Source: Streptomyces sp. NBC_00335
GTDB taxonomy: Bacteria > Actinomycetota > Actinomycetes > Streptomycetales > Streptomycetaceae
Direction: 5' to 3'
Assembly (NCBI RefSeq): GCF_036127095.1
Contig: NZ_CP108006.1
Coordinates: forward strand, 1,054,001-1,118,000
DNA: 64,000 nt
In this document: positions 1-64,000 of the stretch, one piece after another
Position numbering within the stretch: position 1 is the first letter of the stretch
Layout: each line of letters begins with the position of its first letter
Notes under the pieces: model-generated
Told to the model about the DNA's origin: nothing
The model's database searches: none
What the model saw: only the letters and a program-made list of their open reading frames with translations
Position numbers and translations under genes: made by a program

Positions 1-1
1 C

Positions 2-1369
2 GCCGGTGCCGCCCTGCAGTTCCGGGCACTGATCGGGGCGCACGGGATGCTGCCCGTGCCGCGCCACCTGCGGTACGTGCCCTTCCGCCGCGCCCCGAGC
101 CTGTTCCACCTGCACTACTCCGACCGGTTCTTCGCCGTCTGCGCCTGGACCGGGGCGGCCCTGGCGGCGGCGCTCGCCGCGGGGGCCGGGGACGCGGTGC
201 CGCTGGGTGCGGCGATGGCGATGTGGGCGCTGCTGTGGCTGCTGTACCTGTCGATCGTCAATGTCGGGCAGACCTGGTACTCCTTCGGCTGGGAGTCCCT
301 GCTGCTGGAGGTCGGCTTCCTGGCCGTGTTCCTCGGCAACGCGCGGGCCGGGCCGCCGGTACTGGTGCTCTGGCTGCTGCGCTGGGTGGTCTTCCGGGTG
401 GAGTTCGGCGCCGGGCTCATCAAGATGCGGGGCGACCCCTGCTGGCGCCGGCTCACCTGCCTGTACTTCCATCACGAGACGCAGCCGATGCCCGGTCCGC
501 TGAGCTGGTTCTTCCACCATCTGCCGAAGCCGCTGCACCGGGTGGAGTGCGCCGCGAACCACGTGACCCAACTGGTCGTGCCCGTCCTGCTGTTCACCCC
601 GCAGCCGGTGGCCTCGTACGCCGCCGGGATCATCGTGGCGACCCAGCTGTGGCTGGTGGTGTCGGGGAACTTCGCCTGGCTGAACTGGATCACGATCACG
701 GCGGCCCTGCCGGCCTTCGACTTCAGCGCGCTCGCGGGCGACCCGCCGTCGGCCGCCTCCCGGGAGGGGCCGCTCTGGTACGTGGTGCTCGTGTGCGCGA
801 CGACCGCGCTGGTGCTCGTGCTGAGCCGGCATCCGGTGGCCAACATGATCTCCCGCGGCCAGGTCATGAACCGGTCCTTCGACCCCCTCCACCTGGTCAA
901 CACCTACGGGGCGTTCGGCACGGTGGGCCGGATCCGCGAGGAGGTGGTGGTGGAGGGGACCGCGGACCGGCGGCCCCGGGAGGACGGCGCGTGGCGGGAG
1001 TACGGGTTCAAGGGCAAGCCGGGCGACGTGCGCCGGATCCCGCGCCAGTTCGCCCCGTACCACCTGCGCCTCGACTGGCTCATGTGGTTCGCGGCGCTCT
1101 CCCCGGGCTACGCCCGCGACTGGTTCGGGCCGTTCGTGGAGCGACTGCTGGCGGGCGACCGGGACACCCTGAAGCTGATCCGGTACAACCCCTTCCCGGA
1201 CGCACCGCCGCTCTACGTCCGGGCACGGCTGTACCGCTACCGGTTCACGACCTGGCGGGAACTGCGCGAGACCGGGGCGTGGTGGCACCGCACACTGGTG
1301 CGCGAGTACCTGCCGCCGACCCGGCTCGCGGAGGCGTCCTGGTCGCAGCCCCGGTCAGAGCCCGAGTAG
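2..1369 (+). CDS. Lipase maturation factor family protein, 5' end cut off by the window
   Basis: The reading frame is open from base 2, so the N-terminus lies outside the window; the first ATG (base 47) is internal because the preceding residues (FRALIGAHG before MLPVPR) already fit the family. The product is a multi-pass membrane protein: hydrophobic helices run through the first ~280 visible residues, with a soluble C-terminal domain containing the WREYGFKGKPGD stretch typical of LMF1-like proteins. In animals the family assists lipase folding in the ER; the bacterial role is not established. The 3' end overlaps the convergent epimerase gene by 15 bp. The family call is firm; the function is inferred only from homology. 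Confidence 0.85.
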   Translation, partial: AGAALQFRALIGAHGMLPVPRHLRYVPFRRAPSLFHLHYSDRFFAVCAWTGAALAAALAAGAGDAVPLGAAMAMWALLWLLYLSIVNVGQTWYSFGWESLLLEVGFLAVFLGNARAGPPVLVLWLLRWVVFRVEFGAGLIKMRGDPCWRRLTCLYFHHETQPMPGPLSWFFHHLPKPLHRVECAANHVTQLVVPVLLFTPQPVASYAAGIIVATQLWLVVSGNFAWLNWITITAALPAFDFSALAGDPPSAASREGPLWYVVLVCATTALVLVLSRHPVANMISRGQVMNRSFDPLHLVNTYGAFGTVGRIREEVVVEGTADRRPREDGAWREYGFKGKPGDVRRIPRQFAPYHLRLDWLMWFAALSPGYARDWFGPFVERLLAGDRDTLKLIRYNPFPDAPPLYVRARLYRYRFTTWRELRETGAWWHRTLVREYLPPTRLAEASWSQPRSEPE

Positions 1370-2338
1370 CGCCGCCTCCCGCTCCGCCGATATGCCCTTC
1401 ATCGGCCGGTCGGAGCGCAGGGGAGCGACTCCGCCGAGGGACTGCAGCCAGGTCCAGGTGTCGGCCGCGGTCTCCTCCACGGGGCGGCAGACGAGGCCCG
1501 CCGCCAGGGCCTTGGTGACGTCCCCGCCGAACATGAAGTCGTGCATTTCGCCTTCGAGAACCCAGACGGGCAGCTCGATCCAGGGCTCGACGCCGGCCTT
1601 CTCGAGCACCTCGGCGTCGATCCAGCGCGGTTCCGCGTCGGAGCCGGTGGCGGCGGCGCAGGCCTCCAGGAAGCCGGCCATGGTGGTGTGGCCGACCGGG
1701 GAGATCGCGTTGTAGGCCCCGCCGAGACCGGCCTCCGCCGCGTCGAGGGACCAGCGCGCGAGGTCGCGTACGTCGATGTACTGGAGCGGCAGGTCGGGGC
1801 GCCCGGGCGCGAGGAAGGGGCCGCCGCGGGCGACTCGGTTCAGCCACCAGGGCAGCCGGCCGACGTTCTCGTACGGGCCGATGATCAGCCCGGCGCGCAC
1901 CAGCAGGGCGCGGTCGCCGAAGGCGTCCAGGGCGGCGAGTTCACCGCCGCGCTTGTCCGCCGGGTAGGCGGTGGCCTCCGCGTCGGGCGAGCCCTCCACC
2001 AGCGGGCCGCCCTCGTCCAGACCGGCGGGGGCGGGGTAGGCGTACACCGAGCGGCTGGATATGTACACGTACTGGCCGACCCGGCCGGACAGCAGGCGGG
2101 CGCTGTCGCGCACGGCGGTGGGCGCGCTGCCCCAGGTGTCGACGACGAGGTCCCACTCCCCCTCGGCGAGGGCGTCCAGGCCGCCGGGGGCGGTGCGGTC
2201 CCCGTGCAGGGCCGTGGTCCCCGGCGGCGGCGCGTGGTGCCCGCGGTGGAAGACGGTGACGTCCCACCCGCGGCTCAGGGCGTCTTCGGTGATCGCGCGC
2301 CCGACGAATTCGGTTCCACCCAGCATCAGCAGCTTCAT
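1355..2338 (-). CDS. NAD-dependent epimerase/dehydratase (extended SDR), 327 aa
   Basis: A Rossmann-fold sugar-nucleotide epimerase-like protein. The N-terminus MKLLMLGGTEFVG carries the GxxxxxG NAD(P)-binding loop, and a YVYISSRSVYAY segment sits where the family has its Ser/Tyr catalytic region. The frame is open 66 bp further upstream, but ATG at 2338 is chosen because the Rossmann strand begins there. The usual YxxxK is not clear: Tyr-Pro-Ala-Asp-Lys (YPADK) is the best candidate. Substrate unknown. It overlaps the convergent lipase maturation factor gene at its 3' end. No strong Shine-Dalgarno is visible. Confidence 0.85.
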   Translation of the reverse strand: MKLLMLGGTEFVGRAITEDALSRGWDVTVFHRGHHAPPPGTTALHGDRTAPGGLDALAEGEWDLVVDTWGSAPTAVRDSARLLSGRVGQYVYISSRSVYAYPAPAGLDEGGPLVEGSPDAEATAYPADKRGGELAALDAFGDRALLVRAGLIIGPYENVGRLPWWLNRVARGGPFLAPGRPDLPLQYIDVRDLARWSLDAAEAGLGGAYNAISPVGHTTMAGFLEACAAATGSDAEPRWIDAEVLEKAGVEPWIELPVWVLEGEMHDFMFGGDVTKALAAGLVCRPVEETAADTWTWLQSLGGVAPLRSDRPMKGISAEREAALLGL

Positions 2339-2512
2339 GCGGGTCAGCCTGCCCGGGACCGGGGGTGCGCATAACCCTTGATCGCCCACAGCGATGACGC
2401 CCACGGCGTACCGCTAGCGGGAACTTCCGGGCGCCCTGCGACATGTAAGGGACCCGCCACCGATCCCCCGCCGAAGGCTTCCTGAGGGCCGGTCAGCCGT
2501 GGAGGACAGGCC

Positions 2513-2556
2513 TCCGCCCGCCGCCCCGGGTCTTCACACCGGGGACGACGGGCGGA
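2513..2556 (-). terminator. Nested hairpin, likely terminator of the 58-codon gene
   Basis: Outer stem TCCGCCCG/CGGGCGGA (2513-2520 with 2549-2556) encloses an inner stem CCCCGG/CCGGGG (2524-2529 with 2539-2544). It lies 26 bp past the stop codon at 2583. No U-tract, as is usual in Streptomyces. Confidence 0.6.
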
Positions 2557-2582
2557 CCGCACCGTACGGGTCTGGAGGGTGT

Positions 2583-2759
2583 CTAGTCGATGCCGGGCAG
2601 GATGTGCGGCTCCGCGAGGTCGTCCTCGTAGCCGGCGAGACGGATCGGAGCGGACCGGGCCCAGACCTCCAGGTTGCCGAGGGTCTCGGGGCGCTTCGTG
2701 CTCCGCGTCCCCGTCCGTTCTCCGGCTGCCTTGTCGGTCGTCGTCAGTTCTGGCGTCAC
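2583..2759 (-). CDS. Small orphan protein, 58 aa, unrecognised
   Basis: This gene is too short for most gene callers but is well supported. GTG at 2759 is preceded by AAAGGAG with a 6-nt spacer, nearly every codon ends in G or C, and a hairpin follows the TAG stop. The product starts VTPELTTTDKAAGERTG and ends EDDLAEPHILPGID. The first ~28 residues are Thr/Lys/Arg-rich and probably disordered; the last ~30 are acidic with aromatic residues (W31, Y43). No signal peptide, membrane segment or cysteine. The two-part layout resembles a RiPP precursor (leader plus core), but no modifying enzyme is adjacent, so this remains speculation. A small regulatory or stress protein is equally possible. It is divergent from the HD-like gene. 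Confidence 0.75.
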   Translation of the reverse strand: MTPELTTTDKAAGERTGTRSTKRPETLGNLEVWARSAPIRLAGYEDDLAEPHILPGID

Positions 2760-3049
2760 CGCGCACTCCTTTGTGTCGCGTAACCCGGCGCGCGAACCGC
2801 GCGTCGGTGCGGGAAGAGGGGTTTCCGGACGCGGTGGCGCCTTGGTGGAGCGAGTGCCCGTGTGGGGCTCTCATGGCGTTCAGAGTACACATATGAGCGC
2901 ACCCCCGCTCGATGGAAAGGTAAAATCCGCTCCGGACAGCTTGTTTTCTCCACGAGTTCATCACCTCGCACGGCGGCGCGTCGTGTAGGGCTGATCTGCT
3001 CGACGGCGCCATACGGGTGATGCGCGGTCGGGCGACGGAAGGATCGACA

Positions 3050-3445
3050 GTGGCGAAGTCCGAAGTGCCGGTGGACGTCGGAAGCGTCGGGGAACTGATG
3101 GACCTGTTGCGCGGTGGGCATGCCGACGAGCATGGCGACGGCCACGGGCTGCGGGTGGCGGCGCTGCTGCGCCGTTCGCACCCCTTCGACAAGGAACTGC
3201 AGGTCGCGGGGCTGTTGATCGACCACCCCGCGGAGGCGATCCGCCCCCTGCTGGGCGAGCGGGTGGCACGGCTCGTACGCCTCAACGGACCCGGCGCACC
3301 GGCCCCCGGACCGGACCCCGACGCGGAGTCCCTCGCGCACGCGGCCGAAGCGGGCCGGTCCGCGGGCCTGGACGCGGGCGTGCTGGAGGACTGGCGCCCG
3401 GTGCTGGAACTGGTCGCCGCGGGGGCCTACGGCCGCACGGCCTGA
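3050..3445 (+). CDS. Degenerate HD-fold protein, 131 aa, catalytic HD pair lost
   Basis: GTG at 3050 is chosen over GTG 3017/ATG 3020 because GGAAGGA lies at the right distance upstream. The sequence GHGLRVAALLRRSHPFDKELQVAGLL follows the pattern of HD-domain phosphohydrolases and PhnZ/inositol-oxygenase-like proteins (H...A..A....P.D.ELQVAGLLHD). Where active members have His-Asp, this protein has Ile-Asp (LLIDHP), and no later conserved metal ligand is clear. It is also shorter than the usual ~180-200 residues. It is therefore probably a non-catalytic homologue, perhaps a binding or regulatory protein. It ends just before a bidirectional hairpin. Confidence 0.75.
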   Translation: MAKSEVPVDVGSVGELMDLLRGGHADEHGDGHGLRVAALLRRSHPFDKELQVAGLLIDHPAEAIRPLLGERVARLVRLNGPGAPAPGPDPDAESLAHAAEAGRSAGLDAGVLEDWRPVLELVAAGAYGRTA

Positions 3446-3450
3446 ACGGG

Positions 3451-3495
3451 GAGCGCCCCCGGCCGCCCTCACGGGGAGGGGGACCGGGGGCGCTC
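3451..3495. terminator. Bidirectional terminator between convergent genes
   Basis: A perfect 12-bp stem, GAGCGCCCCCGG at 3451-3462 and CCGGGGGCGCTC at 3484-3495, stands 6 bp past the HD-like gene and 72 bp beyond the SDR stop. It can serve both strands. Confidence 0.75.
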
Positions 3496-3566
3496 ATGTG
3501 AGACGGGGCAGGTGGCAAGCGGCACGGGGCAGGCGGCGCGGATCGGGCGCCCCCCGTACGCGCGGC

Positions 3567-5054
3567 CTACCAGTTGGCGGGTGCGTAGTCCTTGAGGAAG
3601 ACGCCGTACAGGTCCTCGCCGAGCTCGCCGCGGACGATCGGGTCGTAGACCCGGGCCGCACCGTCGACCAGGTCGAGGGGGGCGTGGAAGCCCTCCTCGG
3701 CGAGGCGGAGCTTGTCGAAGTGCGGGCGCTCGTCGGTGATCCAGCCCGTGTCGACCGAGGTCATCAGGATCCGGTCGGCCTGGAACATCTCCTGGCCGCT
3801 GGTCCGCGTCACCATGTTCATCGCGGCCTTGGCCGCGTTGGTGTTCGGGTGTCCCGCGCCCTTGTAGCCGCGGCTGAAGACGCCCTCCATCGCGGAGACG
3901 TTCACGATGTACGCCCGCCCGCCGTCCGACTTCCGGGCCGCCTCGGCCATGGCAGGCCGCAGCGCGCTGATCAGGATGAACGGCGAGGTGTAGTTGCACA
4001 GCTGGGTTTCGAGCAGCTCCACCGGGGAGATCTGGTCGATGGTCTGCACCCAGGTGTTGCTGTCGACGACATCGGGCAGCAGGCCGCCCGCGTCGATGGC
4101 GGTTCCGGCGATGTGGCGCTCCAGGCTGGCATTGCCCGCGACCAGGGCCAGGTCGGCGACCTGCTGCGCCTCGAGCCCGCTCACGCCGATGGGCAGGGCC
4201 GCCAGGCCGTCGACCGCTCCGGAGTTGAAGGCGCCGATGACGTGGTGGGAGGGAAGCTCGCCGGCCGGCAGCGGGGCGCTCTCCCCCTCGACCAGCGCCG
4301 CGTATGCGCTGGGCAGGCGGCGTACGGTCTGCGTCGCGTTGTTGATCAGGATGTCGAGCGGGCCGGCCGCGGCCACCTGGTCGGCGAGGGCCACGGACTG
4401 GGCCGGGTCGCGAAGGTCGATGCCGACGACCTCCAGGCGGTGCATCCAGTCCGCGGAGTCCTCCATCGCCTTGAAGCGGCGGATGGCGTCCTTGGGGAAG
4501 CGGGTGGTGATCGTGGTGTGGGCGCCGTCGCGCAGCAGCCGCAGCGCGATGTACATGCCGATCTTGGCCCGGCCGCCGGTGAGCAGGGCGCGCTTGCCGG
4601 TGAGGTCGGCGCGGGCCTCCCGCTTGGTCCGGTTCAGGGTGGCGCAGTCCTGGCAGAGCTGGTGGTAGAAGTAGTCGACCTCGACGTAGCGCGTCTTGCA
4701 GACGTAGCAGGAGCGAGGGCGCTGGAGGATTCCGGCGATCCGTCCGGCCTCCGTGACCGAGGAGGGCAGCAGGCCCTCGGTCTCGTCGTCGATGCGCTCG
4801 GCGGAGCCGGTCGCGGTCGCCTCGGTGACGGCCCTGTCGTTGGCGGTCTTGGCGGCGCGGCGGTCCTGGCGGCGGCGCTGCTTGACCGTCCGGTACAGCC
4901 CGGCGGTGGCGCGGCGCACGGTGATCGCGTCCGGGTGGTCGACGTCGAGCTTGTCGAGCTCGTCGAGCACGCTCAGGCAGAGGGCCAGGCGGTCCGGGTC
5001 GATGCCGGGCCCGAAGGCGTGGCCCTGCTCCTGGCTGTCTTCGGTCACCGTCAT
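3567..5054 (-). CDS. SDR-family oxidoreductase with N-terminal zinc-ribbon-like region, 495 aa
   Basis: The C-terminal ~350 residues are a short-chain dehydrogenase: LTGKRALLTGGRAKIGMY carries the TGxxxxxG cofactor loop, LDILINNAT is the NNA strand, and an AYIVNVSAMEG strand holds the usual Ser position. Upstream is a ~150-residue extension with CYVC (near residue 128) and CQDC (near 143), a plausible zinc ribbon. The usual YxxxK is not obvious: the region after the Ser reads GHPNTNAAKAAMN, so Tyr may be replaced by Asn while Lys is kept. The length, roughly twice that of a classical SDR, and the Cys pairs suggest a specialised role. Substrate unknown. It is divergent from the DMT permease. 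Confidence 0.85.
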   Translation of the reverse strand: MTVTEDSQEQGHAFGPGIDPDRLALCLSVLDELDKLDVDHPDAITVRRATAGLYRTVKQRRRQDRRAAKTANDRAVTEATATGSAERIDDETEGLLPSSVTEAGRIAGILQRPRSCYVCKTRYVEVDYFYHQLCQDCATLNRTKREARADLTGKRALLTGGRAKIGMYIALRLLRDGAHTTITTRFPKDAIRRFKAMEDSADWMHRLEVVGIDLRDPAQSVALADQVAAAGPLDILINNATQTVRRLPSAYAALVEGESAPLPAGELPSHHVIGAFNSGAVDGLAALPIGVSGLEAQQVADLALVAGNASLERHIAGTAIDAGGLLPDVVDSNTWVQTIDQISPVELLETQLCNYTSPFILISALRPAMAEAARKSDGGRAYIVNVSAMEGVFSRGYKGAGHPNTNAAKAAMNMVTRTSGQEMFQADRILMTSVDTGWITDERPHFDKLRLAEEGFHAPLDLVDGAARVYDPIVRGELGEDLYGVFLKDYAPANW

Positions 5055-5254
5055 ACCCGCTGCGTTCCTTGATCAGTCGTCCGCGTCCGCCGGATGCGGA
5101 AGTCCCCAAAAGGGCTAGTGTACGGATCCCCCGGGCGGGAAGACAAACGCACGCCCGCGCTCGCGACTACTGCGTTCGGAGTACGACCAGGGGCGTACCC
5201 GTGCCCGCCTTCAGGGGGAGGAATAGCTCTCCCGACTCGGGCATTGTGACTTTT

Positions 5255-7486
<2,232 letters not shown>

Positions 7487-7657
7487 CTAACGCCACGACC
7501 GGGGCATGACAAGGCGAACAACACAACGCGTTCGGGCGGAAGTTGGTTTCGCGCCGAATGTGGGACACCGGTAAGGATCTCCGCCGGGGTAGCGTCGGTG
7601 TTCCTGCATTCCTCCGCACATCGAATGCACTGTCGACGCACTCAGGAGCGCACGCAC

Positions 7658-9103
7658 ATGACCAGCAGCACGGCCCAGATCGGCGTCACCGGACTCGCGG
7701 TGATGGGCAGCAACCTCGCCCGCAACTTCGCCCGCAACGGCTTCACCGTCGCCGTCCACAACCGCACCACCGCCAAGACCACGGCGCTCGTGGAGGAGTT
7801 CGGGCACGAGGGCTCCTTCGTGGCCGCCGGGTCCGCGAAGGAGTTCGTGGACGCGCTGGAGCGCCCGCGCCGTCTGATCATCATGGTGAAGGCCGGTGAG
7901 CCGACCGACGCGGTGATCCGCGAGTTCGCCCCGCTGCTGGAGCCGGGCGACGTGATCATCGACGGCGGGAACGCCCACTTCGAGGACACCCGCCGCCGTG
8001 AGAAGGAGCTGCGCGAGCAGGGCCTGCACTTCGTGGGCGTCGGCATCTCGGGCGGCGAGGAGGGCGCGCTGCTCGGCCCGAGCATCATGCCCGGCGGATC
8101 CGAGGAGTCCTACGCCTCGCTCGGCCCGCTGCTGGAGAAGATCTCCGCCAAGGCCGCCGACGGCACCCCCTGCACCTCGCACGTGGGCCCCGACGGCGCC
8201 GGGCACTTCGTGAAGATGGTGCACAACGGCATCGAGTACGCCGACATGCAGCTGATCGCGGAGGCCTACCACCTGCTGCGCGCGGTGGCCGGCTACTCCC
8301 CCGCGAAGATCGCCGAGACCTTCCGCTCCTGGAACAGGGGCCGGCTGGATTCGTACCTGATCGAGATCACCGCCGAGGTGCTCGCGCACACGGACGCCGC
8401 GACCGGTCTGCCGTTCGTGGACGTGGTCGCCGACGCCGCCGAGCAGAAGGGCACCGGCCGCTGGACCGTGCAGATCGCCCTCGACCTGGGCGTGCCGGTG
8501 TCCGGAATCGCCGAGGCGGTCTTCGCCCGTGCGGTTTCGGGCCACGGGGAGCTGCGTACGGCCGCGCGGGGGCTGGCCGGCCCGGAGGCGGAGCCGCTCT
8601 CCGCCGAGGCCGCGGACGCCTTCGCCGCCCAGGTGGAGCAGGCCCTGTACGCCTCGAAGATCGTCTCGTACACGCAGGGCTTCCACCAGATCCAGGCCGG
8701 CAGCGAGGAGTACGGCTGGGGCGTGGACCCGGGCGCCGTGGCCTCGCTGTGGCGCGGGGGCTGCATCATCCGGGCCGCGTTCCTGGACCGGATCCGCGCC
8801 GCGTACGACGCCCGGCCGGAGCTGCCGAGCCTGCTGGCGGACGCGGGCTTCGCCGACGAGATCGGCGCCGCCCAGCACGACTGGCGCGAGGTGCTGGTGG
8901 CGGCGGTCCGCCAGGGCATCCCGGTGCCGGCCTTCGCGGCCTCGCTGGCGTACTACGACGCCCTGCGCTCGGAGCGGCTCCCGGCGGCCCTGACCCAGGG
9001 GCAGCGCGACTTCTTCGGGGCGCACACCTACCGGCGCACCGACCGCGAGGGCTCGTACCACACGCTGTGGAGCGGCGACCGCTCCGAAGTCCGTACGGAC
9101 TGA
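7658..9103 (+). CDS. gnd: 6-phosphogluconate dehydrogenase, decarboxylating (NADP), 481 aa
   Basis: Oxidises 6-phosphogluconate to ribulose 5-phosphate in the oxidative pentose phosphate pathway, cytosolic. The N-terminus has the NADP loop GLAVMGSNLARN with the following HNRT. The signature IIDGGNAHFEDT and the catalytic region GPDGAGHFVKMVHNGIEYAD (with Lys and Asn) are intact, and length matches the homodimeric enzyme. ATG 7658 has CAGGAG ten bases upstream. The frame is open far upstream, but that stretch is antisense to the M23 gene and is not part of the protein. Confidence 0.97.
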   Translation: MTSSTAQIGVTGLAVMGSNLARNFARNGFTVAVHNRTTAKTTALVEEFGHEGSFVAAGSAKEFVDALERPRRLIIMVKAGEPTDAVIREFAPLLEPGDVIIDGGNAHFEDTRRREKELREQGLHFVGVGISGGEEGALLGPSIMPGGSEESYASLGPLLEKISAKAADGTPCTSHVGPDGAGHFVKMVHNGIEYADMQLIAEAYHLLRAVAGYSPAKIAETFRSWNRGRLDSYLIEITAEVLAHTDAATGLPFVDVVADAAEQKGTGRWTVQIALDLGVPVSGIAEAVFARAVSGHGELRTAARGLAGPEAEPLSAEAADAFAAQVEQALYASKIVSYTQGFHQIQAGSEEYGWGVDPGAVASLWRGGCIIRAAFLDRIRAAYDARPELPSLLADAGFADEIGAAQHDWREVLVAAVRQGIPVPAFAASLAYYDALRSERLPAALTQGQRDFFGAHTYRRTDREGSYHTLWSGDRSEVRTD

Positions 9104-9161
9104 CGCGGCAGGGCGACCTGGACCGGCCGGGCCGGTTCCGGGCCGGCTCAGCGGCTCCGCG

Positions 9162-9329
9162 TCAGCTCAGCGGCTCGGGCGCGGGCTGCGGCGCGGGGCC
9201 GGGCGGCGGCGGAATCGGGTCGGGCTCGGGCACCGGACCCGGCGTCGGCGGCTCGGGCCGCGGCAGCGGTCCCGGATCCGGGAACGGATTCGGGACCGGG
9301 ACCGGGGCGGGGACGGGAGGCTGTGTCAT
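9162..9329 (-). CDS. Small proline-rich protein, 55 aa
   Basis: ATG 9329 is preceded by GGGGGAGG. After MTQ nearly every second residue is Pro (PVPAPVPVPNPFPDPGP and similar X-Pro dipeptides), ending EPLS. Low complexity and no hydrophobic segment, so it is probably an extended cytosolic peptide. The same DNA is repetitive on both strands, so biased composition rather than coding could explain the open frame; the Shine-Dalgarno argues for a gene. Confidence 0.5.
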   Translation of the reverse strand: MTQPPVPAPVPVPNPFPDPGPLPRPEPPTPGPVPEPDPIPPPPGPAPQPAPEPLS

Positions 9330-9408
9330 ACCTCCAGCCTCCCCCGGTCCCGGTCCCGGCGCCCGCCGGGCAGGCCCCGCGGGCCCGGCAAGATCCGGAA
9401 GAGACCGC

Positions 9409-10041
9409 CTAGTCCCCCAGAGCGGCCGCGAGGCCGGAAGCGGGGCTGGCCAGGACTGGCACGGCGGTGGTGACCAGGGCCTGCGCGCCCGCCATGGACA
9501 CCTGGGCGAGGACGATGACGTCCGCATCCGCGACCTCGTCCGCCGCGGCGGCCACGAGCCCGAGACACCCGGCCGCGTCGCCCGCCGCGAAGCGGTCCCA
9601 GGCCCCGTCGACCACGCGGGTACGGATCGACACCGGGCGGCCGGCCCTCCCGGCCTCCTCCTCCAGCAGCTCCACCGTCGGGGCCAGCGTCGACTCCACG
9701 GTGGCCAGTACGAGGATCCGCGGCCCGGTACGGACCGCGGCGGCCGCCAGCGGGCGGTCGACCCGGAGCACCGGCACGCCGAGCTCCCCGGCCAGCGACT
9801 CGCCGACGGCGCCGATCGAGGAGCAGGTGACCAGGACGGGCCCGCCGGAGCCCGCCAGCAGCTCCCGCACGGCCGGGGTCTGCGACGCGGGCCCCAGCAC
9901 GCGGGCCCGATCCAGCAGCTCCGGCACCACCAGGTGGCGCAGGACGGCGCCCGGGTGGTGCCGGTCGCGCAGGGCGTCGAAGACCGGCACGTGCACGGGC
10001 GAGGTGTGCAGCAGGGTCAGGTCCGGCGCGGCGGGCGTCAC
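9409..10041 (-). CDS. Aspartate/glutamate racemase-like protein, 210 aa
   Basis: Fits the Asp/Glu/hydantoin racemase superfamily: LLHTSPVHVPVFDAL at the start, PVLVTCSSIGAVGE carrying the first catalytic Cys region, and an LAQVSMAGAQ segment where the second Cys usually lies (replaced here, so racemase activity is doubtful). GTG 10041 overlaps the stop of the GNAT gene (GTGA), implying translational coupling. Ligand unknown. Confidence 0.75.
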   Translation of the reverse strand: MTPAAPDLTLLHTSPVHVPVFDALRDRHHPGAVLRHLVVPELLDRARVLGPASQTPAVRELLAGSGGPVLVTCSSIGAVGESLAGELGVPVLRVDRPLAAAAVRTGPRILVLATVESTLAPTVELLEEEAGRAGRPVSIRTRVVDGAWDRFAAGDAAGCLGLVAAAADEVADADVIVLAQVSMAGAQALVTTAVPVLASPASGLAAALGD

Positions 10042-10400
10042 CACAGGTCGGAGTCCGAGTCGAGCTGCGCCTTGGCGGCGGCCACCACCCCGGTCGGCGC
10101 CTCGGGCGCCTGCTCGGGGTGTTTGGCGGCCCAGCTCGCGGCATACGGGCAGAGCGGGACGACGGGCACGCCCTCGTCGGCCGCGATCCCGTAGAAGGTC
10201 TTCACCAGGTTCCCGGCGATCCCGCGGCCCTCGTGCCCCGGTTCGACGATGGTGTGGACCGCCACGAGGGCGTGGGGCGACTCGGCGAGCACGAAGTAGG
10301 CGATGTGCCCGACCACCGCCCCGTCCTCGACGGCCGACAGCCGCCCGGCCGCCCGGTCGTCCACGATCTTGATCGATTCGCTCGACCCGGTCTGCGACAT
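10038..10400 (-). CDS. GNAT-family N-acetyltransferase (short YjdJ/CG type), 120 aa
   Basis: A compact acetyl-CoA-dependent acyltransferase: a β-strand-rich start, then VAVHTIVEPGHEGRGIAGNLV (the V.P...G.GIA.. acetyl-CoA loop), and VVPLCPYAASW, the CPY-containing C-terminal motif of the short GCN5-related subfamily (usually ~90-110 aa). Substrate unknown, possibly small amines or proteins. It lies 14 bp downstream of panD and is coupled to the racemase-like gene, so the three probably form one operon. Confidence 0.88.
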   Translation of the reverse strand: MSQTGSSESIKIVDDRAAGRLSAVEDGAVVGHIAYFVLAESPHALVAVHTIVEPGHEGRGIAGNLVKTFYGIAADEGVPVVPLCPYAASWAAKHPEQAPEAPTGVVAAAKAQLDSDSDLW

Positions 10401-10414
10401 CGTCCCGACTCCCC

Positions 10415-10834
10415 TCAGACAGCCACGGCGTGGGGGCTGCGCTTCTGGTCCGTTCCCGGAACCGGGGCGGACGGATCCACACCCAGCTCGATGATGCGAT
10501 TGTCGCCGTCGACGTGAACGACGCGCGGCTCGAACACGCGCGCCTCGGCGTCCTCCATCTGCCCGTAGCTGATGAGGATGACCAGGTCACCGGGGTGCAC
10601 GAGGTGCGCGGCGGCCCCGTTGATCCCGATGACCCCGGATCCGCGCTCGCCCCGGATGACGTAGGTCTCCAGCCGTGCCCCGTTGGTGATGTCCACGATG
10701 TGCACGAGCTCGCCGGGCAGCAGATCCGCCGCGTCGAGGAGATCGGCGTCGATGGTCACGGACCCGACGTAGTGCAGGTCGGCCTGGGTGACGGTGGCCC
10801 GGTGGATCTTGGACTTGAACATGGTGCGCAGCAT
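10415..10834 (-). CDS. panD: Aspartate 1-decarboxylase, pyruvoyl-dependent proenzyme, 139 aa
   Basis: Converts L-aspartate to beta-alanine for pantothenate/CoA synthesis. The N-terminus [20 protein letters not shown] is the family signature. The self-cleavage site Gly-Ser lies in YVGSVTID, generating the pyruvoyl group on the new Ser terminus, and the later [19 protein letters not shown] segment is conserved. Length is typical for actinobacteria. It is first in an apparent operon with the GNAT and racemase-like genes. Confidence 0.96.
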
Positions 10835-10922
10835 GAACTCACTCCCGGTTTGTCTGCTCCCTGCCTGCTTCGCAGGTCAAGGGCGGTCTCCGCAGATTAC
10901 AACCCATCGCGTGTCCGGTCAG

Positions 10923-10990
10923 CTCTTCCACGTCTGCTCATCCCACGCCTGCTCATCCCACGTCTGCTCTTCCCACGTCTGCTCTTCCCA
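10923..10990. repeat. 15-bp direct tandem repeat, about 4.5 copies
   Basis: Unit CTCATCCCACGTCTG or CTCTTCCCACGTCTG, repeated at 10937, 10952 and 10967 with a first copy one base shorter (10923) and a partial last copy (10982). It lies 89 bp upstream of the panD start in the panD promoter-proximal region. The copies differ at only one or two positions. Confidence 0.85.
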
Positions 10991-11089
10991 GGACTCTCGG
11001 CGCCCTTCTCGCCCCACCGCCCGGGTCAGTGCCCGGCGGGTCCACCCGGAGGGAACCGGATGGACCGGCCGGGCCGGTGACGCGATCGG

Positions 11090-12673
11090 CTACGGAGATA
11101 CCGGCGTGCCGCCGAAAGTGACGGCGAGCCGGCCGTCGGCGGCGAAGGACCAGTTCAGGGCGCCGGTGAAGGAGGAGCACCGCGATCCGTTGGAGCCGGA
11201 CCAGAACTGGTTCGAGCTGTCGGCGTCGCCGATGGTCCTGTCGTTCGTGCCGCTGCCGCTGCGGCACGAGACGTTGTTGCGGAACACCGAAGTACCCGCA
11301 TCGAAGGAGTAGTTGCGCTGAGCGTTGTCGATGCTGACGTTGGCCGACACCGACATGGTGCCGGGGTTGCTGTTGTACGTGAACCCGTGCTTGCCGTTGC
11401 GATAGGCGATGCTGCGCCGGACGACGTGGTCGACCTTGATGTCCTCTCCGCCGAGCTTGTAGCCGTTGCGGTCACCGTTGGAGTTCACGGTGCCGTCGGA
11501 GAGGGTGCCGTTGCCGTAGGCGAGGGAGTCCTCGATGGTGACCGGACCGATGGGGCCGGTGTCGGTCTTGGTGTAGAGGTCCCAGCCGTCGTCGATGTTG
11601 TTGTGGGCCACCGCGTAGCGGAAGACGTTCCCGGGACCGACGGTCAGCTTCGCCGCGAAGCCGTCGGCGTCCTCGCCGTCGGAATCGGCGTTGTCGTGCG
11701 ACTCCGCGCTCAGCACGAGGTTGTTGGAGGGCCACTGGTCGCGCGGGGTGGTGGAGGCCATCCGCGAGAGCTGCAGCCCGGTGTCCCGGTTGAAGCGCGT
11801 CACCGTGCGCTCGAAGACGTTGTTGCTGCCGCCGACGAAGATCCCGTTGTCACCGGCTCGTTCGACCACGATGCCCTTGACGTGCCAGTACGACCCGTTC
11901 ACGGCGAGCCCCCGGTTCGCCGGGTCCTCGGCCATGGCCGAGAAGTTCAGCACCGGCTGCTCACCGGGGTAGGCGGACAGCTGTGTGCGGGCGCTCGGCG
12001 TCCCGTTCCTGCCCTGCGGGATGGTGATCGTCTGGGAGTAGCGGTAGGTCCCGCCACGCAGGTAGATCGTTCCACCGGCAGGGACGCGGCTGATCGCCGA
12101 GGTGAGCGTGGTCGGGGCCGATTGCGTACCGTCCGCGCCATCGCTGCCGTTCGGCGCCACGTACAGCGCGGCGCCCGTCGGCGGCGGGGTGGTGTCGTCC
12201 ACCTCGACGTCGAGGGAGTCGACGTTGGGCAGGCCCGCGGAGGCCGTGGGGCTGAGCCGGATGGTGTTGCTGCCCGACGCGAGGGGCAGCGCGAGCGTCT
12301 TCGTCGCCCATGTCGCCCAGGTGCCGGTGCTCTCGAACGAAGCGGATGCGGCCGCCGAGCCGTTCACCGTGACGGCCGCGGGCCTTGCGGTGGTGGTCCC
12401 GTTGGCGAAGCGGACCTTCAGCGTCGCGGTACCCGAGGTGGGGGCGTTCACCGTGAACTGAGCGTAGGAACCGACCGCGTTGGTCCCGTTGCAGAATCCG
12501 CTGCCGGAGTAGCCGGCCCAGTCGGAGTCGATGGTGCCGGTACAGAGCGCGGGCGAGGCCTCGGCCTCGTAGCGGACAGGGGCGGCTGTGGCCGTGCCAC
12601 CGGGCAGCGCCACGAACGCGCCGACCGCCAGAGCGGCGCAGGCGAGTAAGGACAGGGGGGAGCTCGGTTTCAT
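11090..12673 (-). CDS. Secreted pectate lyase, family PL9, with N-terminal CBM35/6-like domain, 527 aa
   Basis: Signal peptide MKPSSPLSLLACAALAVGAF...TATAAP. Residues ~32-160 form a β-sandwich carbohydrate-binding module (YEAEASPALCTG ... GLPNVDSLDVEV). From ~170 there is a right-handed parallel β-helix with the PL9 layout: ALYVAPNGSDGADGT, then the Asp-rich SHDNADSDGEDADGFAAKL where the Ca2+ ligands and catalytic Lys lie, then GDRNGYKLGG and KHGFTYNSNPG. It cleaves polygalacturonate by β-elimination outside the cell. ATG 12673 is chosen since the signal peptide begins there. Two GAAAGCGCTT-type operators lie upstream. Confidence 0.9.
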   Translation of the reverse strand: MKPSSPLSLLACAALAVGAFVALPGGTATAAPVRYEAEASPALCTGTIDSDWAGYSGSGFCNGTNAVGSYAQFTVNAPTSGTATLKVRFANGTTTARPAAVTVNGSAAASASFESTGTWATWATKTLALPLASGSNTIRLSPTASAGLPNVDSLDVEVDDTTPPPTGAALYVAPNGSDGADGTQSAPTTLTSAISRVPAGGTIYLRGGTYRYSQTITIPQGRNGTPSARTQLSAYPGEQPVLNFSAMAEDPANRGLAVNGSYWHVKGIVVERAGDNGIFVGGSNNVFERTVTRFNRDTGLQLSRMASTTPRDQWPSNNLVLSAESHDNADSDGEDADGFAAKLTVGPGNVFRYAVAHNNIDDGWDLYTKTDTGPIGPVTIEDSLAYGNGTLSDGTVNSNGDRNGYKLGGEDIKVDHVVRRSIAYRNGKHGFTYNSNPGTMSVSANVSIDNAQRNYSFDAGTSVFRNNVSCRSGSGTNDRTIGDADSSNQFWSGSNGSRCSSFTGALNWSFAADGRLAVTFGGTPVSP

Positions 12674-12744
12674 GGGGGGGGTCTCGTTCCTTCTCCGTGG
12701 TCGCCTGTATGCAGGCATGACAGTGCGGCTCTCGACCGAGAAAC

Positions 12745-12758
12745 AGAAAGCGCTTGCT
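12745..12758. promoter_or_regulatory. LacI-type operator candidate, proximal copy, upstream of PL9
   Basis: AGAAAGCGCTTGCT, a palindrome centred on GCGC, 72 bp before the PL9 start codon. The same core occurs at 12876 and 18481. LacI-family regulators typically bind such sites; the regulator gene is not in this window. Confidence 0.6.
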
Positions 12759-12875
12759 GCACAGGGGACGGCCGCGGGTGTTGACGAAAGTACCGAACGA
12801 GGCCGTTCAAGCGTCCCCTGCGCCTCTCCGCAGCCCCGTCACGGGGAATGGCATGCGGCGCGCTCGGTGAGATAC

Positions 12876-12889
12876 AGAAAGCGCTTACT
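12876..12889. promoter_or_regulatory. LacI-type operator candidate, distal copy, upstream of PL9
   Basis: AGAAAGCGCTTACT, 131 bp from the proximal copy. Its reverse complement, AGTAAGCGCTTTCT, matches the site at 18481 (AGTAAGCGCTTTCC) at 13 of 14 positions, linking the PL9 gene and the sugar-acid operon in one probable regulon. Confidence 0.6.
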
Positions 12890-12959
12890 ATCCTACGAAG
12901 ACGTCATGTCCACGTCAATACCGGTGAACGGGTGCCGAGGGGCAGATCATGGATGCGTG

Positions 12960-12994
12960 GAGGCCGGGCAGGCCCTCTCGGGCTGCCCGGCCTC
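12960..12994 (-). terminator. Terminator of the GH48 gene
   Basis: Perfect 12-bp stem GAGGCCGGGCAG/CTGCCCGGCCTC with an 11-nt loop, 35 bp past the cellulase stop codon. Confidence 0.8.
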
Positions 12995-13029
12995 GTCGTA
13001 CGCGGAGCCGTCTCCGGGCGGGGCGGCTG

Positions 13030-15954
13030 CTATTCGAGCAGCTCCGCGTACGAGCCCATGGCCAGGGCGATGTCCGCCTGGGCCCAGAACCGGTGGTACG
13101 TGAAGACGGGCGCGGCGCCGCCCGCGAGATAGGCCTCGATCTTCGGCCAGGCCGGGTCGTCCTGGTAGAAGGTGCGGATCGAGGCGAAGGTGGACGAGGG
13201 GTTCACCGTGTCGCCGTTCGGCATCGTGCCCGTCCACGCGCTGGGCACGTACACCGGGTTGGCGAAGCGGCTGTAGTCGGTCCGCGTCTCCTGGACGGCG
13301 ACGCCCAGGGGGTCCTGGTGGTGGGCCCACATGCCGTCGAGGAGGGCCTTCGCGACCCGCTTGGCCTCGGCGTTGCCGGACTTCGCGGCGTAGTAGGTGA
13401 GGGTCTTGGCGTAGGCGGCGGCCACGCCCACGTCGTCGGTGTAGTCCGCGACGGTGACGTGCAGGCCCGAGTTGGCGCCGGGCGCCGACGCGTTCCAGGT
13501 GTCGGGGGCGCCGGACCACTTGAGGGTGGAGGGGATGCGGTAGGTGCCGTCGGGGTTGACCGTGGTCTTCGACAGGGCCCAGCCGACCCACTTGTCGAGC
13601 ACGGTCTTGGCGGCGGCGTCCCCCGTCTGCTGGTACAGCTCGGCGACCCGCTCCATCGACCAGGCCTGGAACCCGAACCACTGGTTGGACGCCGGGTCCT
13701 GGTAGACGGGCTTCTCGTCGTAGAAGAGCCCGTGGAAGGTGGGGGTCCCGGCCGGGGGCTGCGCGTACCGCCCCTGCCAGCTGTTGGTCGCGCCGCCCGC
13801 GATGGCGCCCTCGTCGGACTGGAGCCAGCGGTAGAACTCCAGCTGCCGGTCGAGGCTGGTCGCCCAGTCCGCCGAGCCGGTCGCCGACTTGGGCTTCAGC
13901 GGGGCGTACTCGCTCAGCGCGTAGGCGGCGAGCGGGTTCTGGTAGCCGCCGTGGGCGTGGCTGGAGCCGATCCGCCAGGACCAGGCGGCCGCGGTGTCGG
14001 TGGCGCCGCCCCAGGCGTAGTACCAGGACATCAGGTAGTGCGCGCTGTCCTTGCCCGTGCCGGCGGGGCAGACGGTCGGGCCGACACAGTTCCCGGCCTT
14101 CTTGAAGTACTTGTCGAACATGGAGTACCGCAGGTAGTCGCCCATCTTGGCCGCCTTGGAGACGGTCCCGGTGACCTGGGACCCCTTCCCCTGCTGCTTG
14201 GCCCAGATGTCCGCCCAGTACGCGGCCTGGACGGCGCGCGCGTCGGCGTCCGGGGCGTTGGTGAACTTCCACTGCTTGGCGTAGGAGGAGTCCCCGGTGA
14301 AGAGGTCGAGGTAGCCGTTCCTGCCGCCGTAGGCGAACTTGTCGCAGGTGGGGTGCGGAACGGTCTCCCAGACCGACTCCTCGGGTCCGCGCTGGAAGGT
14401 GTTGATGTACGAGGGTCCGGTCGCGGTCGGTCCGGCGGAGCACTTTCCGGGCTCGTTGCCGAAGCCGTAGACGTTGTCGACGTCCTGGAGCCAGTGCATG
14501 CCGTAGATGTCGTCCGTGCCGTACGCGCTCTTCAGCTCGCCTGCGATCGGGTCCACGCCGGAGGCGACCCCTCCGTCGAGCTTGGCCGGGTACTGCGAGG
14601 GAAGGTCGTGCTCGGGGGCGTAGGTGGCGGGCTTGGAGGCGTTGTAGGCGCCGGTCGTGGGCTGGTCGGCATGGGTGGGGATCATGAACTTCTCCATGAC
14701 GTCCCACGCGCCGTTGAACTTGGTCCAGTCTCCGGTGATCTTCCCGTACATCGCCTGCAGCCAGATCAGGTAGCTGTAGGCCTCCGAGGTGGTCTCGTGC
14801 CCCTGGTCCGGGGCCTCCACGATCAGCGTCTCGACGGAGTGGTACGGGATGCCCTCGGGCGAGAAGTAGCCGTTGGCCGGGTTGGTGATCTTCCCGTGGA
14901 GGTCGAGGAAGCGGGCGTCGTACGTGGAGTCGGCGGCCAACTGGGCCACCGTCACCTCGGTTGTGGTGTGACCCGGGGCCGTCGCGGTGAAGACGGCGGA
15001 GCCGCTGCCGGTGGCCCCGGCGGTGACGGTCACCTTCTGGGCGGTGTTCCAGTTGGCCGGGGTGAAGGTGAGCTCGGCGGGTGTCGCCGTGAGGTCGGTG
15101 TTGCCCGAGGCGCGGGCCACGCCCACCGTGACGTTCGCGGCCGGCTGCTTGGAGAGCTTCAGGTCGAAGGCGGCCGTCTCCCCCCGGCGTACGGAGAGCT
15201 GCGCGGGGGCCGCGACGAGGGCGGGGCCGGCGGCGACCGTGATGCCGACGGGAGCCGACTCGCCGGAGGCTCCGAGGCTGTCGTAGGCCTTGGCGTAGAG
15301 GGAGTGGGCGCCGGCGGCGAGGCCGGTGGCGCCGAGGGTGAAGGGCGCCGTGGTGTCCGTGCCCAGGAGCGTGGTGTCGCTGTAGAACTCGACCTTGCCC
15401 ACGGTGGCGCCGTCGGCCGCCGCGGCGGTGGCGGCGAGCGGGACAGCGGCGCCCACCGTGTAGACGGCGCCGGGGGCGGGGCTGGTCAGCACGGCGACCG
15501 GGGGCTGGTGGGCTCCGGTGCACGGGGTGCCGTTGACCGCGAACGAGGAGGGGGCGGTGTTGGTCCCGCTGTAGCCGAACTGGGCGCCGGCCGTGACGGC
15601 CGCGCCTGCGGCGAGGGTCTTGCTCCAGTCCGGAGCCGCGACTCTGACGGTCTTGCCGGACTGGGTCCACGTGCCGTTCCAGCCGTTGGTGAGTTGCTGG
15701 TTGCCCGCGTAGTCGTAGGTCAGGGTCCACCCGTCGAGGGTCGTGGCGGACCGGTTGGTGAGGGTGAGCTCGGCGGTGAAGCCCGAACCCCAGTCGTTGG
15801 TCTTGTAGTCGACGCTGCACTGCACCGCCGCGGCCGCGGCGGTGGTGGCGCCGACGGCCGTGAGGCCCAGGGGGAGGGAAAGGGCGAGGGCGGTGGCCGA
15901 TGCCGTCAGCAGTGTGCGACGGACGCGTGGCCTGGGTGGGGGATGTGCGGACAT
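13030..15954 (-). CDS. Secreted cellulase/cellobiohydrolase: CBM2 + Ig-like modules + GH48, 974 aa
   Basis: A processive exo-cellulase acting outside the cell. Signal peptide through ~residue 42, then a CBM2 ([20 protein letters not shown] ... [11 protein letters not shown], closing GTPCTG disulphide), a Big_7-like Ig module ([17 protein letters not shown]), a β-sandwich linker module (~245-330), and a full GH48 catalytic domain from ~335 to the end. The domain includes [13 protein letters not shown] with the catalytic Glu, [11 protein letters not shown] and [22 protein letters not shown] 15954 has AGGAG eight bases upstream. A perfect CebR box lies 79 bp upstream of the start, so expression should respond to cellobiose. 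Confidence 0.96.
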
Positions 15955-16032
15955 GCGGATGGTTCTCCTCGCGGCTCGGGGAGGGTGGGGGTGGGGGGCG
16001 TGCGAAGAGCGGGAGCACAAGTTCCGAATCAG

Positions 16033-16046
16033 TGGGAGCGCTCCCA
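16033..16046. promoter_or_regulatory. CebR operator (cellobiose-responsive)
   Basis: TGGGAGCGCTCCCA, a perfect 14-bp palindrome identical to the known Streptomyces CebR consensus. It lies 79 bp upstream of the GH48 start. CebR represses cellulose-utilisation genes until cellobiose or cellotriose is present. Confidence 0.93.
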
Positions 16047-16184
16047 CTGTGCAGACCCTGCCCAGCTGCGTCAAGATGCGCGAAGAGTCGAAGGTATTCC
16101 TCCGAGGAATTTGCTCAACTGTCCGCTATTTGAAGACAGTTGAGTCCGTACGAAACCCCCGAGCCCGTCCGGGTTCCGTACGGC

Positions 16185-17384
16185 TCACGCGCTCCGCAGG
16201 GCGGCGACAAGGCCGCGCAAACGGTCGAGGCCCGCGAGCGGGACCAGGCCGAGGTGGTAGAGGTGTGCCTCGCTCAGGCCGGCGGCGACCAATCGGGCGG
16301 CCAGCGCGCCGAGGCCCTCCTCCTCCGCGGGCAGGGTCTCGGGACGGAAGTAGCCGCCGACGGCGGTGGCGGGTGGCGCCAGATCACGGAGGGCGGCAAC
16401 CGCACCACCGCCGGGGCCGGAGACGGAGCCGTAGTCGGAGCCGGAGCCGGCCTCGGAGTCGACCGCCCAGCAGTTGGCGACCACCGCGTCGATGCCCTCG
16501 GCCACGGTCGGCCCGACGGGCGCGAAGGCCCCGGTGGCCCAGGGGGACGCGGAGCCGTGCAGGGTGACGCGGATGCCGGGCGCGGCGGTTCGCGCGGTGG
16601 CGACCAGTCGGGCGTGCAGGGCGGAGGCGGACGCGTCGGCGCCCGCGCGCAGCACGGCGGCCGTCTGCGCCCCCAGGGCTTCTTCGGGACTCTTCGGCGG
16701 CGACTGCGGCGGCCCGAGCGCCGCACGGACCTGAGCCGCGACGCGTTCGGGATCGAGGCCGGACGCCCGCTGGAGGCGCCGGCAGGAGGCGCAGAAGCAC
16801 AGCGAGAGCAACTGGCGCTGGACGGTGGTCCACTGGGCGAACTCGGTCTTGTCGTGATGGCCTCCGTGATCCACTCCCAGCGGACCGGCGGCCTCCAGGA
16901 TCAGACCGTCGGCCTCGCCGAGCAGGGCGACCTCGTGCACGAGGGTCGCGCAGTAGTCGGCGACCTGGGGTGCCTGCGGGCACAGGGCGTAGGGGTACGG
17001 CTCACCGAAGGCGTTGCGCCGCACGAGGTCCGGATTCTCGCGCCCCAGCACGCTGTTGTGGGTGAGGACGGTCCATGCGGCGACCCGCAGTCCCGCCGCG
17101 ACGAGAGCCTTCCGGGCCACGGTGAAGGAGTCGGGTACGGTCCATCGGGGAACTCGGGGCACCAGCCTCATGCCCTGCCAGGCGGCGGGGCGGACCGGGA
17201 GGTAGCAGGCGGCGTGTTCGGCGTCCACCAGCCGGTGGCGCGGGTGGAGCGGGGTGGCGGCGCGGGTGCTGTGGTAGTTCGCGGCGACGGCCACGGTCTC
17301 CACGCCGGCCTCGCGCGCCCGCTCGGCCGCTGCGGGATCACCGGCGAAGTCCCAGGGATACGCGTATCCGGTCGCCGTCACCAT
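16185..17384 (-). CDS. Unrecognised conserved-looking protein, 399 aa, possibly a TIM-barrel hydrolase
   Basis: I do not recognise the family. The alternation of strands and helices, starting ATGYAYPWDF and with separate segments WTVLTHNSVLGRENPD, EADGLILEAAGPLGVDHGG, APGIRVTLHGSASPW and AHLYHLGLVPLAGLDRLRGL, suggests a (βα)8 barrel such as glycoside-hydrolase-like proteins. SLCFCASCRRLQ has three Cys and could bind a metal. There is no signal peptide, so it is cytosolic. ATG 17384 is preceded by GTGAGG. It is divergent from uronate dehydrogenase and sits inside the polysaccharide island, so a role in processing imported oligosaccharides is a reasonable guess. Confidence 0.75.
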   Translation of the reverse strand: MVTATGYAYPWDFAGDPAAAERAREAGVETVAVAANYHSTRAATPLHPRHRLVDAEHAACYLPVRPAAWQGMRLVPRVPRWTVPDSFTVARKALVAAGLRVAAWTVLTHNSVLGRENPDLVRRNAFGEPYPYALCPQAPQVADYCATLVHEVALLGEADGLILEAAGPLGVDHGGHHDKTEFAQWTTVQRQLLSLCFCASCRRLQRASGLDPERVAAQVRAALGPPQSPPKSPEEALGAQTAAVLRAGADASASALHARLVATARTAAPGIRVTLHGSASPWATGAFAPVGPTVAEGIDAVVANCWAVDSEAGSGSDYGSVSGPGGGAVAALRDLAPPATAVGGYFRPETLPAEEEGLGALAARLVAAGLSEAHLYHLGLVPLAGLDRLRGLVAALRSA

Positions 17385-17574
17385 CGGAACCTCACCGCCT
17401 GTGTGTGGATTCGGGAATGTTCAGACCTGTGAACTCCGGTCATGTCCATGAGCGTTGCGAACAGTAGGCACCTGCTCGAGACATCGTCAAGCACCGCCTC
17501 CGCCTGGGCGCCTACGGTTGGCGATCTCCGGGAACGCTCTTCCTCGCGTTCACGTATGTGACTACGTTCTCCGC

Positions 17575-18399
17575 ATGGAGACCTCACACACGCCTACGCC
17601 CCGGATCATCCTGCTCACCGGTGCGGCCGGGGGCGTCGGCACCCTGATGCGCGAACTGCTGCCCGCCTACGGCTACCGGCTCCGCCTGCTCGACCTGGTA
17701 CCGGTCGACGGCGCACCGGACGCGATCGTCGCCGACCTCGCCGACCGCGAGGCACTGCGGGAGGCCGTCCGGGGCGTCGACGCGGTCATTCACCTCGCGG
17801 GGATATCCCTGGAGTCCACCTTCGAAAAGGTAATGGCCGCCAACGTCACCGGCCTGCACCACCTCTACGAGGCGGCCCGCGAGGAGGGGGTGCGCCGCGT
17901 CGTCTTCGCCTCCAGCAACCACGCCGTCGGCTTCACCCCGCCGCCGAGCGGGGACGACCCGCTGATCCCCGTCGGCACCCCGCGCCGGCCGGACAGCTTC
18001 TACGGCTTGTCCAAGTGCTTCGGCGAGGATCTGGCCCAGCTCTACTGGGACCTGCACGGCATCGAGACCGTATCGGTGCGGGTCGGCTCCTGCTTCCCCG
18101 AGCCGACCACGGTCCGGATGCTGTCGATGTGGCTGAGCCCCGCCGACTGCGCACGGCTCCTCCATGCGGCACTCACCGCCGAGGACGTCGGGCACACGGT
18201 CGTCTACGGCTCCTCCGCCAACACCCGGCTGTGGTGGGACCTTTCCTCGGCGCGGTCCATCGGATACGAACCGCAGGACGATTCGGAGCGGTTCGCGCAG
18301 CGGCTCATCGCCCGGCAGGGAGTCCCGGGCGAGGACGACCCGGACGGCCTGTACCTGGGCGGCCGCTTCTGCACCGACCCGCCGCGCTGGCCGCACTGA
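17575..18399 (+). CDS. udh: Uronate dehydrogenase-like NAD-dependent SDR, 274 aa
   Basis: Oxidises galacturonate or glucuronate to the aldaro-lactone, the first step of oxidative uronate catabolism. It has TGAAGGVGTLM (NAD loop), DAVIHLAGIS, FASSNHAVGF (Ser) and FYGLSKCFGEDLA (YxxxK), plus RVGSCFPEPTTVRMLSMWL, which closely fits uronate dehydrogenases. At 274 residues it matches that family (~265-270 aa) rather than longer epimerases. ATG 17575 is chosen by the Rossmann start. It lies upstream of the GntR operon and fits the pectin-degradation context, since galacturonate is the pectin monomer. Confidence 0.85.
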   Translation: METSHTPTPRIILLTGAAGGVGTLMRELLPAYGYRLRLLDLVPVDGAPDAIVADLADREALREAVRGVDAVIHLAGISLESTFEKVMAANVTGLHHLYEAAREEGVRRVVFASSNHAVGFTPPPSGDDPLIPVGTPRRPDSFYGLSKCFGEDLAQLYWDLHGIETVSVRVGSCFPEPTTVRMLSMWLSPADCARLLHAALTAEDVGHTVVYGSSANTRLWWDLSSARSIGYEPQDDSERFAQRLIARQGVPGEDDPDGLYLGGRFCTDPPRWPH

Positions 18400-18436
18400 C
18401 GGCCCCGACCGCGCAGCAGGCGCGCGGCAAGCGCCT

Positions 18437-18494
18437 GGTAAGCACGTAGTAAGCACGTAGTAAGCACGTAGTAAGCACGTAGTAAGCGCTTTCC
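18437..18494. repeat. Five operator half-sites in an 11-bp tandem array
   Basis: GTAAGC recurs at exactly 11-bp steps (seven-base half-sites at 18437, 18448, 18459, 18470, 18481; unit AGTAAGCACGT). The last copy continues into GCTTTCC, completing a palindromic operator AGTAAGCGCTTTCC (18481-18494) matching those ahead of the PL9 gene. One helical turn is ~10.5 bp, so all half-sites face nearly the same side of the DNA. It ends 19 bp before the -35 box of the operon promoter. Confidence 0.85.
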
Positions 18495-18513
18495 ACGACT
18501 CGTGCGCGAAGCA

Positions 18514-18542
18514 TTGACGAAACACCAACTGCGGCTTAGCTT
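18514..18542 (+). promoter_or_regulatory. Sigma-70-like promoter of the sugar-acid operon
   Basis: TTGACG (18514-18519), 17-bp spacer, TAGCTT (18537-18542), about 60 bp upstream of the GntR start codon and just downstream of the operator array. Confidence 0.55.
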
Positions 18543-18563
18543 CTCGTCATTGCTCTTCGTACA

Positions 18564-18573
18564 TCATATATGA
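18564..18573. promoter_or_regulatory. Short palindrome, possible GntR autoregulatory operator
   Basis: TCATATATGA, a perfect 10-bp AT-rich palindrome, stands out in very GC-rich DNA. It lies 31 bp before the GntR gene and downstream of the predicted -10, a position suited to autorepression by the FadR-type regulator it precedes. Confidence 0.45.
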
Positions 18574-18603
18574 GACGCGATACACGAGATCTGAGAGTGC
18601 GTC

Positions 18604-19260
18604 ATGGCCTTCGCCCCGAGCCCCATCCCGTCCCGCACCCAGTACGTCCTGGAGGCGATCAAGCACGACATCCTGACCGGAACCCTGAGTCCCGGTCAGG
18701 CCCTGGTCGAAACCGAACTCGCCGCCCACTTCGGGGTGTCCAAGACTCCGGTCCGCGAGGCGCTCAAGACCCTCGCGGGCACCGGGCTCGTCGTGGTCAG
18801 CCAGTACAAGGGCGTCACCGTGCGCATGGTCGACGCCGACATGGCCCGCGAGGTGTACGACGTACGACTGCTCCTGGAACCGGAGGCGGTCCGCCGCACG
18901 GTGGCCGCCCGCGCCCCGCTCGACGCGGCGCGCGAGGCGCTGCTGCGGGCCGCAGGAGCCGAGGACCCCGCGGAACGCTCGCTCGCCAACCGGGAGTTCC
19001 ACCGGGCTCTCTACCTGCCCTGCGGCAACCCCCTGCTCGGCCGGATGCTCGACGAGGTCCGCGACCAGGCCGCCCTCGTTTCCACCGTCGCCTGGGCCGC
19101 CGTTCCTTCCTGGGAGCGCGAGGCCGCCGAACACGAGGAGATCCTGCGCCTCGCCGCCGCCGGTGACGCGGACCTGGCCGGCCGGGCCGTCCACGACCAC
19201 ATCGCCTCCTTCGTCCAGCGCGCCTTCCCCCAGGACGCCTTCCCCCAGGACAGCGAGTGA
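18604..19260 (+). CDS. GntR-family (FadR/FCD subgroup) transcriptional regulator, 218 aa
   Basis: N-terminal winged helix (VLEAIKHDILTGTLSPGQAL ... ELAAHFGVSKTPVREALKTL) is the GntR DNA-binding signature. The C-terminal ~140 residues form an all-helical FCD ligand-binding domain, with EFHRALYLPCGNP and HEEILRLAAAGDADLA carrying likely metal/carboxylate ligands (Asp, His). FCD regulators usually sense small organic acids, so a sugar acid or keto-deoxy intermediate is a plausible effector. It is first gene of the operon; its stop overlaps the next start. The C-terminus has a small duplication (FPQDAFPQD). Confidence 0.92.
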   Translation: MAFAPSPIPSRTQYVLEAIKHDILTGTLSPGQALVETELAAHFGVSKTPVREALKTLAGTGLVVVSQYKGVTVRMVDADMAREVYDVRLLLEPEAVRRTVAARAPLDAAREALLRAAGAEDPAERSLANREFHRALYLPCGNPLLGRMLDEVRDQAALVSTVAWAAVPSWEREAAEHEEILRLAAAGDADLAGRAVHDHIASFVQRAFPQDAFPQDSE

Positions 19261-20165
19261 CCATGACCTTCGAGACCCTGAGGACCGCACTCGCCGATGT
19301 CGTGGCCATCCCGGTCACGCCCTTCACCGCTGCGGGCGATCTGGACACCGGCGCGCACCGCGCGCTGCTTCGCCGCCTGATCGACGGCGGCGTGCGCACG
19401 CTCACCCCGAACGGGAACACCGGTGAGTTCTATGCCCTGACACCCGAAGAACGCTTGCGGGTGACGGAGTTGACCATCGAGGAGGCGGGCGGGAACGCCG
19501 CGGTCCTGGTCGGTGTGGGGCACGACGTGCCGACGGCGGTCGCGGCCGCCCGGCACGCACGCGCCTGCGGAGCACCGATGCTGATGGTGCACCAGCCCGT
19601 GCACCCGTACGTCTCCGAGGACGGCTGGGTCGACTACCACCGGGCCATCGCCGAGGCCGTGCCCGAACTCGGCATCGTCCCCTACATCCGCAATGCACAA
19701 CTGAGCGGCGTGCGGCTCGCGGAGCTGGGCGACGCCTGCCCGAACGTGGTCGGAGTGAAGTACGCCGTCCCGGACGCGGCCCGGTTCGCCGGTTTCGCCC
19801 GTGACGCGGGGCTGGAGCGCTTCGTCTGGGTGGCGGGGCTCGCGGAACCGTACGCCCCTTCCTACTTCGCGGGAGGTGCGACGGGCTTCACCTCCGGCCT
19901 GGTCAACGTCTGTCCCGCGCTCTCCCTGGAGATGCTGTCCGCCCTGCGGGCCGGCGACTACCCGGCCGCCATGAAGGTGTGGGAGCGGATCCGCCGCTTC
20001 GAGGAGCTGCGGGCCGCCAACGGCAGCGCCGACAACGTCACCGTCGTCAAGGAGGCCCTCGCCTCGCTCGGTCTGTGCCGGCGCGACATCCGCCCGCCCA
20101 GCCGCGAGCTGCCCGTATCCGCGCGCGCCGAGGTTGCCGCGATAGCCGCCGGATGGCGGACATGA
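19257..20165 (+). CDS. DapA-superfamily aldolase/dehydratase, likely acting on 2-keto-3-deoxy sugar acids, 302 aa
   Basis: A (βα)8 Schiff-base enzyme: NGNTGEFYALTPEE is the carboxylate-binding motif, VPYIRN holds the catalytic Tyr, and VVGVKYAVPD holds the Schiff-base Lys. The context (GntR, IlvD/Edd dehydratase, uronate dehydrogenase) argues against lysine synthesis and for a 2-keto-3-deoxy-acid dehydratase or aldolase such as keto-deoxy-arabonate or keto-deoxy-glucarate dehydratase; sequence alone does not decide. GTG 19257 overlaps the GntR stop and has AGGA six bases upstream; ATG 19263 is the alternative. Confidence 0.88.
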   Translation: MTMTFETLRTALADVVAIPVTPFTAAGDLDTGAHRALLRRLIDGGVRTLTPNGNTGEFYALTPEERLRVTELTIEEAGGNAAVLVGVGHDVPTAVAAARHARACGAPMLMVHQPVHPYVSEDGWVDYHRAIAEAVPELGIVPYIRNAQLSGVRLAELGDACPNVVGVKYAVPDAARFAGFARDAGLERFVWVAGLAEPYAPSYFAGGATGFTSGLVNVCPALSLEMLSALRAGDYPAAMKVWERIRRFEELRAANGSADNVTVVKEALASLGLCRRDIRPPSRELPVSARAEVAAIAAGWRT

Positions 20166-21883
20166 GCCTGCGACCCGACCAGTTGCGCAGCCACCAGTGG
20201 TACGGGACGGACGGACTGCGCTCGTTCAGCCACCGCGCCCGCACGCGCCAGCTCGGCTACCTCCCCGAGGAGCACATGGGCAAGCCGGTGGTGGCGATCC
20301 TCAACACCTGGTCCGACATCAATCCCTGCCACGTCCATCTCCGGGACCGCGCGCAGGCCGTGAAGCGGGGCGTGTGGCAAGCCGGTGGCTTCCCGCTCGA
20401 ATTCCCGGTCTCCACTCTCTCCGAGACCTTCCAGAAGCCGACGCCGATGCTCTACCGCAACCTCCTCGCGATGGAGACGGAGGAGCTGCTGCGCTCCTAT
20501 CCCGTCGACGGCGCGGTTCTCCTCGGCGGCTGCGACAAGTCGACACCGGCACTGCTGATGGGCGCGGCCTCGGTGGATCTGCCGACCGTCTTCGTGCCGG
20601 CCGGGCCCATGCTGCCGGGCCATTGGCGGGGCGAGACCCTCGGTTCCGGCACCGACATGTGGAAGTACTGGGACGACAAGCGGGCGGGCCTGATCGGCGA
20701 CTGCGAAATGGCCGAACTGGAGAGCGGGCTGGCCCGCTCCCCCGGCCACTGCATGACGATGGGCACGGCCTCCACGCTCACCGCCGCCGCCGAGACCCTC
20801 GGAGTGACCGTGCCGGGCGCCTCCTCGATCCCGGCGGTCGACTCGGGCCACGACCGGATGGCGGCCGCCTCGGGGATGCGGATCGTGGAGCTCGTACGGC
20901 AGGACCGGCGACTGTCCGCGATCTTGAACCGGGAGGCGTACGAGGACGCGGTCGCCGCCGTCCTGGCGCTCGGCGGGTCGACGAACGCGGTCATCCACCT
21001 GATCGCCATGGCCGGCCGTTCGGGGGTGAAGCTCACGCTGGACGACTTCGACCGCATCGCGCGGACCGTTCCGGTGCTGGCCGACCTCCGCCCCGGCGGG
21101 CGGTTCCTCATGGAGGACTTCCACTTCGCCGGCGGCATGCCCGCCTTCCTCTCCCGGCTCACCGACGTGCTGCACCTCGACCGGCCGACCGTCTCCCACG
21201 ACACGCTGCGGGAACAGCTCGACGGCGCCCGCGTGCACAACGACGAGGTGATCCGGGAGCGCGAACGGCCCCTCGCACCCGAGGGCGGGGTCGCGGTGCT
21301 GCGCGGGAACCTCTGCCCGGACGGCGCGGTCATCAAGCACATCGCCGCCGAGCCGCACCTGCTCAAGCACACGGGCCCGGCCGTGGTCTTCGACGACTAC
21401 CGCACGATGCAGCGGACCATCGACGACCCGGCGCTCGAGATCACCGCGGACCATGTGCTCGTACTACGGGGCTCCGGGCCGAAGGGCGGCCCGGGGATGC
21501 CGGAGTACGGGATGCTGCCGATCCCCACGTACCTGCTGGAGCAGGGCGTACGGGACATGGTCCGGATCTCCGACGCCCGTATGAGCGGCACGAGTTACGG
21601 CGCGTGCGTGCTCCACGTGGCGCCCGAGTCGTACGTCGGCGGGCCGCTCGCCCTGGTTCGCACGGGCGACACCATCACCCTCGACGTCGAGACGCGCTCC
21701 CTTCATCTGCACGTCTCCGAGAACGAGTTGGCGCATCGGCGCGAGGCGTGGACCCCGCCGCCGGCCCGCTACGAGCGCGGCTACGGGGCGCTCTACACCG
21801 AGCAGATCACCCAGGCCGACACCGGATGCGACTTCGAGTTCCTGGCCCGGCCCGGGGCGACTCCCGATCCCTACGCGGGCTGA
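20162..21883 (+). CDS. IlvD/Edd-family sugar-acid dehydratase, 573 aa
   Basis: An iron-sulphur dehydratase converting an aldonate to its 2-keto-3-deoxy form. Cluster ligands appear at Cys56 (SDINPCH), Cys124 (GGCDKS) and Cys197 (SPGHCMTMGTAST); the last motif is more like arabonate/xylonate-type sugar-acid dehydratases than IlvD. Also present are LGGSTNAVIHL, GPKGGPGMPEYG and ISDARMSGTSYG. ATG 20162 overlaps the preceding stop (ATGA); ATG 20153 is also possible. Together with the DapA-family gene this forms the two-step dehydratase module of the Weimberg-type or aldarate pathway. Probable substrates are L-arabonate, galactonate or similar acids from pectin side chains. Confidence 0.9.
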   Translation: MSLRPDQLRSHQWYGTDGLRSFSHRARTRQLGYLPEEHMGKPVVAILNTWSDINPCHVHLRDRAQAVKRGVWQAGGFPLEFPVSTLSETFQKPTPMLYRNLLAMETEELLRSYPVDGAVLLGGCDKSTPALLMGAASVDLPTVFVPAGPMLPGHWRGETLGSGTDMWKYWDDKRAGLIGDCEMAELESGLARSPGHCMTMGTASTLTAAAETLGVTVPGASSIPAVDSGHDRMAAASGMRIVELVRQDRRLSAILNREAYEDAVAAVLALGGSTNAVIHLIAMAGRSGVKLTLDDFDRIARTVPVLADLRPGGRFLMEDFHFAGGMPAFLSRLTDVLHLDRPTVSHDTLREQLDGARVHNDEVIRERERPLAPEGGVAVLRGNLCPDGAVIKHIAAEPHLLKHTGPAVVFDDYRTMQRTIDDPALEITADHVLVLRGSGPKGGPGMPEYGMLPIPTYLLEQGVRDMVRISDARMSGTSYGACVLHVAPESYVGGPLALVRTGDTITLDVETRSLHLHVSENELAHRREAWTPPPARYERGYGALYTEQITQADTGCDFEFLARPGATPDPYAG

Positions 21884-21996
21884 TCCCTTCGCGCGAACCG
21901 GCGCGACCGGCGCGACCAGCCCGACCGGCCCGACCAGCGCCTCGGCCGCCTCCGCCGCGTCCGCCTGCCCGAAACACCGAGAACGGAGCCACCGTC

Positions 21997-22902
21997 ATGG
22001 CCTCAGCTGTGACCCGCCGCACGGGAGCACCCCCCCGCCGACTGCCGTACCTGCTGATCGCCCCCGCCGCACTGCTGATGCTGGGCTTCATCGCCTATCC
22101 CGTGATCAGCGTCTTCTACTACAGCGTTCAGCACTACAACCCCACCAAGCCCTGGCGGAACGGCTTCGCCGGCTTCGACAACTTCGTGCGCATCTTCACC
22201 GACGACCCGCACTTCTGGGGGACGCTGATCTTCAGCGCGAAGTGGGTCGCCGTCGAGGTGAGCCTGCAGCTGCTGTTCGGCCTGGCGCTCGCGCTGATCG
22301 TCAACCAGACCTTCGCGGGCCGCGCCCTGGGTCGGGCGCTGGTGTTCTCCCCCTGGGCGGTCTCGGGAGTACTGACGTCGGCCATCTGGGTGCTGCTGTA
22401 CAACTCCCAGACCGGCATCACCCGTTACCTCGCGGACATGGGGATCGGCGAGTACGGAACGTCCTGGCTGTCCGACACCTCCACGGTCTTCTCCGCGGTG
22501 GTCGTCGCCGATCTGTGGCGCGGCGTCCCCTTCTTCGCGATCCTCATCCTCGCCGACCTCCAGTCCGTACCGAAGGACCTGTACGAGGCCGCCGAGGTCG
22601 ACGGGGCCGGCCGGCTGCGGCAGTTCCTCCACATCACGCTTCCGCACCTCAAGGACGCGATCATCCTGTCCACCCTGCTGCGGGCGGTGTGGGAGTTCAA
22701 CAACGTGGATCTCCTCTACACGCTCACCGGCGGCGGCCCCGCGGGCGAGACGACCACGCTGCCCCTCTACATCGCCAACACCAGTGTCGATGCCCACAAC
22801 TTCGGATACGCCTCCGCCCTCACGACGGTGGCGTTCACCATCCTTCTCTTCTGCTCGATGGTCTATCTGCGCCTGAGCAAGTTCGGAGGCGACAGCAAAT
22901 GA
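21997..22902 (+). CDS. Carbohydrate ABC transporter permease (MalF type), 301 aa
   Basis: Six hydrophobic helices, starting LPYLLIAPAALLMLGFIAYP. The cytoplasmic EAA loop is DLYEAAEVDGAGRLRQF...ITLPHLK, which docks the ATPase. It pairs with the next permease and the binding lipoprotein two genes further on. No ATPase gene lies in the operon; the MsiK-like gene at 61946 is the likely partner. GGAG precedes ATG 21997. The 113-bp gap upstream contains only short GCGCGACC-type repeats. Confidence 0.94.
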   Translation: MASAVTRRTGAPPRRLPYLLIAPAALLMLGFIAYPVISVFYYSVQHYNPTKPWRNGFAGFDNFVRIFTDDPHFWGTLIFSAKWVAVEVSLQLLFGLALALIVNQTFAGRALGRALVFSPWAVSGVLTSAIWVLLYNSQTGITRYLADMGIGEYGTSWLSDTSTVFSAVVVADLWRGVPFFAILILADLQSVPKDLYEAAEVDGAGRLRQFLHITLPHLKDAIILSTLLRAVWEFNNVDLLYTLTGGGPAGETTTLPLYIANTSVDAHNFGYASALTTVAFTILLFCSMVYLRLSKFGGDSK

Positions 22903-23726
22903 GACGGCGTCGCGCCTGGGACGAGGTCCCCCGGTGGCAGATCTACCTGCCGCTCGGCATCTATCTTCTCTTCACCCTGATCCCCTTCTACTGGATCCTG
23001 CTCTTCGCCCTGCGGCCGGCGGGCTCCACCTCACTGGTGCCGTGGCCCATGACCACCGAGCACTTCGAGAAGGTGTGGACCGAGCGGGGCTTCGCCACCT
23101 TCTTCCAGAACAGCCTGCTCATCGGCCTCGCGACCCTGGTGATGACCACGGTGATCGCGCTCGCCGGGGGCTACGCGCTGGCCCGCTTCGACTTCCGGAT
23201 CAAGAAGGGCTTCATGCTGGCCCTGCTGTGCTCCCAGTTCATGCCGGGGGCGCTGCTGCTCGTACCGTTGTTCCAGACCTTCGCGAGTCTGCGCATGATC
23301 AACTCGCTGGGCAGCGTCATCATCGCGGAGACCGTCTTCCAGCTCCCCTTGTCCATGATCCTCATCAGCGGCTTCATCAAGAACGTGCCGTACTCGCTGG
23401 AGGAGGCGGCCTGGGTGGACGGCTGCAACCGCTTCGGCGCGTTCCGCATCGTCGTCCTGCCGCTCCTGCGGCCCGGTCTGGTCGCCGTCGGCTCGTTCGC
23501 CTTCGTCCACGCCTGGAACCACTTCCTCTTCGCGCTGATGTTCCTCAGCAGCCAGGACAAGCAGACCATCCCGGTCGGCCTGAACACCCTGATGGGCGCG
23601 GACAGTGTCGACCTCGGCGCCCTCGCCGCGGGTGGGGTGATCGCGGCGGTGCCCGTCGTGATCGTGTTCGCCTTCATCCAGAGGTGGCTGGTCACCGGCT
23701 TCAGCGCAGGGGCGGTGAAGGGATGA
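22899..23726 (+). CDS. Carbohydrate ABC transporter permease (MalG type), 275 aa
   Basis: Six-helix inner-membrane permease, IYLPLGIYLLFTLIPFYWIL at the start, with EAA loop YSLEEAAWVDGCNRFGAFRIVVLPLL. ATG 22899 overlaps the stop of the first permease (ATGA), as expected for equimolar subunits. Imports the same substrate as its neighbour, probably a pectin-derived oligosaccharide. Confidence 0.94.
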   Translation: MRRRRAWDEVPRWQIYLPLGIYLLFTLIPFYWILLFALRPAGSTSLVPWPMTTEHFEKVWTERGFATFFQNSLLIGLATLVMTTVIALAGGYALARFDFRIKKGFMLALLCSQFMPGALLLVPLFQTFASLRMINSLGSVIIAETVFQLPLSMILISGFIKNVPYSLEEAAWVDGCNRFGAFRIVVLPLLRPGLVAVGSFAFVHAWNHFLFALMFLSSQDKQTIPVGLNTLMGADSVDLGALAAGGVIAAVPVVIVFAFIQRWLVTGFSAGAVKG

Positions 23727-24898
23727 GCAACGCCTCCGGCACCCCACGCACCCCCGTGCCCGTGGTCCTGGCGGGTGCGCGCGGCCACGGCCGTTCGCAC
23801 CTGCGGGGCATCCGCCGGCTCGAACACCTCGGCCTGGTCCGCCTCGTCGGCGTATGCGAGCTGCGGCCGCTCGACGCCGGCGAGTTGGAGGGGTTCGGCG
23901 CCCCGGAGCAGTCCTCGGACCTCGACTCGCTGCTGGCCTCGACCGGGGCCGGGATCGCCGTGCTCTGTACGCCGATCCAGACCCACACCGATCTGGCCCT
24001 GACCGCCGCCCGCCACGGCGCACACATCCTCCTGGAGAAGCCCCCTGCACCGTCGTACGCGGAGTTCCGCCGGATGGCGGACGCGGTCGCGGAGGCCGGC
24101 GTGTCCTGCCAGATCGGCTTCCAGTCCCTCGGATCGCATGCCGTTGCCGCCATCAGGCGGCTCATCGAGGAGGGTGAGATAGGCGAACTCCTCGGAGTCG
24201 GCGCGGCCGGGGCGTGGGTCCGTGACGAGGCGTACTTCCAGCGCGCGCCCTGGGCCGGCCGCCGGCGCCTGGACGGCGTCGACGTCGTCGACGGGGCCCT
24301 GACCAACCCGCTGGCCCACGCCGTCGCCACCACGCTGGCCCTCGCCGGCAGTACGCGGGCCGAGGACGTCGAGGCGATCGAGGCCGAACTCCTGCGCGCC
24401 AACGCCATCGAGTCCGACGACACCTCCTGCGTCCGGATCGTGACCTCGGCAGGCACCCGGCTCACCGTCGCGGCGACCCTGTGCGCCGAGACGGACTCCG
24501 AGCCGTACGTGGTGGTCCACGGCAGCCGGGGCCGCATCACCTTCTGGTACCGGCAGGACCGGGTGCTGCTCCAGCGGGCCGGGCACGGGCCGGAGGAGAG
24601 CGTCCACGGGCGGACCGATCTCCTGGAGAACCTCGTCGGCCATGTGACGGACGGCGAGGGACTGTACGTACCGCCCGAGGAGACCGGCGCGTTCATGCGG
24701 GTCGTGGAGGCGATCCGGCTGGCGCCCGACCCCGTGGCGCTGCCGGACGCGTACTGGCGCACCGAGGCGGGCCGGGCCGCGCCGCGCCGGGTCGTCGACG
24801 GGATCGACGCACTCGTCGACAGGAGTGCCCACGCGCTCGGCCTCTACTCCGAGCTGGGCGCCCCCTGGACGCTGCCGACCGGGGCGGGGACCCGATGA
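23723..24898 (+). CDS. Gfo/Idh/MocA-family NAD(P)-dependent oxidoreductase, 391 aa
   Basis: N-terminal Rossmann domain (VVLAGARGHGRSHL, then GVCELRP), VLCTPIQTHTDLAL and the signature HILLEKPPAPS with the catalytic Lys of the EKP motif. The C-terminal α/β domain has DGALTNPLAHAVATTLAL, where the family keeps its catalytic His. Enzymes of this family oxidise or epimerise sugars; here it could supply the aldonate for the IlvD/Edd dehydratase. ATG 23723 overlaps the permease stop. It is coupled to the DUF6807 gene, a pairing often seen in actinobacterial sugar loci. Confidence 0.9.
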   Translation: MSNASGTPRTPVPVVLAGARGHGRSHLRGIRRLEHLGLVRLVGVCELRPLDAGELEGFGAPEQSSDLDSLLASTGAGIAVLCTPIQTHTDLALTAARHGAHILLEKPPAPSYAEFRRMADAVAEAGVSCQIGFQSLGSHAVAAIRRLIEEGEIGELLGVGAAGAWVRDEAYFQRAPWAGRRRLDGVDVVDGALTNPLAHAVATTLALAGSTRAEDVEAIEAELLRANAIESDDTSCVRIVTSAGTRLTVAATLCAETDSEPYVVVHGSRGRITFWYRQDRVLLQRAGHGPEESVHGRTDLLENLVGHVTDGEGLYVPPEETGAFMRVVEAIRLAPDPVALPDAYWRTEAGRAAPRRVVDGIDALVDRSAHALGLYSELGAPWTLPTGAGTR

Positions 24899-25734
24899 AC
24901 GTGCCCCTCGTCCTGCGCCGCGCCGGCCGCCCGGTGGCGCGTTACACGACCACCCCGGACCTGGCGCCGGACCACTCCCCCCGGCCCTACCTGCATCCGG
25001 TCACCACTCTGACGGGGGTCCCCGTCACCGAGCTGATGCCGGAGGACCACCCGCACCACCTCGGCGCGGGCGTGGCCGTGCCCGATGTGGCGGGCCACAA
25101 CTTCTGGGGCGGGCGCACCTTCGTACGCGACCGGGGACCGACCGCGCTCGACAACCACGGCGTGCAGCGGCACGACGGCTTCAGCCGCCTCGACCAGGAC
25201 GGCTTCGTGGAGGAGCTGAGCTGGACGGCCGGGGGCCGGGTGCTCCTGCGCGAACGCCGGACCGTGGTGACGGCGGCACTGAGCGACTCGGCCTGGGCCC
25301 TGGACTTCACCTTCTCGCTCACCGAGGCGTCGGGCCAGGACCTTTCCTTCGGCAGCCCGGCCACCAACGGACGCCCGGGCGCCGCCTACGGGGGCTTCTT
25401 CTGGCGCGCCCCCAAAGAGGCGGCGGCCCCGGTCGTCTTCAGTGCGGACGCGGACGGCGAGGAGGCCGCGCACGGCTCCCGTGCCGACTGGGTCGCGCTG
25501 GCCGGCCGGGGCTGGACCCTGGTCTTCGCCGGAGCGACCGAGGAGACCCGGCGCGATCCGTGGTTCCTGCGCGCCGCCGAGTATCCGGGCGTGGGTTCCT
25601 CCCTCGCCCCCGGCCGGCGGCTGGCCGTCGCGGCCGGAGCGAGCGTCGTACGGCGGGTGGTCACCGTGGTGGCCGACGGCCGCCTGGGGCGGGCAGAGGC
25701 CGCGGCGCTGGTGCGCAAGGCGGTCGCGGCATGA
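24895..25734 (+). CDS. DUF6807 (PmoA-like) family protein, 279 aa
   Basis: Recognised by RPYLHPVTTLTGVPVTEL, followed by PEDHPHHLGAG and HNFWGGRTF, a His-rich signature of the family labelled DUF6807/'methane oxygenase PmoA'. No methane-oxidising role is implied. No signal peptide or membrane helix, so it is cytosolic. The clustered His residues (DHPHH, HNFWGG) look like a metal- or sugar-binding site. The biochemical role is unknown; co-translation with the Gfo/Idh/MocA gene (ATGA overlap) suggests they work on the same sugar. Confidence 0.82.
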   Translation: MNVPLVLRRAGRPVARYTTTPDLAPDHSPRPYLHPVTTLTGVPVTELMPEDHPHHLGAGVAVPDVAGHNFWGGRTFVRDRGPTALDNHGVQRHDGFSRLDQDGFVEELSWTAGGRVLLRERRTVVTAALSDSAWALDFTFSLTEASGQDLSFGSPATNGRPGAAYGGFFWRAPKEAAAPVVFSADADGEEAAHGSRADWVALAGRGWTLVFAGATEETRRDPWFLRAAEYPGVGSSLAPGRRLAVAAGASVVRRVVTVVADGRLGRAEAAALVRKAVAA

Positions 25735-25827
25735 GCCGCACCGCGCCCCGGCCGTGATCGCCCCGCTCCGCATCACCCTGTCCCCCTTCGCACATCCCCG
25801 AGAGACCCCGAGAGAAGAGAGTCGACG

Positions 25828-27168
25828 ATGACCGGTTTCCGTCAAGGACGACGCAGAGCTGTCTGCGCCCTCGCCCTGACCAGCGTGCTCGCCCTGACCG
25901 TCACCGCCTGCGGAGACGACGGCAGCGGCGCCGCGGGTGACAAGGGCGGCGAGGGTTCGGGCAAGGGCGAGATCACCTTCTGGGACAACAACGGCGGTGT
26001 CCGCACCGACGTCTGGAAGGTGATCATCGCCGACTTCGAGAAGCAGAACCCCGGGATCAAGGTGAACTACGTCGGAATCGCCTCGACGGAGGTGCAGTCC
26101 AAGTACGACACGGCCATTCAGGGCGGAGGCCTGCCGGACGTCGGCGGCGTCGGAGCGGCGATGCTCGCCGGGATCGCCGTGCAGAACGCCTTGGAGCCGC
26201 TCGACGCACGCGTCGACGGCAGCGCGCTCAAGGGCAAGCTCAACGCGGGGATGGTCGAGAGCGTGAAGTCGGCGGGGGGCAAGGACAAGCTCTTCACCGT
26301 TCCCACCTCCGCCAGCAACGGTGTGCTCTACTACCGCACCGACTTGTTCGCTGCGGCCGGCCTGCCGACGCCCGACACCTGGTCCGCGTTCTACGCGGCG
26401 GCCGACAAGCTGACCCGGAAGGACGCGAACAAGTTCGGCTACACCATCCGCGGCGGTGCGGGATCCATCGCCCAGGCGCTGGACGCCATGTACGGCCAGA
26501 GCGGGGTCACCGGCTTCTGGGACGGTGACAAGACCACGGTCAACGACCCCAAGAACGTTGCCGCGTTGGAGAAGTACGTGGGGCTGTTCAAGAACAACAC
26601 CCCTGCGGCCGACGTCAACAACGACTTCACCAAGATGGTCGCCCAGTGGGACAGCGGCGAGATCGGCATGGTGAGCCACAACCTGGGCTCGTACAAGGAC
26701 CATGTGAAGGCGCTCGGTACGGAGAAGTTCCGGGGCGTCCCGAACCCGACCACCGACGACGGCACCCGTGTGCAGGTCTCCCACCCGGTCGACGGTCTCG
26801 CCCTCTTCTCGTCGAGCAAGAACAAGTCGGCTGCCTGGAAGTTCATCGAGTTCGCCGCCTCGCACGCCTCCAACAGCAAGTGGAACGAGTCGGCGGGCGC
26901 CATCCCGGCCAACACCGAGGCGGCCCAGGACCCCTGGATCCAGAAGGCCGAGCCGACCAAGCTCGCCGCCGAGGCCCTCTTCAGCGGCAAGGCCACGATC
27001 GTGCAGCTGCCGTACTACCTGCCCGACTGGAACACCATTTCCAAGGCCGACAACGAGCCCGCCTTCCAGAAGGTCCTGCTCGGCAAGTCCACGTCGAAGG
27101 ATTTCCTGGACAGCCTCGCCGAGCAGCTGAACACGGCGCAGGCCGAGTGGAAGACCCAGAAGAATTGA
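25828..27168 (+). CDS. Sugar-binding lipoprotein of ABC transporter (family 1 SBP), 446 aa
   Basis: Lipoprotein signal with lipobox LTVTAC (Cys28), then a Gly/Ser linker and a two-lobe binding protein: EITFWDNNGGVRTD, IIADFEKQNPGIKVNYV, GGLPDVGGVG, VLYYRTDLFAAAGLPTPDTW. This is the extracellular substrate receptor for the two permeases upstream. The reading frame ends only 13 bp before the stop codon of the leftward tnpB gene, where the mobile element has inserted. Confidence 0.93.
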   Translation: MTGFRQGRRRAVCALALTSVLALTVTACGDDGSGAAGDKGGEGSGKGEITFWDNNGGVRTDVWKVIIADFEKQNPGIKVNYVGIASTEVQSKYDTAIQGGGLPDVGGVGAAMLAGIAVQNALEPLDARVDGSALKGKLNAGMVESVKSAGGKDKLFTVPTSASNGVLYYRTDLFAAAGLPTPDTWSAFYAAADKLTRKDANKFGYTIRGGAGSIAQALDAMYGQSGVTGFWDGDKTTVNDPKNVAALEKYVGLFKNNTPAADVNNDFTKMVAQWDSGEIGMVSHNLGSYKDHVKALGTEKFRGVPNPTTDDGTRVQVSHPVDGLALFSSSKNKSAAWKFIEFAASHASNSKWNESAGAIPANTEAAQDPWIQKAEPTKLAAEALFSGKATIVQLPYYLPDWNTISKADNEPAFQKVLLGKSTSKDFLDSLAEQLNTAQAEWKTQKN

Positions 27169-27197
27169 ATCCTCCTCTCCCTAAAGGGAGGGGATTC
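27167..27197 (-). repeat. Right-end hairpin of the tnpB element (probable end of omega RNA scaffold)
   Basis: On the minus strand GAATCCCCTCCC-TTTA-GGGAG followed by AGGAGGATTC forms an imperfect stem with a TTTA loop, a pattern common at the right end of actinobacterial IS605/IS607-type elements. The tnpB stop codon lies in the loop. Bases just beyond (the SBP 3' end read in reverse) would be the guide segment if an omega RNA is made. Confidence 0.6.
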
Positions 27198-28425
27198 CTG
27201 GCTCACGTGGGCTGTGGACCGGCGGTCCGTCAGCTCTTACACGATCGGCACCAGCCGGGTGGAGACCAGCCCGGACGAGCATCACGCGAGCGGAGTTCTT
27301 ATCCCTGGGGGACACGGCTCCGCACGCGATGCACGAGTAGGTTCGTTCCGAGAGGGGTAGTGCGTGCTTGGTTCTCGCTCCGCACTGCGCGCAGTCCATG
27401 GTGGTGTGCGCGGGATGGACAAGGTGCACGGTCCGGCCGTGCTTTCGGCCCATCTCGATCAGGGCCGTCTTCGTGGCACCGATCGCGGCGTCCGCCGCTT
27501 TGCGTGCCAGGGTGGACTTGGCGAGGAACTTCGCCTTGAAGTCCTCAACGGCCAGGGCGTCATGGTCGCGGACCACCTTCTTGGCCCACTTTCGGCCGGT
27601 GTCCTGACGCTGCCTGGAAATCTTCATCTGCGCCCTCGCGGCCTGCTGCCGCGCTTGACGATAGCCCCGTGTCTGGGCCTTGCCCTTGGGCGTGCGGCGT
27701 CGCGCCATCATGCGCTGGTAGTGCGCGAGGCGGTCGGCGGCTTTCCTGCCGTACTGGGCGTGGGGCAGGTCGTGTTCGTCGGACGTGGTGGTCGCCGTCT
27801 CCCTCACGCCCCAGTCGATGCCGATCACCGCACCCGTGGAGGGCAGTGCCTCGACGGTCGTGGGGACGACGAAACTTGCGTACCAGTGCCCGAGGCTGTC
27901 TCGGTACACACGCACCGACGACGGCGGCTCGGGCAGATCCCGCGACCACACGACGCTCACGCTGATACCCCCCGCCAGATGCAGGCGCCCGTCCTTCAGC
28001 CGGAAGCCGCGCTGCGTGTAGTTGAGCGTGGGGTCCATCATGTGTTTCTTCTTGTACTTCGGCATCCCGGCACGCTGCCGCATCGGAAACCGGGCCTTGA
28101 TGTCCTTGAGGGCCTTCGTGCGGGATCTGGCGAAGTCGCGGATGATCTGCTGCTGCGGAACGCTGCTGCCCTCACGCAGCCACGCCATCGAGCGTCGGGC
28201 CCCGGTCAGTATCTTGTCGAGCTGCGACGGACCACACGTCGCCTTCTCAGCGGCCGTCTTGTTGTGGGTGTGCACCTTGCGGGACATCGCCACGCACTCG
28301 TTCCACACCCACCGACACCGCGCCCACTCCGCCTCAAGCCGGCCAAGCGCGGTGGACGACACGCGAAGCCGGAAGGTGTACCGGGCATGCCCGGTATCCC
28401 CGTCGCCCATCGCTGCTGTCGGCAT
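27181..28425 (-). CDS. tnpB: TnpB-family RNA-guided nuclease (IS200/IS605-type accessory protein), 414 aa
   Basis: The catalytic RuvC residues look intact: Asp204 in VIGIDWGVRET, Glu294 in LAVEDFKAKF, and Asp375 in SPRDKNSARVML. A zinc finger CAQC...CIAC (Cys345/348/365/368) lies before the last motif. The N-terminal RNA-binding part is Arg/Lys-rich. TnpB proteins use an omega RNA, made from the 3' end of their own element, to cut DNA next to a short target-adjacent motif, helping the element persist. No tnpA transposase is adjacent, so the element is non-autonomous. Start uncertain: 28425 is chosen; 28410 and 28488 are alternatives. It is opposite in direction to the host operon. Confidence 0.9.
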   Translation of the reverse strand: MPTAAMGDGDTGHARYTFRLRVSSTALGRLEAEWARCRWVWNECVAMSRKVHTHNKTAAEKATCGPSQLDKILTGARRSMAWLREGSSVPQQQIIRDFARSRTKALKDIKARFPMRQRAGMPKYKKKHMMDPTLNYTQRGFRLKDGRLHLAGGISVSVVWSRDLPEPPSSVRVYRDSLGHWYASFVVPTTVEALPSTGAVIGIDWGVRETATTTSDEHDLPHAQYGRKAADRLAHYQRMMARRRTPKGKAQTRGYRQARQQAARAQMKISRQRQDTGRKWAKKVVRDHDALAVEDFKAKFLAKSTLARKAADAAIGATKTALIEMGRKHGRTVHLVHPAHTTMDCAQCGARTKHALPLSERTYSCIACGAVSPRDKNSARVMLVRAGLHPAGADRVRADGPPVHSPREPGIPSL

Positions 28426-28569
28426 GCTCCCCAACCTAACCGCCCCCACTGACAACGAAAGAGAGCGCAGGTCAGAACAGATGCGCAACGAACTCCGCCG
28501 CTACGCGGCTCTGCCCCAAGGACCCATTCCTCCCAGGGCTGAATCCCGAGGCATCCTGGGAGAGATCAG

Positions 28570-29391
28570 GTGACCTTCACCCGCCGCCGGGCGGTCACGG
28601 CCGGGGCAGGGCTCGCCCTCGCCCTGGCCGCGGCCCCCGCCGTGACCGCGACCCCCGCCGCGGCCGTCCCCCGGGGAAAGGGGTGCGGGCGCACCCTCTA
28701 CATCGCCGGTGACTCCACGGCGGCGCAGAAGTACGCCGACGCCGCCCCGGAGACCGGGTGGGGCATGGCCCTGCCCTTCTTCCTGCACCGGGACGTCACG
28801 GTCGCCAACCACGCGGTCAACGGCCGCAGCACCAAGAGCTTCATCGACGAGGGCCGGCTGACCGCGATCCTGGACGTGATCCGGCCCGGAGACCTCCTGC
28901 TGATCCAGTTCGGCCACAACGACCAGAAGACCACGGACCCCACGCGCTACACCGAGCCCTGGACCACCTACCAGGACAACCTGGGCCGGTTCGTCGACGG
29001 CGCGCGCGAGTGCGGGGCCCTGCCGGTCCTCGCCACCTCCGTCGAGCGCCGCAGGTTCGACGCCGAAGGCACCGCTCTGCGCACCCACGGGGACTATCCG
29101 GCCGCGATGCGGCAGGTGGCCGCCGAGGAGGACGTCGCCGTCATCGATGTCCAGGAGCAGTCCCTGGCCCTCTGGCAGGAGCTCGGCCCGGAGACCACGA
29201 AGACGTACTTCAACTGGACGGCGACCGAGCAGGACAACACCCACTTCAACCCGCCGGGCGCGATCGCCGTGGCCCGGATGGTCGCCACCGGCCTCCTCCA
29301 CGCCCGCGCCCTCGCACCGGGCGACACCCGCCGCACCGACGAGGAAGTCCCCGCGCAATGGATCACCTGGCCCGATTCCGAGGAGAGCTGA
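28570..29391 (+). CDS. Secreted SGNH/GDSL esterase, rhamnogalacturonan-acetylesterase type, 273 aa
   Basis: Signal peptide (MTFTRRRAVTAGAGLALALA, Tat-like RRR) ending near AVPRG. All SGNH blocks are present: IAGDSTAA (Ser nucleophile), NHAVNGRSTKSF (Gly), IQFGHNDQKTTD (Asn) and DNTHFNPPG (Asp/His). Family members remove acetyl groups from pectin (rhamnogalacturonan) to open it to lyases. GTG 28570 has GGGAGAG upstream, a site possibly supplied by the element's flank. It ends 2 bp before the PL1 lyase gene. Confidence 0.9.
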   Translation: MTFTRRRAVTAGAGLALALAAAPAVTATPAAAVPRGKGCGRTLYIAGDSTAAQKYADAAPETGWGMALPFFLHRDVTVANHAVNGRSTKSFIDEGRLTAILDVIRPGDLLLIQFGHNDQKTTDPTRYTEPWTTYQDNLGRFVDGARECGALPVLATSVERRRFDAEGTALRTHGDYPAAMRQVAAEEDVAVIDVQEQSLALWQELGPETTKTYFNWTATEQDNTHFNPPGAIAVARMVATGLLHARALAPGDTRRTDEEVPAQWITWPDSEES

Positions 29392-29393
29392 GC

Positions 29394-30683
29394 ATGCGAC
29401 CCACACGAGCATGGGCGGTGGGCGCCACCGCCCTCGTCCTGAGCGTCACCGGACCCACGGCCGCCGCGCACGCCGGACCCGCGGCGCCCGACCCCGCCCG
29501 TCAGGTCCTTGCGGCCGGTGACGGCTGGGCGTCCGAAGGTACGGGAACGAGCGGCGGCGCCGCGGCCGATGCCTCCCGCGTCTTCACCGTCACCACCTGG
29601 GAGCAGTTGCGTGCGGCGCTCGCCGTCGCGGGCACCGAGCCGCGGATCGTCAAGGTCGTGGGCACGCTGAACGCCACGGCAGCCGGCTGCGCGGCCTTCG
29701 AGGCTCCCGGGTACGACTTCGCGGCGTACCTCGCCGCCTACGACCCCGCGGTCTGGGGGCACGACACCGAGGTCAGCGGGGAGCAGGAGGATCTGCGCGC
29801 CGCCTCCGCCAAGGCGCAGGGGAAGGCCATCAAGGCGTACGTCCCCGCCAACACGACGATCGTCGGCGTCGGCAGGAACGCCGGCATCACCGGCGGCAGC
29901 CTTCAGATCCAGGGCGTCGACAACGTCGTCGTCCGCAACCTGACCGTGGAGAGCCCTCTCGACTGCTTCCCGCAGTGGGACCCTACGGACGGGGCGACGG
30001 GTGCGTGGAACTCCGAGTACGACAGCGTGGTCGCGTACGGCTCCACCCATGTCTGGATCGACCACAACACGTTCACCGACGGGGCCCACCCGGACAGTTC
30101 GCTGCCCTCGTACTACGGTGAGCCCTACCAGCAGCACGACGGCGAGCTGGACATCGTGCGCGGCGCCGACCTGGTCACCGTCTCCTGGAACGTCTTCGCC
30201 GACCACGACAAGACCCTGATGATCGGCAACAGCGACAGCGCGGGCGCCACCGACCGCGGCAAGCTGCGTACCACCCTCCACCACAATCTCTTCAAGAACG
30301 TCGTCGAGCGGGCGCCGCGGGTCCGTTTCGGCAAGGTCGACGCGTACAACAACCACTTCGTGGTGCGCGGTTCGGACTATTCCTACAGCCTGGGCATCGG
30401 AATCGAGTCCCAGCTCGTCGCGGAGAGGAACGCCTTCACGCTCGCCGGGGGCGTCCAGGCCGGCAAGATCCTCAAGAAGTGGAAGGACGCCCCGGTCACC
30501 ACTGCGGGCAACCTCGTCAACGGTGCGCCGCTCGACCTCCTCGCGGTCCACAACGCCCAGTTCCCCGAAGAGATCCTGCGCGCCGACGCGGGCTGGACGC
30601 CGTCCCTTCGCACCCGGGTCGACGTGCCGCAGGCCGTGCCCGCCCTCGTCGACCACCGTGCGGGCGCGGGCCGCATCTGCTGA
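29394..30683 (+). CDS. Secreted pectate lyase, family PL1, 429 aa
   Basis: Signal peptide ending near AHAGP, then a right-handed β-helix with PL1 hallmarks: THVWIDHNTFTDG, GELDIVRGADLVTVSWNVF (Ca2+-binding Asp residues), ADHDKTLMIGNSD, and ERAPRVRFGKVDAYNN with the catalytic Arg (RxPxxR). Cleaves de-esterified homogalacturonan outside the cell. GAGGAG precedes ATG 29394. It acts with the neighbouring methylesterase, which creates its substrate. Confidence 0.95.
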   Translation: MRPTRAWAVGATALVLSVTGPTAAAHAGPAAPDPARQVLAAGDGWASEGTGTSGGAAADASRVFTVTTWEQLRAALAVAGTEPRIVKVVGTLNATAAGCAAFEAPGYDFAAYLAAYDPAVWGHDTEVSGEQEDLRAASAKAQGKAIKAYVPANTTIVGVGRNAGITGGSLQIQGVDNVVVRNLTVESPLDCFPQWDPTDGATGAWNSEYDSVVAYGSTHVWIDHNTFTDGAHPDSSLPSYYGEPYQQHDGELDIVRGADLVTVSWNVFADHDKTLMIGNSDSAGATDRGKLRTTLHHNLFKNVVERAPRVRFGKVDAYNNHFVVRGSDYSYSLGIGIESQLVAERNAFTLAGGVQAGKILKKWKDAPVTTAGNLVNGAPLDLLAVHNAQFPEEILRADAGWTPSLRTRVDVPQAVPALVDHRAGAGRIC

Positions 30684-30734
30684 CGTTCCGGACGCCGCTT
30701 CCTCTCCCCTCCCTTGCAGCGAAGGAGCTCCCGC

Positions 30735-31928
30735 ATGCCCTCGCACCACTCACGGGCCGCTCTCGGCCGCCGTTCCCTGCTCACCGCCGGTGCCGGAGCG
30801 GCGTTCGCGCTCGCCGTGTCCGGCGGCCGCGCCGCCGCCCACCCCGGGGGCGGCCCGTTCGGCCGGTTCGGTTCGCCCGCCGCCCGGCTCACCGAGCGCA
30901 CCCTGTACGTCCACCCGGGCGGCTTCGGAGACCACACCACCGTCCAGGCCGCCGTGAACGCGGCGGACGGCTCCGGCTGGACGCTGGTCCTCGCACCGGG
31001 CAGGTACCGGGAGACCGTCGCCGTCAGCCCGGCCCGCACCGCCATGACCTGGATCGGCGCGAGCGAGAACCCCCGTGACGTCGTCGTCGTGTACGACAAC
31101 GCGGCCGGCACGACACGGCCCGACGGCGGCACGTACGGCACGACCGGTTCGGCAACGACAACCGTCCAGGCGGACGGATTCACCGCACAGTGGATCACCT
31201 TCGCGAACGACTTCCTGCGCACCGACCTACCCGGGAATCCCGGCACGCAGGCAGTCGCGATCAAGGTCCAGGGCGACCGGTCCGCCTTCTTCCACTGCCG
31301 GTTCCTCGGACATCAGGACACCCTCTACACCGACTCGATGGCGCTGGCCACCGTCGCCCGCCAGTACTTCGCGCACTGTTACGTCGAGGGCGACGTCGAC
31401 TTCGTCTTCGGCAGGGCCCGCGCGGTGTTCGAACACTGCCACTTCCGTACGCTGCTGCGCGCCGATCTGGCGGGCGCCCCGTACGGCTTCGTCTTCGCCC
31501 CCTCCACCGCTCGCGTCAACCCGTACGGCCTGCTGGCCGTCCGCTGCCGGGTGACCAGTGAGGCACCGGACGGCTTCTACAAGCTGGCCCGGCCCTGGGT
31601 TCCGGGCTCGGACCCGACCGCATGGCCGTCCCTCGTCGTCCGTGACAGCGTGCTCGGTCCGGGCATCGACGCCACCGCACCGTACGCGAACATGCGCGAC
31701 GCCTATCCCTGGCAGGCCCAGCGCTTCGCGGAGTACCGCAACACGGGTCCCGGTGCGCGAACCGACATCCCGCAGAACCGCCCTCAACTCGCTTCCTCAC
31801 AAGCCGCGTCGGCGACGCGCGAGTGCTATCTGGCCGACTGGGCTCCTGACGGCCGGTTCGACGGCGATCGGCTCCATCATGAACCAGGGGGTGTCGTGGG
31901 GTCAGTCGACGCCCAGGAGGTGTCGTAG
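30735..31928 (+). CDS. Secreted pectin methylesterase, family CE8, 397 aa
   Basis: Signal peptide up to AAAHPGGG. CE8 motifs in order: FLGHQDTLYTDS (oxyanion Gln and first Asp region), CYVEGDVDFVFGRA (nucleophilic Asp), and KLARPW (substrate-binding Arg/Trp, where LGRPW is usual). Removes methyl groups from pectin so that pectate lyases can act. GAAGGAG precedes ATG 30735. The last 27 bp overlap the convergent livF gene. It ends the secreted-enzyme group. Confidence 0.94.
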   Translation: MPSHHSRAALGRRSLLTAGAGAAFALAVSGGRAAAHPGGGPFGRFGSPAARLTERTLYVHPGGFGDHTTVQAAVNAADGSGWTLVLAPGRYRETVAVSPARTAMTWIGASENPRDVVVVYDNAAGTTRPDGGTYGTTGSATTTVQADGFTAQWITFANDFLRTDLPGNPGTQAVAIKVQGDRSAFFHCRFLGHQDTLYTDSMALATVARQYFAHCYVEGDVDFVFGRARAVFEHCHFRTLLRADLAGAPYGFVFAPSTARVNPYGLLAVRCRVTSEAPDGFYKLARPWVPGSDPTAWPSLVVRDSVLGPGIDATAPYANMRDAYPWQAQRFAEYRNTGPGARTDIPQNRPQLASSQAASATRECYLADWAPDGRFDGDRLHHEPGGVVGSVDAQEVS

Positions 31929-32609
31929 GGATTCGGGGCGGGATGCCAGTTCCGCGGCGGGTGACTGGTGGACGATGACTCCCTTGTGCATGACCGCCAC
32001 GGTCCGGGCCACGGAGAGGGCGAGGGCGAGGTTCTGCTCGACGAGGACGACCGACATGCCCTGCGCACTGACCTCGCGGATCACCTCGCCCACTTGGGCG
32101 ACGATCGCCGGAGCAAGGCCGTCGGACGGTTCGTCGAGGAGGAGCAGGCGCGGATTGCCCAGGAGGGCCCTGGCTATCGCGAGCATCTGCTGTTCTCCTC
32201 CGGAGAGCTGGTCTCCGCGGTGTCCGAGGCGCTCCCCCAGGCGCGGCAGCAGGTCGAGGACTCGGGTCCTGGTCCAGGGGCCGTGCGCCGGGCGCCGCGA
32301 GGCGATGGTCAGGTGTTCGTCCACGGTCAGCGGGGCGAAGACCCTGCGGCCCTGGGGAACGACGCCGACGCCTGCGCGGGCGATCACGTCGACGCGGGCG
32401 CCGGCGAGGTCCCGGCCGTCGAGGCCGACGCTGCCTTCGTAGGGGCGGACGAGTCCCATGACCGTCGAGATGAGGGTGGTCTTCCCCACTCCGTTCCGCC
32501 CGAGGAGGGCTACGGTCCCGCCCTCGTCGAGGTCCAGGTCCACACCGCCGAGGACGACGCCCCCGGCGTAGCCGGAGCGCAGTCCGCGGATGCGCAGGAG
32601 CGGGTTCAC
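31902..32609 (-). CDS. livF: Branched-chain amino acid-type ABC transporter ATP-binding protein LivF, 235 aa
   Basis: ATPase with Walker A LLGRNGVGKTTLI, signature LSGGEQQMLAIARAL, Walker B LLLLDEPSDGLAP and H-loop-like VLVEQNL (Gln/Asn form typical of LivF). GTG 32609 overlaps the livG stop (GTGA). It is last gene of the five-gene leftward operon. The substrate could be a branched-chain amino acid, another amide or urea-like compound; the operon alone does not say. Confidence 0.94.
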   Translation of the reverse strand: MNPLLRIRGLRSGYAGGVVLGGVDLDLDEGGTVALLGRNGVGKTTLISTVMGLVRPYEGSVGLDGRDLAGARVDVIARAGVGVVPQGRRVFAPLTVDEHLTIASRRPAHGPWTRTRVLDLLPRLGERLGHRGDQLSGGEQQMLAIARALLGNPRLLLLDEPSDGLAPAIVAQVGEVIREVSAQGMSVVLVEQNLALALSVARTVAVMHKGVIVHQSPAAELASRPESLRHLLGVD

Positions 32610-33379
32610 GAGGTGACCTCCATCGTGCCCAGGTAGGCGGTCTGGACTTCGGTGGAGGCGCGCACCTCGTCCGGGGAGCCGGTCTTCAGGTGCCTGCCGA
32701 GGTGCATGACCGTCACCGTGTCGGCGAGTTCGAAGACCATGTCGAGGTCGTGCTCGATGAGGAGTACGGTCACCTCCCCCGGCAGGGCGGCGATCAGTTC
32801 GGTGAGCCGCGCCGTCTCCGCCGGCGACATGCCGGCGGCCGGTTCGTCAAGGAGGAGCAGCCGGGGATCGGTCCCCAGCGCCACCGCGACCTCCAGCTGG
32901 CGCCGCTCGCCGTGCGAGAGCTCGGCGGCCGGGAGGTCGTGGCGGGTGGGCAGGCCCACCCGGTCGAGCAGTTCGTGCGCCTTCGCGATCGCCCCGGCGC
33001 GGGAAGCGGCGCGGGATCCGGCTCGGGAACCGGCCCCGGAGCTCCTACGGCGTGCCACCGCGAGGAGTACGTTCTCCAGCACGGTTTCGCGCATGAAGAG
33101 GCTGGAGTGCTGGAAGGTCGCGGCGACGCCGAGCCCGACCCGGCGGTGTACGGGCAGCCGGGTCACGTCCCGCCCGTCGACGAGGATGGTTCCGGCGGTG
33201 GCGGGCAAGGTGCCCGAGATCAGGCCGAACAGGGTGGACTTGCCCGCGCCGTTCGGGCCGATGACGGCGTGCCGGGCGCCCGGCCGCACCGTCAGGTCGA
33301 CCTCGTCCAGGGCTCGGAAGGAGCCGAAGTGCCGGGATACCGCGCGCAGTTCCAGTAGGCCGTGGTCTTGGCTTGTCAC
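32606..33379 (-). CDS. livG: Branched-chain amino acid-type ABC transporter ATP-binding protein LivG, 257 aa
   Basis: Walker A VIGPNGAGKSTLF, signature LSHGERRQLEVAVAL, Walker B LLLLDEPAAGMSP and VLLIEHDLDMVF. An Arg/Ser/Ala/Gly low-complexity insert (RRRSSGAGSRAGSRAASRA) sits between the Q-loop region (FQHSSLF) and the signature. GTG 33379 with AAGAGGA upstream overlaps the livM stop. Confidence 0.94.
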   Translation of the reverse strand: MTSQDHGLLELRAVSRHFGSFRALDEVDLTVRPGARHAVIGPNGAGKSTLFGLISGTLPATAGTILVDGRDVTRLPVHRRVGLGVAATFQHSSLFMRETVLENVLLAVARRRSSGAGSRAGSRAASRAGAIAKAHELLDRVGLPTRHDLPAAELSHGERRQLEVAVALGTDPRLLLLDEPAAGMSPAETARLTELIAALPGEVTVLLIEHDLDMVFELADTVTVMHLGRHLKTGSPDEVRASTEVQTAYLGTMEVTS

Positions 33380-34398
33380 GCCGTCCTCTTTCGGGTGAGC
33401 CTGTGCGGGATCCGTACGCCGGCCAGTCCTCGGGGCAGCGCGTAGACGGCGATGACGAAGAGCAGGCCGAGCAGCAACGGCCCGCGTCCGGAGACGACTT
33501 CGAGGTTTCCGAGGTAGTCGCGGGTGAGCCAGACGAGCGCGGCGCCCGCGCAGGCCCCGCGCATCGAGCCGGAGCCTCCGATGACCACGGCCAGCAGGGC
33601 CAGTGCGGCGATCTCGAAGCCGGCGTCGCCGGGCGAGACGAACCGCTGCACCGAGACCCACAGGGCCCCTGCGGCGCCGGCCAGCGCCCCTGCGCCGCAG
33701 TAGGCGGTCAGGGCGTACCGCTGGGTGGGGTAGCCGATCGCCCGCATGCGGGGCTCGTTGTCCCGGATGCCGCGCAGGGCGAGGGCGAACGAGGTCGAGC
33801 CCAGGCGGGAGACCGCCGCGAAGAGCAGCAGGAACACGGCCAGGACGTAGAAGTAGACCAGCCCGTCGAGCTCCAGGGCGGGCATGCCGGGCAGGGGGAC
33901 GACGGGCGGGATGCCCGACATCCCGTCGGTGCCGTTCGTCAGCGACTTCCAGTTGACGGCGGCGCTGTAGGCGATCTCGCCGATGGCCAGCGTGAGCATC
34001 AGGAAGACCACGCCCCGGGCTCGTACGGCAAGCCAGCCGGTCGGCACGGCCACCAGCGCGGAGACGCCTGCGGCGATGAGGAGTTGGAGCGGTCCGATGT
34101 CGGTGATCCGTGTCGCCGTGATCGCCGCCGTGTACGCGCCGACGCCGAAGTAGGCGGACTGGCCGAGGGTCGGCAGCCCGGTCAGGCCGGTGAGCAGGTT
34201 CACGCTCAGCACGAGGAGGGCGAACACCAGGATCCGCGACAGGGTGCCGATCGCGTACGGACCGAGCACGAAGGGGGCCAGGGCGAGTGCGCCGGCCACG
34301 GCGGTGGCCGACAGCCGCCGCCGTATCGCGGAGGCGGGAGATGCGGATGCGGTTGTGGGTGCGGGTGCGGGTGTGGGTGCGGATGCCGACGGGCTCAT
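33376..34398 (-). CDS. livM: Branched-chain amino acid-type ABC permease LivM, 340 aa
   Basis: About nine to ten membrane helices, with LLTGLTGLPTLGQSAYFGVGAYT and the cytoplasmic ALRGIRDNEPRMRAIGYPTQRYAL loop that is diagnostic of LivM. The first ~25 residues are an Ala/Pro/Thr tail encoded by GTGCGG-type repeats. ATG 34398 overlaps the livH stop. Confidence 0.94.
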   Translation of the reverse strand: MSPSASAPTPAPAPTTASASPASAIRRRLSATAVAGALALAPFVLGPYAIGTLSRILVFALLVLSVNLLTGLTGLPTLGQSAYFGVGAYTAAITATRITDIGPLQLLIAAGVSALVAVPTGWLAVRARGVVFLMLTLAIGEIAYSAAVNWKSLTNGTDGMSGIPPVVPLPGMPALELDGLVYFYVLAVFLLLFAAVSRLGSTSFALALRGIRDNEPRMRAIGYPTQRYALTAYCGAGALAGAAGALWVSVQRFVSPGDAGFEIAALALLAVVIGGSGSMRGACAGAALVWLTRDYLGNLEVVSGRGPLLLGLLFVIAVYALPRGLAGVRIPHRLTRKRTA

Positions 34399-35273
34399 GC
34401 GCGCACCGCCGACGCGACCAGGCCGTGCGGGCGGAGCACGAGGACGAGGAGCATGGTGCCGAAGAGGAGGAAGGGGGCGTACTCCGGGAGCAGCGCCACC
34501 CCGAGGGTCTGCACCTGGCCGATCAGGAGCGCTCCGGCGAGTGCGCCGCGCACCGATCCGAGGCCCCCCACGACCACGACGACGAGGGAGAGGACGAGGA
34601 CGGTCTCGTCGACGCCCGGCCCGGGGCCGAGGATCGGCGCCCCGAGGACTCCGCCGACGGCTGCCAGGGCGGCGCCGGACGCGAAGACCCCGTAGAGCAC
34701 CTTGCGGACGTCCACACCGAGCGCGCGGACCATGTCCCGGTCGGCGACGGTGGCCCGTACGAGGGCTCCGAGCGAGCTGCGCTCGAAGACGAGGTACACG
34801 AGGAGGGCGAGGCCGGCCGCGACGGCGATGAACACCAGCCGGTAGACCGGATAGGCGTGGCCGAGGAGACCGACCGTCCCGCGCAGCGCCGTGGGCGGGT
34901 CCGTGGGCAGGACGTCTCCGCCGAAGGCCGCGGCGAGGAGGTCGGCCACGATGAAGGTGATGCCGAGCGTCAGCACGGCTTGGTCCAAGTGGCCCCGGTG
35001 GGCCAGGGGTTGGGTGAGGAAGGTCAGCGCGGCCCCGCCCAGGGTGCCCACCAGGGCGCCCGCCAGCAGGGCGAGGAGGAGACCCGTCAGGGTCCCGTCG
35101 GAGAGGGCGTAGGCGACGTAGGCGCCGGCCAGGTAGAGCGTGCCGTGCGCGAGGTTGAGCACGTCCATCATGCCGAAGACCAGGGAGAGTCCGACCGCGA
35201 TCGTGAACAGCAGCAGACCGAAGGCGACCCCGTCGATGACGCTGACGAAGTTGCCGTCCAACCATCCGGACAT
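34395..35273 (-). CDS. livH: Branched-chain amino acid-type ABC permease LivH, 292 aa
   Basis: Hydrophobic permease with GVAFGLLLFTIAVGLSLVFG, MDVLNLAHGTLYLAGAYVAY (the NLAHG signature) and the RATVADRDMVRALGVDVRKV loop that contacts the ATPase. It begins one base after the end of the binding-protein gene. Confidence 0.94.
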   Translation of the reverse strand: MSGWLDGNFVSVIDGVAFGLLLFTIAVGLSLVFGMMDVLNLAHGTLYLAGAYVAYALSDGTLTGLLLALLAGALVGTLGGAALTFLTQPLAHRGHLDQAVLTLGITFIVADLLAAAFGGDVLPTDPPTALRGTVGLLGHAYPVYRLVFIAVAAGLALLVYLVFERSSLGALVRATVADRDMVRALGVDVRKVLYGVFASGAALAAVGGVLGAPILGPGPGVDETVLVLSLVVVVVGGLGSVRGALAGALLIGQVQTLGVALLPEYAPFLLFGTMLLVLVLRPHGLVASAVRA

Positions 35274-35274
35274 G

Positions 35275-36456
35275 TCAGCCGCCCAGTCTGCCGAGCTCGG
35301 AACTGACGGTGTTGACGCCCTGCTTGACCTCGCGCAGGTACCAGGGCTGGACGGGCGTCCCGCCGGCGTTGAACCGCCAGGTGCCGCGCGGGCTGTCGAT
35401 TTCCCCCACCCGGGCGATGGCCGCGTTGACCGATTCGGAGGTCACCGCGGCGCCGGCGGAACCGGCCGCCCCGATCGCCTTGTCGAGGACCTGCGCCGCG
35501 TCCCAGGACGCCATCGCGTACGTGGTCGGGGCCGCACCGTGGGCGGCCGTGTACGCCGGCGCGAACTGCTTGTTCGCCGAATTGTTCAGGTCGGCACTGT
35601 AGTTGAGCGCCGTGAGGATGCCGTTGGCCGCGTCTCCTTGTCCCTTGAGGACGCCTCCTTCGGTGAGGAAGCCGGGGGCGTAGAGCGGGATCTTGCCGGC
35701 CAGTCCGAAGTCCCGGTACTGCTTGACGAAGTCGACGGCCGCGCCGCCGGCGTAGAAGCAGAAGACGGCCTTCGCGCCGGACTTCTCGATCTGTGCGAGG
35801 TACGGCTGGAAGTTCTTGGTCCCCGGGAACGGCGTGTAGACCTCCTCCCCCGCCTGCTTGCCGCCCGCCGGGAGGAAGGTGGACTTGAAGCCCTCCACCT
35901 CGTCCTTGCCCGCCTGGTATCCCGCGGCGATCAGGAAGACGGGTCCGCCGGCCTTCTCGGCCACGTGCTTGCCGAGCGCCTTGCCCGGTTCGTCGTTGAC
36001 GTAGGAGGTGCGCCAGATGTAGGTGGTCCCGGTCAGGGTCGTGGGTGAGGCGTTCGAGCCGACGAGCGGGACCTTGCCGGTCTCGAACAGGTCCTTGACC
36101 CCGTTGATGGTGGCCGAGCTGACCACCCCGCTCACGGCGAGCACCCGGTCCTGTTTGACCAGCTTCTCCGCTGCCGCCTTGCCCGAGTCGGCCGTCTCCC
36201 CCTCGTCCGCGACAACGATCTCCACCTCACGGCCGCCGAGCTTTCCGCCGCGCTGCGCGACGTAGAGCTCGAAGCCCTGCTTCATGTCGTCGCCCAGCGC
36301 CTTGTAGGTCCCCGACCTCGGGACGAGGAGCCCGATCTTCACGGGCCCGCCCTGCTTCTCCTCGCCGGTCCCGAGGCTCGCACCACCACATGCCGTGGTC
36401 AGCAAGAGTGCCGTCGATGCGACGACCAGACCAACGGGACGAAACCGACCTGCCAT
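35275..36456 (-). CDS. livK: Amino acid/amide-binding lipoprotein of Liv-type ABC transporter, 393 aa
   Basis: Lipoprotein with lipobox LLLTTAC, then a type-I periplasmic-binding fold: VKIGLLVPRSGTYKALGDDMKQG, GREVEIVVADEGETADSGKA, VLAVSGVVSSATI. ATG 36456 has GGAG at a 6-base spacing. It is the first gene of the operon. The ligand is not predictable from the sequence. Confidence 0.92.
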   Translation of the reverse strand: MAGRFRPVGLVVASTALLLTTACGGASLGTGEEKQGGPVKIGLLVPRSGTYKALGDDMKQGFELYVAQRGGKLGGREVEIVVADEGETADSGKAAAEKLVKQDRVLAVSGVVSSATINGVKDLFETGKVPLVGSNASPTTLTGTTYIWRTSYVNDEPGKALGKHVAEKAGGPVFLIAAGYQAGKDEVEGFKSTFLPAGGKQAGEEVYTPFPGTKNFQPYLAQIEKSGAKAVFCFYAGGAAVDFVKQYRDFGLAGKIPLYAPGFLTEGGVLKGQGDAANGILTALNYSADLNNSANKQFAPAYTAAHGAAPTTYAMASWDAAQVLDKAIGAAGSAGAAVTSESVNAAIARVGEIDSPRGTWRFNAGGTPVQPWYLREVKQGVNTVSSELGRLGG

Positions 36457-36759
36457 GGGAACTCCGTACGTAGTCAACCGGCCCTGGAGGGCGGGATGTT
36501 GCTGATGGGGGCGCCTCGGGCAGTCCCAGGCGTGGAAGATCCGGCTCTCCGGGATGGCCCGGGCCGTCGGCCGTGGCCGTGATGACACGTGTCTATCGCG
36601 TTTTTTCGACGGCCGTCAAGAACTTCGCAAGATATACGCCCACGCCCGCCCCGCACCCCTTGACCCCCACCCCAAGCATGGAGCAATACTGACCCTCGTC
36701 AAATTTTCGCTATAGAAATTTCGGCGACGGGCACCCGATCAGTCAGGGAGTGAAGCACC
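36457..36759. other. Divergent regulatory region between livK and the carboxylesterase
   Basis: 303 bp, no gene. It is locally AT-rich: AAATTT blocks at 36701 and 36716 flank a TATAGA hexamer (36711-36716) that could be the -10 of the esterase promoter. TTGACC occurs at 36659-36664. No clear operator for livK was found. Confidence 0.5.
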
Positions 36760-38388
36760 ATGACCGACGATCCATCACGGCGCAAAGTCCTCAAGAACAG
36801 CGGGGTGTTGGCGGGCACCGCACTGCTCTCCGGGGCGGCGGGCGGGCGCGCGGCGCAGGCCGCCCCGCGCACGGCCGAGCCCTCACCCGTCGTGGAACTG
36901 CCTTCGGGGCGGCTGCGCGGCAGCACCGAAGGGGGCCTCGCCGCGTTCAAGGGCGTGCCCTACGCGGCACCGCCGGTCGGCGCCCTGCGATGGCGGCCGG
37001 CCCAGCCCCACCCCGGCTGGCAGGGAACGCGCGACGCGACCGCCTTCGGTCCGAGCGCCCCGCAGCCGTACCGGGAGGGTGGCGACCAGGTGCTCGGCAC
37101 CCATGGCTCGCCCCCCTTCGACGAGGACTGCCTCACCCTCAACGTCTGGACACCCGGAGCCGACGACGCCAAGCGGCCGGTCATGGTGTGGATCCACGGC
37201 GGCGGCTTCATCTCCGGATCCGGATCGATGCCGGGCTACTCCGGCGAAACCTTCTCGCGCGACGGGGACCTCGTCGTCGTGACCCTCAATTACCGCCTCG
37301 GTCCGTTGGGTTACCTCTACTTCGGCGAGGACGGCGCCGGGGGGAACTTCTGGCTCACCGACCAGCTCGCCGCGCTGCGCTGGGTACGGGACAACATCGC
37401 CGCGTTCGGCGGCGACCCCGACGACATCACCCTCGCCGGCCAGTCCGGCGGCGCGCTGTCGGTCGCGGCGCTGGCCGGTGTCCGGCCCAAGCGCCGCCCC
37501 CTGTTCCGGCGCGCCATCCTGCAGAGCCCGCCGCTCGGACTGAAGATCCCCACGCGCAGCGAATCCCTCGAACGCACCGCCTCCTTCCTCGACGTCCTGA
37601 AGGTCAGGAACGTGACGGAGCTGCGGGCCGTGCCCTGGCCACGCCTGATCGCCGCCACCTTCGAGATGTTCGGGCGCACCGGACGGTGGGGTTACTGGTC
37701 GACCCCGTTCCTGCCGGTGCTCGACGGGGTCACGCTGGACCGCGACCCCGCCGACCTGCTGCTCGGCGGAGCCGGGGCGGACATCGACGTCCTGATCGGC
37801 TGGACCAGGGAGGAGGCCAACTTCGCCTTCGCGCTGAGCGAGCCGTACGCCGCCTCGACCAGGGAGCAGGTGGTCGCCCGGGCGCGGGACACCTTCGGAA
37901 ACCGGGCGGAGCAGGCGTACACGGCGTACGAAGAGGCCCGGCCCGGCGCCCGTCCCGTGGACGTACTGATGGACCTGATCACCGACGAACTGTTCCGCAT
38001 GCCCGCCGTGGCGCTGGCCGAACGGCGAGCGGCCCGGGGACGTCCGGTCTGGGCCTACCAGTTCAACCTTCCGACGCCCGCGCACGGCGGTCAACTCGCG
38101 GCGGCGCACTGCCTGGAGCTGCCGTTCGTGTTCGACAACTTCGACAAGTGGTCGCAGGCTCCCTTCCTGGCGGGGCTGAATCCCAGGGTCCGTGACGGCC
38201 TCGCCTCGACGATGCACACGGCCTGGATCTCCTTCATCCGCACCGGCGCCCCCCATCACCACCCCATGCCGCAATGGGGCCGCTACGAACAGGACACCCG
38301 CACGACGATGGCCTTCGACTCGGTCACCAACGCCGTGGACGACCTCGCGGGTTACTGGCGGCGCCTGCACCATCCGGCAGGGCGCTGA
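36760..38388 (+). CDS. Type-B carboxylesterase/lipase, probably Tat-exported, 542 aa
   Basis: N-terminus MTDDPSRRKVLKNSGVLAG is a twin-arginine-like signal with cleavage near AAQAAP. The body is an α/β hydrolase of the carboxylesterase-B family: FKGVPYAAPPVG, EDCLTLNVWTP, VMVWIHGGGF (oxyanion), TLAGQSGGALS (nucleophilic Ser in GxSxG) and the HCLELPFVF stretch that carries the catalytic His. Hydrolyses ester substrates outside the cytoplasm; natural substrate unknown. A strong terminator follows it, so it is not part of the CDPS cluster. Confidence 0.9.
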   Translation: MTDDPSRRKVLKNSGVLAGTALLSGAAGGRAAQAAPRTAEPSPVVELPSGRLRGSTEGGLAAFKGVPYAAPPVGALRWRPAQPHPGWQGTRDATAFGPSAPQPYREGGDQVLGTHGSPPFDEDCLTLNVWTPGADDAKRPVMVWIHGGGFISGSGSMPGYSGETFSRDGDLVVVTLNYRLGPLGYLYFGEDGAGGNFWLTDQLAALRWVRDNIAAFGGDPDDITLAGQSGGALSVAALAGVRPKRRPLFRRAILQSPPLGLKIPTRSESLERTASFLDVLKVRNVTELRAVPWPRLIAATFEMFGRTGRWGYWSTPFLPVLDGVTLDRDPADLLLGGAGADIDVLIGWTREEANFAFALSEPYAASTREQVVARARDTFGNRAEQAYTAYEEARPGARPVDVLMDLITDELFRMPAVALAERRAARGRPVWAYQFNLPTPAHGGQLAAAHCLELPFVFDNFDKWSQAPFLAGLNPRVRDGLASTMHTAWISFIRTGAPHHHPMPQWGRYEQDTRTTMAFDSVTNAVDDLAGYWRRLHHPAGR

Positions 38389-38400
38389 CCGTCCGATCGA

Positions 38401-38431
38401 GGGGGTCGCCGGCGCGGGGCCGGTGACCCCC
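38401..38431 (+). terminator. Terminator of the carboxylesterase gene
   Basis: 13-bp stem with one G-T pair: GGGGGTCGCCGGC (38401-38413) with GCCGGTGACCCCC (38419-38431), 5-nt loop, 12 bp past the stop codon. It isolates the downstream CDPS-P450 unit. Confidence 0.8.
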
Positions 38432-38645
38432 TGCAGGTGGCGCGGGCCCGGGGCCGCGGGCATCTCGTCGGGCTGCCGGCAGGGGCCACGCTCGTCGCCT
38501 CGGGCAACGGTGGTGTCCACCAGGTGAGTTACCGGCCGGAAGGCATAGGTCCGCACGTGAGGATCCGGTAGCTTTCCGTCACGTCGCCGCCACACCCGGG
38601 GCACAGGGCCCCACGGGACTTGCGGCGCGAAGGACCCGACACCTG

Positions 38646-39353
38646 TTGACGACAGCGACCGAAGTCTTCACAGTCAGGCCGTTCACCCCGCACTGCCAGG
38701 TGATCCACACCGAAGGCGATCATGCCGTGATCGGCATCTCGCCCGGGAACAGCTACTTCTCCGCCCAGCGTGTCCTCGACCTCGCCCAGTGGGGCCTGCG
38801 CAACTTCGCGCAGGTGGACATCATCTACACCGACCTGCACGTGGCCGAGATGTACGAGGCCCTCGGCTACGACGCCGACGAAGCCCGGCGCAAGGCGGTC
38901 AAGAACCTGCGCGGCGTCCGCGCCAAGGTCAACAACGCGGCGGCCGAGGCCGACCCCAGCGGCGAGCGCCTGCGCGCCCGCCCCATGTCGGCCCTCACCG
39001 ACATCCCCGCCTACCGCAGGCTCCACAGCCACCTGTACAACCTGCTCGACAGCGACCCGGAATTCCGCAGCACCTGCAATTCCCTGGTCGACTCGTTCCT
39101 CTCCTCCAAGGTGCTGGGCGGCAAGACCGCCACCACCCGGCAGCGCGAGGTCTGCCTGGAGTACGTCTGCGCCGAAGCGCCGCTCTTCCTCGACACCCCG
39201 GCCATTCTCGGGGTGCCGTCCTCCCTGAACTGCTACCACCAGCTCCTGCCGATGGCGGAACTGCTCTACTCGCGCGGCTCCGGTCTGCGCGCCTCCCGCA
39301 ACCAGGGCCACGCCGTCATCACCCCCGCCGAAGGATCAACCGATGTCCACTGA
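38646..39353 (+). CDS. tRNA-dependent cyclodipeptide synthase (CDPS), NYH subfamily, 235 aa
   Basis: Uses two aminoacyl-tRNAs to make a 2,5-diketopiperazine. The catalytic Ser is Ser32 in [10 protein letters not shown]. Tyr173 and Glu177 ([10 protein letters not shown]) correspond to AlbC Tyr178 and Glu182, with spacing from the Ser exactly preserved. Asn35 and Tyr197-His198 (LNCYHQL) match the N-Y-H residues defining that subfamily. TTG 38646 is the likely start, with GAAGGA upstream. The gene overlaps the P450 by 11 bp. By analogy with the mycobacterial Rv2275-CYP121 pair the product may be cyclo(Tyr-Tyr), but specificity pockets cannot be read reliably by eye. Confidence 0.93.
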
Positions 39354-40527
39354 GACCCTCCTCGACTTCCCGTTCTCCGCACGTGGTGACCAACTCCCGC
39401 ACGAGGTAGAGGCGTTGCGTGACGAGCCGGTCAAGCGGGTGCGCACGATCGCCGGTGACGAGGCCTGGCTCGTGTCCTCGTACGAACTGTGCAAGCAGGT
39501 CCTCGAAGATCCCCGGTTCAGCCTGAAGGACACCTCCGCGCCCGGCGTGCCCCGCCAGTACGCGCTGACGATCCCGCCCGAGGTCGTCAACAACATGGGC
39601 AACATCACCGGCGCAGGCCTGCGCAAGGCCGTGCTGAAGGCGATCAACCCCAAGACCGACGGCCTCACCGACTGGATGCGCGGCCACGCCTCCGAACTCG
39701 TCGACGGCCTCCTCACCCACGGGGCGCCGGTCGACCTGCGCAGCCAGTTCACCAACCCGTACGCCGAGAACCTGCATTGCCGCATCCTCGGCATCCCGCA
39801 GGCCGACGCCCCGCGCCTGGCGTCCAGCCTCGACATCGCGTTCATGAACTCGGCCTGCCCCGTCACCGGTGCCAAGCTCAACTGGGACCGGGACATGGCT
39901 TATATGGTCGAGCGCCTCGACGACCCCGCCACCACCGGGCTCGTCTCCGAGCTTGCGGCCCTGCGCACGGACCCCCAGTACGCGCACCTCACCGACGAGA
40001 TGCTCGCCACGGTCGGGGTCACCCTGTTCGGCGCCGGGGTCATCTCCACCATGGGCTTCCTGACGATGGCGGTCTTCTCCCTGCTCCAGAACCCGGACGT
40101 GTGGGAGCAGTTGCGGAAGTCGCCGGAGAAGATCCCGGGCGCCGTGGACGAACTCCTGCGGGTCAACCTCTCGATCGCCGACGGCCTGCCCCGTCTCGCC
40201 CTCGAAGACCTCACCCTCGGGGACGTCGAGGTGAAGAAGGGGGAGCTCCTCCTCGTCCTGGTCGAGGCCGCCAACACCGACGCGGCCGTGTTCACCGACC
40301 CCCACGTCGTCGACATCGACCGGGAGAACGCGGGCACCCACCTCTCCTTCGGCGGTGGACAGCACTACTGCCCCGCCACCGCGCTCGGCAAGCGGCACGC
40401 CGAGATCGCCATCGAGGTGCTCCTGGAGAAGATGCCCCGCCTCCAGCTCGCCGTGCCGGTCGACCAGCTCGTCTGGCGCACCCGGTTCATGAAGCGGCTC
40501 CCGGAGCGGCTCCCCGTCCTCTGGTAG
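39343..40527 (+). CDS. Cytochrome P450 closely resembling CYP121 (mycocyclosin synthase), 394 aa
   Basis: Haem-binding motif [15 protein letters not shown] with Cys343. The I-helix [11 protein letters not shown] keeps the Ala/Ser pair (A231, S235) of CYP121 rather than the usual acid-alcohol pair. The C-terminus [20 protein letters not shown] is nearly that of the mycobacterial enzyme, and length is 394 versus 396. CYP121 makes a C-C bond between the two tyrosines of cyclo(Tyr-Tyr). From memory of CYP121, several active-site positions differ here (Phe280 to Ile278, Gln385-Arg386 to Met383-Lys384), so substrate or chemistry may differ. ATG 39343 has GAAGGA upstream and overlaps the CDPS. No ferredoxin gene is adjacent. 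Confidence 0.93.
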
Positions 40528-40542
40528 CAGGACCGTAGTGGA

Positions 40543-40580
40543 CGAGCGGCCCCGCCCGGAACTCCGGGCGGGGCCGCTCG
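40543..40580. terminator. Bidirectional terminator between P450 and phosphodiesterase genes
   Basis: Perfect 17-bp stem (40543-40559 with 40564-40580, core CGAGCGGCCCCGCCCGG) and AACT loop, between convergent genes. Confidence 0.88.
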
Positions 40581-40600
40581 CCGTGGCGGACCGTACCGCG

Positions 40601-41443
40601 TCACGCGGTGAAGGGGGCGCCGTCCAGGGTCCAGTGGGGATCCAGGCCGATGCCCAGCGCCGCGTACACATGGGCGGCGACATCGGTGTGCCGGACCGCC
40701 GGCGGGGTCGCGCCCGCGACCAGGCCGGGACCGCTCGCCGCCACCCAGGCGGTGCGCTCCAGCTCGCTGCGCCCTCCGTGGCCCCCTTCGTCGCGGTGGC
40801 CGTGGTCGGTCACCACGATGACCGTCCACTGCTCCCCGGGGTGGCCGGGACGGTCGCGGACCGCCTTGAGCAGCCGGCCCAGGCGCTGGTCCGCCGTCTC
40901 GATCGCCCGGCGGTACTCCGGGCCGCAGCCGAGGAAGTGGGCGGTCTCGTCGACGGCTCCGAGGTAGACGAAGGAGGCGTCGAGGTCTTCTCCGGAGCCC
41001 AGGACGCGCGCCGCTTCGGCCGTCACGGCCTCGTCGACCTCTTCCCAGCCCTCCGGCGTGTCCGCGCGGGGAGCGATGAAGGCGAGCCGGCTGGGTGCGG
41101 TGAAGAGCGGGCCGCCCTGCTGGGCGAGGAAGAGGGGGGCCCAGCCGCCGGCGGCGAAGGTCCGCCGGCCGCATTCGAGTGCCAGACGGGTGGTGAAGTC
41201 GGGGAAGACGTCGAGCCGGTTGCCGTCGAGACGGTTGCCCCAGACCCCGTGCTTGGCCACGGTGACCCCGGTGGCGATGGTGGCCCAGCAGGGCCCGGAC
41301 ATCGTCGGCGTGGCCTCGTCGATCTCGACGGGGGCCAGGAAGCCCTCGCCGGCCATCTCGTCGAGGTGGGGGGTGTCCAGCTCGGCCAGCAGGTCGAGCC
41401 GTACGCCGTCGATGCCGACGACCAGGACGTGTTGAGTGGGCAT
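40601..41443 (-). CDS. Alkaline-phosphatase-superfamily nucleotide pyrophosphatase/phosphodiesterase, 280 aa
   Basis: Metal-dependent phosphoesterase: VVGIDGVRLDLL (metal Asp), EATPTMSGPCWATIATG (nucleophilic Thr/Ser), GAVDETAHFLG (Asp/His) and VVTDHGHRDEGGHGG (Asp-His-His) are the expected two-metal ligands. It is related to NPP and phosphoglyceromutase-like enzymes. ATG 41443 is chosen at MPTQHVLVVG; there is no signal peptide, so it is cytosolic. Substrate unknown. A short GGGTGGAT repeat lies in its leader. Confidence 0.88.
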   Translation of the reverse strand: MPTQHVLVVGIDGVRLDLLAELDTPHLDEMAGEGFLAPVEIDEATPTMSGPCWATIATGVTVAKHGVWGNRLDGNRLDVFPDFTTRLALECGRRTFAAGGWAPLFLAQQGGPLFTAPSRLAFIAPRADTPEGWEEVDEAVTAEAARVLGSGEDLDASFVYLGAVDETAHFLGCGPEYRRAIETADQRLGRLLKAVRDRPGHPGEQWTVIVVTDHGHRDEGGHGGRSELERTAWVAASGPGLVAGATPPAVRHTDVAAHVYAALGIGLDPHWTLDGAPFTA

Positions 41444-41464
41444 GGAAGCGTCCAGAGTGTCCGT

Positions 41465-41488
41465 GGGTGGATGGGTGGATGGGTGGAT
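41465..41488. repeat. 8-bp tandem repeat GGGTGGAT, 3 copies
   Basis: Perfect copies at 41465, 41473 and 41481, followed by a degenerate copy (GGGCGGGT). 22 bp upstream of the phosphodiesterase start. The plus strand is G-rich with GGG runs, so a G-quadruplex is conceivable. Confidence 0.8.
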
Positions 41489-41628
41489 GGGCGGGTGGGT
41501 GCGCGTGGGCGCGGGGCCGGCCTGGTGTCCCTTGCGCCTACGGGCCAACGGGCCTACGGGGCTGTGGACCTACGGGCCTATGGCCCCGCGGCCCTGCGGC
41601 CCCGCGGCCCACAGGGCGAGTCGGCGGC

Positions 41629-42795
41629 CTACGGAGCCCCCGCCTGCAGGCGGTGCGCGCCCTCCGCCGGGGTGACGGTGAGGAGCCGCGGGAGCCGGTG
41701 GCCCGCCGCGCCGAAGGCCGCCGTGACGTGGTCGCCCACCGCGTCCTCGCGCCCCGCCTCCACCAGCGCGATGACGGAGCCGCCGAAGCCGCCTCCCGTC
41801 ATCCGGGCGCCGAGGGCCCCGGCGTCCAGCGCGGCCGCCACGGCGAGGTCGGTCTCCGGGCAGGAGACCCGGTAGTCGTCGCGGAGCGACGCGTGACCGG
41901 CGGTGAGGATCGGGCCGAGGGCGGCCGCGTCGTCCGCCCGGAGCCGGGCGACGGCTTCGGCGACCCGGCCGTTCTCGGTCACCACGTGGCGGACCAGCGG
42001 GACGAGTTCCACCGGGAGGTCGTCCAGCGCCGCCGCGAGGTCTCCGGCGGGCAGGTCCCGCAGGGCGCGCAGGCCGAGCAGCCCGGCCGCCCGTTCACAG
42101 CCCGCGCGCAGGGCCGCGTACGCCCCGTCGCCCAGGTCGTGGGAGACCCGGGTGTCGATCACGAGCAGTCCGAGTCCCTGCCCCGGGAGGTCGAAGGGCA
42201 CCTGCCGGTGCAGCTCCGGGGTGCGGGCGTCGAGGTGGAGGGCGGCCCCGGTGGTGCAGCACACGGAGGCCATCTGGTCCATGATCCCGCAGGGCACGCC
42301 GGCGAAGGCGTTCTCCGCCCGCTGGGCGATCCGGGCCAGTTCGGGCCCGGGCAGCCCGAGGCCGTGCAGCTCGTCGTAGGCGACGGCGACCACGCACTCC
42401 AGCGCGGCGGAGGAGGAGAGGCCCGCGCCGGTGGGGACCGTGCTGTCGAAGTGGAGGTCCGCGCCCCCGACGGGGTGTCCCGCCTCGGCGAGGGCCCAGA
42501 CCGCACCGGCCGGGTACGCGGCCCAGCCCGGCACGGCTCCGGGGGCCAGGGCGGCCACGGCCAGTTCGATGGTCCGGCCGTCGCCCTGTGCGCTGTGCAG
42601 CCGCAGTCGCCCGTCCGTACGGGCGCGGGCGGCGAGCAGGGTGGTGTGCGGGAGGGCGATGGGGAGGGCGAACCCGTCGTTGTAGTCGGTGTGTTCACCG
42701 ATCAGGTTGACCCGGCCGGGCGCCGCCCAGATCCCGTCGGGAGAGCCTCCGTAGAGCTTCGTGAAGGTGCTCGCGGCCCGCTCGTTCCGGTTCAC
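41629..42795 (-). CDS. galK: Galactokinase, 388 aa
   Basis: GHMP kinase phosphorylating galactose at C1 (Leloir pathway). Motifs: APGRVNLIGEHTDYNDGFAL (galactokinase signature with substrate Glu/Asp), PTGAGLSSSAALE (ATP loop), GIMDQMAS (catalytic Asp) and GARMTGGGFGGSVIAL. GTG 42795 overlaps the galT stop (GTGA), so the two are co-translated. Confidence 0.96.
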   Translation of the reverse strand: MNRNERAASTFTKLYGGSPDGIWAAPGRVNLIGEHTDYNDGFALPIALPHTTLLAARARTDGRLRLHSAQGDGRTIELAVAALAPGAVPGWAAYPAGAVWALAEAGHPVGGADLHFDSTVPTGAGLSSSAALECVVAVAYDELHGLGLPGPELARIAQRAENAFAGVPCGIMDQMASVCCTTGAALHLDARTPELHRQVPFDLPGQGLGLLVIDTRVSHDLGDGAYAALRAGCERAAGLLGLRALRDLPAGDLAAALDDLPVELVPLVRHVVTENGRVAEAVARLRADDAAALGPILTAGHASLRDDYRVSCPETDLAVAAALDAGALGARMTGGGFGGSVIALVEAGREDAVGDHVTAAFGAAGHRLPRLLTVTPAEGAHRLQAGAP

Positions 42796-43865
42796 GCGAG
42801 GGCCTCCCGCAGTCGTCGTGCCGCGGTCTCGGGGGCCACGTCGTTGATGAAGGCTTCCGCCCCGGACTCCGTCCCGGCGAGGAACTTGAGCTTGTCGGGG
42901 GTCCTGCGGATGGTGAACAGCTCCAAGTGCAGGGCCAGTTCCTCCCCGCCGGTGCGGGGAGCCTGGTGCCACGCGGAGATGTACGGGGTGGGGGCAGGCC
43001 CCTGCGGCCGCTCCGCCTCCGTCTCCGACTCCTGATCCGGTACGGGGAACAGCCGGTCGAAGCGGCGCAGCAAGTCGAGGTAGAGGCCGGGGAACTCGGC
43101 ACGCTCGGCTTCGGTGAGGCAGGTCAGGTCGGGGACCCGGCGGTTCGGGTAGAGGTGGACCTCGTACGGCCAGCGGGCGGCGTAGGGCACGAAGGCGGTC
43201 CAGTGCTCCCCTGCCGTCACCACCCGCTCGGTGGCGGCGCGGGCCGTGGCCAGCAGGTCCTCGAAGAGGTTGCGGCCGGTGGCGGCGCGGTGCGCCGCCG
43301 CGGCGGCCGTCATCTTGGCGGTGCGCGGCGTGACGAAGGGGAAGGCGTAGATCTGGCCGTGCGGATGGGCGAGGGTCACCCCGATCTCGGCTCCCCGGTT
43401 CTCGAAGCAGTACACCTGCTCGACTCCGGGGAGGGCGGAGAGATCCGCGGTGCGGTCGGTCCACGCGTCCAGCACCAGGCGTGCGGCGGCCGGGGTGAGG
43501 TCGGCGAATCCGGCGTCGTGGTCGGGGGTGAAGCAGACGACTTCGCAGCGTCCGGCCTCGCCCGCGAGGGAGGGGAAGCGGTTCTCGAAGACGGCCACCT
43601 CGTAGTCGGCGGCGGGGATCTCGCTGAGCCGGCCGTCCCGGGAGGGGCAGAGCGGGCATTCGCCGGCGGGCGGGTGGTAGATCCGGTTCTGGCGGTGCGA
43701 GGCGATGGTGATCCAGTCACCGGTGGCCTCGTCGCGCCGCAGTTCCGGGCGGCTGTCCACCGGATCGAGCGGGCGCAGGTCGGGCGCTTCGCGCACGGCA
43801 CCTTCGCCGGCGTCGAAGTAGATCAGTTCGCGGCCGTCCGCGAGTTTCGCGAGGGTCTTCTTCAC
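42792..43865 (-). CDS. galT: Galactose-1-phosphate uridylyltransferase, 357 aa
   Basis: Exchanges UMP between UDP-glucose and galactose 1-phosphate. Zinc ligands in ECPLCPSRDG, active-site HPHGQIYAF (HxHxQ with nucleophilic His), GVTLAHPHG, and a VHLYPNRRVPDL segment. The start is uncertain: GTG 43865 (VKKTLAKLADGREL) fits homologues but has a weak Shine-Dalgarno; ATG 43892 is nine codons upstream. Divergent from the DeoR regulator. No galE is adjacent. Confidence 0.95.
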   Translation of the reverse strand: MKKTLAKLADGRELIYFDAGEGAVREAPDLRPLDPVDSRPELRRDEATGDWITIASHRQNRIYHPPAGECPLCPSRDGRLSEIPAADYEVAVFENRFPSLAGEAGRCEVVCFTPDHDAGFADLTPAAARLVLDAWTDRTADLSALPGVEQVYCFENRGAEIGVTLAHPHGQIYAFPFVTPRTAKMTAAAAAHRAATGRNLFEDLLATARAATERVVTAGEHWTAFVPYAARWPYEVHLYPNRRVPDLTCLTEAERAEFPGLYLDLLRRFDRLFPVPDQESETEAERPQGPAPTPYISAWHQAPRTGGEELALHLELFTIRRTPDKLKFLAGTESGAEAFINDVAPETAARRLREALA

Positions 43866-43883
43866 CCGCCGAGAATAAACACT

Positions 43884-43933
43884 CTCCAACATTTTCCACC
43901 AGCCCACGCCGATCTTTCCCTCAGACTCCAACA
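43884..43933. promoter_or_regulatory. Pair of direct repeats CTCCAACA in the galT/deoR divergent promoter
   Basis: CTCCAACA at 43884-43891 and 43926-43933, 42 bp apart (four helical turns). Direct repeats in a shared promoter are typical of DeoR-family operators. The second copy is just upstream of a GTTATCTT segment that may be the -10 of the regulator gene. Confidence 0.5.
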
Positions 43934-43992
43934 ACATTGCCGTGTTATCTTGCTGCCTTCTGACCGGTTTCGCCGATTCCCTGGAGCGACCC

Positions 43993-44805
43993 GTGGCCGA
44001 GCAGGCTGCCCAACTGGCCCACCAGCGACGTGCTCTCATCCTGGACGCGGTCCGGCGCGAGGGTGCGGTGCGGGTGGCGGACCTGGTCGGTCAGCTCGGC
44101 GTCTCGGACATGACCGTCCGCCGGGACCTGGACGCCCTCGCACGGCGCGGGGTCGTGGAGAAGGTCCACGGCGGAGCCGTCGCCCCGGCCGGGGCGAGCG
44201 GGCACGAGCCGGGGTTCGAGGCCAAGTCGGACCTGGAGGGCGACGCCAAGGCCGCCATCGCGGACACGGCCGCGACCCTGGTGGAGCCGGGCAGCGTGGT
44301 CGCCGTCTCGGGCGGCACCACCGCGCACGCCGTCGCCGCCCGGCTCCTCGGGGTACCGCGGCTCACGATCGTCACCAACTCCCTCCCGGTGGCGCAGCTG
44401 GTGTGGGCCGACGCCCTGGGCCGCGGGGCCGAAGCCCCCACCCTGCTGCTCACCGGCGGCTCCCCCACCCCCTCGGCCGCCCTCGTCGGACCGCTCGCCG
44501 ACCAGGCGATCGCCTCCCTCCACGTGGACCTGCTCTTCCTCGGCGCGCACGGGGTGGCGCAGGGCTCCGGGCTGACCACCCCGAACCTCATGGAGGCCCA
44601 GACCAACCGGGCCCTGGTCGCCTCGGCACGCCGGGTCGCCGTCGTGGCGGACCACAGCAAATGGGGCGTGGTGGGCCTCAGCGGCTTCGCCGCGCTCCAC
44701 CAGGCCGACTGGTTCATCACCGACGCCGGCCTGCCCGCCCCCGCCCGCGCCGCGCTCACGGATGAGGTGGGCGAACTCCTCGTCGCGGGCGAGCAGCGGG
44801 ACTGA
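43993..44805 (+). CDS. DeoR-family transcriptional regulator of sugar metabolism, 270 aa
   Basis: N-terminal helix-turn-helix with the DeoR signature (RRALILDAVRREGAVRVADL ... LGVSDMTVRRDLDALARRG) and a C-terminal sugar-phosphate-binding domain (VAVSGGTTAHAVA, LTIVTNSLPVAQL, ADHSKWGVVGLSGFA). GTG 43993 has GGAG seven bases upstream. Divergent from galTK, so it most likely represses the galactose genes and responds to a galactose metabolite. Confidence 0.92.
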   Translation: MAEQAAQLAHQRRALILDAVRREGAVRVADLVGQLGVSDMTVRRDLDALARRGVVEKVHGGAVAPAGASGHEPGFEAKSDLEGDAKAAIADTAATLVEPGSVVAVSGGTTAHAVAARLLGVPRLTIVTNSLPVAQLVWADALGRGAEAPTLLLTGGSPTPSAALVGPLADQAIASLHVDLLFLGAHGVAQGSGLTTPNLMEAQTNRALVASARRVAVVADHSKWGVVGLSGFAALHQADWFITDAGLPAPARAALTDEVGELLVAGEQRD

Positions 44806-44832
44806 GCCACCGCTCGGGCGCCGACGCGCTCC

Positions 44833-46134
44833 TCACTTCTCCCCTCTGGATGCTTCGGGTCGAGCCGAGTGTGACCACGAACGCCGCCGGGGCTCCACCG
44901 GCACCGGCGGGTTCGGGCGGGCGGAGCGGAGTGGGGTCAGGAGGCCCGCGGCGGCTATCAGGAGGCAGAGGGCTCCCGCGGCCAGGCTCGTCGACGGGAC
45001 CCCGTGCCGGGCTGCCAGGGCGGTCAGCGCGGCGGCTCCCAGCGGGCCCGAGGCGTTGTGGACCGTCCAGAAGGCGGAGGTGACCCGCCCGAGCAGGTGG
45101 TCCGGGGTGACTTCCTGACGCAGGGTCATGGAGCTGATGCCGCCCAACGTCAGCCCGAACATGAAGAGGGCGGCCATCGCCGCGATCACGGGCACGCTGC
45201 TGCTGGCCCCGATGCCCGCCACCGCCACGCCGATCAGCGCGACCGCGCCGAGCCAGCACGGGCCGAAGCCGAGGATCCGGCGCAGCGGCCCGGCCGCGAA
45301 GGAGGCGCACACGACGCCGATGCCGCTCACGGCCATCACGTAGCCGACGGTCGCCGGGGCGCGCTCGAGGTCGTCCCGGAGGCGGAAGATCAGCAGGTCG
45401 GTGGCACCGACCGTGACGAAGGTGAGGAGGGTCAGCAGGACGGTCAGCGGGCGCAGCAGGGCGTGCGCCCACAGGAAGCGGAAGCCGACCACGAACACCG
45501 CGCGCAGGGAGGTCTTCGCCTCCGGCCGGGGAGTCGCATCATTCCCCCGGGCACCGAAACGCACCCAGCGCAGGCTGACCGCCGAGACGAGGAAGGTCGC
45601 CCCGTCCAGGGCCAGCGCCCAGGATCCGCCGACCCCGGCGACGAGCAGGCCCGCCACGATCGGGCCGAGGAGGGTGCCGAGGGCGAAGGTGCCCATCAGC
45701 CGTCCGTTGGCGGCGGCCAGGTCGCCCGGTTCGACCAGGGAGGGCACGGCGCTCACGTAGGCCACGTCGAAGAGCGTCTTCAGTACGGTGACCAGCGCGG
45801 TCAGGACGTACAGCAGCCAGATCTGCGGGCCGGCGAAGGACCACACCAGCGGTACGGAGCCCAGCAGCACCGCCCGCGCGAGATCGCAGCCGATCATCAG
45901 GCGGCGGCGGTCGACCCGGTCCACCACATGGCCCGCGAAGGTTCCCGTGGCGATGGCGAAGACCCCGGAGAGGGCCGTGATCAGGCCCAGCTCGACCAGG
46001 GATCCGGTGGCGTCGAGGACGAGCAGCGGCAGGGCGAGCATCGATACCGAGCCGCCGAGCACCGACAGGGCCTGGCCGAGCCAGAAGACGGTGAAGGAGC
46101 GGTTGTGGATCAGTCCGGGACGTTGGCCCGTCAT
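44833..46134 (-). CDS. MFS transporter, multidrug-efflux type, 433 aa
   Basis: About twelve membrane helices. N-terminal motif FTVFWLGQALSVLGGSVSML, motif A-like loop GHVVDRVDRRRLMIG and LAAANGRLMGTFALGTLLGP, as in macrolide/enterobactin-type exporters. The C-terminal tail is charged. ATG 46134 overlaps the thioesterase stop (ATGA). Substrate unknown. Confidence 0.9.
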   Translation of the reverse strand: MTGQRPGLIHNRSFTVFWLGQALSVLGGSVSMLALPLLVLDATGSLVELGLITALSGVFAIATGTFAGHVVDRVDRRRLMIGCDLARAVLLGSVPLVWSFAGPQIWLLYVLTALVTVLKTLFDVAYVSAVPSLVEPGDLAAANGRLMGTFALGTLLGPIVAGLLVAGVGGSWALALDGATFLVSAVSLRWVRFGARGNDATPRPEAKTSLRAVFVVGFRFLWAHALLRPLTVLLTLLTFVTVGATDLLIFRLRDDLERAPATVGYVMAVSGIGVVCASFAAGPLRRILGFGPCWLGAVALIGVAVAGIGASSSVPVIAAMAALFMFGLTLGGISSMTLRQEVTPDHLLGRVTSAFWTVHNASGPLGAAALTALAARHGVPSTSLAAGALCLLIAAAGLLTPLRSARPNPPVPVEPRRRSWSHSARPEASRGEK

Positions 46135-46547
46135 CCCAGCAGGGCGTAGACGGTGGAGGCCTTCGCGGCCGGTTCTTCGGCGCCCTCGGGCGTCATGGTG
46201 ATGTCGGCGAAGGCCATCCGCTTGCCGAGTTTGGTGACCCGTACGTCGATCAGCACATCGGCGCCGACCACCGGCCGCTGGAAGCTGGTGGACTGCTGGA
46301 CGGTGGTCATCGGGCCGTAGGCCCCGCGCGCGGCGGAGATCGCGATGACGGTGGCGGTGTCCGCGGCGGCCATCAGGGCCTGGCCGCTGAGGCCCCCGCC
46401 GTCGCGGGCGAGGGTGTCGGACCAGGGCAGCCGCAGTACGGCGTGCCGTTCGCCGGTCTCCTGGACGGTGAGTCCGAGGGCGAGCACCCAGGGGGCGAAG
46501 TTGTCGTGGAGGATCTTGTCCGCGTCTGCCGGTGTCAGCGTCGTCAC
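46131..46547 (-). CDS. PaaI-type hotdog-fold acyl-CoA thioesterase, 138 aa
   Basis: Hotdog fold with GGGLSGQALMAAADTATVIAIS (central helix with Asp) and QSTSFQRPVVGADVLIDVRV strands. Hydrolyses an acyl- or aryl-CoA; substrate unknown. GTG 46547 lacks a Shine-Dalgarno and stands only 7 bp after a strong hairpin, so the message may be leaderless. It is translationally coupled to the MFS gene. Confidence 0.88.
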   Translation of the reverse strand: MTTLTPADADKILHDNFAPWVLALGLTVQETGERHAVLRLPWSDTLARDGGGLSGQALMAAADTATVIAISAARGAYGPMTTVQQSTSFQRPVVGADVLIDVRVTKLGKRMAFADITMTPEGAEEPAAKASTVYALLG

Positions 46548-46554
46548 CGGGTGA

Positions 46555-46583
46555 TTGTGGCGGCCCGGCCCGGGCCGCCACAA
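46555..46583 (-). terminator. Terminator of the dienoyl-CoA reductase gene
   Basis: Perfect 13-bp stem TTGTGGCGGCCCG/CGGGCCGCCACAA with a 3-nt loop, 22 bp past the reductase stop and 7 bp before the thioesterase start. Confidence 0.8.
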
Positions 46584-46605
46584 CTCCCTTTGCGCCAGGC
46601 GCGCC

Positions 46606-48786
<2,181 letters not shown>

Positions 48787-48818
48787 TCACGGCCGGGGTG
48801 ATCGCGAAGGATGGGGGG

Positions 48819-49628
48819 ATGCCCGCATTCCCCGCCCCCGAGCGCCGTGCCGCCCGCATGCGCCACGGCGCCCCCGCTCTGCGCGCGGCCCTTGCCGGCG
48901 CCGCGGCCACGGTGCTCCTCGCCGGCTGCGCCATCGCCGAGTCCGACACCGACCGGCTCGGCCGCAAGGCCGCGGCGGACGCCGTGGACCCCGTGGACAC
49001 GGCCGCCTCCCCACCGTCGACCGCGCCCGGGCCCGCCCCCGACCCGACCCGCTCCCCCGCGCCCGAGGCCCGGCTCCTGCGGAACCCGCCCCGCCAGGTG
49101 CGCCCGGCGATCGCCCCCGCGCACGGCACGACGGTCGGCATCGGCCAGCCCGTCTCCCTGGCCTTCAAGGGCCAGAAGGTGGACCCCGCGCTCCGGGCCG
49201 GCATCGAGGGCCGCATGGAGATCAAGACCTCCACCGGGGTCGTCGGCGCCTGGCACTGGGCGGAGGCCAAGGGGGACACGCACCTCCACTTCCGGCCGCG
49301 GGAGTACTGGCCGGCGGGCACCGAGGTGACCCTCGACGCCAGGCTCGCGGGAGTGAAGCTGGACGACCGCACCGCCGCCGGAAACCGCAGGCTGACCTTC
49401 CGGGTGGGCCCCGCGATGGTCAGCAAGGTGGACCTCGCCGCGCACACGCTCACGGTGGTCAAGGACGGCACGCCCCTGCGGACCATCCCGGTCAGCGGCG
49501 GCGACGTCATCGAGGTGACGGGCACGACCGGCAAGCCCATGGACCACTTCGGCAACGGCTACGGCGACTGGAACCTGAGCTGGGACGAATGGCTGCGGGG
49601 CAGCACCCTGGGCGCCTCCAAGAGCTGA
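48819..49628 (+). CDS. L,D-transpeptidase homologue lacking its catalytic core, 269 aa lipoprotein
   Basis: Lipoprotein signal (ATVLLAGC), Pro/Ala linker, then the Ig-like N-terminal domain of Streptomyces L,D-transpeptidases (PAHGTTVGIGQPVSLAFKG ... HFRPREYWPAGTEVTL). The YkuD domain starts (VDLAAHTLTVVKDGTPLRTI) but jumps from PVSGG to DVIEVTGTTGKPMDHFGNGY, the normal C-terminal end. The segment that should hold the HxxxxxxHxxGC catalytic residues is missing (about 80-90 codons, in frame). The intact paralogue at 52130 shows what is lost. It probably cannot cross-link peptidoglycan; it could still bind it, or it is decaying. ATG 48819 follows GAAGGATGGGGGG. Confidence 0.8.
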   Translation: MPAFPAPERRAARMRHGAPALRAALAGAAATVLLAGCAIAESDTDRLGRKAAADAVDPVDTAASPPSTAPGPAPDPTRSPAPEARLLRNPPRQVRPAIAPAHGTTVGIGQPVSLAFKGQKVDPALRAGIEGRMEIKTSTGVVGAWHWAEAKGDTHLHFRPREYWPAGTEVTLDARLAGVKLDDRTAAGNRRLTFRVGPAMVSKVDLAAHTLTVVKDGTPLRTIPVSGGDVIEVTGTTGKPMDHFGNGYGDWNLSWDEWLRGSTLGASKS

Positions 49629-50038
49629 GCCCGACGGCGCGCCGGAGCCCGCCCGGTCGTGTGCGTACCGCTCGCGCTGCTCCTGGTCGCCGCCAGAGGC
49701 TGTTCGGGCGCGACTCGGAGCCGAACGGCATCCAGCCCGGACGTACCGCGGGGTGGGGCCGGTCGGCGGCAACTCCACTGTCCGGCCCTGGCGGACCTCC
49801 GTAGCGACCGGCAGCCCCTACATGGCGGACCGCAGCATCCCGGCCGTCTTGGCCATGGCGGCCTTCGTCGCCTCGTCCGTCGCGGTCCGTGCGGCGTCCT
49901 CCAGCAGGAGGGCGGCCTGTGTCAGCTCCCGTCGGCGTCGCTGGTCTTCGTCGGCCGACGGAGTAGGGGTACACGCCCTGGGGCCGAGTCCCTGGACGCC
50001 GACCCGGCTTCTGGGTTGTCGCGCCTTGCCCGGCCCTG
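49629..50038. other. Gap with a possible gene remnant on the minus strand
   Basis: 410 bp. On the minus strand, ~45 codons ending in TAG at 49818 have coding-like composition (ELTQAALLLEDAARTATDEA, ending MLRSAM), but no convincing start is visible and the upstream part looks noncoding. It is most likely the tail of a decayed gene. Nothing else recognised. Confidence 0.35.
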
Positions 50039-50806
50039 TCACTCGGGTGCGTACGGTCCTGATGCCGCCCGTGTGGTCTGGAGGGCGGCCAGTCTGTGTA
50101 CGAAGCGGATCGCGAGGAGGGCGGCCACGAGCGACAGCACGCCTTGTACGGCGGCTGCGCCGGCGGCGGCGGAGAGGCCCGCCGCGTCGGTGGCGCTGTC
50201 GTACAGGGACCCGTATTACACGCGGTCGGCGAGCAGGGACAGGATCCACATCAGCCACCACCAGGTGATGAACGCGGTCGAGGTGGGCCGGTCGGAGCCG
50301 TTGGGGCTGAGCTGGCGGCTCGCTTCCCAGGTCTCCCTGGCGACGCGGACGGGGATGACCAGGTTGCCGAAGGGGATGAACCAGCCGCCGATGGCCCAGC
50401 CGCTCGACCGGGTTGCCGTGTCGGGCCTGAAGGCCTTGGCGGTCTTGTGCGCGAGGTAGAACCAGGTGATGAAGACGCCGGCAGTGGCGAGCAGGAGCGG
50501 AATCTGGATGAGGGCGGCCAAGGCCATGAGCGCGTCCGGCGGGGTGAGGCTGTCGGCCGTGCCCGCGTCGGGGTACCGGCCGCTCTCCAGTACCGAGCGG
50601 ACGTAAAGGCCGGCTCCTGCCAGGAGCAGGGCGTACGCGCCGGAGACCGAGAGCAGCACGATCGTGGCGATGGACAGGCCACGGGGCGGGCGGGGCGTGT
50701 CAGGCAGCGAGTTCCAGCCCGGCAACGGCTGGACGGGTATCGCTTGGTGGGCGTAGTTGGGGTCAGGCGCCGCGGGTGGCGGCGAGCCGGGCGTGCTGTA
50801 GGACAT
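50039..50806 (-). pseudogene. DUF4328 membrane protein gene interrupted by a single nonsense codon
   Basis: Starts MSYSTPGSPPPAAPDP with a Pro-rich cytosolic tail, then four helices (ATIVLLSVSGAYALLLAGAG, LAALIQIPLLLATAGVFITW, SSGWAIGGWFIPFGNLVIPV, ITWWWLMWILSLLADRV). A TAA stop follows at 50216-50218. The same frame continues for 58 more codons (YGSLYDSATDAAGLSAAAGA ... RFVHRLAALQTT) to TGA at 50039. That tail matches the C-terminal helix of the intact paralogue at 54285 (FVRRLSALQS). The context GTG-TAA-TAC fits a one-base TAC-to-TAA change. As it stands a 196-residue truncated protein would be made. Confidence 0.8.
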
Positions 50807-51245
50807 GAAGTGGTACCCCCCACGGGAACGTGAACGTGTGACGCGAAAAGGAGGAAGGCGGCCGGCTGACGCGCGCGGCGCCCCTCGGCACTCCCGGCTA
50901 TGCCGGAGTTTCGGGTTGGGTGCTGATCCGTACCGCCTGGTGCGGCCGTCCGCCGGACTCTGCCAGTCGGCTGCGGGGAGATCAAGTGATCTTGAGGGGG
51001 GACATGTCGAGGCATCAACCCCAAACGGGCGCGAGACGGTCGACCGGCCGTCACCGTCGCGCACTGCGTCCGGACATCGGCCGATGGCAAGCCATCCGGA
51101 GCCGCGACCTGGGACGAGCGGCTCTCCTTCGTACCCGACTACCGCGACCGGACTGGACGGCCCTCGGCGCCTTCGCCGAGCGCCTCTACGCCGAGTCCGA
51201 GCAGCATCGCCGAAACTGCTCGGCACGCGTCTCCGGCAGGGTGTG
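50807..51245. other. Gap without a supportable gene
   Basis: 439 bp upstream of the DUF4328 pseudogene. A short rightward frame ending at 51249 has some GC3 bias (PDWTALGAFAERLYAESEQH) but no recognisable start or domain and could be a remnant. A TGATCTTGA-containing AT-poor stretch near 50986 may be promoter; no clear signals. Confidence 0.35.
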
Positions 51246-51920
51246 CTAGCCGGCTGTCTCCAGCTGCTCGTGCTGACGCTTCATGAGCGAGACCGGAGCG
51301 GGTTGTCCATCCGAGGGGGTGAGATAGACGGCCAGTGAGCCACCGGTTCGCACGATCGTCATGATCTGCCGCTTGGCGGGAGCCTCGTCGGCGGTCACGG
51401 AGTAGGAGACGGATTCGTCACCCACGTCGACTGCCGGCAGCGCCGCCAGGGTGACCGGGTCCGACCAGCCGCGTTGGGAGGAAGCCGAGAAGCTCTTGCA
51501 CGTGGTGAGAGCCGCGTTCAGCTCGCTCATCCAGCCCTTCGCCTCACCCGTCGCGAAACTGGAGAGCACGATGCTCCCGCCGGTGTTTCCGTTCTTGTCC
51601 TGAAGCACCGCCCAAACCGTCCCGGTGGGTTGGTGCTTGGGCTTGACGCTCGTCAGGTCGGTCAGCGGCCGACAGGCCGGATCGGACGCCGTGACGACGT
51701 CCTCTTCCTCCAGCAAGGGATCTCGCTCGGGCATCACGGTGAACCCGGAGTGCTTGCCTGCCAGCAGGGCGTCCGCGAGTTGTGCCGAGGTGAGCATCGC
51801 GCGCCCCTTCTCTCCCTCCTCCCCCTTCTGTCCCGTCTCTCCGGTCTTCCCACTGGTGCAGCCCGCTGCTGCGGAGGACAGGACAAGGAGCACCGCCACC
51901 CCCCGTATGAAGCCACGCAC
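51246..51920 (-). CDS. Lipoprotein with PknH_C-like sensor domain, 224 aa
   Basis: Signal VRGFIRGVAVLLVLSSAAAGC with lipobox Ala-Ala-Gly-Cys, a charged Gly/Lys/Glu linker, then a soluble domain with two Cys (DPACRPL and ALTTCKSF) probably forming a disulphide, FATGEAKGWMSELNAAL and RTGGSLAVYLTP strands. The layout resembles the extracellular PknH_C sensor fold common in mycobacterial and Streptomyces lipoproteins. Ligand unknown. GTG 51920 has GGAG at a 7-base spacing. Downstream of the L,D-transpeptidase but separated by a terminator. Confidence 0.75.
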   Translation of the reverse strand: MRGFIRGVAVLLVLSSAAAGCTSGKTGETGQKGEEGEKGRAMLTSAQLADALLAGKHSGFTVMPERDPLLEEEDVVTASDPACRPLTDLTSVKPKHQPTGTVWAVLQDKNGNTGGSIVLSSFATGEAKGWMSELNAALTTCKSFSASSQRGWSDPVTLAALPAVDVGDESVSYSVTADEAPAKRQIMTIVRTGGSLAVYLTPSDGQPAPVSLMKRQHEQLETAG

Positions 51921-52017
51921 GCTGTTTCTCCATCGTCGAAGGCAGGAAACCGAGATTCTGTCAGGTGCGGACGGTCCGGCTGTCGGCAGGATGGTTGTTC
52001 TCTTGGTGCAGGTGGCG

Positions 52018-52055
52018 GCCGGCCATCCCGCCGGCCGGATGGCGGGGTGGCCGGC
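52018..52055 (-). terminator. Terminator of the L,D-transpeptidase gene
   Basis: 15-bp stem with one wobble pair: GCCGGCCATCCCGCC (52018-52032) with GGCGGGGTGGCCGGC (52041-52055), 8-nt loop. Confidence 0.7.
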
Positions 52056-52129
52056 GAGCGGACGGGGCCGCGAGGGCGAAGCGTTGGGCCGGTTCGGAGG
52101 GAAGCGGGGCGTGGTGGCCGGGCGGTGGT

Positions 52130-53143
52130 TCAGGAGGCCTTGCTGAGCTTCTTCCATTCGTCGTAGCCGATGCTCCAGTCGGCGTATCCGTTGCCGGGGC
52201 CGTCGGCGTTCTTGATGGCTTCCTGGCCCTTGATCGTGATCAGGTCGCCGAGGATGGTGTTGTCGAAGATCCACTTCGCATCGGCCGGGGTCATGCCGAT
52301 GCAGCCGGCGCTGTGGTTGGTGTTGCCGACGTACTTCTGCGCCTCGGGAACCCCTTCGTGGATGTAGGCGCCGGTGTCGGTCACCCGCATGCCCCAGTTG
52401 ACCACCACGTCGTAGTCCACCGGCCCGCCCACGGACGCGGAGGTCATGTGCACCTTGGGTTCCCGGGTCTTGAGGGCGTAGGTGCCCAGTCGGGACTGGC
52501 GGCCCTTGACGGGCTGCCCGCCGGACATGGGGATGGACTTCACCACCTTGCCGTCACGCTCGACGATGAGCCGGTGGGTGTCGAGGTCGGCGGTCAGCTG
52601 CTGGTCACGGCCGATCTTGAACGTCCGGTTCAGGTCGCGGTCGAAGTGCGCGCCGCCGGGGTCGACCGTGGTGAGCGTGCCCTTGACCGTGACGTCCGTG
52701 CCGGGCTTCCAGGGGTCCCTGGGGCGCCAGTCCAGGCGGTCGTGGCCCGAGGGTGTGGTCACCCAGCCCCAGGAACCCTCGGTCGGGGTCGACGCGGTGA
52801 CCGTCAACGCCTTCTCCACCGCGGCCTTGTCCTTCACCGGCTTCTCGAACTGCAAGGACACCGGCTGACCCGTACCCACCGTCTTCCCCGCCCCCGGAAT
52901 CAGGTCGAAGTCCAGTACGGCTCCGGTGGTCACCTTCGGCGGAACGGCCGCCTGTGACGCCGCGGCCTGCACACCCGCCACGTCGGCGGACACCTTCGAG
53001 TCGTCCGCCCGAACCGTGTCCCCGCCGGAGCCGCAGGCCGTGAGGAGCAACAGCCCGGCGACGGCGGCGAACAGCGGGGCCGCGGCGCGGCCACGACCGC
53101 GGACGGAAGCCGCCGGGGTCGTCTGGGGGCGAACACGCATCAT
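52130..53143 (-). CDS. L,D-transpeptidase lipoprotein, intact, 337 aa
   Basis: Lipobox LLLLTAC (Cys37), Ig-like domain (VGTGQPVSLQFEKPVKDKAA ... LDWRPRDPWKPGTDVTV), then a YkuD catalytic domain with AYIHEGVPEAQKYVG and NTNHSAGCIGMT (His277, Cys281). Makes 3-3 cross-links in peptidoglycan at the outer face of the membrane. It ends with the C-terminal signature GNGYADWSIGYDEW also kept by the deleted paralogue at 48819. ATG 53143 or 53140 could start it. Confidence 0.93.
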   Translation of the reverse strand: MMRVRPQTTPAASVRGRGRAAAPLFAAVAGLLLLTACGSGGDTVRADDSKVSADVAGVQAAASQAAVPPKVTTGAVLDFDLIPGAGKTVGTGQPVSLQFEKPVKDKAAVEKALTVTASTPTEGSWGWVTTPSGHDRLDWRPRDPWKPGTDVTVKGTLTTVDPGGAHFDRDLNRTFKIGRDQQLTADLDTHRLIVERDGKVVKSIPMSGGQPVKGRQSRLGTYALKTREPKVHMTSASVGGPVDYDVVVNWGMRVTDTGAYIHEGVPEAQKYVGNTNHSAGCIGMTPADAKWIFDNTILGDLITIKGQEAIKNADGPGNGYADWSIGYDEWKKLSKAS

Positions 53144-53539
53144 GGTGGACGGCTCTTCTCTGGAAAGGGCTGGCTGGTACAGCTGTGAGGACGGCTGCCG
53201 TCAGACAAGCGGTTCTTATCTGCTGATGACCGTTGTGTGACAAACGACAGGCCCGTCTCGTCGCGGATCGGCCAGGCCGGAAGCCGGGTCCCCGCTCATG
53301 GCTCGGGCAGGCGGCAGCCAGGAGGGGCGTGCCCACGACGTCCGCCGCCACCTCGACAAGCCGGTGGTCGCCCAACGCATTGCGAAGTCCCGGGTGCTCT
53401 GAGCCGCGTGCGCTGCCCGCCCACCCGGTGGGCCCGTGGGGCTCTACGTACTAGGGGACACGGTCGGTCAGCACATCGCCAGGCCGGACGCCGCCAAGCA
53501 GTTCACCGCCATCCGCTGCCGGACGTTACCCTCTGCCGG
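53144..53539. other. Gap without a supportable gene
   Basis: 396 bp between divergent genes. Two short rightward frames (ATG 53297, ~33 codons; GTG near 53438, ~34 codons ending at the hydrolase start) show GC3 bias but no recognisable domain or Shine-Dalgarno; they may be remnants. It should contain promoters for both flanking genes. Confidence 0.35.
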
Positions 53540-54253
53540 ATGACGCCGAAGCCCAGCAGCACCCCGCCGGTCGAGCGGCGCACCGTGACGGTCAACGGCG
53601 GAGTGCGCCTCGCCTACGAGGTCACGGGCCCGCCGGCCGGACCGCCGGTGCTCCTGCTCCCCGCGCTCGGCGAGACCGCCGCCGACTGGGTGCCCGTACG
53701 GGACGAACTCGCGCGGGAGCGGCGGGTGTTCGCGCTGGACCTGCGCGGCCACGGAGCCAGCGCGTGGCCGTCGGCGTACTCGCTGCCGCTCATGCGGGAC
53801 GACGTACTGGGCTTCCTGGACGCCCTCGGGCTCGACCGGGTGGACCTGGTGGGCCACTCGATGGGCGGGGTCGTCGCGTACCTGGCCGCCGCCGCGCAGC
53901 CGCACCGCATCAGCCGCCTCGTCCTGGAGGACGCCCCCGCGCCGCTCCCCCGCGAGGCCTCGGCCCCCGTACGCCCCGAGGGCGAGCTCTCCTTCGACTG
54001 GGCGATGGTGCTCGCGGTCCGCCCCCAGCTCGACCGCCCGGACCCGGCCTGGCTGGCGGACCTGTCCCGGATCACGGCCCCGACCCTGGTCGTGTACGGC
54101 GGCCCCGCCAGCCACCTGGCGCCCGCCTCCTTCGACGAGGTGGTCCGCCGCATCCCGGACGCCCGCCTGATCACCCTCGCGTACGGCCACCTGATCCACG
54201 CGGCGGCGCCCGCGGAGTTCACGGCGGCCGTCGCGGCCTTCCTCACGGAATGA
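53540..54253 (+). CDS. Alpha/beta-fold hydrolase, 237 aa
   Basis: Classical α/β hydrolase: PPVLLLPALGETAADW (oxyanion), VFALDLRGHGAS, VDLVGHSMGGVVAYL (nucleophilic Ser in GHSMGG), APTLVVYGGPASHL (acid strand) and TLAYGHLIHAAAP (catalytic His). Cytosolic, substrate unknown. ATG 53540 is chosen at MTPKPSSTPP; the Shine-Dalgarno is weak. Confidence 0.9.
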   Translation: MTPKPSSTPPVERRTVTVNGGVRLAYEVTGPPAGPPVLLLPALGETAADWVPVRDELARERRVFALDLRGHGASAWPSAYSLPLMRDDVLGFLDALGLDRVDLVGHSMGGVVAYLAAAAQPHRISRLVLEDAPAPLPREASAPVRPEGELSFDWAMVLAVRPQLDRPDPAWLADLSRITAPTLVVYGGPASHLAPASFDEVVRRIPDARLITLAYGHLIHAAAPAEFTAAVAAFLTE

Positions 54254-54254
54254 T

Positions 54255-54277
54255 CCCGGCCGATATCACCGGCCGGG
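54255..54277. terminator. Hairpin between convergent hydrolase and DUF4328 genes
   Basis: 8-bp stem CCCGGCCG/CGGCCGGG with a 7-nt loop, 1 bp past the hydrolase stop and 7 bp past the DUF4328 stop. Confidence 0.6.
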
Positions 54278-54284
54278 GCGTCGC

Positions 54285-54959
54285 TCAGGCTGCCGACTGC
54301 AGGGCCGAGAGGCGGCGCACGAAGAGGATGGCGGCCACCGCCGCCACGGCGTAGATCAGGTCCGAGGCCGCGCCGAACAGGACGGCGTCGCGCACGGCGT
54401 CGTCACTCAGAGCTGTGGCCGCGGACCGGTTGGCGGCGACGGACGCCACCATCGCCGCTCCGAACGTTCCGGCCCAGACGAAGACGGGGGCGGGTGAGGT
54501 CAGCGCGGCCTTGCCGGGCAGCCTCGACGCGCTGGCCGCCCACACCTTCATCGCGATCAGGCAAGGCAGGACGGTCCAGCCCACGACCGGGATGAACCAG
54601 ACTCCGATCGCCCAGCCCGCACCGCCCCGGATGGCTCCCCGCGCGTACACCCCGGCGTTCACCCGGACCCGGTGGAACCAGACGATGAAGACCACCGCTG
54701 CGGGGATCATGGCCGTCATGAACAGGCTCACCGAGATCGTGAGCAGCGTCCCCGAGTGTCCCAGCCCGACGGGCTCGGTGTGCTCGTCCAGCCGGAAGTA
54801 CCGGTTGACCCCGGCGGCCACGGCGAGCAGCCGGGTCAGGGCGCACAGGCCGAGCAGCACGGTCAGAGCCGTGGCCAGTCCCTTCGGCGAGCGGAGCAGC
54901 GAGCGCGCCGGAGGCGCGCCGAGCGGAGACAGTCTTGCGGAACCGGGACCGGCGGACAT
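54285..54959 (-). CDS. DUF4328 domain membrane protein, intact, 224 aa
   Basis: Five to six hydrophobic helices: LATALTVLLGLCALTRLLAV, LLTISVSLFMTAMIPAAVVF, GWAIGVWFIPVVGWTVLPCL (the GWAIG.WFIP core of the family), VWAGTFGAAMVASVAA and LIYAVAAVAAILFVRRLSAL. Function unknown. Its last helix provides the reference for recognising the truncated copy at 50039. ATG 54959 is chosen at MSAGPGSARL. Confidence 0.85.
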   Translation of the reverse strand: MSAGPGSARLSPLGAPPARSLLRSPKGLATALTVLLGLCALTRLLAVAAGVNRYFRLDEHTEPVGLGHSGTLLTISVSLFMTAMIPAAVVFIVWFHRVRVNAGVYARGAIRGGAGWAIGVWFIPVVGWTVLPCLIAMKVWAASASRLPGKAALTSPAPVFVWAGTFGAAMVASVAANRSAATALSDDAVRDAVLFGAASDLIYAVAAVAAILFVRRLSALQSAA

Positions 54960-55045
54960 GACGAGGGACCCCCCACGGGTGCGTTGACATGCGGAAACCC
55001 GCCTGCTGGGGCGGGAAGGCAGAACATACGGCACCGGTGGGCCCG

Positions 55046-55083
55046 CGCCGCAGGGCGCCCCGGCGCGCGGGCGCCCTGCGGCG
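55046..55083 (-). terminator. Terminator of the GH38 gene
   Basis: 15-bp perfect stem (55046-55060 with 55069-55083; core CCGCAGGGCGCCC) and 8-nt loop, 43 bp past the mannosidase stop. Confidence 0.8.
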
Positions 55084-55089
55084 GTGGTG

Positions 55090-55143
55090 TCAGGCCCGGC
55101 GGTGAGGTCAGGCCCGGTGGAGGTTTCAGGCCCGGTGGAGGCG
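55090..55143. repeat. 18-bp tandem repeat, 3 copies, spanning the GH38 stop codon
   Basis: TCAGGCCCGG followed by eight variable bases, starting at 55090, 55108 and 55126. Each copy begins with a TCA that reads TGA on the minus strand, in the same frame. The third holds the actual stop; the other two supply back-up stops. Confidence 0.85.
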
Positions 55144-58100
55144 GAGCGTGACGATCTGGAACGGGCGCAGGGTGAGCGGGATCGTCCCGTCCGGGGCGGG
55201 GGCGGAGACGGCCGTGCCCTCCAGGGGGCGTTCCAGGAGGTCGCTCTCGATGGCCGCCGACAGCGGGAAGCCCGCCGCGAGGGTGGCGTGCGCGCGGCCG
55301 CCCCGGGACTCGTAGAGGCGGACGATCACGTCGCCGCTGCGGTCCTCGGCGAGCTTCACCGACTCGACCACCACCGCGTCCGTGTCGACCGCGACGAGCG
55401 GGGCGACCGGGCCCGCGCCGCGCAGCACGCGCTCCGGCAGGTTCAGCGCGTGCCCCTCGCGGACCGCGTCGCCGACGGCCGCGCCGGGGGCCAGCGAGAA
55501 GCGCAGGGTGTGCGCGCCCTGGTCGGTCTCCGGGTCGGGGTAGCGCGGGGCCCGCAGGAGGGAGAGGCGGACGGTGGTGGTCTGGCCGCCGTCGGGGCGC
55601 ATGTCGCGGGTCACGTCGTGGCCGTAGGTGGAGTCGTTGAGGACCGCGACCCCCCAGCCCGGCTCCTCCGCGTGGATCCAGCGGTGCGCACAGATCTCGA
55701 ACTTGGCTCCCTCCCAAGAGGTGTTCGTGTGGGTGGCCCGGTAGACGTGTCCGAACTGCGTTTCGGAGGCGGATCGTTCGGCCTTGACGTCCAGCGGGAA
55801 GGCCGCCTTGAGGAACTTCTCCGTCTCGCGCCAGTCCACGTCCGTGACGATGTCCACCGTCTTGGCCCCGGCCCGGAGCGTGAGCGTCTGGACGACGCGG
55901 GACAGGCCGAAGGAGCGGGTCACCCGTACGGCGCCCGATGCCGGACCGGCCTCGGCGACCTCCAGCGCGTCCACGTCCACCAGGTCCGTGACCTTGTTGC
56001 GGTAGAACTCGTCGATGTCCCACGCGTCCCACATGTTCGGGAAGTCGGGGTGGATCTGGAGCAGGTTCGCGGCGGCCCCCGGTGCGACCGATTCCCGCCC
56101 GGCCTCCAGGTCGTACGCGGACACGATCAGCCCGCGGCCGTCGATCTCCACGAGGAGCCGCCCGTTGGCGAGGACATGGCCGCCGCCGTGCCGCTCCTCC
56201 ACCGTGACGGGGTGCGCGGCCGCCGCCGGCAGGCCGGCCCCGCCGGCCGGGATCCCGCGCCGGGCGTGCGGGGCGCAGTTGAAGACGAGCTCCTCCTCGC
56301 CCTCACCCGCGAGAGCGGTCTGCGCGGCCACGGTGATCGCCGTCAGCTCCTCCCGCACCTTGGCGTACGTCTCGCGCGCCTCGCGGTGCACCCAGGCGAT
56401 GGAGGAGCCGGGGAGGATGTCGTGGAACTGGTGGAGCAGCACGGTCTTCCAGATCCGCTCCAGGTCCTCGTACGGGTACGCGTACCCCGGGACCTTCACC
56501 GCGGCCGTGGACGCCCACAACTCGGCCTCGCGGAGCAGTGATTCGCTGTGCCGGTTGCCCTGCTTGGTCTTGGCCTGGGAGGTGTAGGTGCCGCGGTGCA
56601 GCTCCAGGTAGAGCTCGCCGGCCCAGACGGGCGCGTCCTCGTACTCGGCATGCGCCTTCTCGAAGAACGCGTCGGGGCGCTCGATCTCCACGCGCGGGGA
56701 GCCTTCGAGGTCCCGCTGCCGCTTGGCGCGGCCGAGCTGCTCGCGGGTCGGGCCGCCGCCGCCGTCACCCCAGCCGAAGGGGGCCAGCGAGCGCGAACCC
56801 CGGCCCTTCTCCTGGTAGTTGCGCGCGGCGTGGGCCAGCTGGGCGCCGCCGAGGTCGGAGTTGTAGGTGTCCACCGGCGGGAAGTGCGTGAAGACGCGGG
56901 TGCCGTCGATGCCCTCCCACCAGAAGGTGTGGTGGGGGAACTTGTTGACCTGGGACCAGGAGATCTTCTGCGTCAGGAACCACTTCGAGCCGGAGAGCTT
57001 GACGATCTGCGGCATGGCGGCGGTGTAGCCGAAGGAGTCGGGCAGCCAGACGTTGTTCGTCTCGATGCCGAACTCGTCCATGAAGAACTTCTTGCCGTAC
57101 AGGAACTGGCGGGCCATGGCCTCGCCGCCGACCATGTTGGTGTCGGACTCGACCCACATGCCGCCGACCGGCACGAACTGCCCGTCGGCGATCTTCTTCT
57201 TGACCCGCTCGAAGAGCTCGGGACGGTGGGTCTTGATCCAGTCGAGCTGCTGAGCCTGGGACATGGCGAAGACGAACTCGGGGTGCTCCTCCATCAGGCC
57301 CAGCATGTTGGAGGTGGTCCGCGCGACCTTGCGCACGGTCTCGCGCAGCGGCCACAGCCACGCGGAGTCGATGTGGGCGTGGCCGATCGCGCTGATCCGG
57401 TGCGCGGAGGAGTTGGCGGGGGCGGCCAGTACGGTGGCGAGCCGCGCGCGGGCGTCGGCCGCGGTGCCGGGGACGTCGCAGAGGTCCACCGCGTCGAGGG
57501 CGGAGTCGAGGGCGCGCAGGATCTCGTAGCGCCGGGCATCGCGCTCGTCGAGCTGTGTCATCAGGTCGTAGAGGACTTCGAGGTCCTGTACGAGTTCCCA
57601 GACCTCGGTCTCGAAGACGGCGAGGTCCATCCGGGCGAGCCGGTAGAGGGGCTGGTCGCCGCTTGTCCGCTTGTCGCCCTCGTAGGTGACGGAGTGGTCG
57701 ACGAGGATCGGGTTGGAGGCGCCTTCGACGTACCACTCGATGCTCTCGTCGCCGGCCGCGCGGTCGGCGACGCGCACCCAGTCGTTGTACGGGTTGAGCG
57801 CCTTGACCTCGCCGCCGTCGGCGCGGTGGACCAGGCCCTCGCACTGGAAGCCGGGCATCATCCGGTCGAAGCCGAGGTCGAGTACGGCTTCGACGGTGCG
57901 GCCGGCCCAGTCGGCGGGGACGGTGCCGGTGACCTTGAACCAGGTGGTGCCCCAGGCCGGGCCCCACAGGTCGCCGATGGCGCAGGGTTCGTAGGAGGCC
58001 GCCAGGCCCTCGGCGACGGGGACGGGCTCGCCGGGTGCCTCCCAGCGCTCGACGGTCAGCGGGACCGAGCGCGAGTGGACGGCGGGCTTGATGCGCTCCT

Positions 58101-58149
58101 TGAGGACACGGCGGAGGCGGTGTTCGGTGATGCTGCGGTCGTCGTGCAT
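55126..58149 (-). CDS. Alpha-mannosidase, family GH38, 1007 aa
   Basis: Zinc-dependent retaining exo-mannosidase. GHAHIDSAWLWPLRET (His257/259, Asp261) and WLPDSFGYTAAMP with nucleophile Asp371 are the GH38 signatures; further conserved parts are GGMWVESDTNMVGGEAMARQ and LLHQFHDILPGSSI. The C-terminal half is the β-sandwich region. There is no signal peptide, so it works in the cytosol on imported mannosides. ATG 58149 has GGAG at ~9 bases. It is last gene of the leftward mannoside operon after the binding protein and two permeases. Confidence 0.96.
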   Translation of the reverse strand: MHDDRSITEHRLRRVLKERIKPAVHSRSVPLTVERWEAPGEPVPVAEGLAASYEPCAIGDLWGPAWGTTWFKVTGTVPADWAGRTVEAVLDLGFDRMMPGFQCEGLVHRADGGEVKALNPYNDWVRVADRAAGDESIEWYVEGASNPILVDHSVTYEGDKRTSGDQPLYRLARMDLAVFETEVWELVQDLEVLYDLMTQLDERDARRYEILRALDSALDAVDLCDVPGTAADARARLATVLAAPANSSAHRISAIGHAHIDSAWLWPLRETVRKVARTTSNMLGLMEEHPEFVFAMSQAQQLDWIKTHRPELFERVKKKIADGQFVPVGGMWVESDTNMVGGEAMARQFLYGKKFFMDEFGIETNNVWLPDSFGYTAAMPQIVKLSGSKWFLTQKISWSQVNKFPHHTFWWEGIDGTRVFTHFPPVDTYNSDLGGAQLAHAARNYQEKGRGSRSLAPFGWGDGGGGPTREQLGRAKRQRDLEGSPRVEIERPDAFFEKAHAEYEDAPVWAGELYLELHRGTYTSQAKTKQGNRHSESLLREAELWASTAAVKVPGYAYPYEDLERIWKTVLLHQFHDILPGSSIAWVHREARETYAKVREELTAITVAAQTALAGEGEEELVFNCAPHARRGIPAGGAGLPAAAAHPVTVEERHGGGHVLANGRLLVEIDGRGLIVSAYDLEAGRESVAPGAAANLLQIHPDFPNMWDAWDIDEFYRNKVTDLVDVDALEVAEAGPASGAVRVTRSFGLSRVVQTLTLRAGAKTVDIVTDVDWRETEKFLKAAFPLDVKAERSASETQFGHVYRATHTNTSWEGAKFEICAHRWIHAEEPGWGVAVLNDSTYGHDVTRDMRPDGGQTTTVRLSLLRAPRYPDPETDQGAHTLRFSLAPGAAVGDAVREGHALNLPERVLRGAGPVAPLVAVDTDAVVVESVKLAEDRSGDVIVRLYESRGGRAHATLAAGFPLSAAIESDLLERPLEGTAVSAPAPDGTIPLTLRPFQIVTLRLHRA

Positions 58150-58218
58150 GACGGCTGCTCCAAGGTGGGGTGGACTGCGATCCTGCGCTCGGTCGGGCGG
58201 TGGGCCGCCGGGGCCCGG

Positions 58219-59094
58219 TCAGGTCTTGACGGCTCCCTCGCCGACGCCCTTGAAGAAGAAGCGCTGAAGGGCGAAGAAGAGCAGCATCATCGGGATCAGC
58301 GCGGCCATCGCACCGGCGGCGATGATCCGCTGGTCGCTGACGGTGGTGGCGCCGGCCAGGGTCTTCAGGCCGAGCTGGAGGGTGTAGTTGTCGCTGTTGG
58401 TCAGCACCAGCAGCGGCCAGAGGAAGTCGTCCCAGGCGCCCATGAAGCTGGTGATGCAGACGACGGCCAGGGCTCCCTTGGCGGCGGGGAGGAAGACCCG
58501 GGTGAAGCGGGTCCACTCGTTCGCGCCGTCCAGGACCGCGGCCTCCTCGACCTCCTTGGGGACGGAGAGGAAGGCCGAGCGCATGATCATGATGTTGAGG
58601 ACGGAGACCGCGCCGGGCAGCCAGACACCGATGAGGGTGTCGACCAGGCCCATCTCGCGGACCGTGAGGAACATCGAGATCATCACGGACTCGAAGGGGA
58701 ACATCAGCGTCGCCACCAGCACGGTGAAGACGATCTTGCGGCCCTTCCAGGCGGCCCGGGAGAGGGCGTAGCCGCCCATGGCCGCGAAGAGCATGTTCGA
58801 GGTGATGGCGAGGACCGCCACCGTCAGGGTGTTGCCGACGTACTGGAACAGCGGGAACGACTCGGCGACCCGGAAGTAGTTGTCGAGGGTGGGCTGCGAG
58901 GGCAGCACCCCGTCGTACACGTTCTCGGTGCGGCCGCGGATCGAGGTCAGGAACTGCCAGACGATCGGTCCGAGCATGATCACGAGCATCAGGAGGAGCG
59001 TGGCGTACCGGCCGGCGAGGCCGATCCAGTACCGCCGCGCGTCGGCTCCGACGCGCTTGCCCGCCTTGTCGCCGAGGGAAGCGAGGGTGCTCAA
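58219..59094 (-). CDS. Carbohydrate ABC transporter permease (MalG type), 291 aa
   Basis: Six-helix permease with GRYATLLLMLVIMLGPIVWQFL and EAA loop VPKEVEEAAVLDGANEWTRF. TTG 59094 is the start: AAGGGAG lies eight bases upstream and TTGA overlaps the preceding permease stop. The TTG start may lower its yield. The frame is open far upstream, but that is out-of-frame sequence of the other permease. Confidence 0.93.
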   Translation of the reverse strand: MSTLASLGDKAGKRVGADARRYWIGLAGRYATLLLMLVIMLGPIVWQFLTSIRGRTENVYDGVLPSQPTLDNYFRVAESFPLFQYVGNTLTVAVLAITSNMLFAAMGGYALSRAAWKGRKIVFTVLVATLMFPFESVMISMFLTVREMGLVDTLIGVWLPGAVSVLNIMIMRSAFLSVPKEVEEAAVLDGANEWTRFTRVFLPAAKGALAVVCITSFMGAWDDFLWPLLVLTNSDNYTLQLGLKTLAGATTVSDQRIIAAGAMAALIPMMLLFFALQRFFFKGVGEGAVKT

Positions 59095-60167
59095 CTTTCG
59101 TCTCCCTTCGAGAGACGGCGGCCCAGCAGGCTGAAGACCAGCGTCAGGAGGAACAACAGGATGGAGATGGCGGCCGCGTATCCGGTCTCGCCGGAGAAGC
59201 CGAGGCCGACCTGCCGGATGAGGAAGGGCAGCGTACGGGCGCCGCCGCCGGGACCGCCGCTCTCGCCGCCGAGGATGTAGATCTCGGTGAAGACGCGGAG
59301 CGCGGAGATCGCGGAGAGGGTGCCGACCAGCAGCATCATCGGCTTCACCTGGGGGACGGTGATGCTGAAGAAGCGGCGGACCGGGCCCGCGCCGTCGAGC
59401 GCGGCTGCCTCGTAGAGCGAGGTGGAGACGTTTCCGAGGGCCGCGAGGTAGAAGACCATGTAGTAGCCGAGGCCCTTCCACACGGTCACGATCATCGCGG
59501 AGACCAGCAGCATGGTGCTGTCGGTCAGGAACGGGATCGGCTCGGAGATGATGCTCAGCTTCTGGAACAGCGTGTTGACCAGGCCGTCGCTGCGCAGCAC
59601 CCACTGCCAGATGAGGCCGACGACCACGGCCGAGGCGATCACCGGGGTGTAGAACGCCGAGCGGAAGAAGCCGATGCCGGGGACCCTCGTCTGGACGAGG
59701 ACGGCGAGGGCCAGCGGCAGGAAGACCAGACACGGGACGACGACCACGAGGTACAGCACGCTGTTGCCGGTGGCGACCCAGAAGTCGGAGTCGGCGAAGG
59801 CGTGGGTGTAGTTGTCGAAGCCGACGAACCCGCCGCCGCGCAGGATCTGCGCGTCGGTGAAGGAGAGGATAACGGTGTTGACGAACGGCCAGAGGCTGAA
59901 CATCGTCACCATGATCAGGCCCGGGGCGAGGAAGAGGTACGGGGTCCACCACTTGCGGTGACGCAGCCCGGTCTCGGCCTCCATGGCCTGCTTGGCCTTC
60001 TTCGCCTGCTTGGCCTGCTTGGTGTTCTTCGCCTGCTTGACCTGCTTGGTGTTCTTCGCCTGCTTGGACGGCCTCACCCGCTTCGCCGTCGTGTCGGGAG
60101 CGGCACCGGGCGCGTCCCGCGACGGGCCCGCCTTCTCCCGCAGTTCCGTTCCTGAGGATGGACTCAT
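59091..60167 (-). CDS. Carbohydrate ABC transporter permease (MalF type) with Lys/Ala repeat N-terminus, 358 aa
   Basis: Residues ~65-350 are a normal six-helix permease (WWTPYLFLAPGLIMVTMF, EAA loop TSLYEAAALDGAGPVRRF). The first ~65 residues are an unusual basic extension in which KQAKNTKQVKQAKNTKQAKQ repeats a K-Q-A-K-N-T unit, encoded by ~30-bp imperfect DNA repeats (about 59985-60070). The segment is cytoplasmic and probably helical; it might touch the shared ATPase or nucleic acid. ATG 60167 is chosen. Confidence 0.92.
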   Translation of the reverse strand: MSPSSGTELREKAGPSRDAPGAAPDTTAKRVRPSKQAKNTKQVKQAKNTKQAKQAKKAKQAMEAETGLRHRKWWTPYLFLAPGLIMVTMFSLWPFVNTVILSFTDAQILRGGGFVGFDNYTHAFADSDFWVATGNSVLYLVVVVPCLVFLPLALAVLVQTRVPGIGFFRSAFYTPVIASAVVVGLIWQWVLRSDGLVNTLFQKLSIISEPIPFLTDSTMLLVSAMIVTVWKGLGYYMVFYLAALGNVSTSLYEAAALDGAGPVRRFFSITVPQVKPMMLLVGTLSAISALRVFTEIYILGGESGGPGGGARTLPFLIRQVGLGFSGETGYAAAISILLFLLTLVFSLLGRRLSKGDES

Positions 60168-60199
60168 GGCGCCTGCCTCTCCCTTCTCCGCTGCCGCCG

Positions 60200-61534
60200 T
60201 CACTGCTGGACCGACTTGGCGAGCAGCTTGTTCGCCTCCTCCTGCGCCTTCTTCACCGCCGCCTTGGCGTCCTGCTCGCCCTTGATGGCCTTCTGCATCT
60301 CGCGCACGACCACGTCGCCGACCTGGTTGGTCCACTGGACGGGGGTGTTGGCGTCGAGTCCGGCGGTCTTCAGCTGTTCGGCGCCGACGGCGCGGGCCAG
60401 CGTCTCCGCGTCCTTGCCGTCGCCCTTTTCGGCGAAGAAGGGGTCGGCGAGGCCGGTGGCGTTGGACGGGTAGATGGTGGCGTGCTTGGAGAACTCCACC
60501 TGGTTGGGCCCGTTGGTGAGCCACTTGGCGAACTCGGTCGCCGCGTCCATGTGCTTGGTGTCCTTCTTGATGCCGAGCGACTGGGCGTAGATGCCGATGT
60601 GGCCGAGCTGCCCGGTGACGGCGTTCGCGACCTGCGTGTTCGCGTAGATCTGCGGGGCGTTCTGCTTGATGTCCTTGACGAACCCCGGGGAGCCGGGGCC
60701 GAAGACGATCTTGCCGCCGCCGTAGAGCTGGTTGATGTCGTCCTGCTTGAGCAGGGACTCCTTGGGCATGGCGCCCTTGGCGTAGAGGTCCTTCATCCGC
60801 TCGACCCACTCGACGGCCTTGTCGGTGTCGAAGGTGAACCGGTCCTGCTTCTCGTTCAGGATCGGGACGCCCATCTTCTGCCAGTCCCCGGGCAGCCGGC
60901 CCTTGGGGTCGGCCATGAAGGCGGAGTACTTGCCCCCGGACTTGGCGGCGATCTGCTCGGCGTAGTCGAAGAACTGCTCGACGCTGGTCGGCGGCTTTGC
61001 CGGGTCGAGACCGACCTTCTCGAAGAGGTCCTTGTTGTACGTGAGGATCTCCGGGGTCACGTACCAGGGGTAGGCGAACACGCTGTCGCCCTTGCCGGGC
61101 AGCTTGAACTGCTCCCAGGCGCCGGGGACGTAGTCCTTGGCCACCTCGGGGTCGAGCTTCGCGACGTCGGCCAGCATGCCGCGGTCGCCGAGGAGCTGGA
61201 AGGAGTCGGTGGAGAGGTTGACCACGTCGGGGAGGGCGCCGGCCTGGGCGTCGGCGACGATCTTCTCGTTGTAGCCGTCGCCCGGCACGTCCTCCCACTT
61301 GACCTTCGCGTCCGGGTACTGCTTCTCGAACGCGTCGATGACCCCCTGGACGTACGACGTGAACATGGGCTTCAACTGGAGCGTGCGGAACGTGATCTGA
61401 CCGGCCACCTTGCCGGTCTTCTCCCCCTCCTTCACGTCTCCGGCGCCACCGCTCATGCCGCACGCGGAGGTCGCGAAGAAAGTGCCGGCCACGAGGGTGG
61501 TGATGGCAATGCGGGTCACGTTCTTACGGGTCAT
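60200..61534 (-). CDS. Sugar-binding lipoprotein of ABC transporter, probably for mannosides, 444 aa
   Basis: Lipobox TFFATSAC, then family 1 solute-binding fold: QITFRTLQLKPMFTSYVQGV, IDAFEKQYPDAKVKWEDVPG, AGALPDVVNLSTDSF, VTPEILTYNKDLFEKVGLDP. Extracellular receptor for the two permeases that follow. The gene order (binding protein, permeases, GH38) suggests the ligand is an α-mannoside or N-glycan fragment. First gene of the operon, divergent from msiK. Confidence 0.93.
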   Translation of the reverse strand: MTRKNVTRIAITTLVAGTFFATSACGMSGGAGDVKEGEKTGKVAGQITFRTLQLKPMFTSYVQGVIDAFEKQYPDAKVKWEDVPGDGYNEKIVADAQAGALPDVVNLSTDSFQLLGDRGMLADVAKLDPEVAKDYVPGAWEQFKLPGKGDSVFAYPWYVTPEILTYNKDLFEKVGLDPAKPPTSVEQFFDYAEQIAAKSGGKYSAFMADPKGRLPGDWQKMGVPILNEKQDRFTFDTDKAVEWVERMKDLYAKGAMPKESLLKQDDINQLYGGGKIVFGPGSPGFVKDIKQNAPQIYANTQVANAVTGQLGHIGIYAQSLGIKKDTKHMDAATEFAKWLTNGPNQVEFSKHATIYPSNATGLADPFFAEKGDGKDAETLARAVGAEQLKTAGLDANTPVQWTNQVGDVVVREMQKAIKGEQDAKAAVKKAQEEANKLLAKSVQQ

Positions 61535-61945
61535 CGTCGCCGCCTTCAGGGGGAGTTCCGGCCTCGTCGCCGGATCACTGGGCCAAAACTCACCCGAAAT
61601 CAAGGTTCCGTCAATATGACCAAAGTCCCGAGAGGGAGGTACCCGTACGTCCCGAATTACCACAGAGGAGGGAAGAGCAGTCCGAAAGTCACTCCATGAC
61701 CACCACTCTGACCTGCACTGATGCGCTTTAGTCCTTATCGCCTTTGGCGTGATATCGATTCGATAACGAACCAAACCGGGCGGTGCAGGTTGACTTCTTA
61801 TCGCCGGTTAACGAAAGCTGGCACTAATGCGGTTTACCCAGCACACCCCTCACCCGCATACCGCACGACAGCTCCGCCACTCCTGCCGACCCCACCCACC
61901 CGGATCGTCCGGCACGTACCGCCGGTGAAAGAGGGATTGACAGCC
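61535..61945. other. Divergent regulatory region between mannoside operon and msiK
   Basis: 411 bp without a gene, noticeably AT-richer than its surroundings. Holds a perfect palindrome at 61753-61765 and, near 61790, GGTTGACTTCTTATCGCCGG with TTGACT as a possible -35. On the minus strand ATTGACGGAACC near 61609 may be a -35 for the binding-protein gene. Confidence 0.5.
61753..61765. promoter_or_regulatory. Palindrome TATCGATTCGATA, candidate operator
   Basis: Perfect 13-bp inverted repeat (TATCGA-T-TCGATA) midway between two divergent transport genes, 219 bp before the binding-protein start and 181 bp before msiK. It does not match CebR or DasR sites that I know; the regulator is unidentified. 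Confidence 0.5.
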
Positions 61946-63037
<1,092 letters not shown>

Positions 63038-63063
63038 TCCGAGTGGCCCGACCGGCCCCGATG

Positions 63064-63096
63064 GCCCCGGACCGGGGGATGGCGCCGGTCCGGGGC
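63064..63096 (+). terminator. Terminator of msiK
   Basis: Perfect 12-bp stem GCCCCGGACCGG/CCGGTCCGGGGC with a 9-nt loop, 26 bp past the stop codon. A CTCCGGACG 9-bp repeat (about three copies) follows at 63117-63140. Confidence 0.8.
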
Positions 63097-63187
63097 TCTC
63101 CCGTGCGGGAGCGGTTGCTCCGGACGCTCCGGACGCTCCGGCAACCCCGTGGCGCCGGCGCCCTCGGCCGGGGTAGGTTCCCTGCCA

Positions 63188-63260
63188 CGGCGTGTAGCTC
63201 AGCAGCCAGAGCACCGGCCTGCACAGCCGGAGGGCGCAGGGGCAGGACCTGCCACGCCGA
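63188..63260 (+). ncRNA. tRNA-like cloverleaf with GCA (Cys) anticodon and abnormal loops, in a gene leader
   Basis: All four stems pair perfectly: acceptor CGGCGTG/CACGCCG (63188-63194, 63253-63259), D-stem GCTC/GAGC, anticodon stem CCGGC/GCCGG, T-stem GCAGG/CCTGC. T8, A9, A26 and T33 are in place; the anticodon loop is CTGCACA (anticodon GCA) and the variable loop has five bases. However, the D-loop (AGCAGCCA) lacks the GG pair, the T-loop is GGCAGGA rather than TTCxAxx, and base 73 is A where tRNA-Cys needs U. The elbow contacts of a normal tRNA could not form. It ends two bases before the ATG of the next gene, so it may be a regulatory mimic or a processing signal. Confidence 0.65.
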
Positions 63261-63262
63261 CG

Positions 63263-64000
63263 ATGACCGAGAACACGATCCCGTACGCGACGCAGGTCCG
63301 AACGGCCGGCGAGGTGGCGCGGCTGCTCGCACGGCGACGACCGAAGCGCGCCCTCGCCGCGGAGCGCGAGGCCCTGACCGTGTGGCGCCCCTTCGAGGAC
63401 GAGCTCCTCGCGTACTGGCTGCGCGGCGCGGACGCCACCCTCGCGGAGGGTGCCGACCTGCTCGACCGGTACGAGGCCCTCGCGGCGGCGCACCCCCTGA
63501 CCAGCCGGCACCGCGACCCTCGGTCCCCCGCGGCGATCCTGCGCCGGGCCGTGCGGGAGCGGGTCTCGGGTCGCGAACTTCCGCCCGGGCCGGACGGGTT
63601 GGTCCACCACGCCACGGCGTCGATGGTGGCCCGGCACGGAGCCCCCGGTTCCGCCGCGCACACCCGGATGCGCCAGGATCAGGCCCGCCGGGCGGCCCGG
63701 CCCGCGCACCACGAACTGGCCGCGCTGGTGAGCCGCCGCCTGGCCCGGCTCGACCAGGACTCCGGACTCTCCGACGTGGACGCACCCGTCGCCCCGGTCA
63801 CCGCCGAGGAAGCCCGGGAGACCGGCCTGCCCGTCGGGACCCGGGTGCCCGCGTACGTGCGCGCCCTCGTCGCCACCGCCCTGCGCGCCCCCGCGGACGT
63901 GCTCGTCCAACGGGGCGTCGCCACCTCGGCGGAGGACACGGCCGGCCTGGCGGGACCGCTCCTCGACGCGGAACTCGCCCGGGGCCTCCGTCCGTACACC
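63263..64000 (+). CDS. Unrecognised protein, 3' end beyond the window
   Basis: Open from ATG 63263 to the window edge (246 codons) with very strong G/C third-position bias, so certainly coding. It begins MTENTIPYATQVRTAGEVAR and is Ala/Arg/Leu-rich and helical (LTVWRPFEDELLAYWLRGAD, LLDRYEALAAAHPLTSRH), with no signal peptide or membrane segment. I do not recognise the family. No Shine-Dalgarno precedes ATG 63263: the upstream bases belong to the tRNA-like fold. GTG 63314 is a possible alternative start. Confidence 0.75.
   Translation, partial: MTENTIPYATQVRTAGEVARLLARRRPKRALAAEREALTVWRPFEDELLAYWLRGADATLAEGADLLDRYEALAAAHPLTSRHRDPRSPAAILRRAVRERVSGRELPPGPDGLVHHATASMVARHGAPGSAAHTRMRQDQARRAARPAHHELAALVSRRLARLDQDSGLSDVDAPVAPVTAEEARETGLPVGTRVPAYVRALVATALRAPADVLVQRGVATSAEDTAGLAGPLLDAELARGLRPYT

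Follow-up and report, generated by a model that had tools for sequence, protein, structure and literature searches.

A conserved tRNA-like element directly upstream of a gene for a predicted all-helical protein in Streptomyces and in other bacterial phyla

The locus in Streptomyces sp. NBC_00335

The window is the whole stretch of DNA that was analyzed, 64,000 nucleotides of contig NZ_CP108006.1 of Streptomyces sp. NBC_00335. Near its end a tRNA-like cloverleaf lies directly before a protein-coding gene, with the following features.

63174..63179, plus strand: -10-like hexamer TAGGTT, beginning 14 nt 5' of the element (sequence; count of TANNNT in Streptomycetaceae)
63188..63260, plus strand: tRNA-like element, cloverleaf with stems of 7, 4, 5 and 5 bp, plus A73 (Rfam RF00005, 49.1 bits; RNAfold; covariance model R1; alignment A2)
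63201..63208, plus strand: D loop AGCAGCCA, with A18 G19 replacing G18 G19 (sequence; among relatives A18 accompanies G55 and G18 accompanies U55)
63219..63225, plus strand: loop at the anticodon position, CTGCACA (in the family C32 and U33 nearly fixed, 34-38 hypervariable)
63241..63247, plus strand: T loop GGCAGGA, Streptomycetaceae type GGCRGNN replacing TTCRANN (TTCGA kept in most wide relatives)
63261..63262, plus strand: spacer of 2 nt (CG) from base 73 to the start codon (sequence)
63263..64000, plus strand: gene for the partner protein, 488 aa, continuing beyond the window end (open reading frame L004:5264-6727; homologues)

The acceptor stem pairs CGGCGTG (63188-63194) with CACGCCG (63253-63259) and is followed on its 5' side by T8 and A9; the D stem GCTC/GAGC encloses the loop given above and is followed by A26; the anticodon stem CCGGC/GCCGG closes a loop consisting of C32, T33, GCA, C37 and the final A; and the variable region AGGGC leads to the T stem GCAGG/CCTGC, to A73, and across the spacer to ATG at 63263. 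Every feature that an earlier note on this DNA had listed for the cloverleaf (its stems and loops, T8/A9/A26/T33, GCA, C37 and A73) is read in the sequence, as is the distance of two nucleotides from its 3' end to the start codon. CCA is not encoded after the element.

With permissive filters the Rfam tRNA family (RF00005) matches 63188-63260 at 49.1 bits against a cut-off of 29, and in the interval 63000-63400 it is the sole family above cut-off, with no match to a T-box or other riboswitch leader. Covariance model R1, in whose construction this sequence was used in part, gives 91.1 bits. The element is missed by the default-filter Rfam scan and by ARAGORN run on the window, and is absent from a tRNA scan of its own genome that lists 73 other tRNAs, probably because its T and D loops are unusual. 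The minimum-energy structure from RNAfold is the exact cloverleaf and the centroid structure differs; the folding energy is unexceptional (z -1.30, with 24 of 200 shuffles folding equally well) and was dropped as evidence for the element.

Most members of the downstream protein family have ∼760-800 aa, the window copy and those of L065, L066, and L067 being shortened. The predicted model is all-helical with a few short strands (pLDDT 93.4, pTM 0.90, 92 sequences); the 92 members are mostly basic (median pI 8.66, range 5.7-10.1), and 43 polar or aromatic positions are conserved in at least 93% of members. Pfam, searched with 12 members at E up to 1 or 5, gives nothing over cut-off, including its TROVE family; four of ten members gave weak matches to other families, below cut-offs. 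Nothing over cut-off is returned by NCBIfam (2 members), PADLOC (2), PHROGs (3), or a search of PDB sequences (best E 0.92). A fold search with a poor first model (pLDDT 78) found no relative and one with the good second model no PDB fold match at E<=0.001, a missing match that does not prove a new fold. The protein is named hypothetical in nearly all record listings.

Elsewhere in the window, a match to the msiK RNA motif (RF01747) at ∼61884-61939 (L035:122-177) scores 32.3 bits, just below the cut-off of 33, and lies directly 5' of the in-frame ATG (∼61943) of an ABC-transporter ATPase gene that we take, from its sequence, to be MsiK-like.

Association of the element with one gene family

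Matches to the downstream protein are found in 29 of 199 same-genus genomes, and 29 loci (L065-L092 and L004) were examined. The element is present in 27 of these, with 28 elements in total, and absent from L090 and L091; an intact reading frame follows it immediately in 26 loci and a decayed one in L092. A scan of the 199 genomes with R1 under stricter filters yields 29 matches, spread over 27 genomes, that score 85.4-103.4 bits, all others scoring 67.3 bits or less. Because R1 was built from members of the same set, the scores of members are not independent, whereas the gap below them and the case of genome G103 are. Three lower matches (L120, L121, L122) were rejected as family members, being ordinary tRNA-Trp genes on reading. 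Element (at least 85 bits) and protein match occur together in 26 of the 199 genomes, among them G165 with a decayed gene; the element occurs without a protein match in one (G103), where remnants of the gene lie behind it; a protein match occurs without the element in three (G057, G064, G190), as fragments only; and neither occurs in 169 (Fisher p 4e-28, phylogeny ignored). Few candidates were scored per genome in the R1 scan of the genus and in the scans of the phylum, so that the occurrence counts are lower bounds. A search of the genome contigs with the window's own short protein gives no match.

Decayed copies of the gene occur in several loci. In G103 (L115) an intact element of 93.8 bits precedes a decayed, frameshifted gene copy, indicating that the element can outlast the gene. 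Fragmentary copies occur in L092 (G165), L090 (G057), and L091 (G064), and L092 keeps a complete element before a gene having neither an intact start nor an intact frame. Column identity averages 90% in the element and 62% in the protein, nucleotides and residues not being compared like for like. Among neighboring genes, which were clustered and not identified by domain, none is common beyond close relatives, so that no conserved operon partner is apparent.

Beyond the genus the distribution of the protein is patchy: 28 of 150 family genomes, belonging to 8 of 17 genera, have a match, in some cases a fragment, and across the phylum at least 4 of 396 genomes have one, including three from the same genus. 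A profile built from distant members retrieves 345 loci in named genomes; the 80 best were retained, a choice biased towards the query. By record titles, 53 of these best 80 of 345 are actinobacterial and 27 are others (Myxococcota and other deltaproteobacteria, Acidobacteria, Chloroflexi, Planctomycetes, Melainabacteria and the like, Verrucomicrobia, and others), many of the 27 being metagenome bins. Within the best 80 of 345, R1 finds same-strand tRNA-like elements at the 5' end of the gene in 73 loci, comprising 53 of 53 actinobacterial and 20 of 27 other loci, with one element in 36 loci and two in 37; ARAGORN agrees in most wide loci. In 418 kb of wide loci R1 gives 111 matches at E<=0.01, just one of which (L228) lies elsewhere and on the opposite strand, and ARAGORN calls that one tRNA-Pro. 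The remaining seven of the best 80 of 345 (L212, L217, L219, L221, L222, L232, L233), all with non-actinobacterial titles, have no element by R1 or a permissive Rfam scan, indicating that the protein can exist without a detectable one. The arrangement of one to three tRNA-like units followed by the gene on the same strand is, at the level of sequence, one that recurs across phyla, and the tie to the gene behind it that the earlier note had proposed holds both in the genus and among wide relatives.

Within Streptomycetaceae, tandem elements precede the gene in L088, L134, L141, L142, and L144 (two each) and in L151 (three); the second element of L134 is seen by ARAGORN and not listed by R1. The three in L151 (L151:188-517) stand before one gene copy, and the middle one is degenerate (38.3 bits).

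The protein is carried by six plasmids, and the element is present in both plasmid loci that were read. One of these, L235, lies on the Curtobacterium plasmid pS16, from another order, and encodes a remote member of the family with 34% identity to the Nonomuraea query. Its element is of the Streptomycetaceae type (92.7 bits), which hints at horizontal transfer. A phage origin was considered and rejected: 60 pattern matches in IMG/VR contigs include no confirmed relative, and 50,697 phage records contain no match to the protein.

Covariation confirms the fold. In alignment A2 (28 elements, 27 distinct rows) all 567 stem cells are paired (100%), with two-sided change at four pairs (3-70, 30-40, 31-39, and 51-63). 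In A6 (109 wide elements, 102 distinct) 99.5% of 2142 stem cells are paired in an alignment that was fitted to the model and so favors the cloverleaf, sliding the partners cutting pairing to 34-50%; two-sided change is found at 17 of 21 pairs, versus 8.7 ± 1.4 in shuffles. A6 draws on 72 loci, namely L153 and 71 of the best 80, the seven without matches, L228, and L231 being omitted; A5 comprises 50 loci, with L123, L125, and L147 (repeats), L138, L139, L149, and L152 left out. The stems are thus conserved in homologues, contrary to the outcome that the earlier note had named as speaking against it, and its judgement that the element is unlikely to be a product of chance is borne out by this conservation and the compensatory changes. 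It is conservation, not folding energy, that rules out a chance origin. A chance fold or decaying tRNA pseudogene, with which the misses by default tRNA scanners and the unexceptional energy would agree, is refuted by the pairing in A2 and A6 and by the fixed location before one gene family, and its probability is negligible.

The elbow covaries as well. Among elements with 7-nt D loops (n=119), the tertiary pair 18-55 is G18/U55 in 77, A18/G55 in 39, and something else in 3; with other D-loop lengths (n=46) most follow the same rule, five having GG with G55 in an ambiguous register and two fitting neither state. Positions 54/58 are T/A in 105 and G/G in 58 of 165 elements. A D loop with G18 G19 together with a TTCRA T loop, present in most wide relatives, is absent in the window and in the Streptomycetaceae type generally. 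Besides that type, elements of L176, L190, L216, L225, and L234 have the A18-G55 state, which suggests that it probably arose more than once.

The anticodon-position loop and the start of the gene

The loop at the anticodon position behaves differently from the rest of the element. C32 is invariant in 165 elements and U33 is present in 164 of them (exception, L065), yet 77 different loops of 4 to 7 nt are found. Loops of 4-6 nt occur in 22 elements; among the 143 elements whose loop has 7 nt there are 32 different anticodons, CGG being the commonest (25), so that the GCA of the window element is judged, on comparative grounds, to be incidental. A pyrimidine occupies position 37 in 22 of 61 distinct 7-nt loops, and the entropy of positions 34-37 in the wide set is 1.8-2.1 bits with a gap counted as a letter. 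At protein identities of >0.9, 0.8-0.9, and 0.7-0.8, change per site in loop positions 34-38 is 0.15, 0.37, and 0.43, and at fourfold-degenerate sites 0.15, 0.24, and 0.41, whereas the rest of the element changes by 0.030 at 80-90% and by 0.004 above 90% protein identity; these values compare the closest element pair of two loci having at least 300 shared codons, and the pairs are not independent. Rows lacking a usable coding call (L092, L134, L145, L146, L148, L150, L151, L153, L177, L214) do not enter the comparison. Loop changes often involve several bases at once, and in some closest element pairs, for example L162/L170, L185/L194, and L169/L173, the bodies differ at 0-2 of 67 positions and the loops at 3-5 of 7. 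Comparison thus shows that stems and elbow are under selection and that the anticodon is not. The rate of the loop fits either a functionless loop or diversifying selection, the data being compatible with both.

These observations bear on whether the elements are genuine decoding tRNA genes, a reading to which the canonical fold, the TTCGA T loops and sometimes encoded CCA outside Streptomycetaceae, and the many tRNA calls by ARAGORN would lend themselves. Nor does the missing encoded CCA argue against it, since most S. coelicolor tRNA genes lack it, CCA being added later in 53 of 65 tRNAs (PMC4681348). Near-fixation of C32 and U33 alongside so many loops, and a loop that changes about as fast as lightly constrained sites, argue against decoding. 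So do the 4-6 nt loops, the stop-reading TTA, the pyrimidines at position 37, 32 anticodons on one conserved body, the replacement of loops between close relatives, and the Streptomycetaceae D and T loops, which are unlike those of tRNA. Decoding is thus unlikely for the elements as a whole, and as an account of the family it is given a very low probability. The expectation of the earlier note that the window element should not act as tRNA-Cys agrees with its C37 and atypical D and T loops, and with the free variation of loops in the family. In L153 (G556) and many wide loci the elements have mostly canonical T loops, and ARAGORN labels them tRNA-Arg, tRNA-Pro, tRNA-Ser, and so on, or gives no assignable anticodon; genome annotations probably list some of these elements as ordinary tRNAs.

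In 47 of 50 Streptomycetaceae loci, between 1 and 3 nt separate base 73 from the start codon (1, 2, and 3 nt in 3, 22, and 22 loci), which is ATG in every one of the 47; the other three have no long frame starting nearby. A TANNNT hexamer starting -22 to -11 before the first element, most often at -16, is present in 42 of 49 Streptomycetaceae loci versus at most 6 of 49 in any of seven control windows further upstream, and in 41 of 72 loci of the wide set versus at most 7 in control windows. Such -10-like boxes in a narrow window suggest that the RNA begins a few nucleotides before the tRNA-like fold. Starts assigned by mechanical choice in the wide set fall 7-35 nt past the modelled element end in 52 of 73 loci. 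Near-flush starts occur outside Streptomycetaceae too, for example in L187, L191, L192, L201, and L209, and the starts chosen inside or before the modelled end in L167, L176, L188, L190, L202, L210, and L225 were probably misassigned, and in L167 there is, in addition, overlap between the element and the tblastn match. Coding extension through the element was considered as well, the ATG frame being stop-free through the last element in 42 of 49 Streptomycetaceae loci and likewise in the window (GTG 63149). It was rejected: the distance from element start to ATG modulo 3 differs among relatives (28, 16, and 5 of 49), so that no upstream reading is conserved.

The proposal in the earlier note that processing of the element releases a near-leaderless mRNA therefore holds in part: it fits Streptomycetaceae, given the spacing in 47 of 50 loci and the -10-like box in 42 of 49, and misfits most other bacteria, in which the start lies well past the modelled end. 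The same evidence underlies the main rival to the explanation preferred below, that of a purely cis-acting leader, in which the fold is a 5' signal for processing or translation control and the freed RNA has no further job. By this account either cleavage by tRNA-processing enzymes would yield a message without a leader, or the mRNA would be repressed by its own protein or by a tRNA-binding factor. The near-flush position and the exclusive use of ATG in Streptomycetaceae are in its favor, as is the frequency of leaderless mRNAs in S. coelicolor, where they make up 21% of primary start sites with AUG preferred (76.4%) (PMC4895711). An anticodon loop drifting near the fourfold-degenerate rate is likewise expected of a pure processing signal. 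However, with the start 7-35 nt past the element end in most loci outside Streptomycetaceae, a few near-flush cases aside, cutting would leave no leaderless start there; a single cut would not call for the paired copies in 37 of the best 80 of 345 loci or the triplet in L151; and C32 and U33, kept as constantly as they are, would not be required of a free loop. A purely cis-acting leader is accordingly regarded as a serious but doubtful possibility.

A proposed non-decoding RNA acting with its protein

The explanation preferred here, with a probability of roughly one half, is that the elements belong to a widespread family of tRNA-derived, non-decoding RNAs that are co-transcribed with a large, usually basic, all-helical protein and act together with it. 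In its favor are the association of element and gene in the genus, the elements at the 5' end in 73 of the best 80 of 345 wide loci, the covariation of stem pairs and of 18-55, the low variation of the element next to that of the protein, the -10-like boxes, the mostly basic proteins, and the lack of any other neighbor common beyond close relatives. The comparative facts are strong; the mechanism built on them would run as follows. Transcription would start a few nucleotides before the first element, and the tRNA-like unit would be excised by the tRNA-processing enzymes of the cell or stay as the folded 5' end of the message. In Streptomycetaceae the remaining mRNA would start 1-3 nt before the AUG and be translated as a leaderless message. 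The tRNA-like RNA would be bound by the protein encoded behind it, forming an RNA-protein unit that may be comparable in logic to Ro60 with Y RNA, and the anticodon loop would be displayed as a variable surface and not for decoding. That the protein binds the RNA we infer solely from their adjacency, and a leader acting purely in cis would produce nearly the same picture. Further points count against the preferred explanation: seven of the best 80 of 345 loci have no detectable element, and this set is biased towards the query; RNase P and RNase Z might cleave the element poorly in Streptomycetaceae because of its altered T loop; and a loop rate close to that of fourfold-degenerate sites is also expected of a functionless loop. 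The suggestions in the earlier note that the element is a decoy, or a partner of the encoded protein, are consistent with the pairing across phyla and are still hypotheses.

The boldest reading compatible with the data, rather unlikely as it stands, is a bait-and-guard system, in which the elements would be decoy tRNAs offering hypervariable anticodon loops to hostile or phage-induced anticodon nucleases, and the protein would hold intact decoys and be activated when a loop is cut. Such an arrangement would explain the constant body and elbow, the nearly fixed C32 and U33, the loops swapped between close relatives, the one to three decoys per locus, the patchy distribution, and the plasmid copies. 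The comparison of loop rates is compatible with it and with neutral drift of an unused loop alike.

Type III toxin-antitoxin loci such as ToxIN have repeated small RNA units upstream of one protein gene, and the present loci resemble them in having small RNA units directly 5' of one protein gene, in being patchy, and in being also plasmid-borne. They differ in that the RNA has a tRNA fold and the protein is several times larger and unmatched. A harmful protein held inactive by tRNA-like RNAs, as in those loci, would account for the shared arrangement, in which a promoter-like box is followed by one to three RNA units and then the protein gene, for the patchy occurrence (29 of 199 same-genus and 28 of 150 family genomes), and for the six plasmids and the decayed copies in G103, G165, G057, and G064. 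However, no toxin domain is found by Pfam (12 members) or PADLOC (2), the protein has ∼760-800 aa whereas type III toxins are far smaller, and patchiness suits many accessory functions equally well. An RNA antitoxin is therefore considered quite improbable.

Allo-tRNAs are unusual bacterial tRNAs. Bacterial tRNAs with 4-bp anticodon stems have also been described (PMC13092985). Like both of these, the present elements are deviating tRNA genes found by genome scans; unlike them, which are proposed to decode or are expressed as tRNAs, one body here carries 77 loops in 165 elements and is attached to one protein family. Ordinary tRNA-mRNA cotranscripts, such as the tRNA genes upstream of tufB in E. 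coli, likewise place a tRNA-shaped unit at the front of an mRNA, where it is cut off, as is proposed here, but theirs are normal decoding tRNAs with fixed anticodons.

A close parallel is bacterial Ro60 (Rsr) with its Y RNAs, of which YrlA has a tRNA-like domain (PMC7790460). In both systems a helical protein, RNA-binding in the case of Ro60, adjoins a small RNA with tRNA-like structure, and the tRNA-like part is non-decoding. In contrast to Ro60, the present protein family has no TROVE match among the 12 members searched in Pfam and no PDB fold match at E<=0.001, and in contrast to Y RNA the RNA consists entirely of one cloverleaf, whose anticodon loop is hypervariable and which lies at the 5' end of the unit that encodes the protein. 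No description of a pairing of a tRNA-like RNA with this protein was found in the open-licence literature, an absence that is not proof.

The pair may have stayed hidden because tRNA scanners overlook the elements or report them as unusual tRNAs, and because almost all listings call the protein hypothetical. Some annotated odd-anticodon tRNA genes in actinobacterial genomes may not be tRNAs of translation. A conserved RNA-protein gene pair in several phyla (by record titles) would be a new tRNA-built non-coding RNA system. It also constitutes a natural experiment: body and elbow of the tRNA are retained, the anticodon is set free, and A18-G55 takes the place of the elbow pair G18-U55. Should the protein sense or use mimics of tRNA, the pair would offer a new route into bacterial tRNA surveillance.
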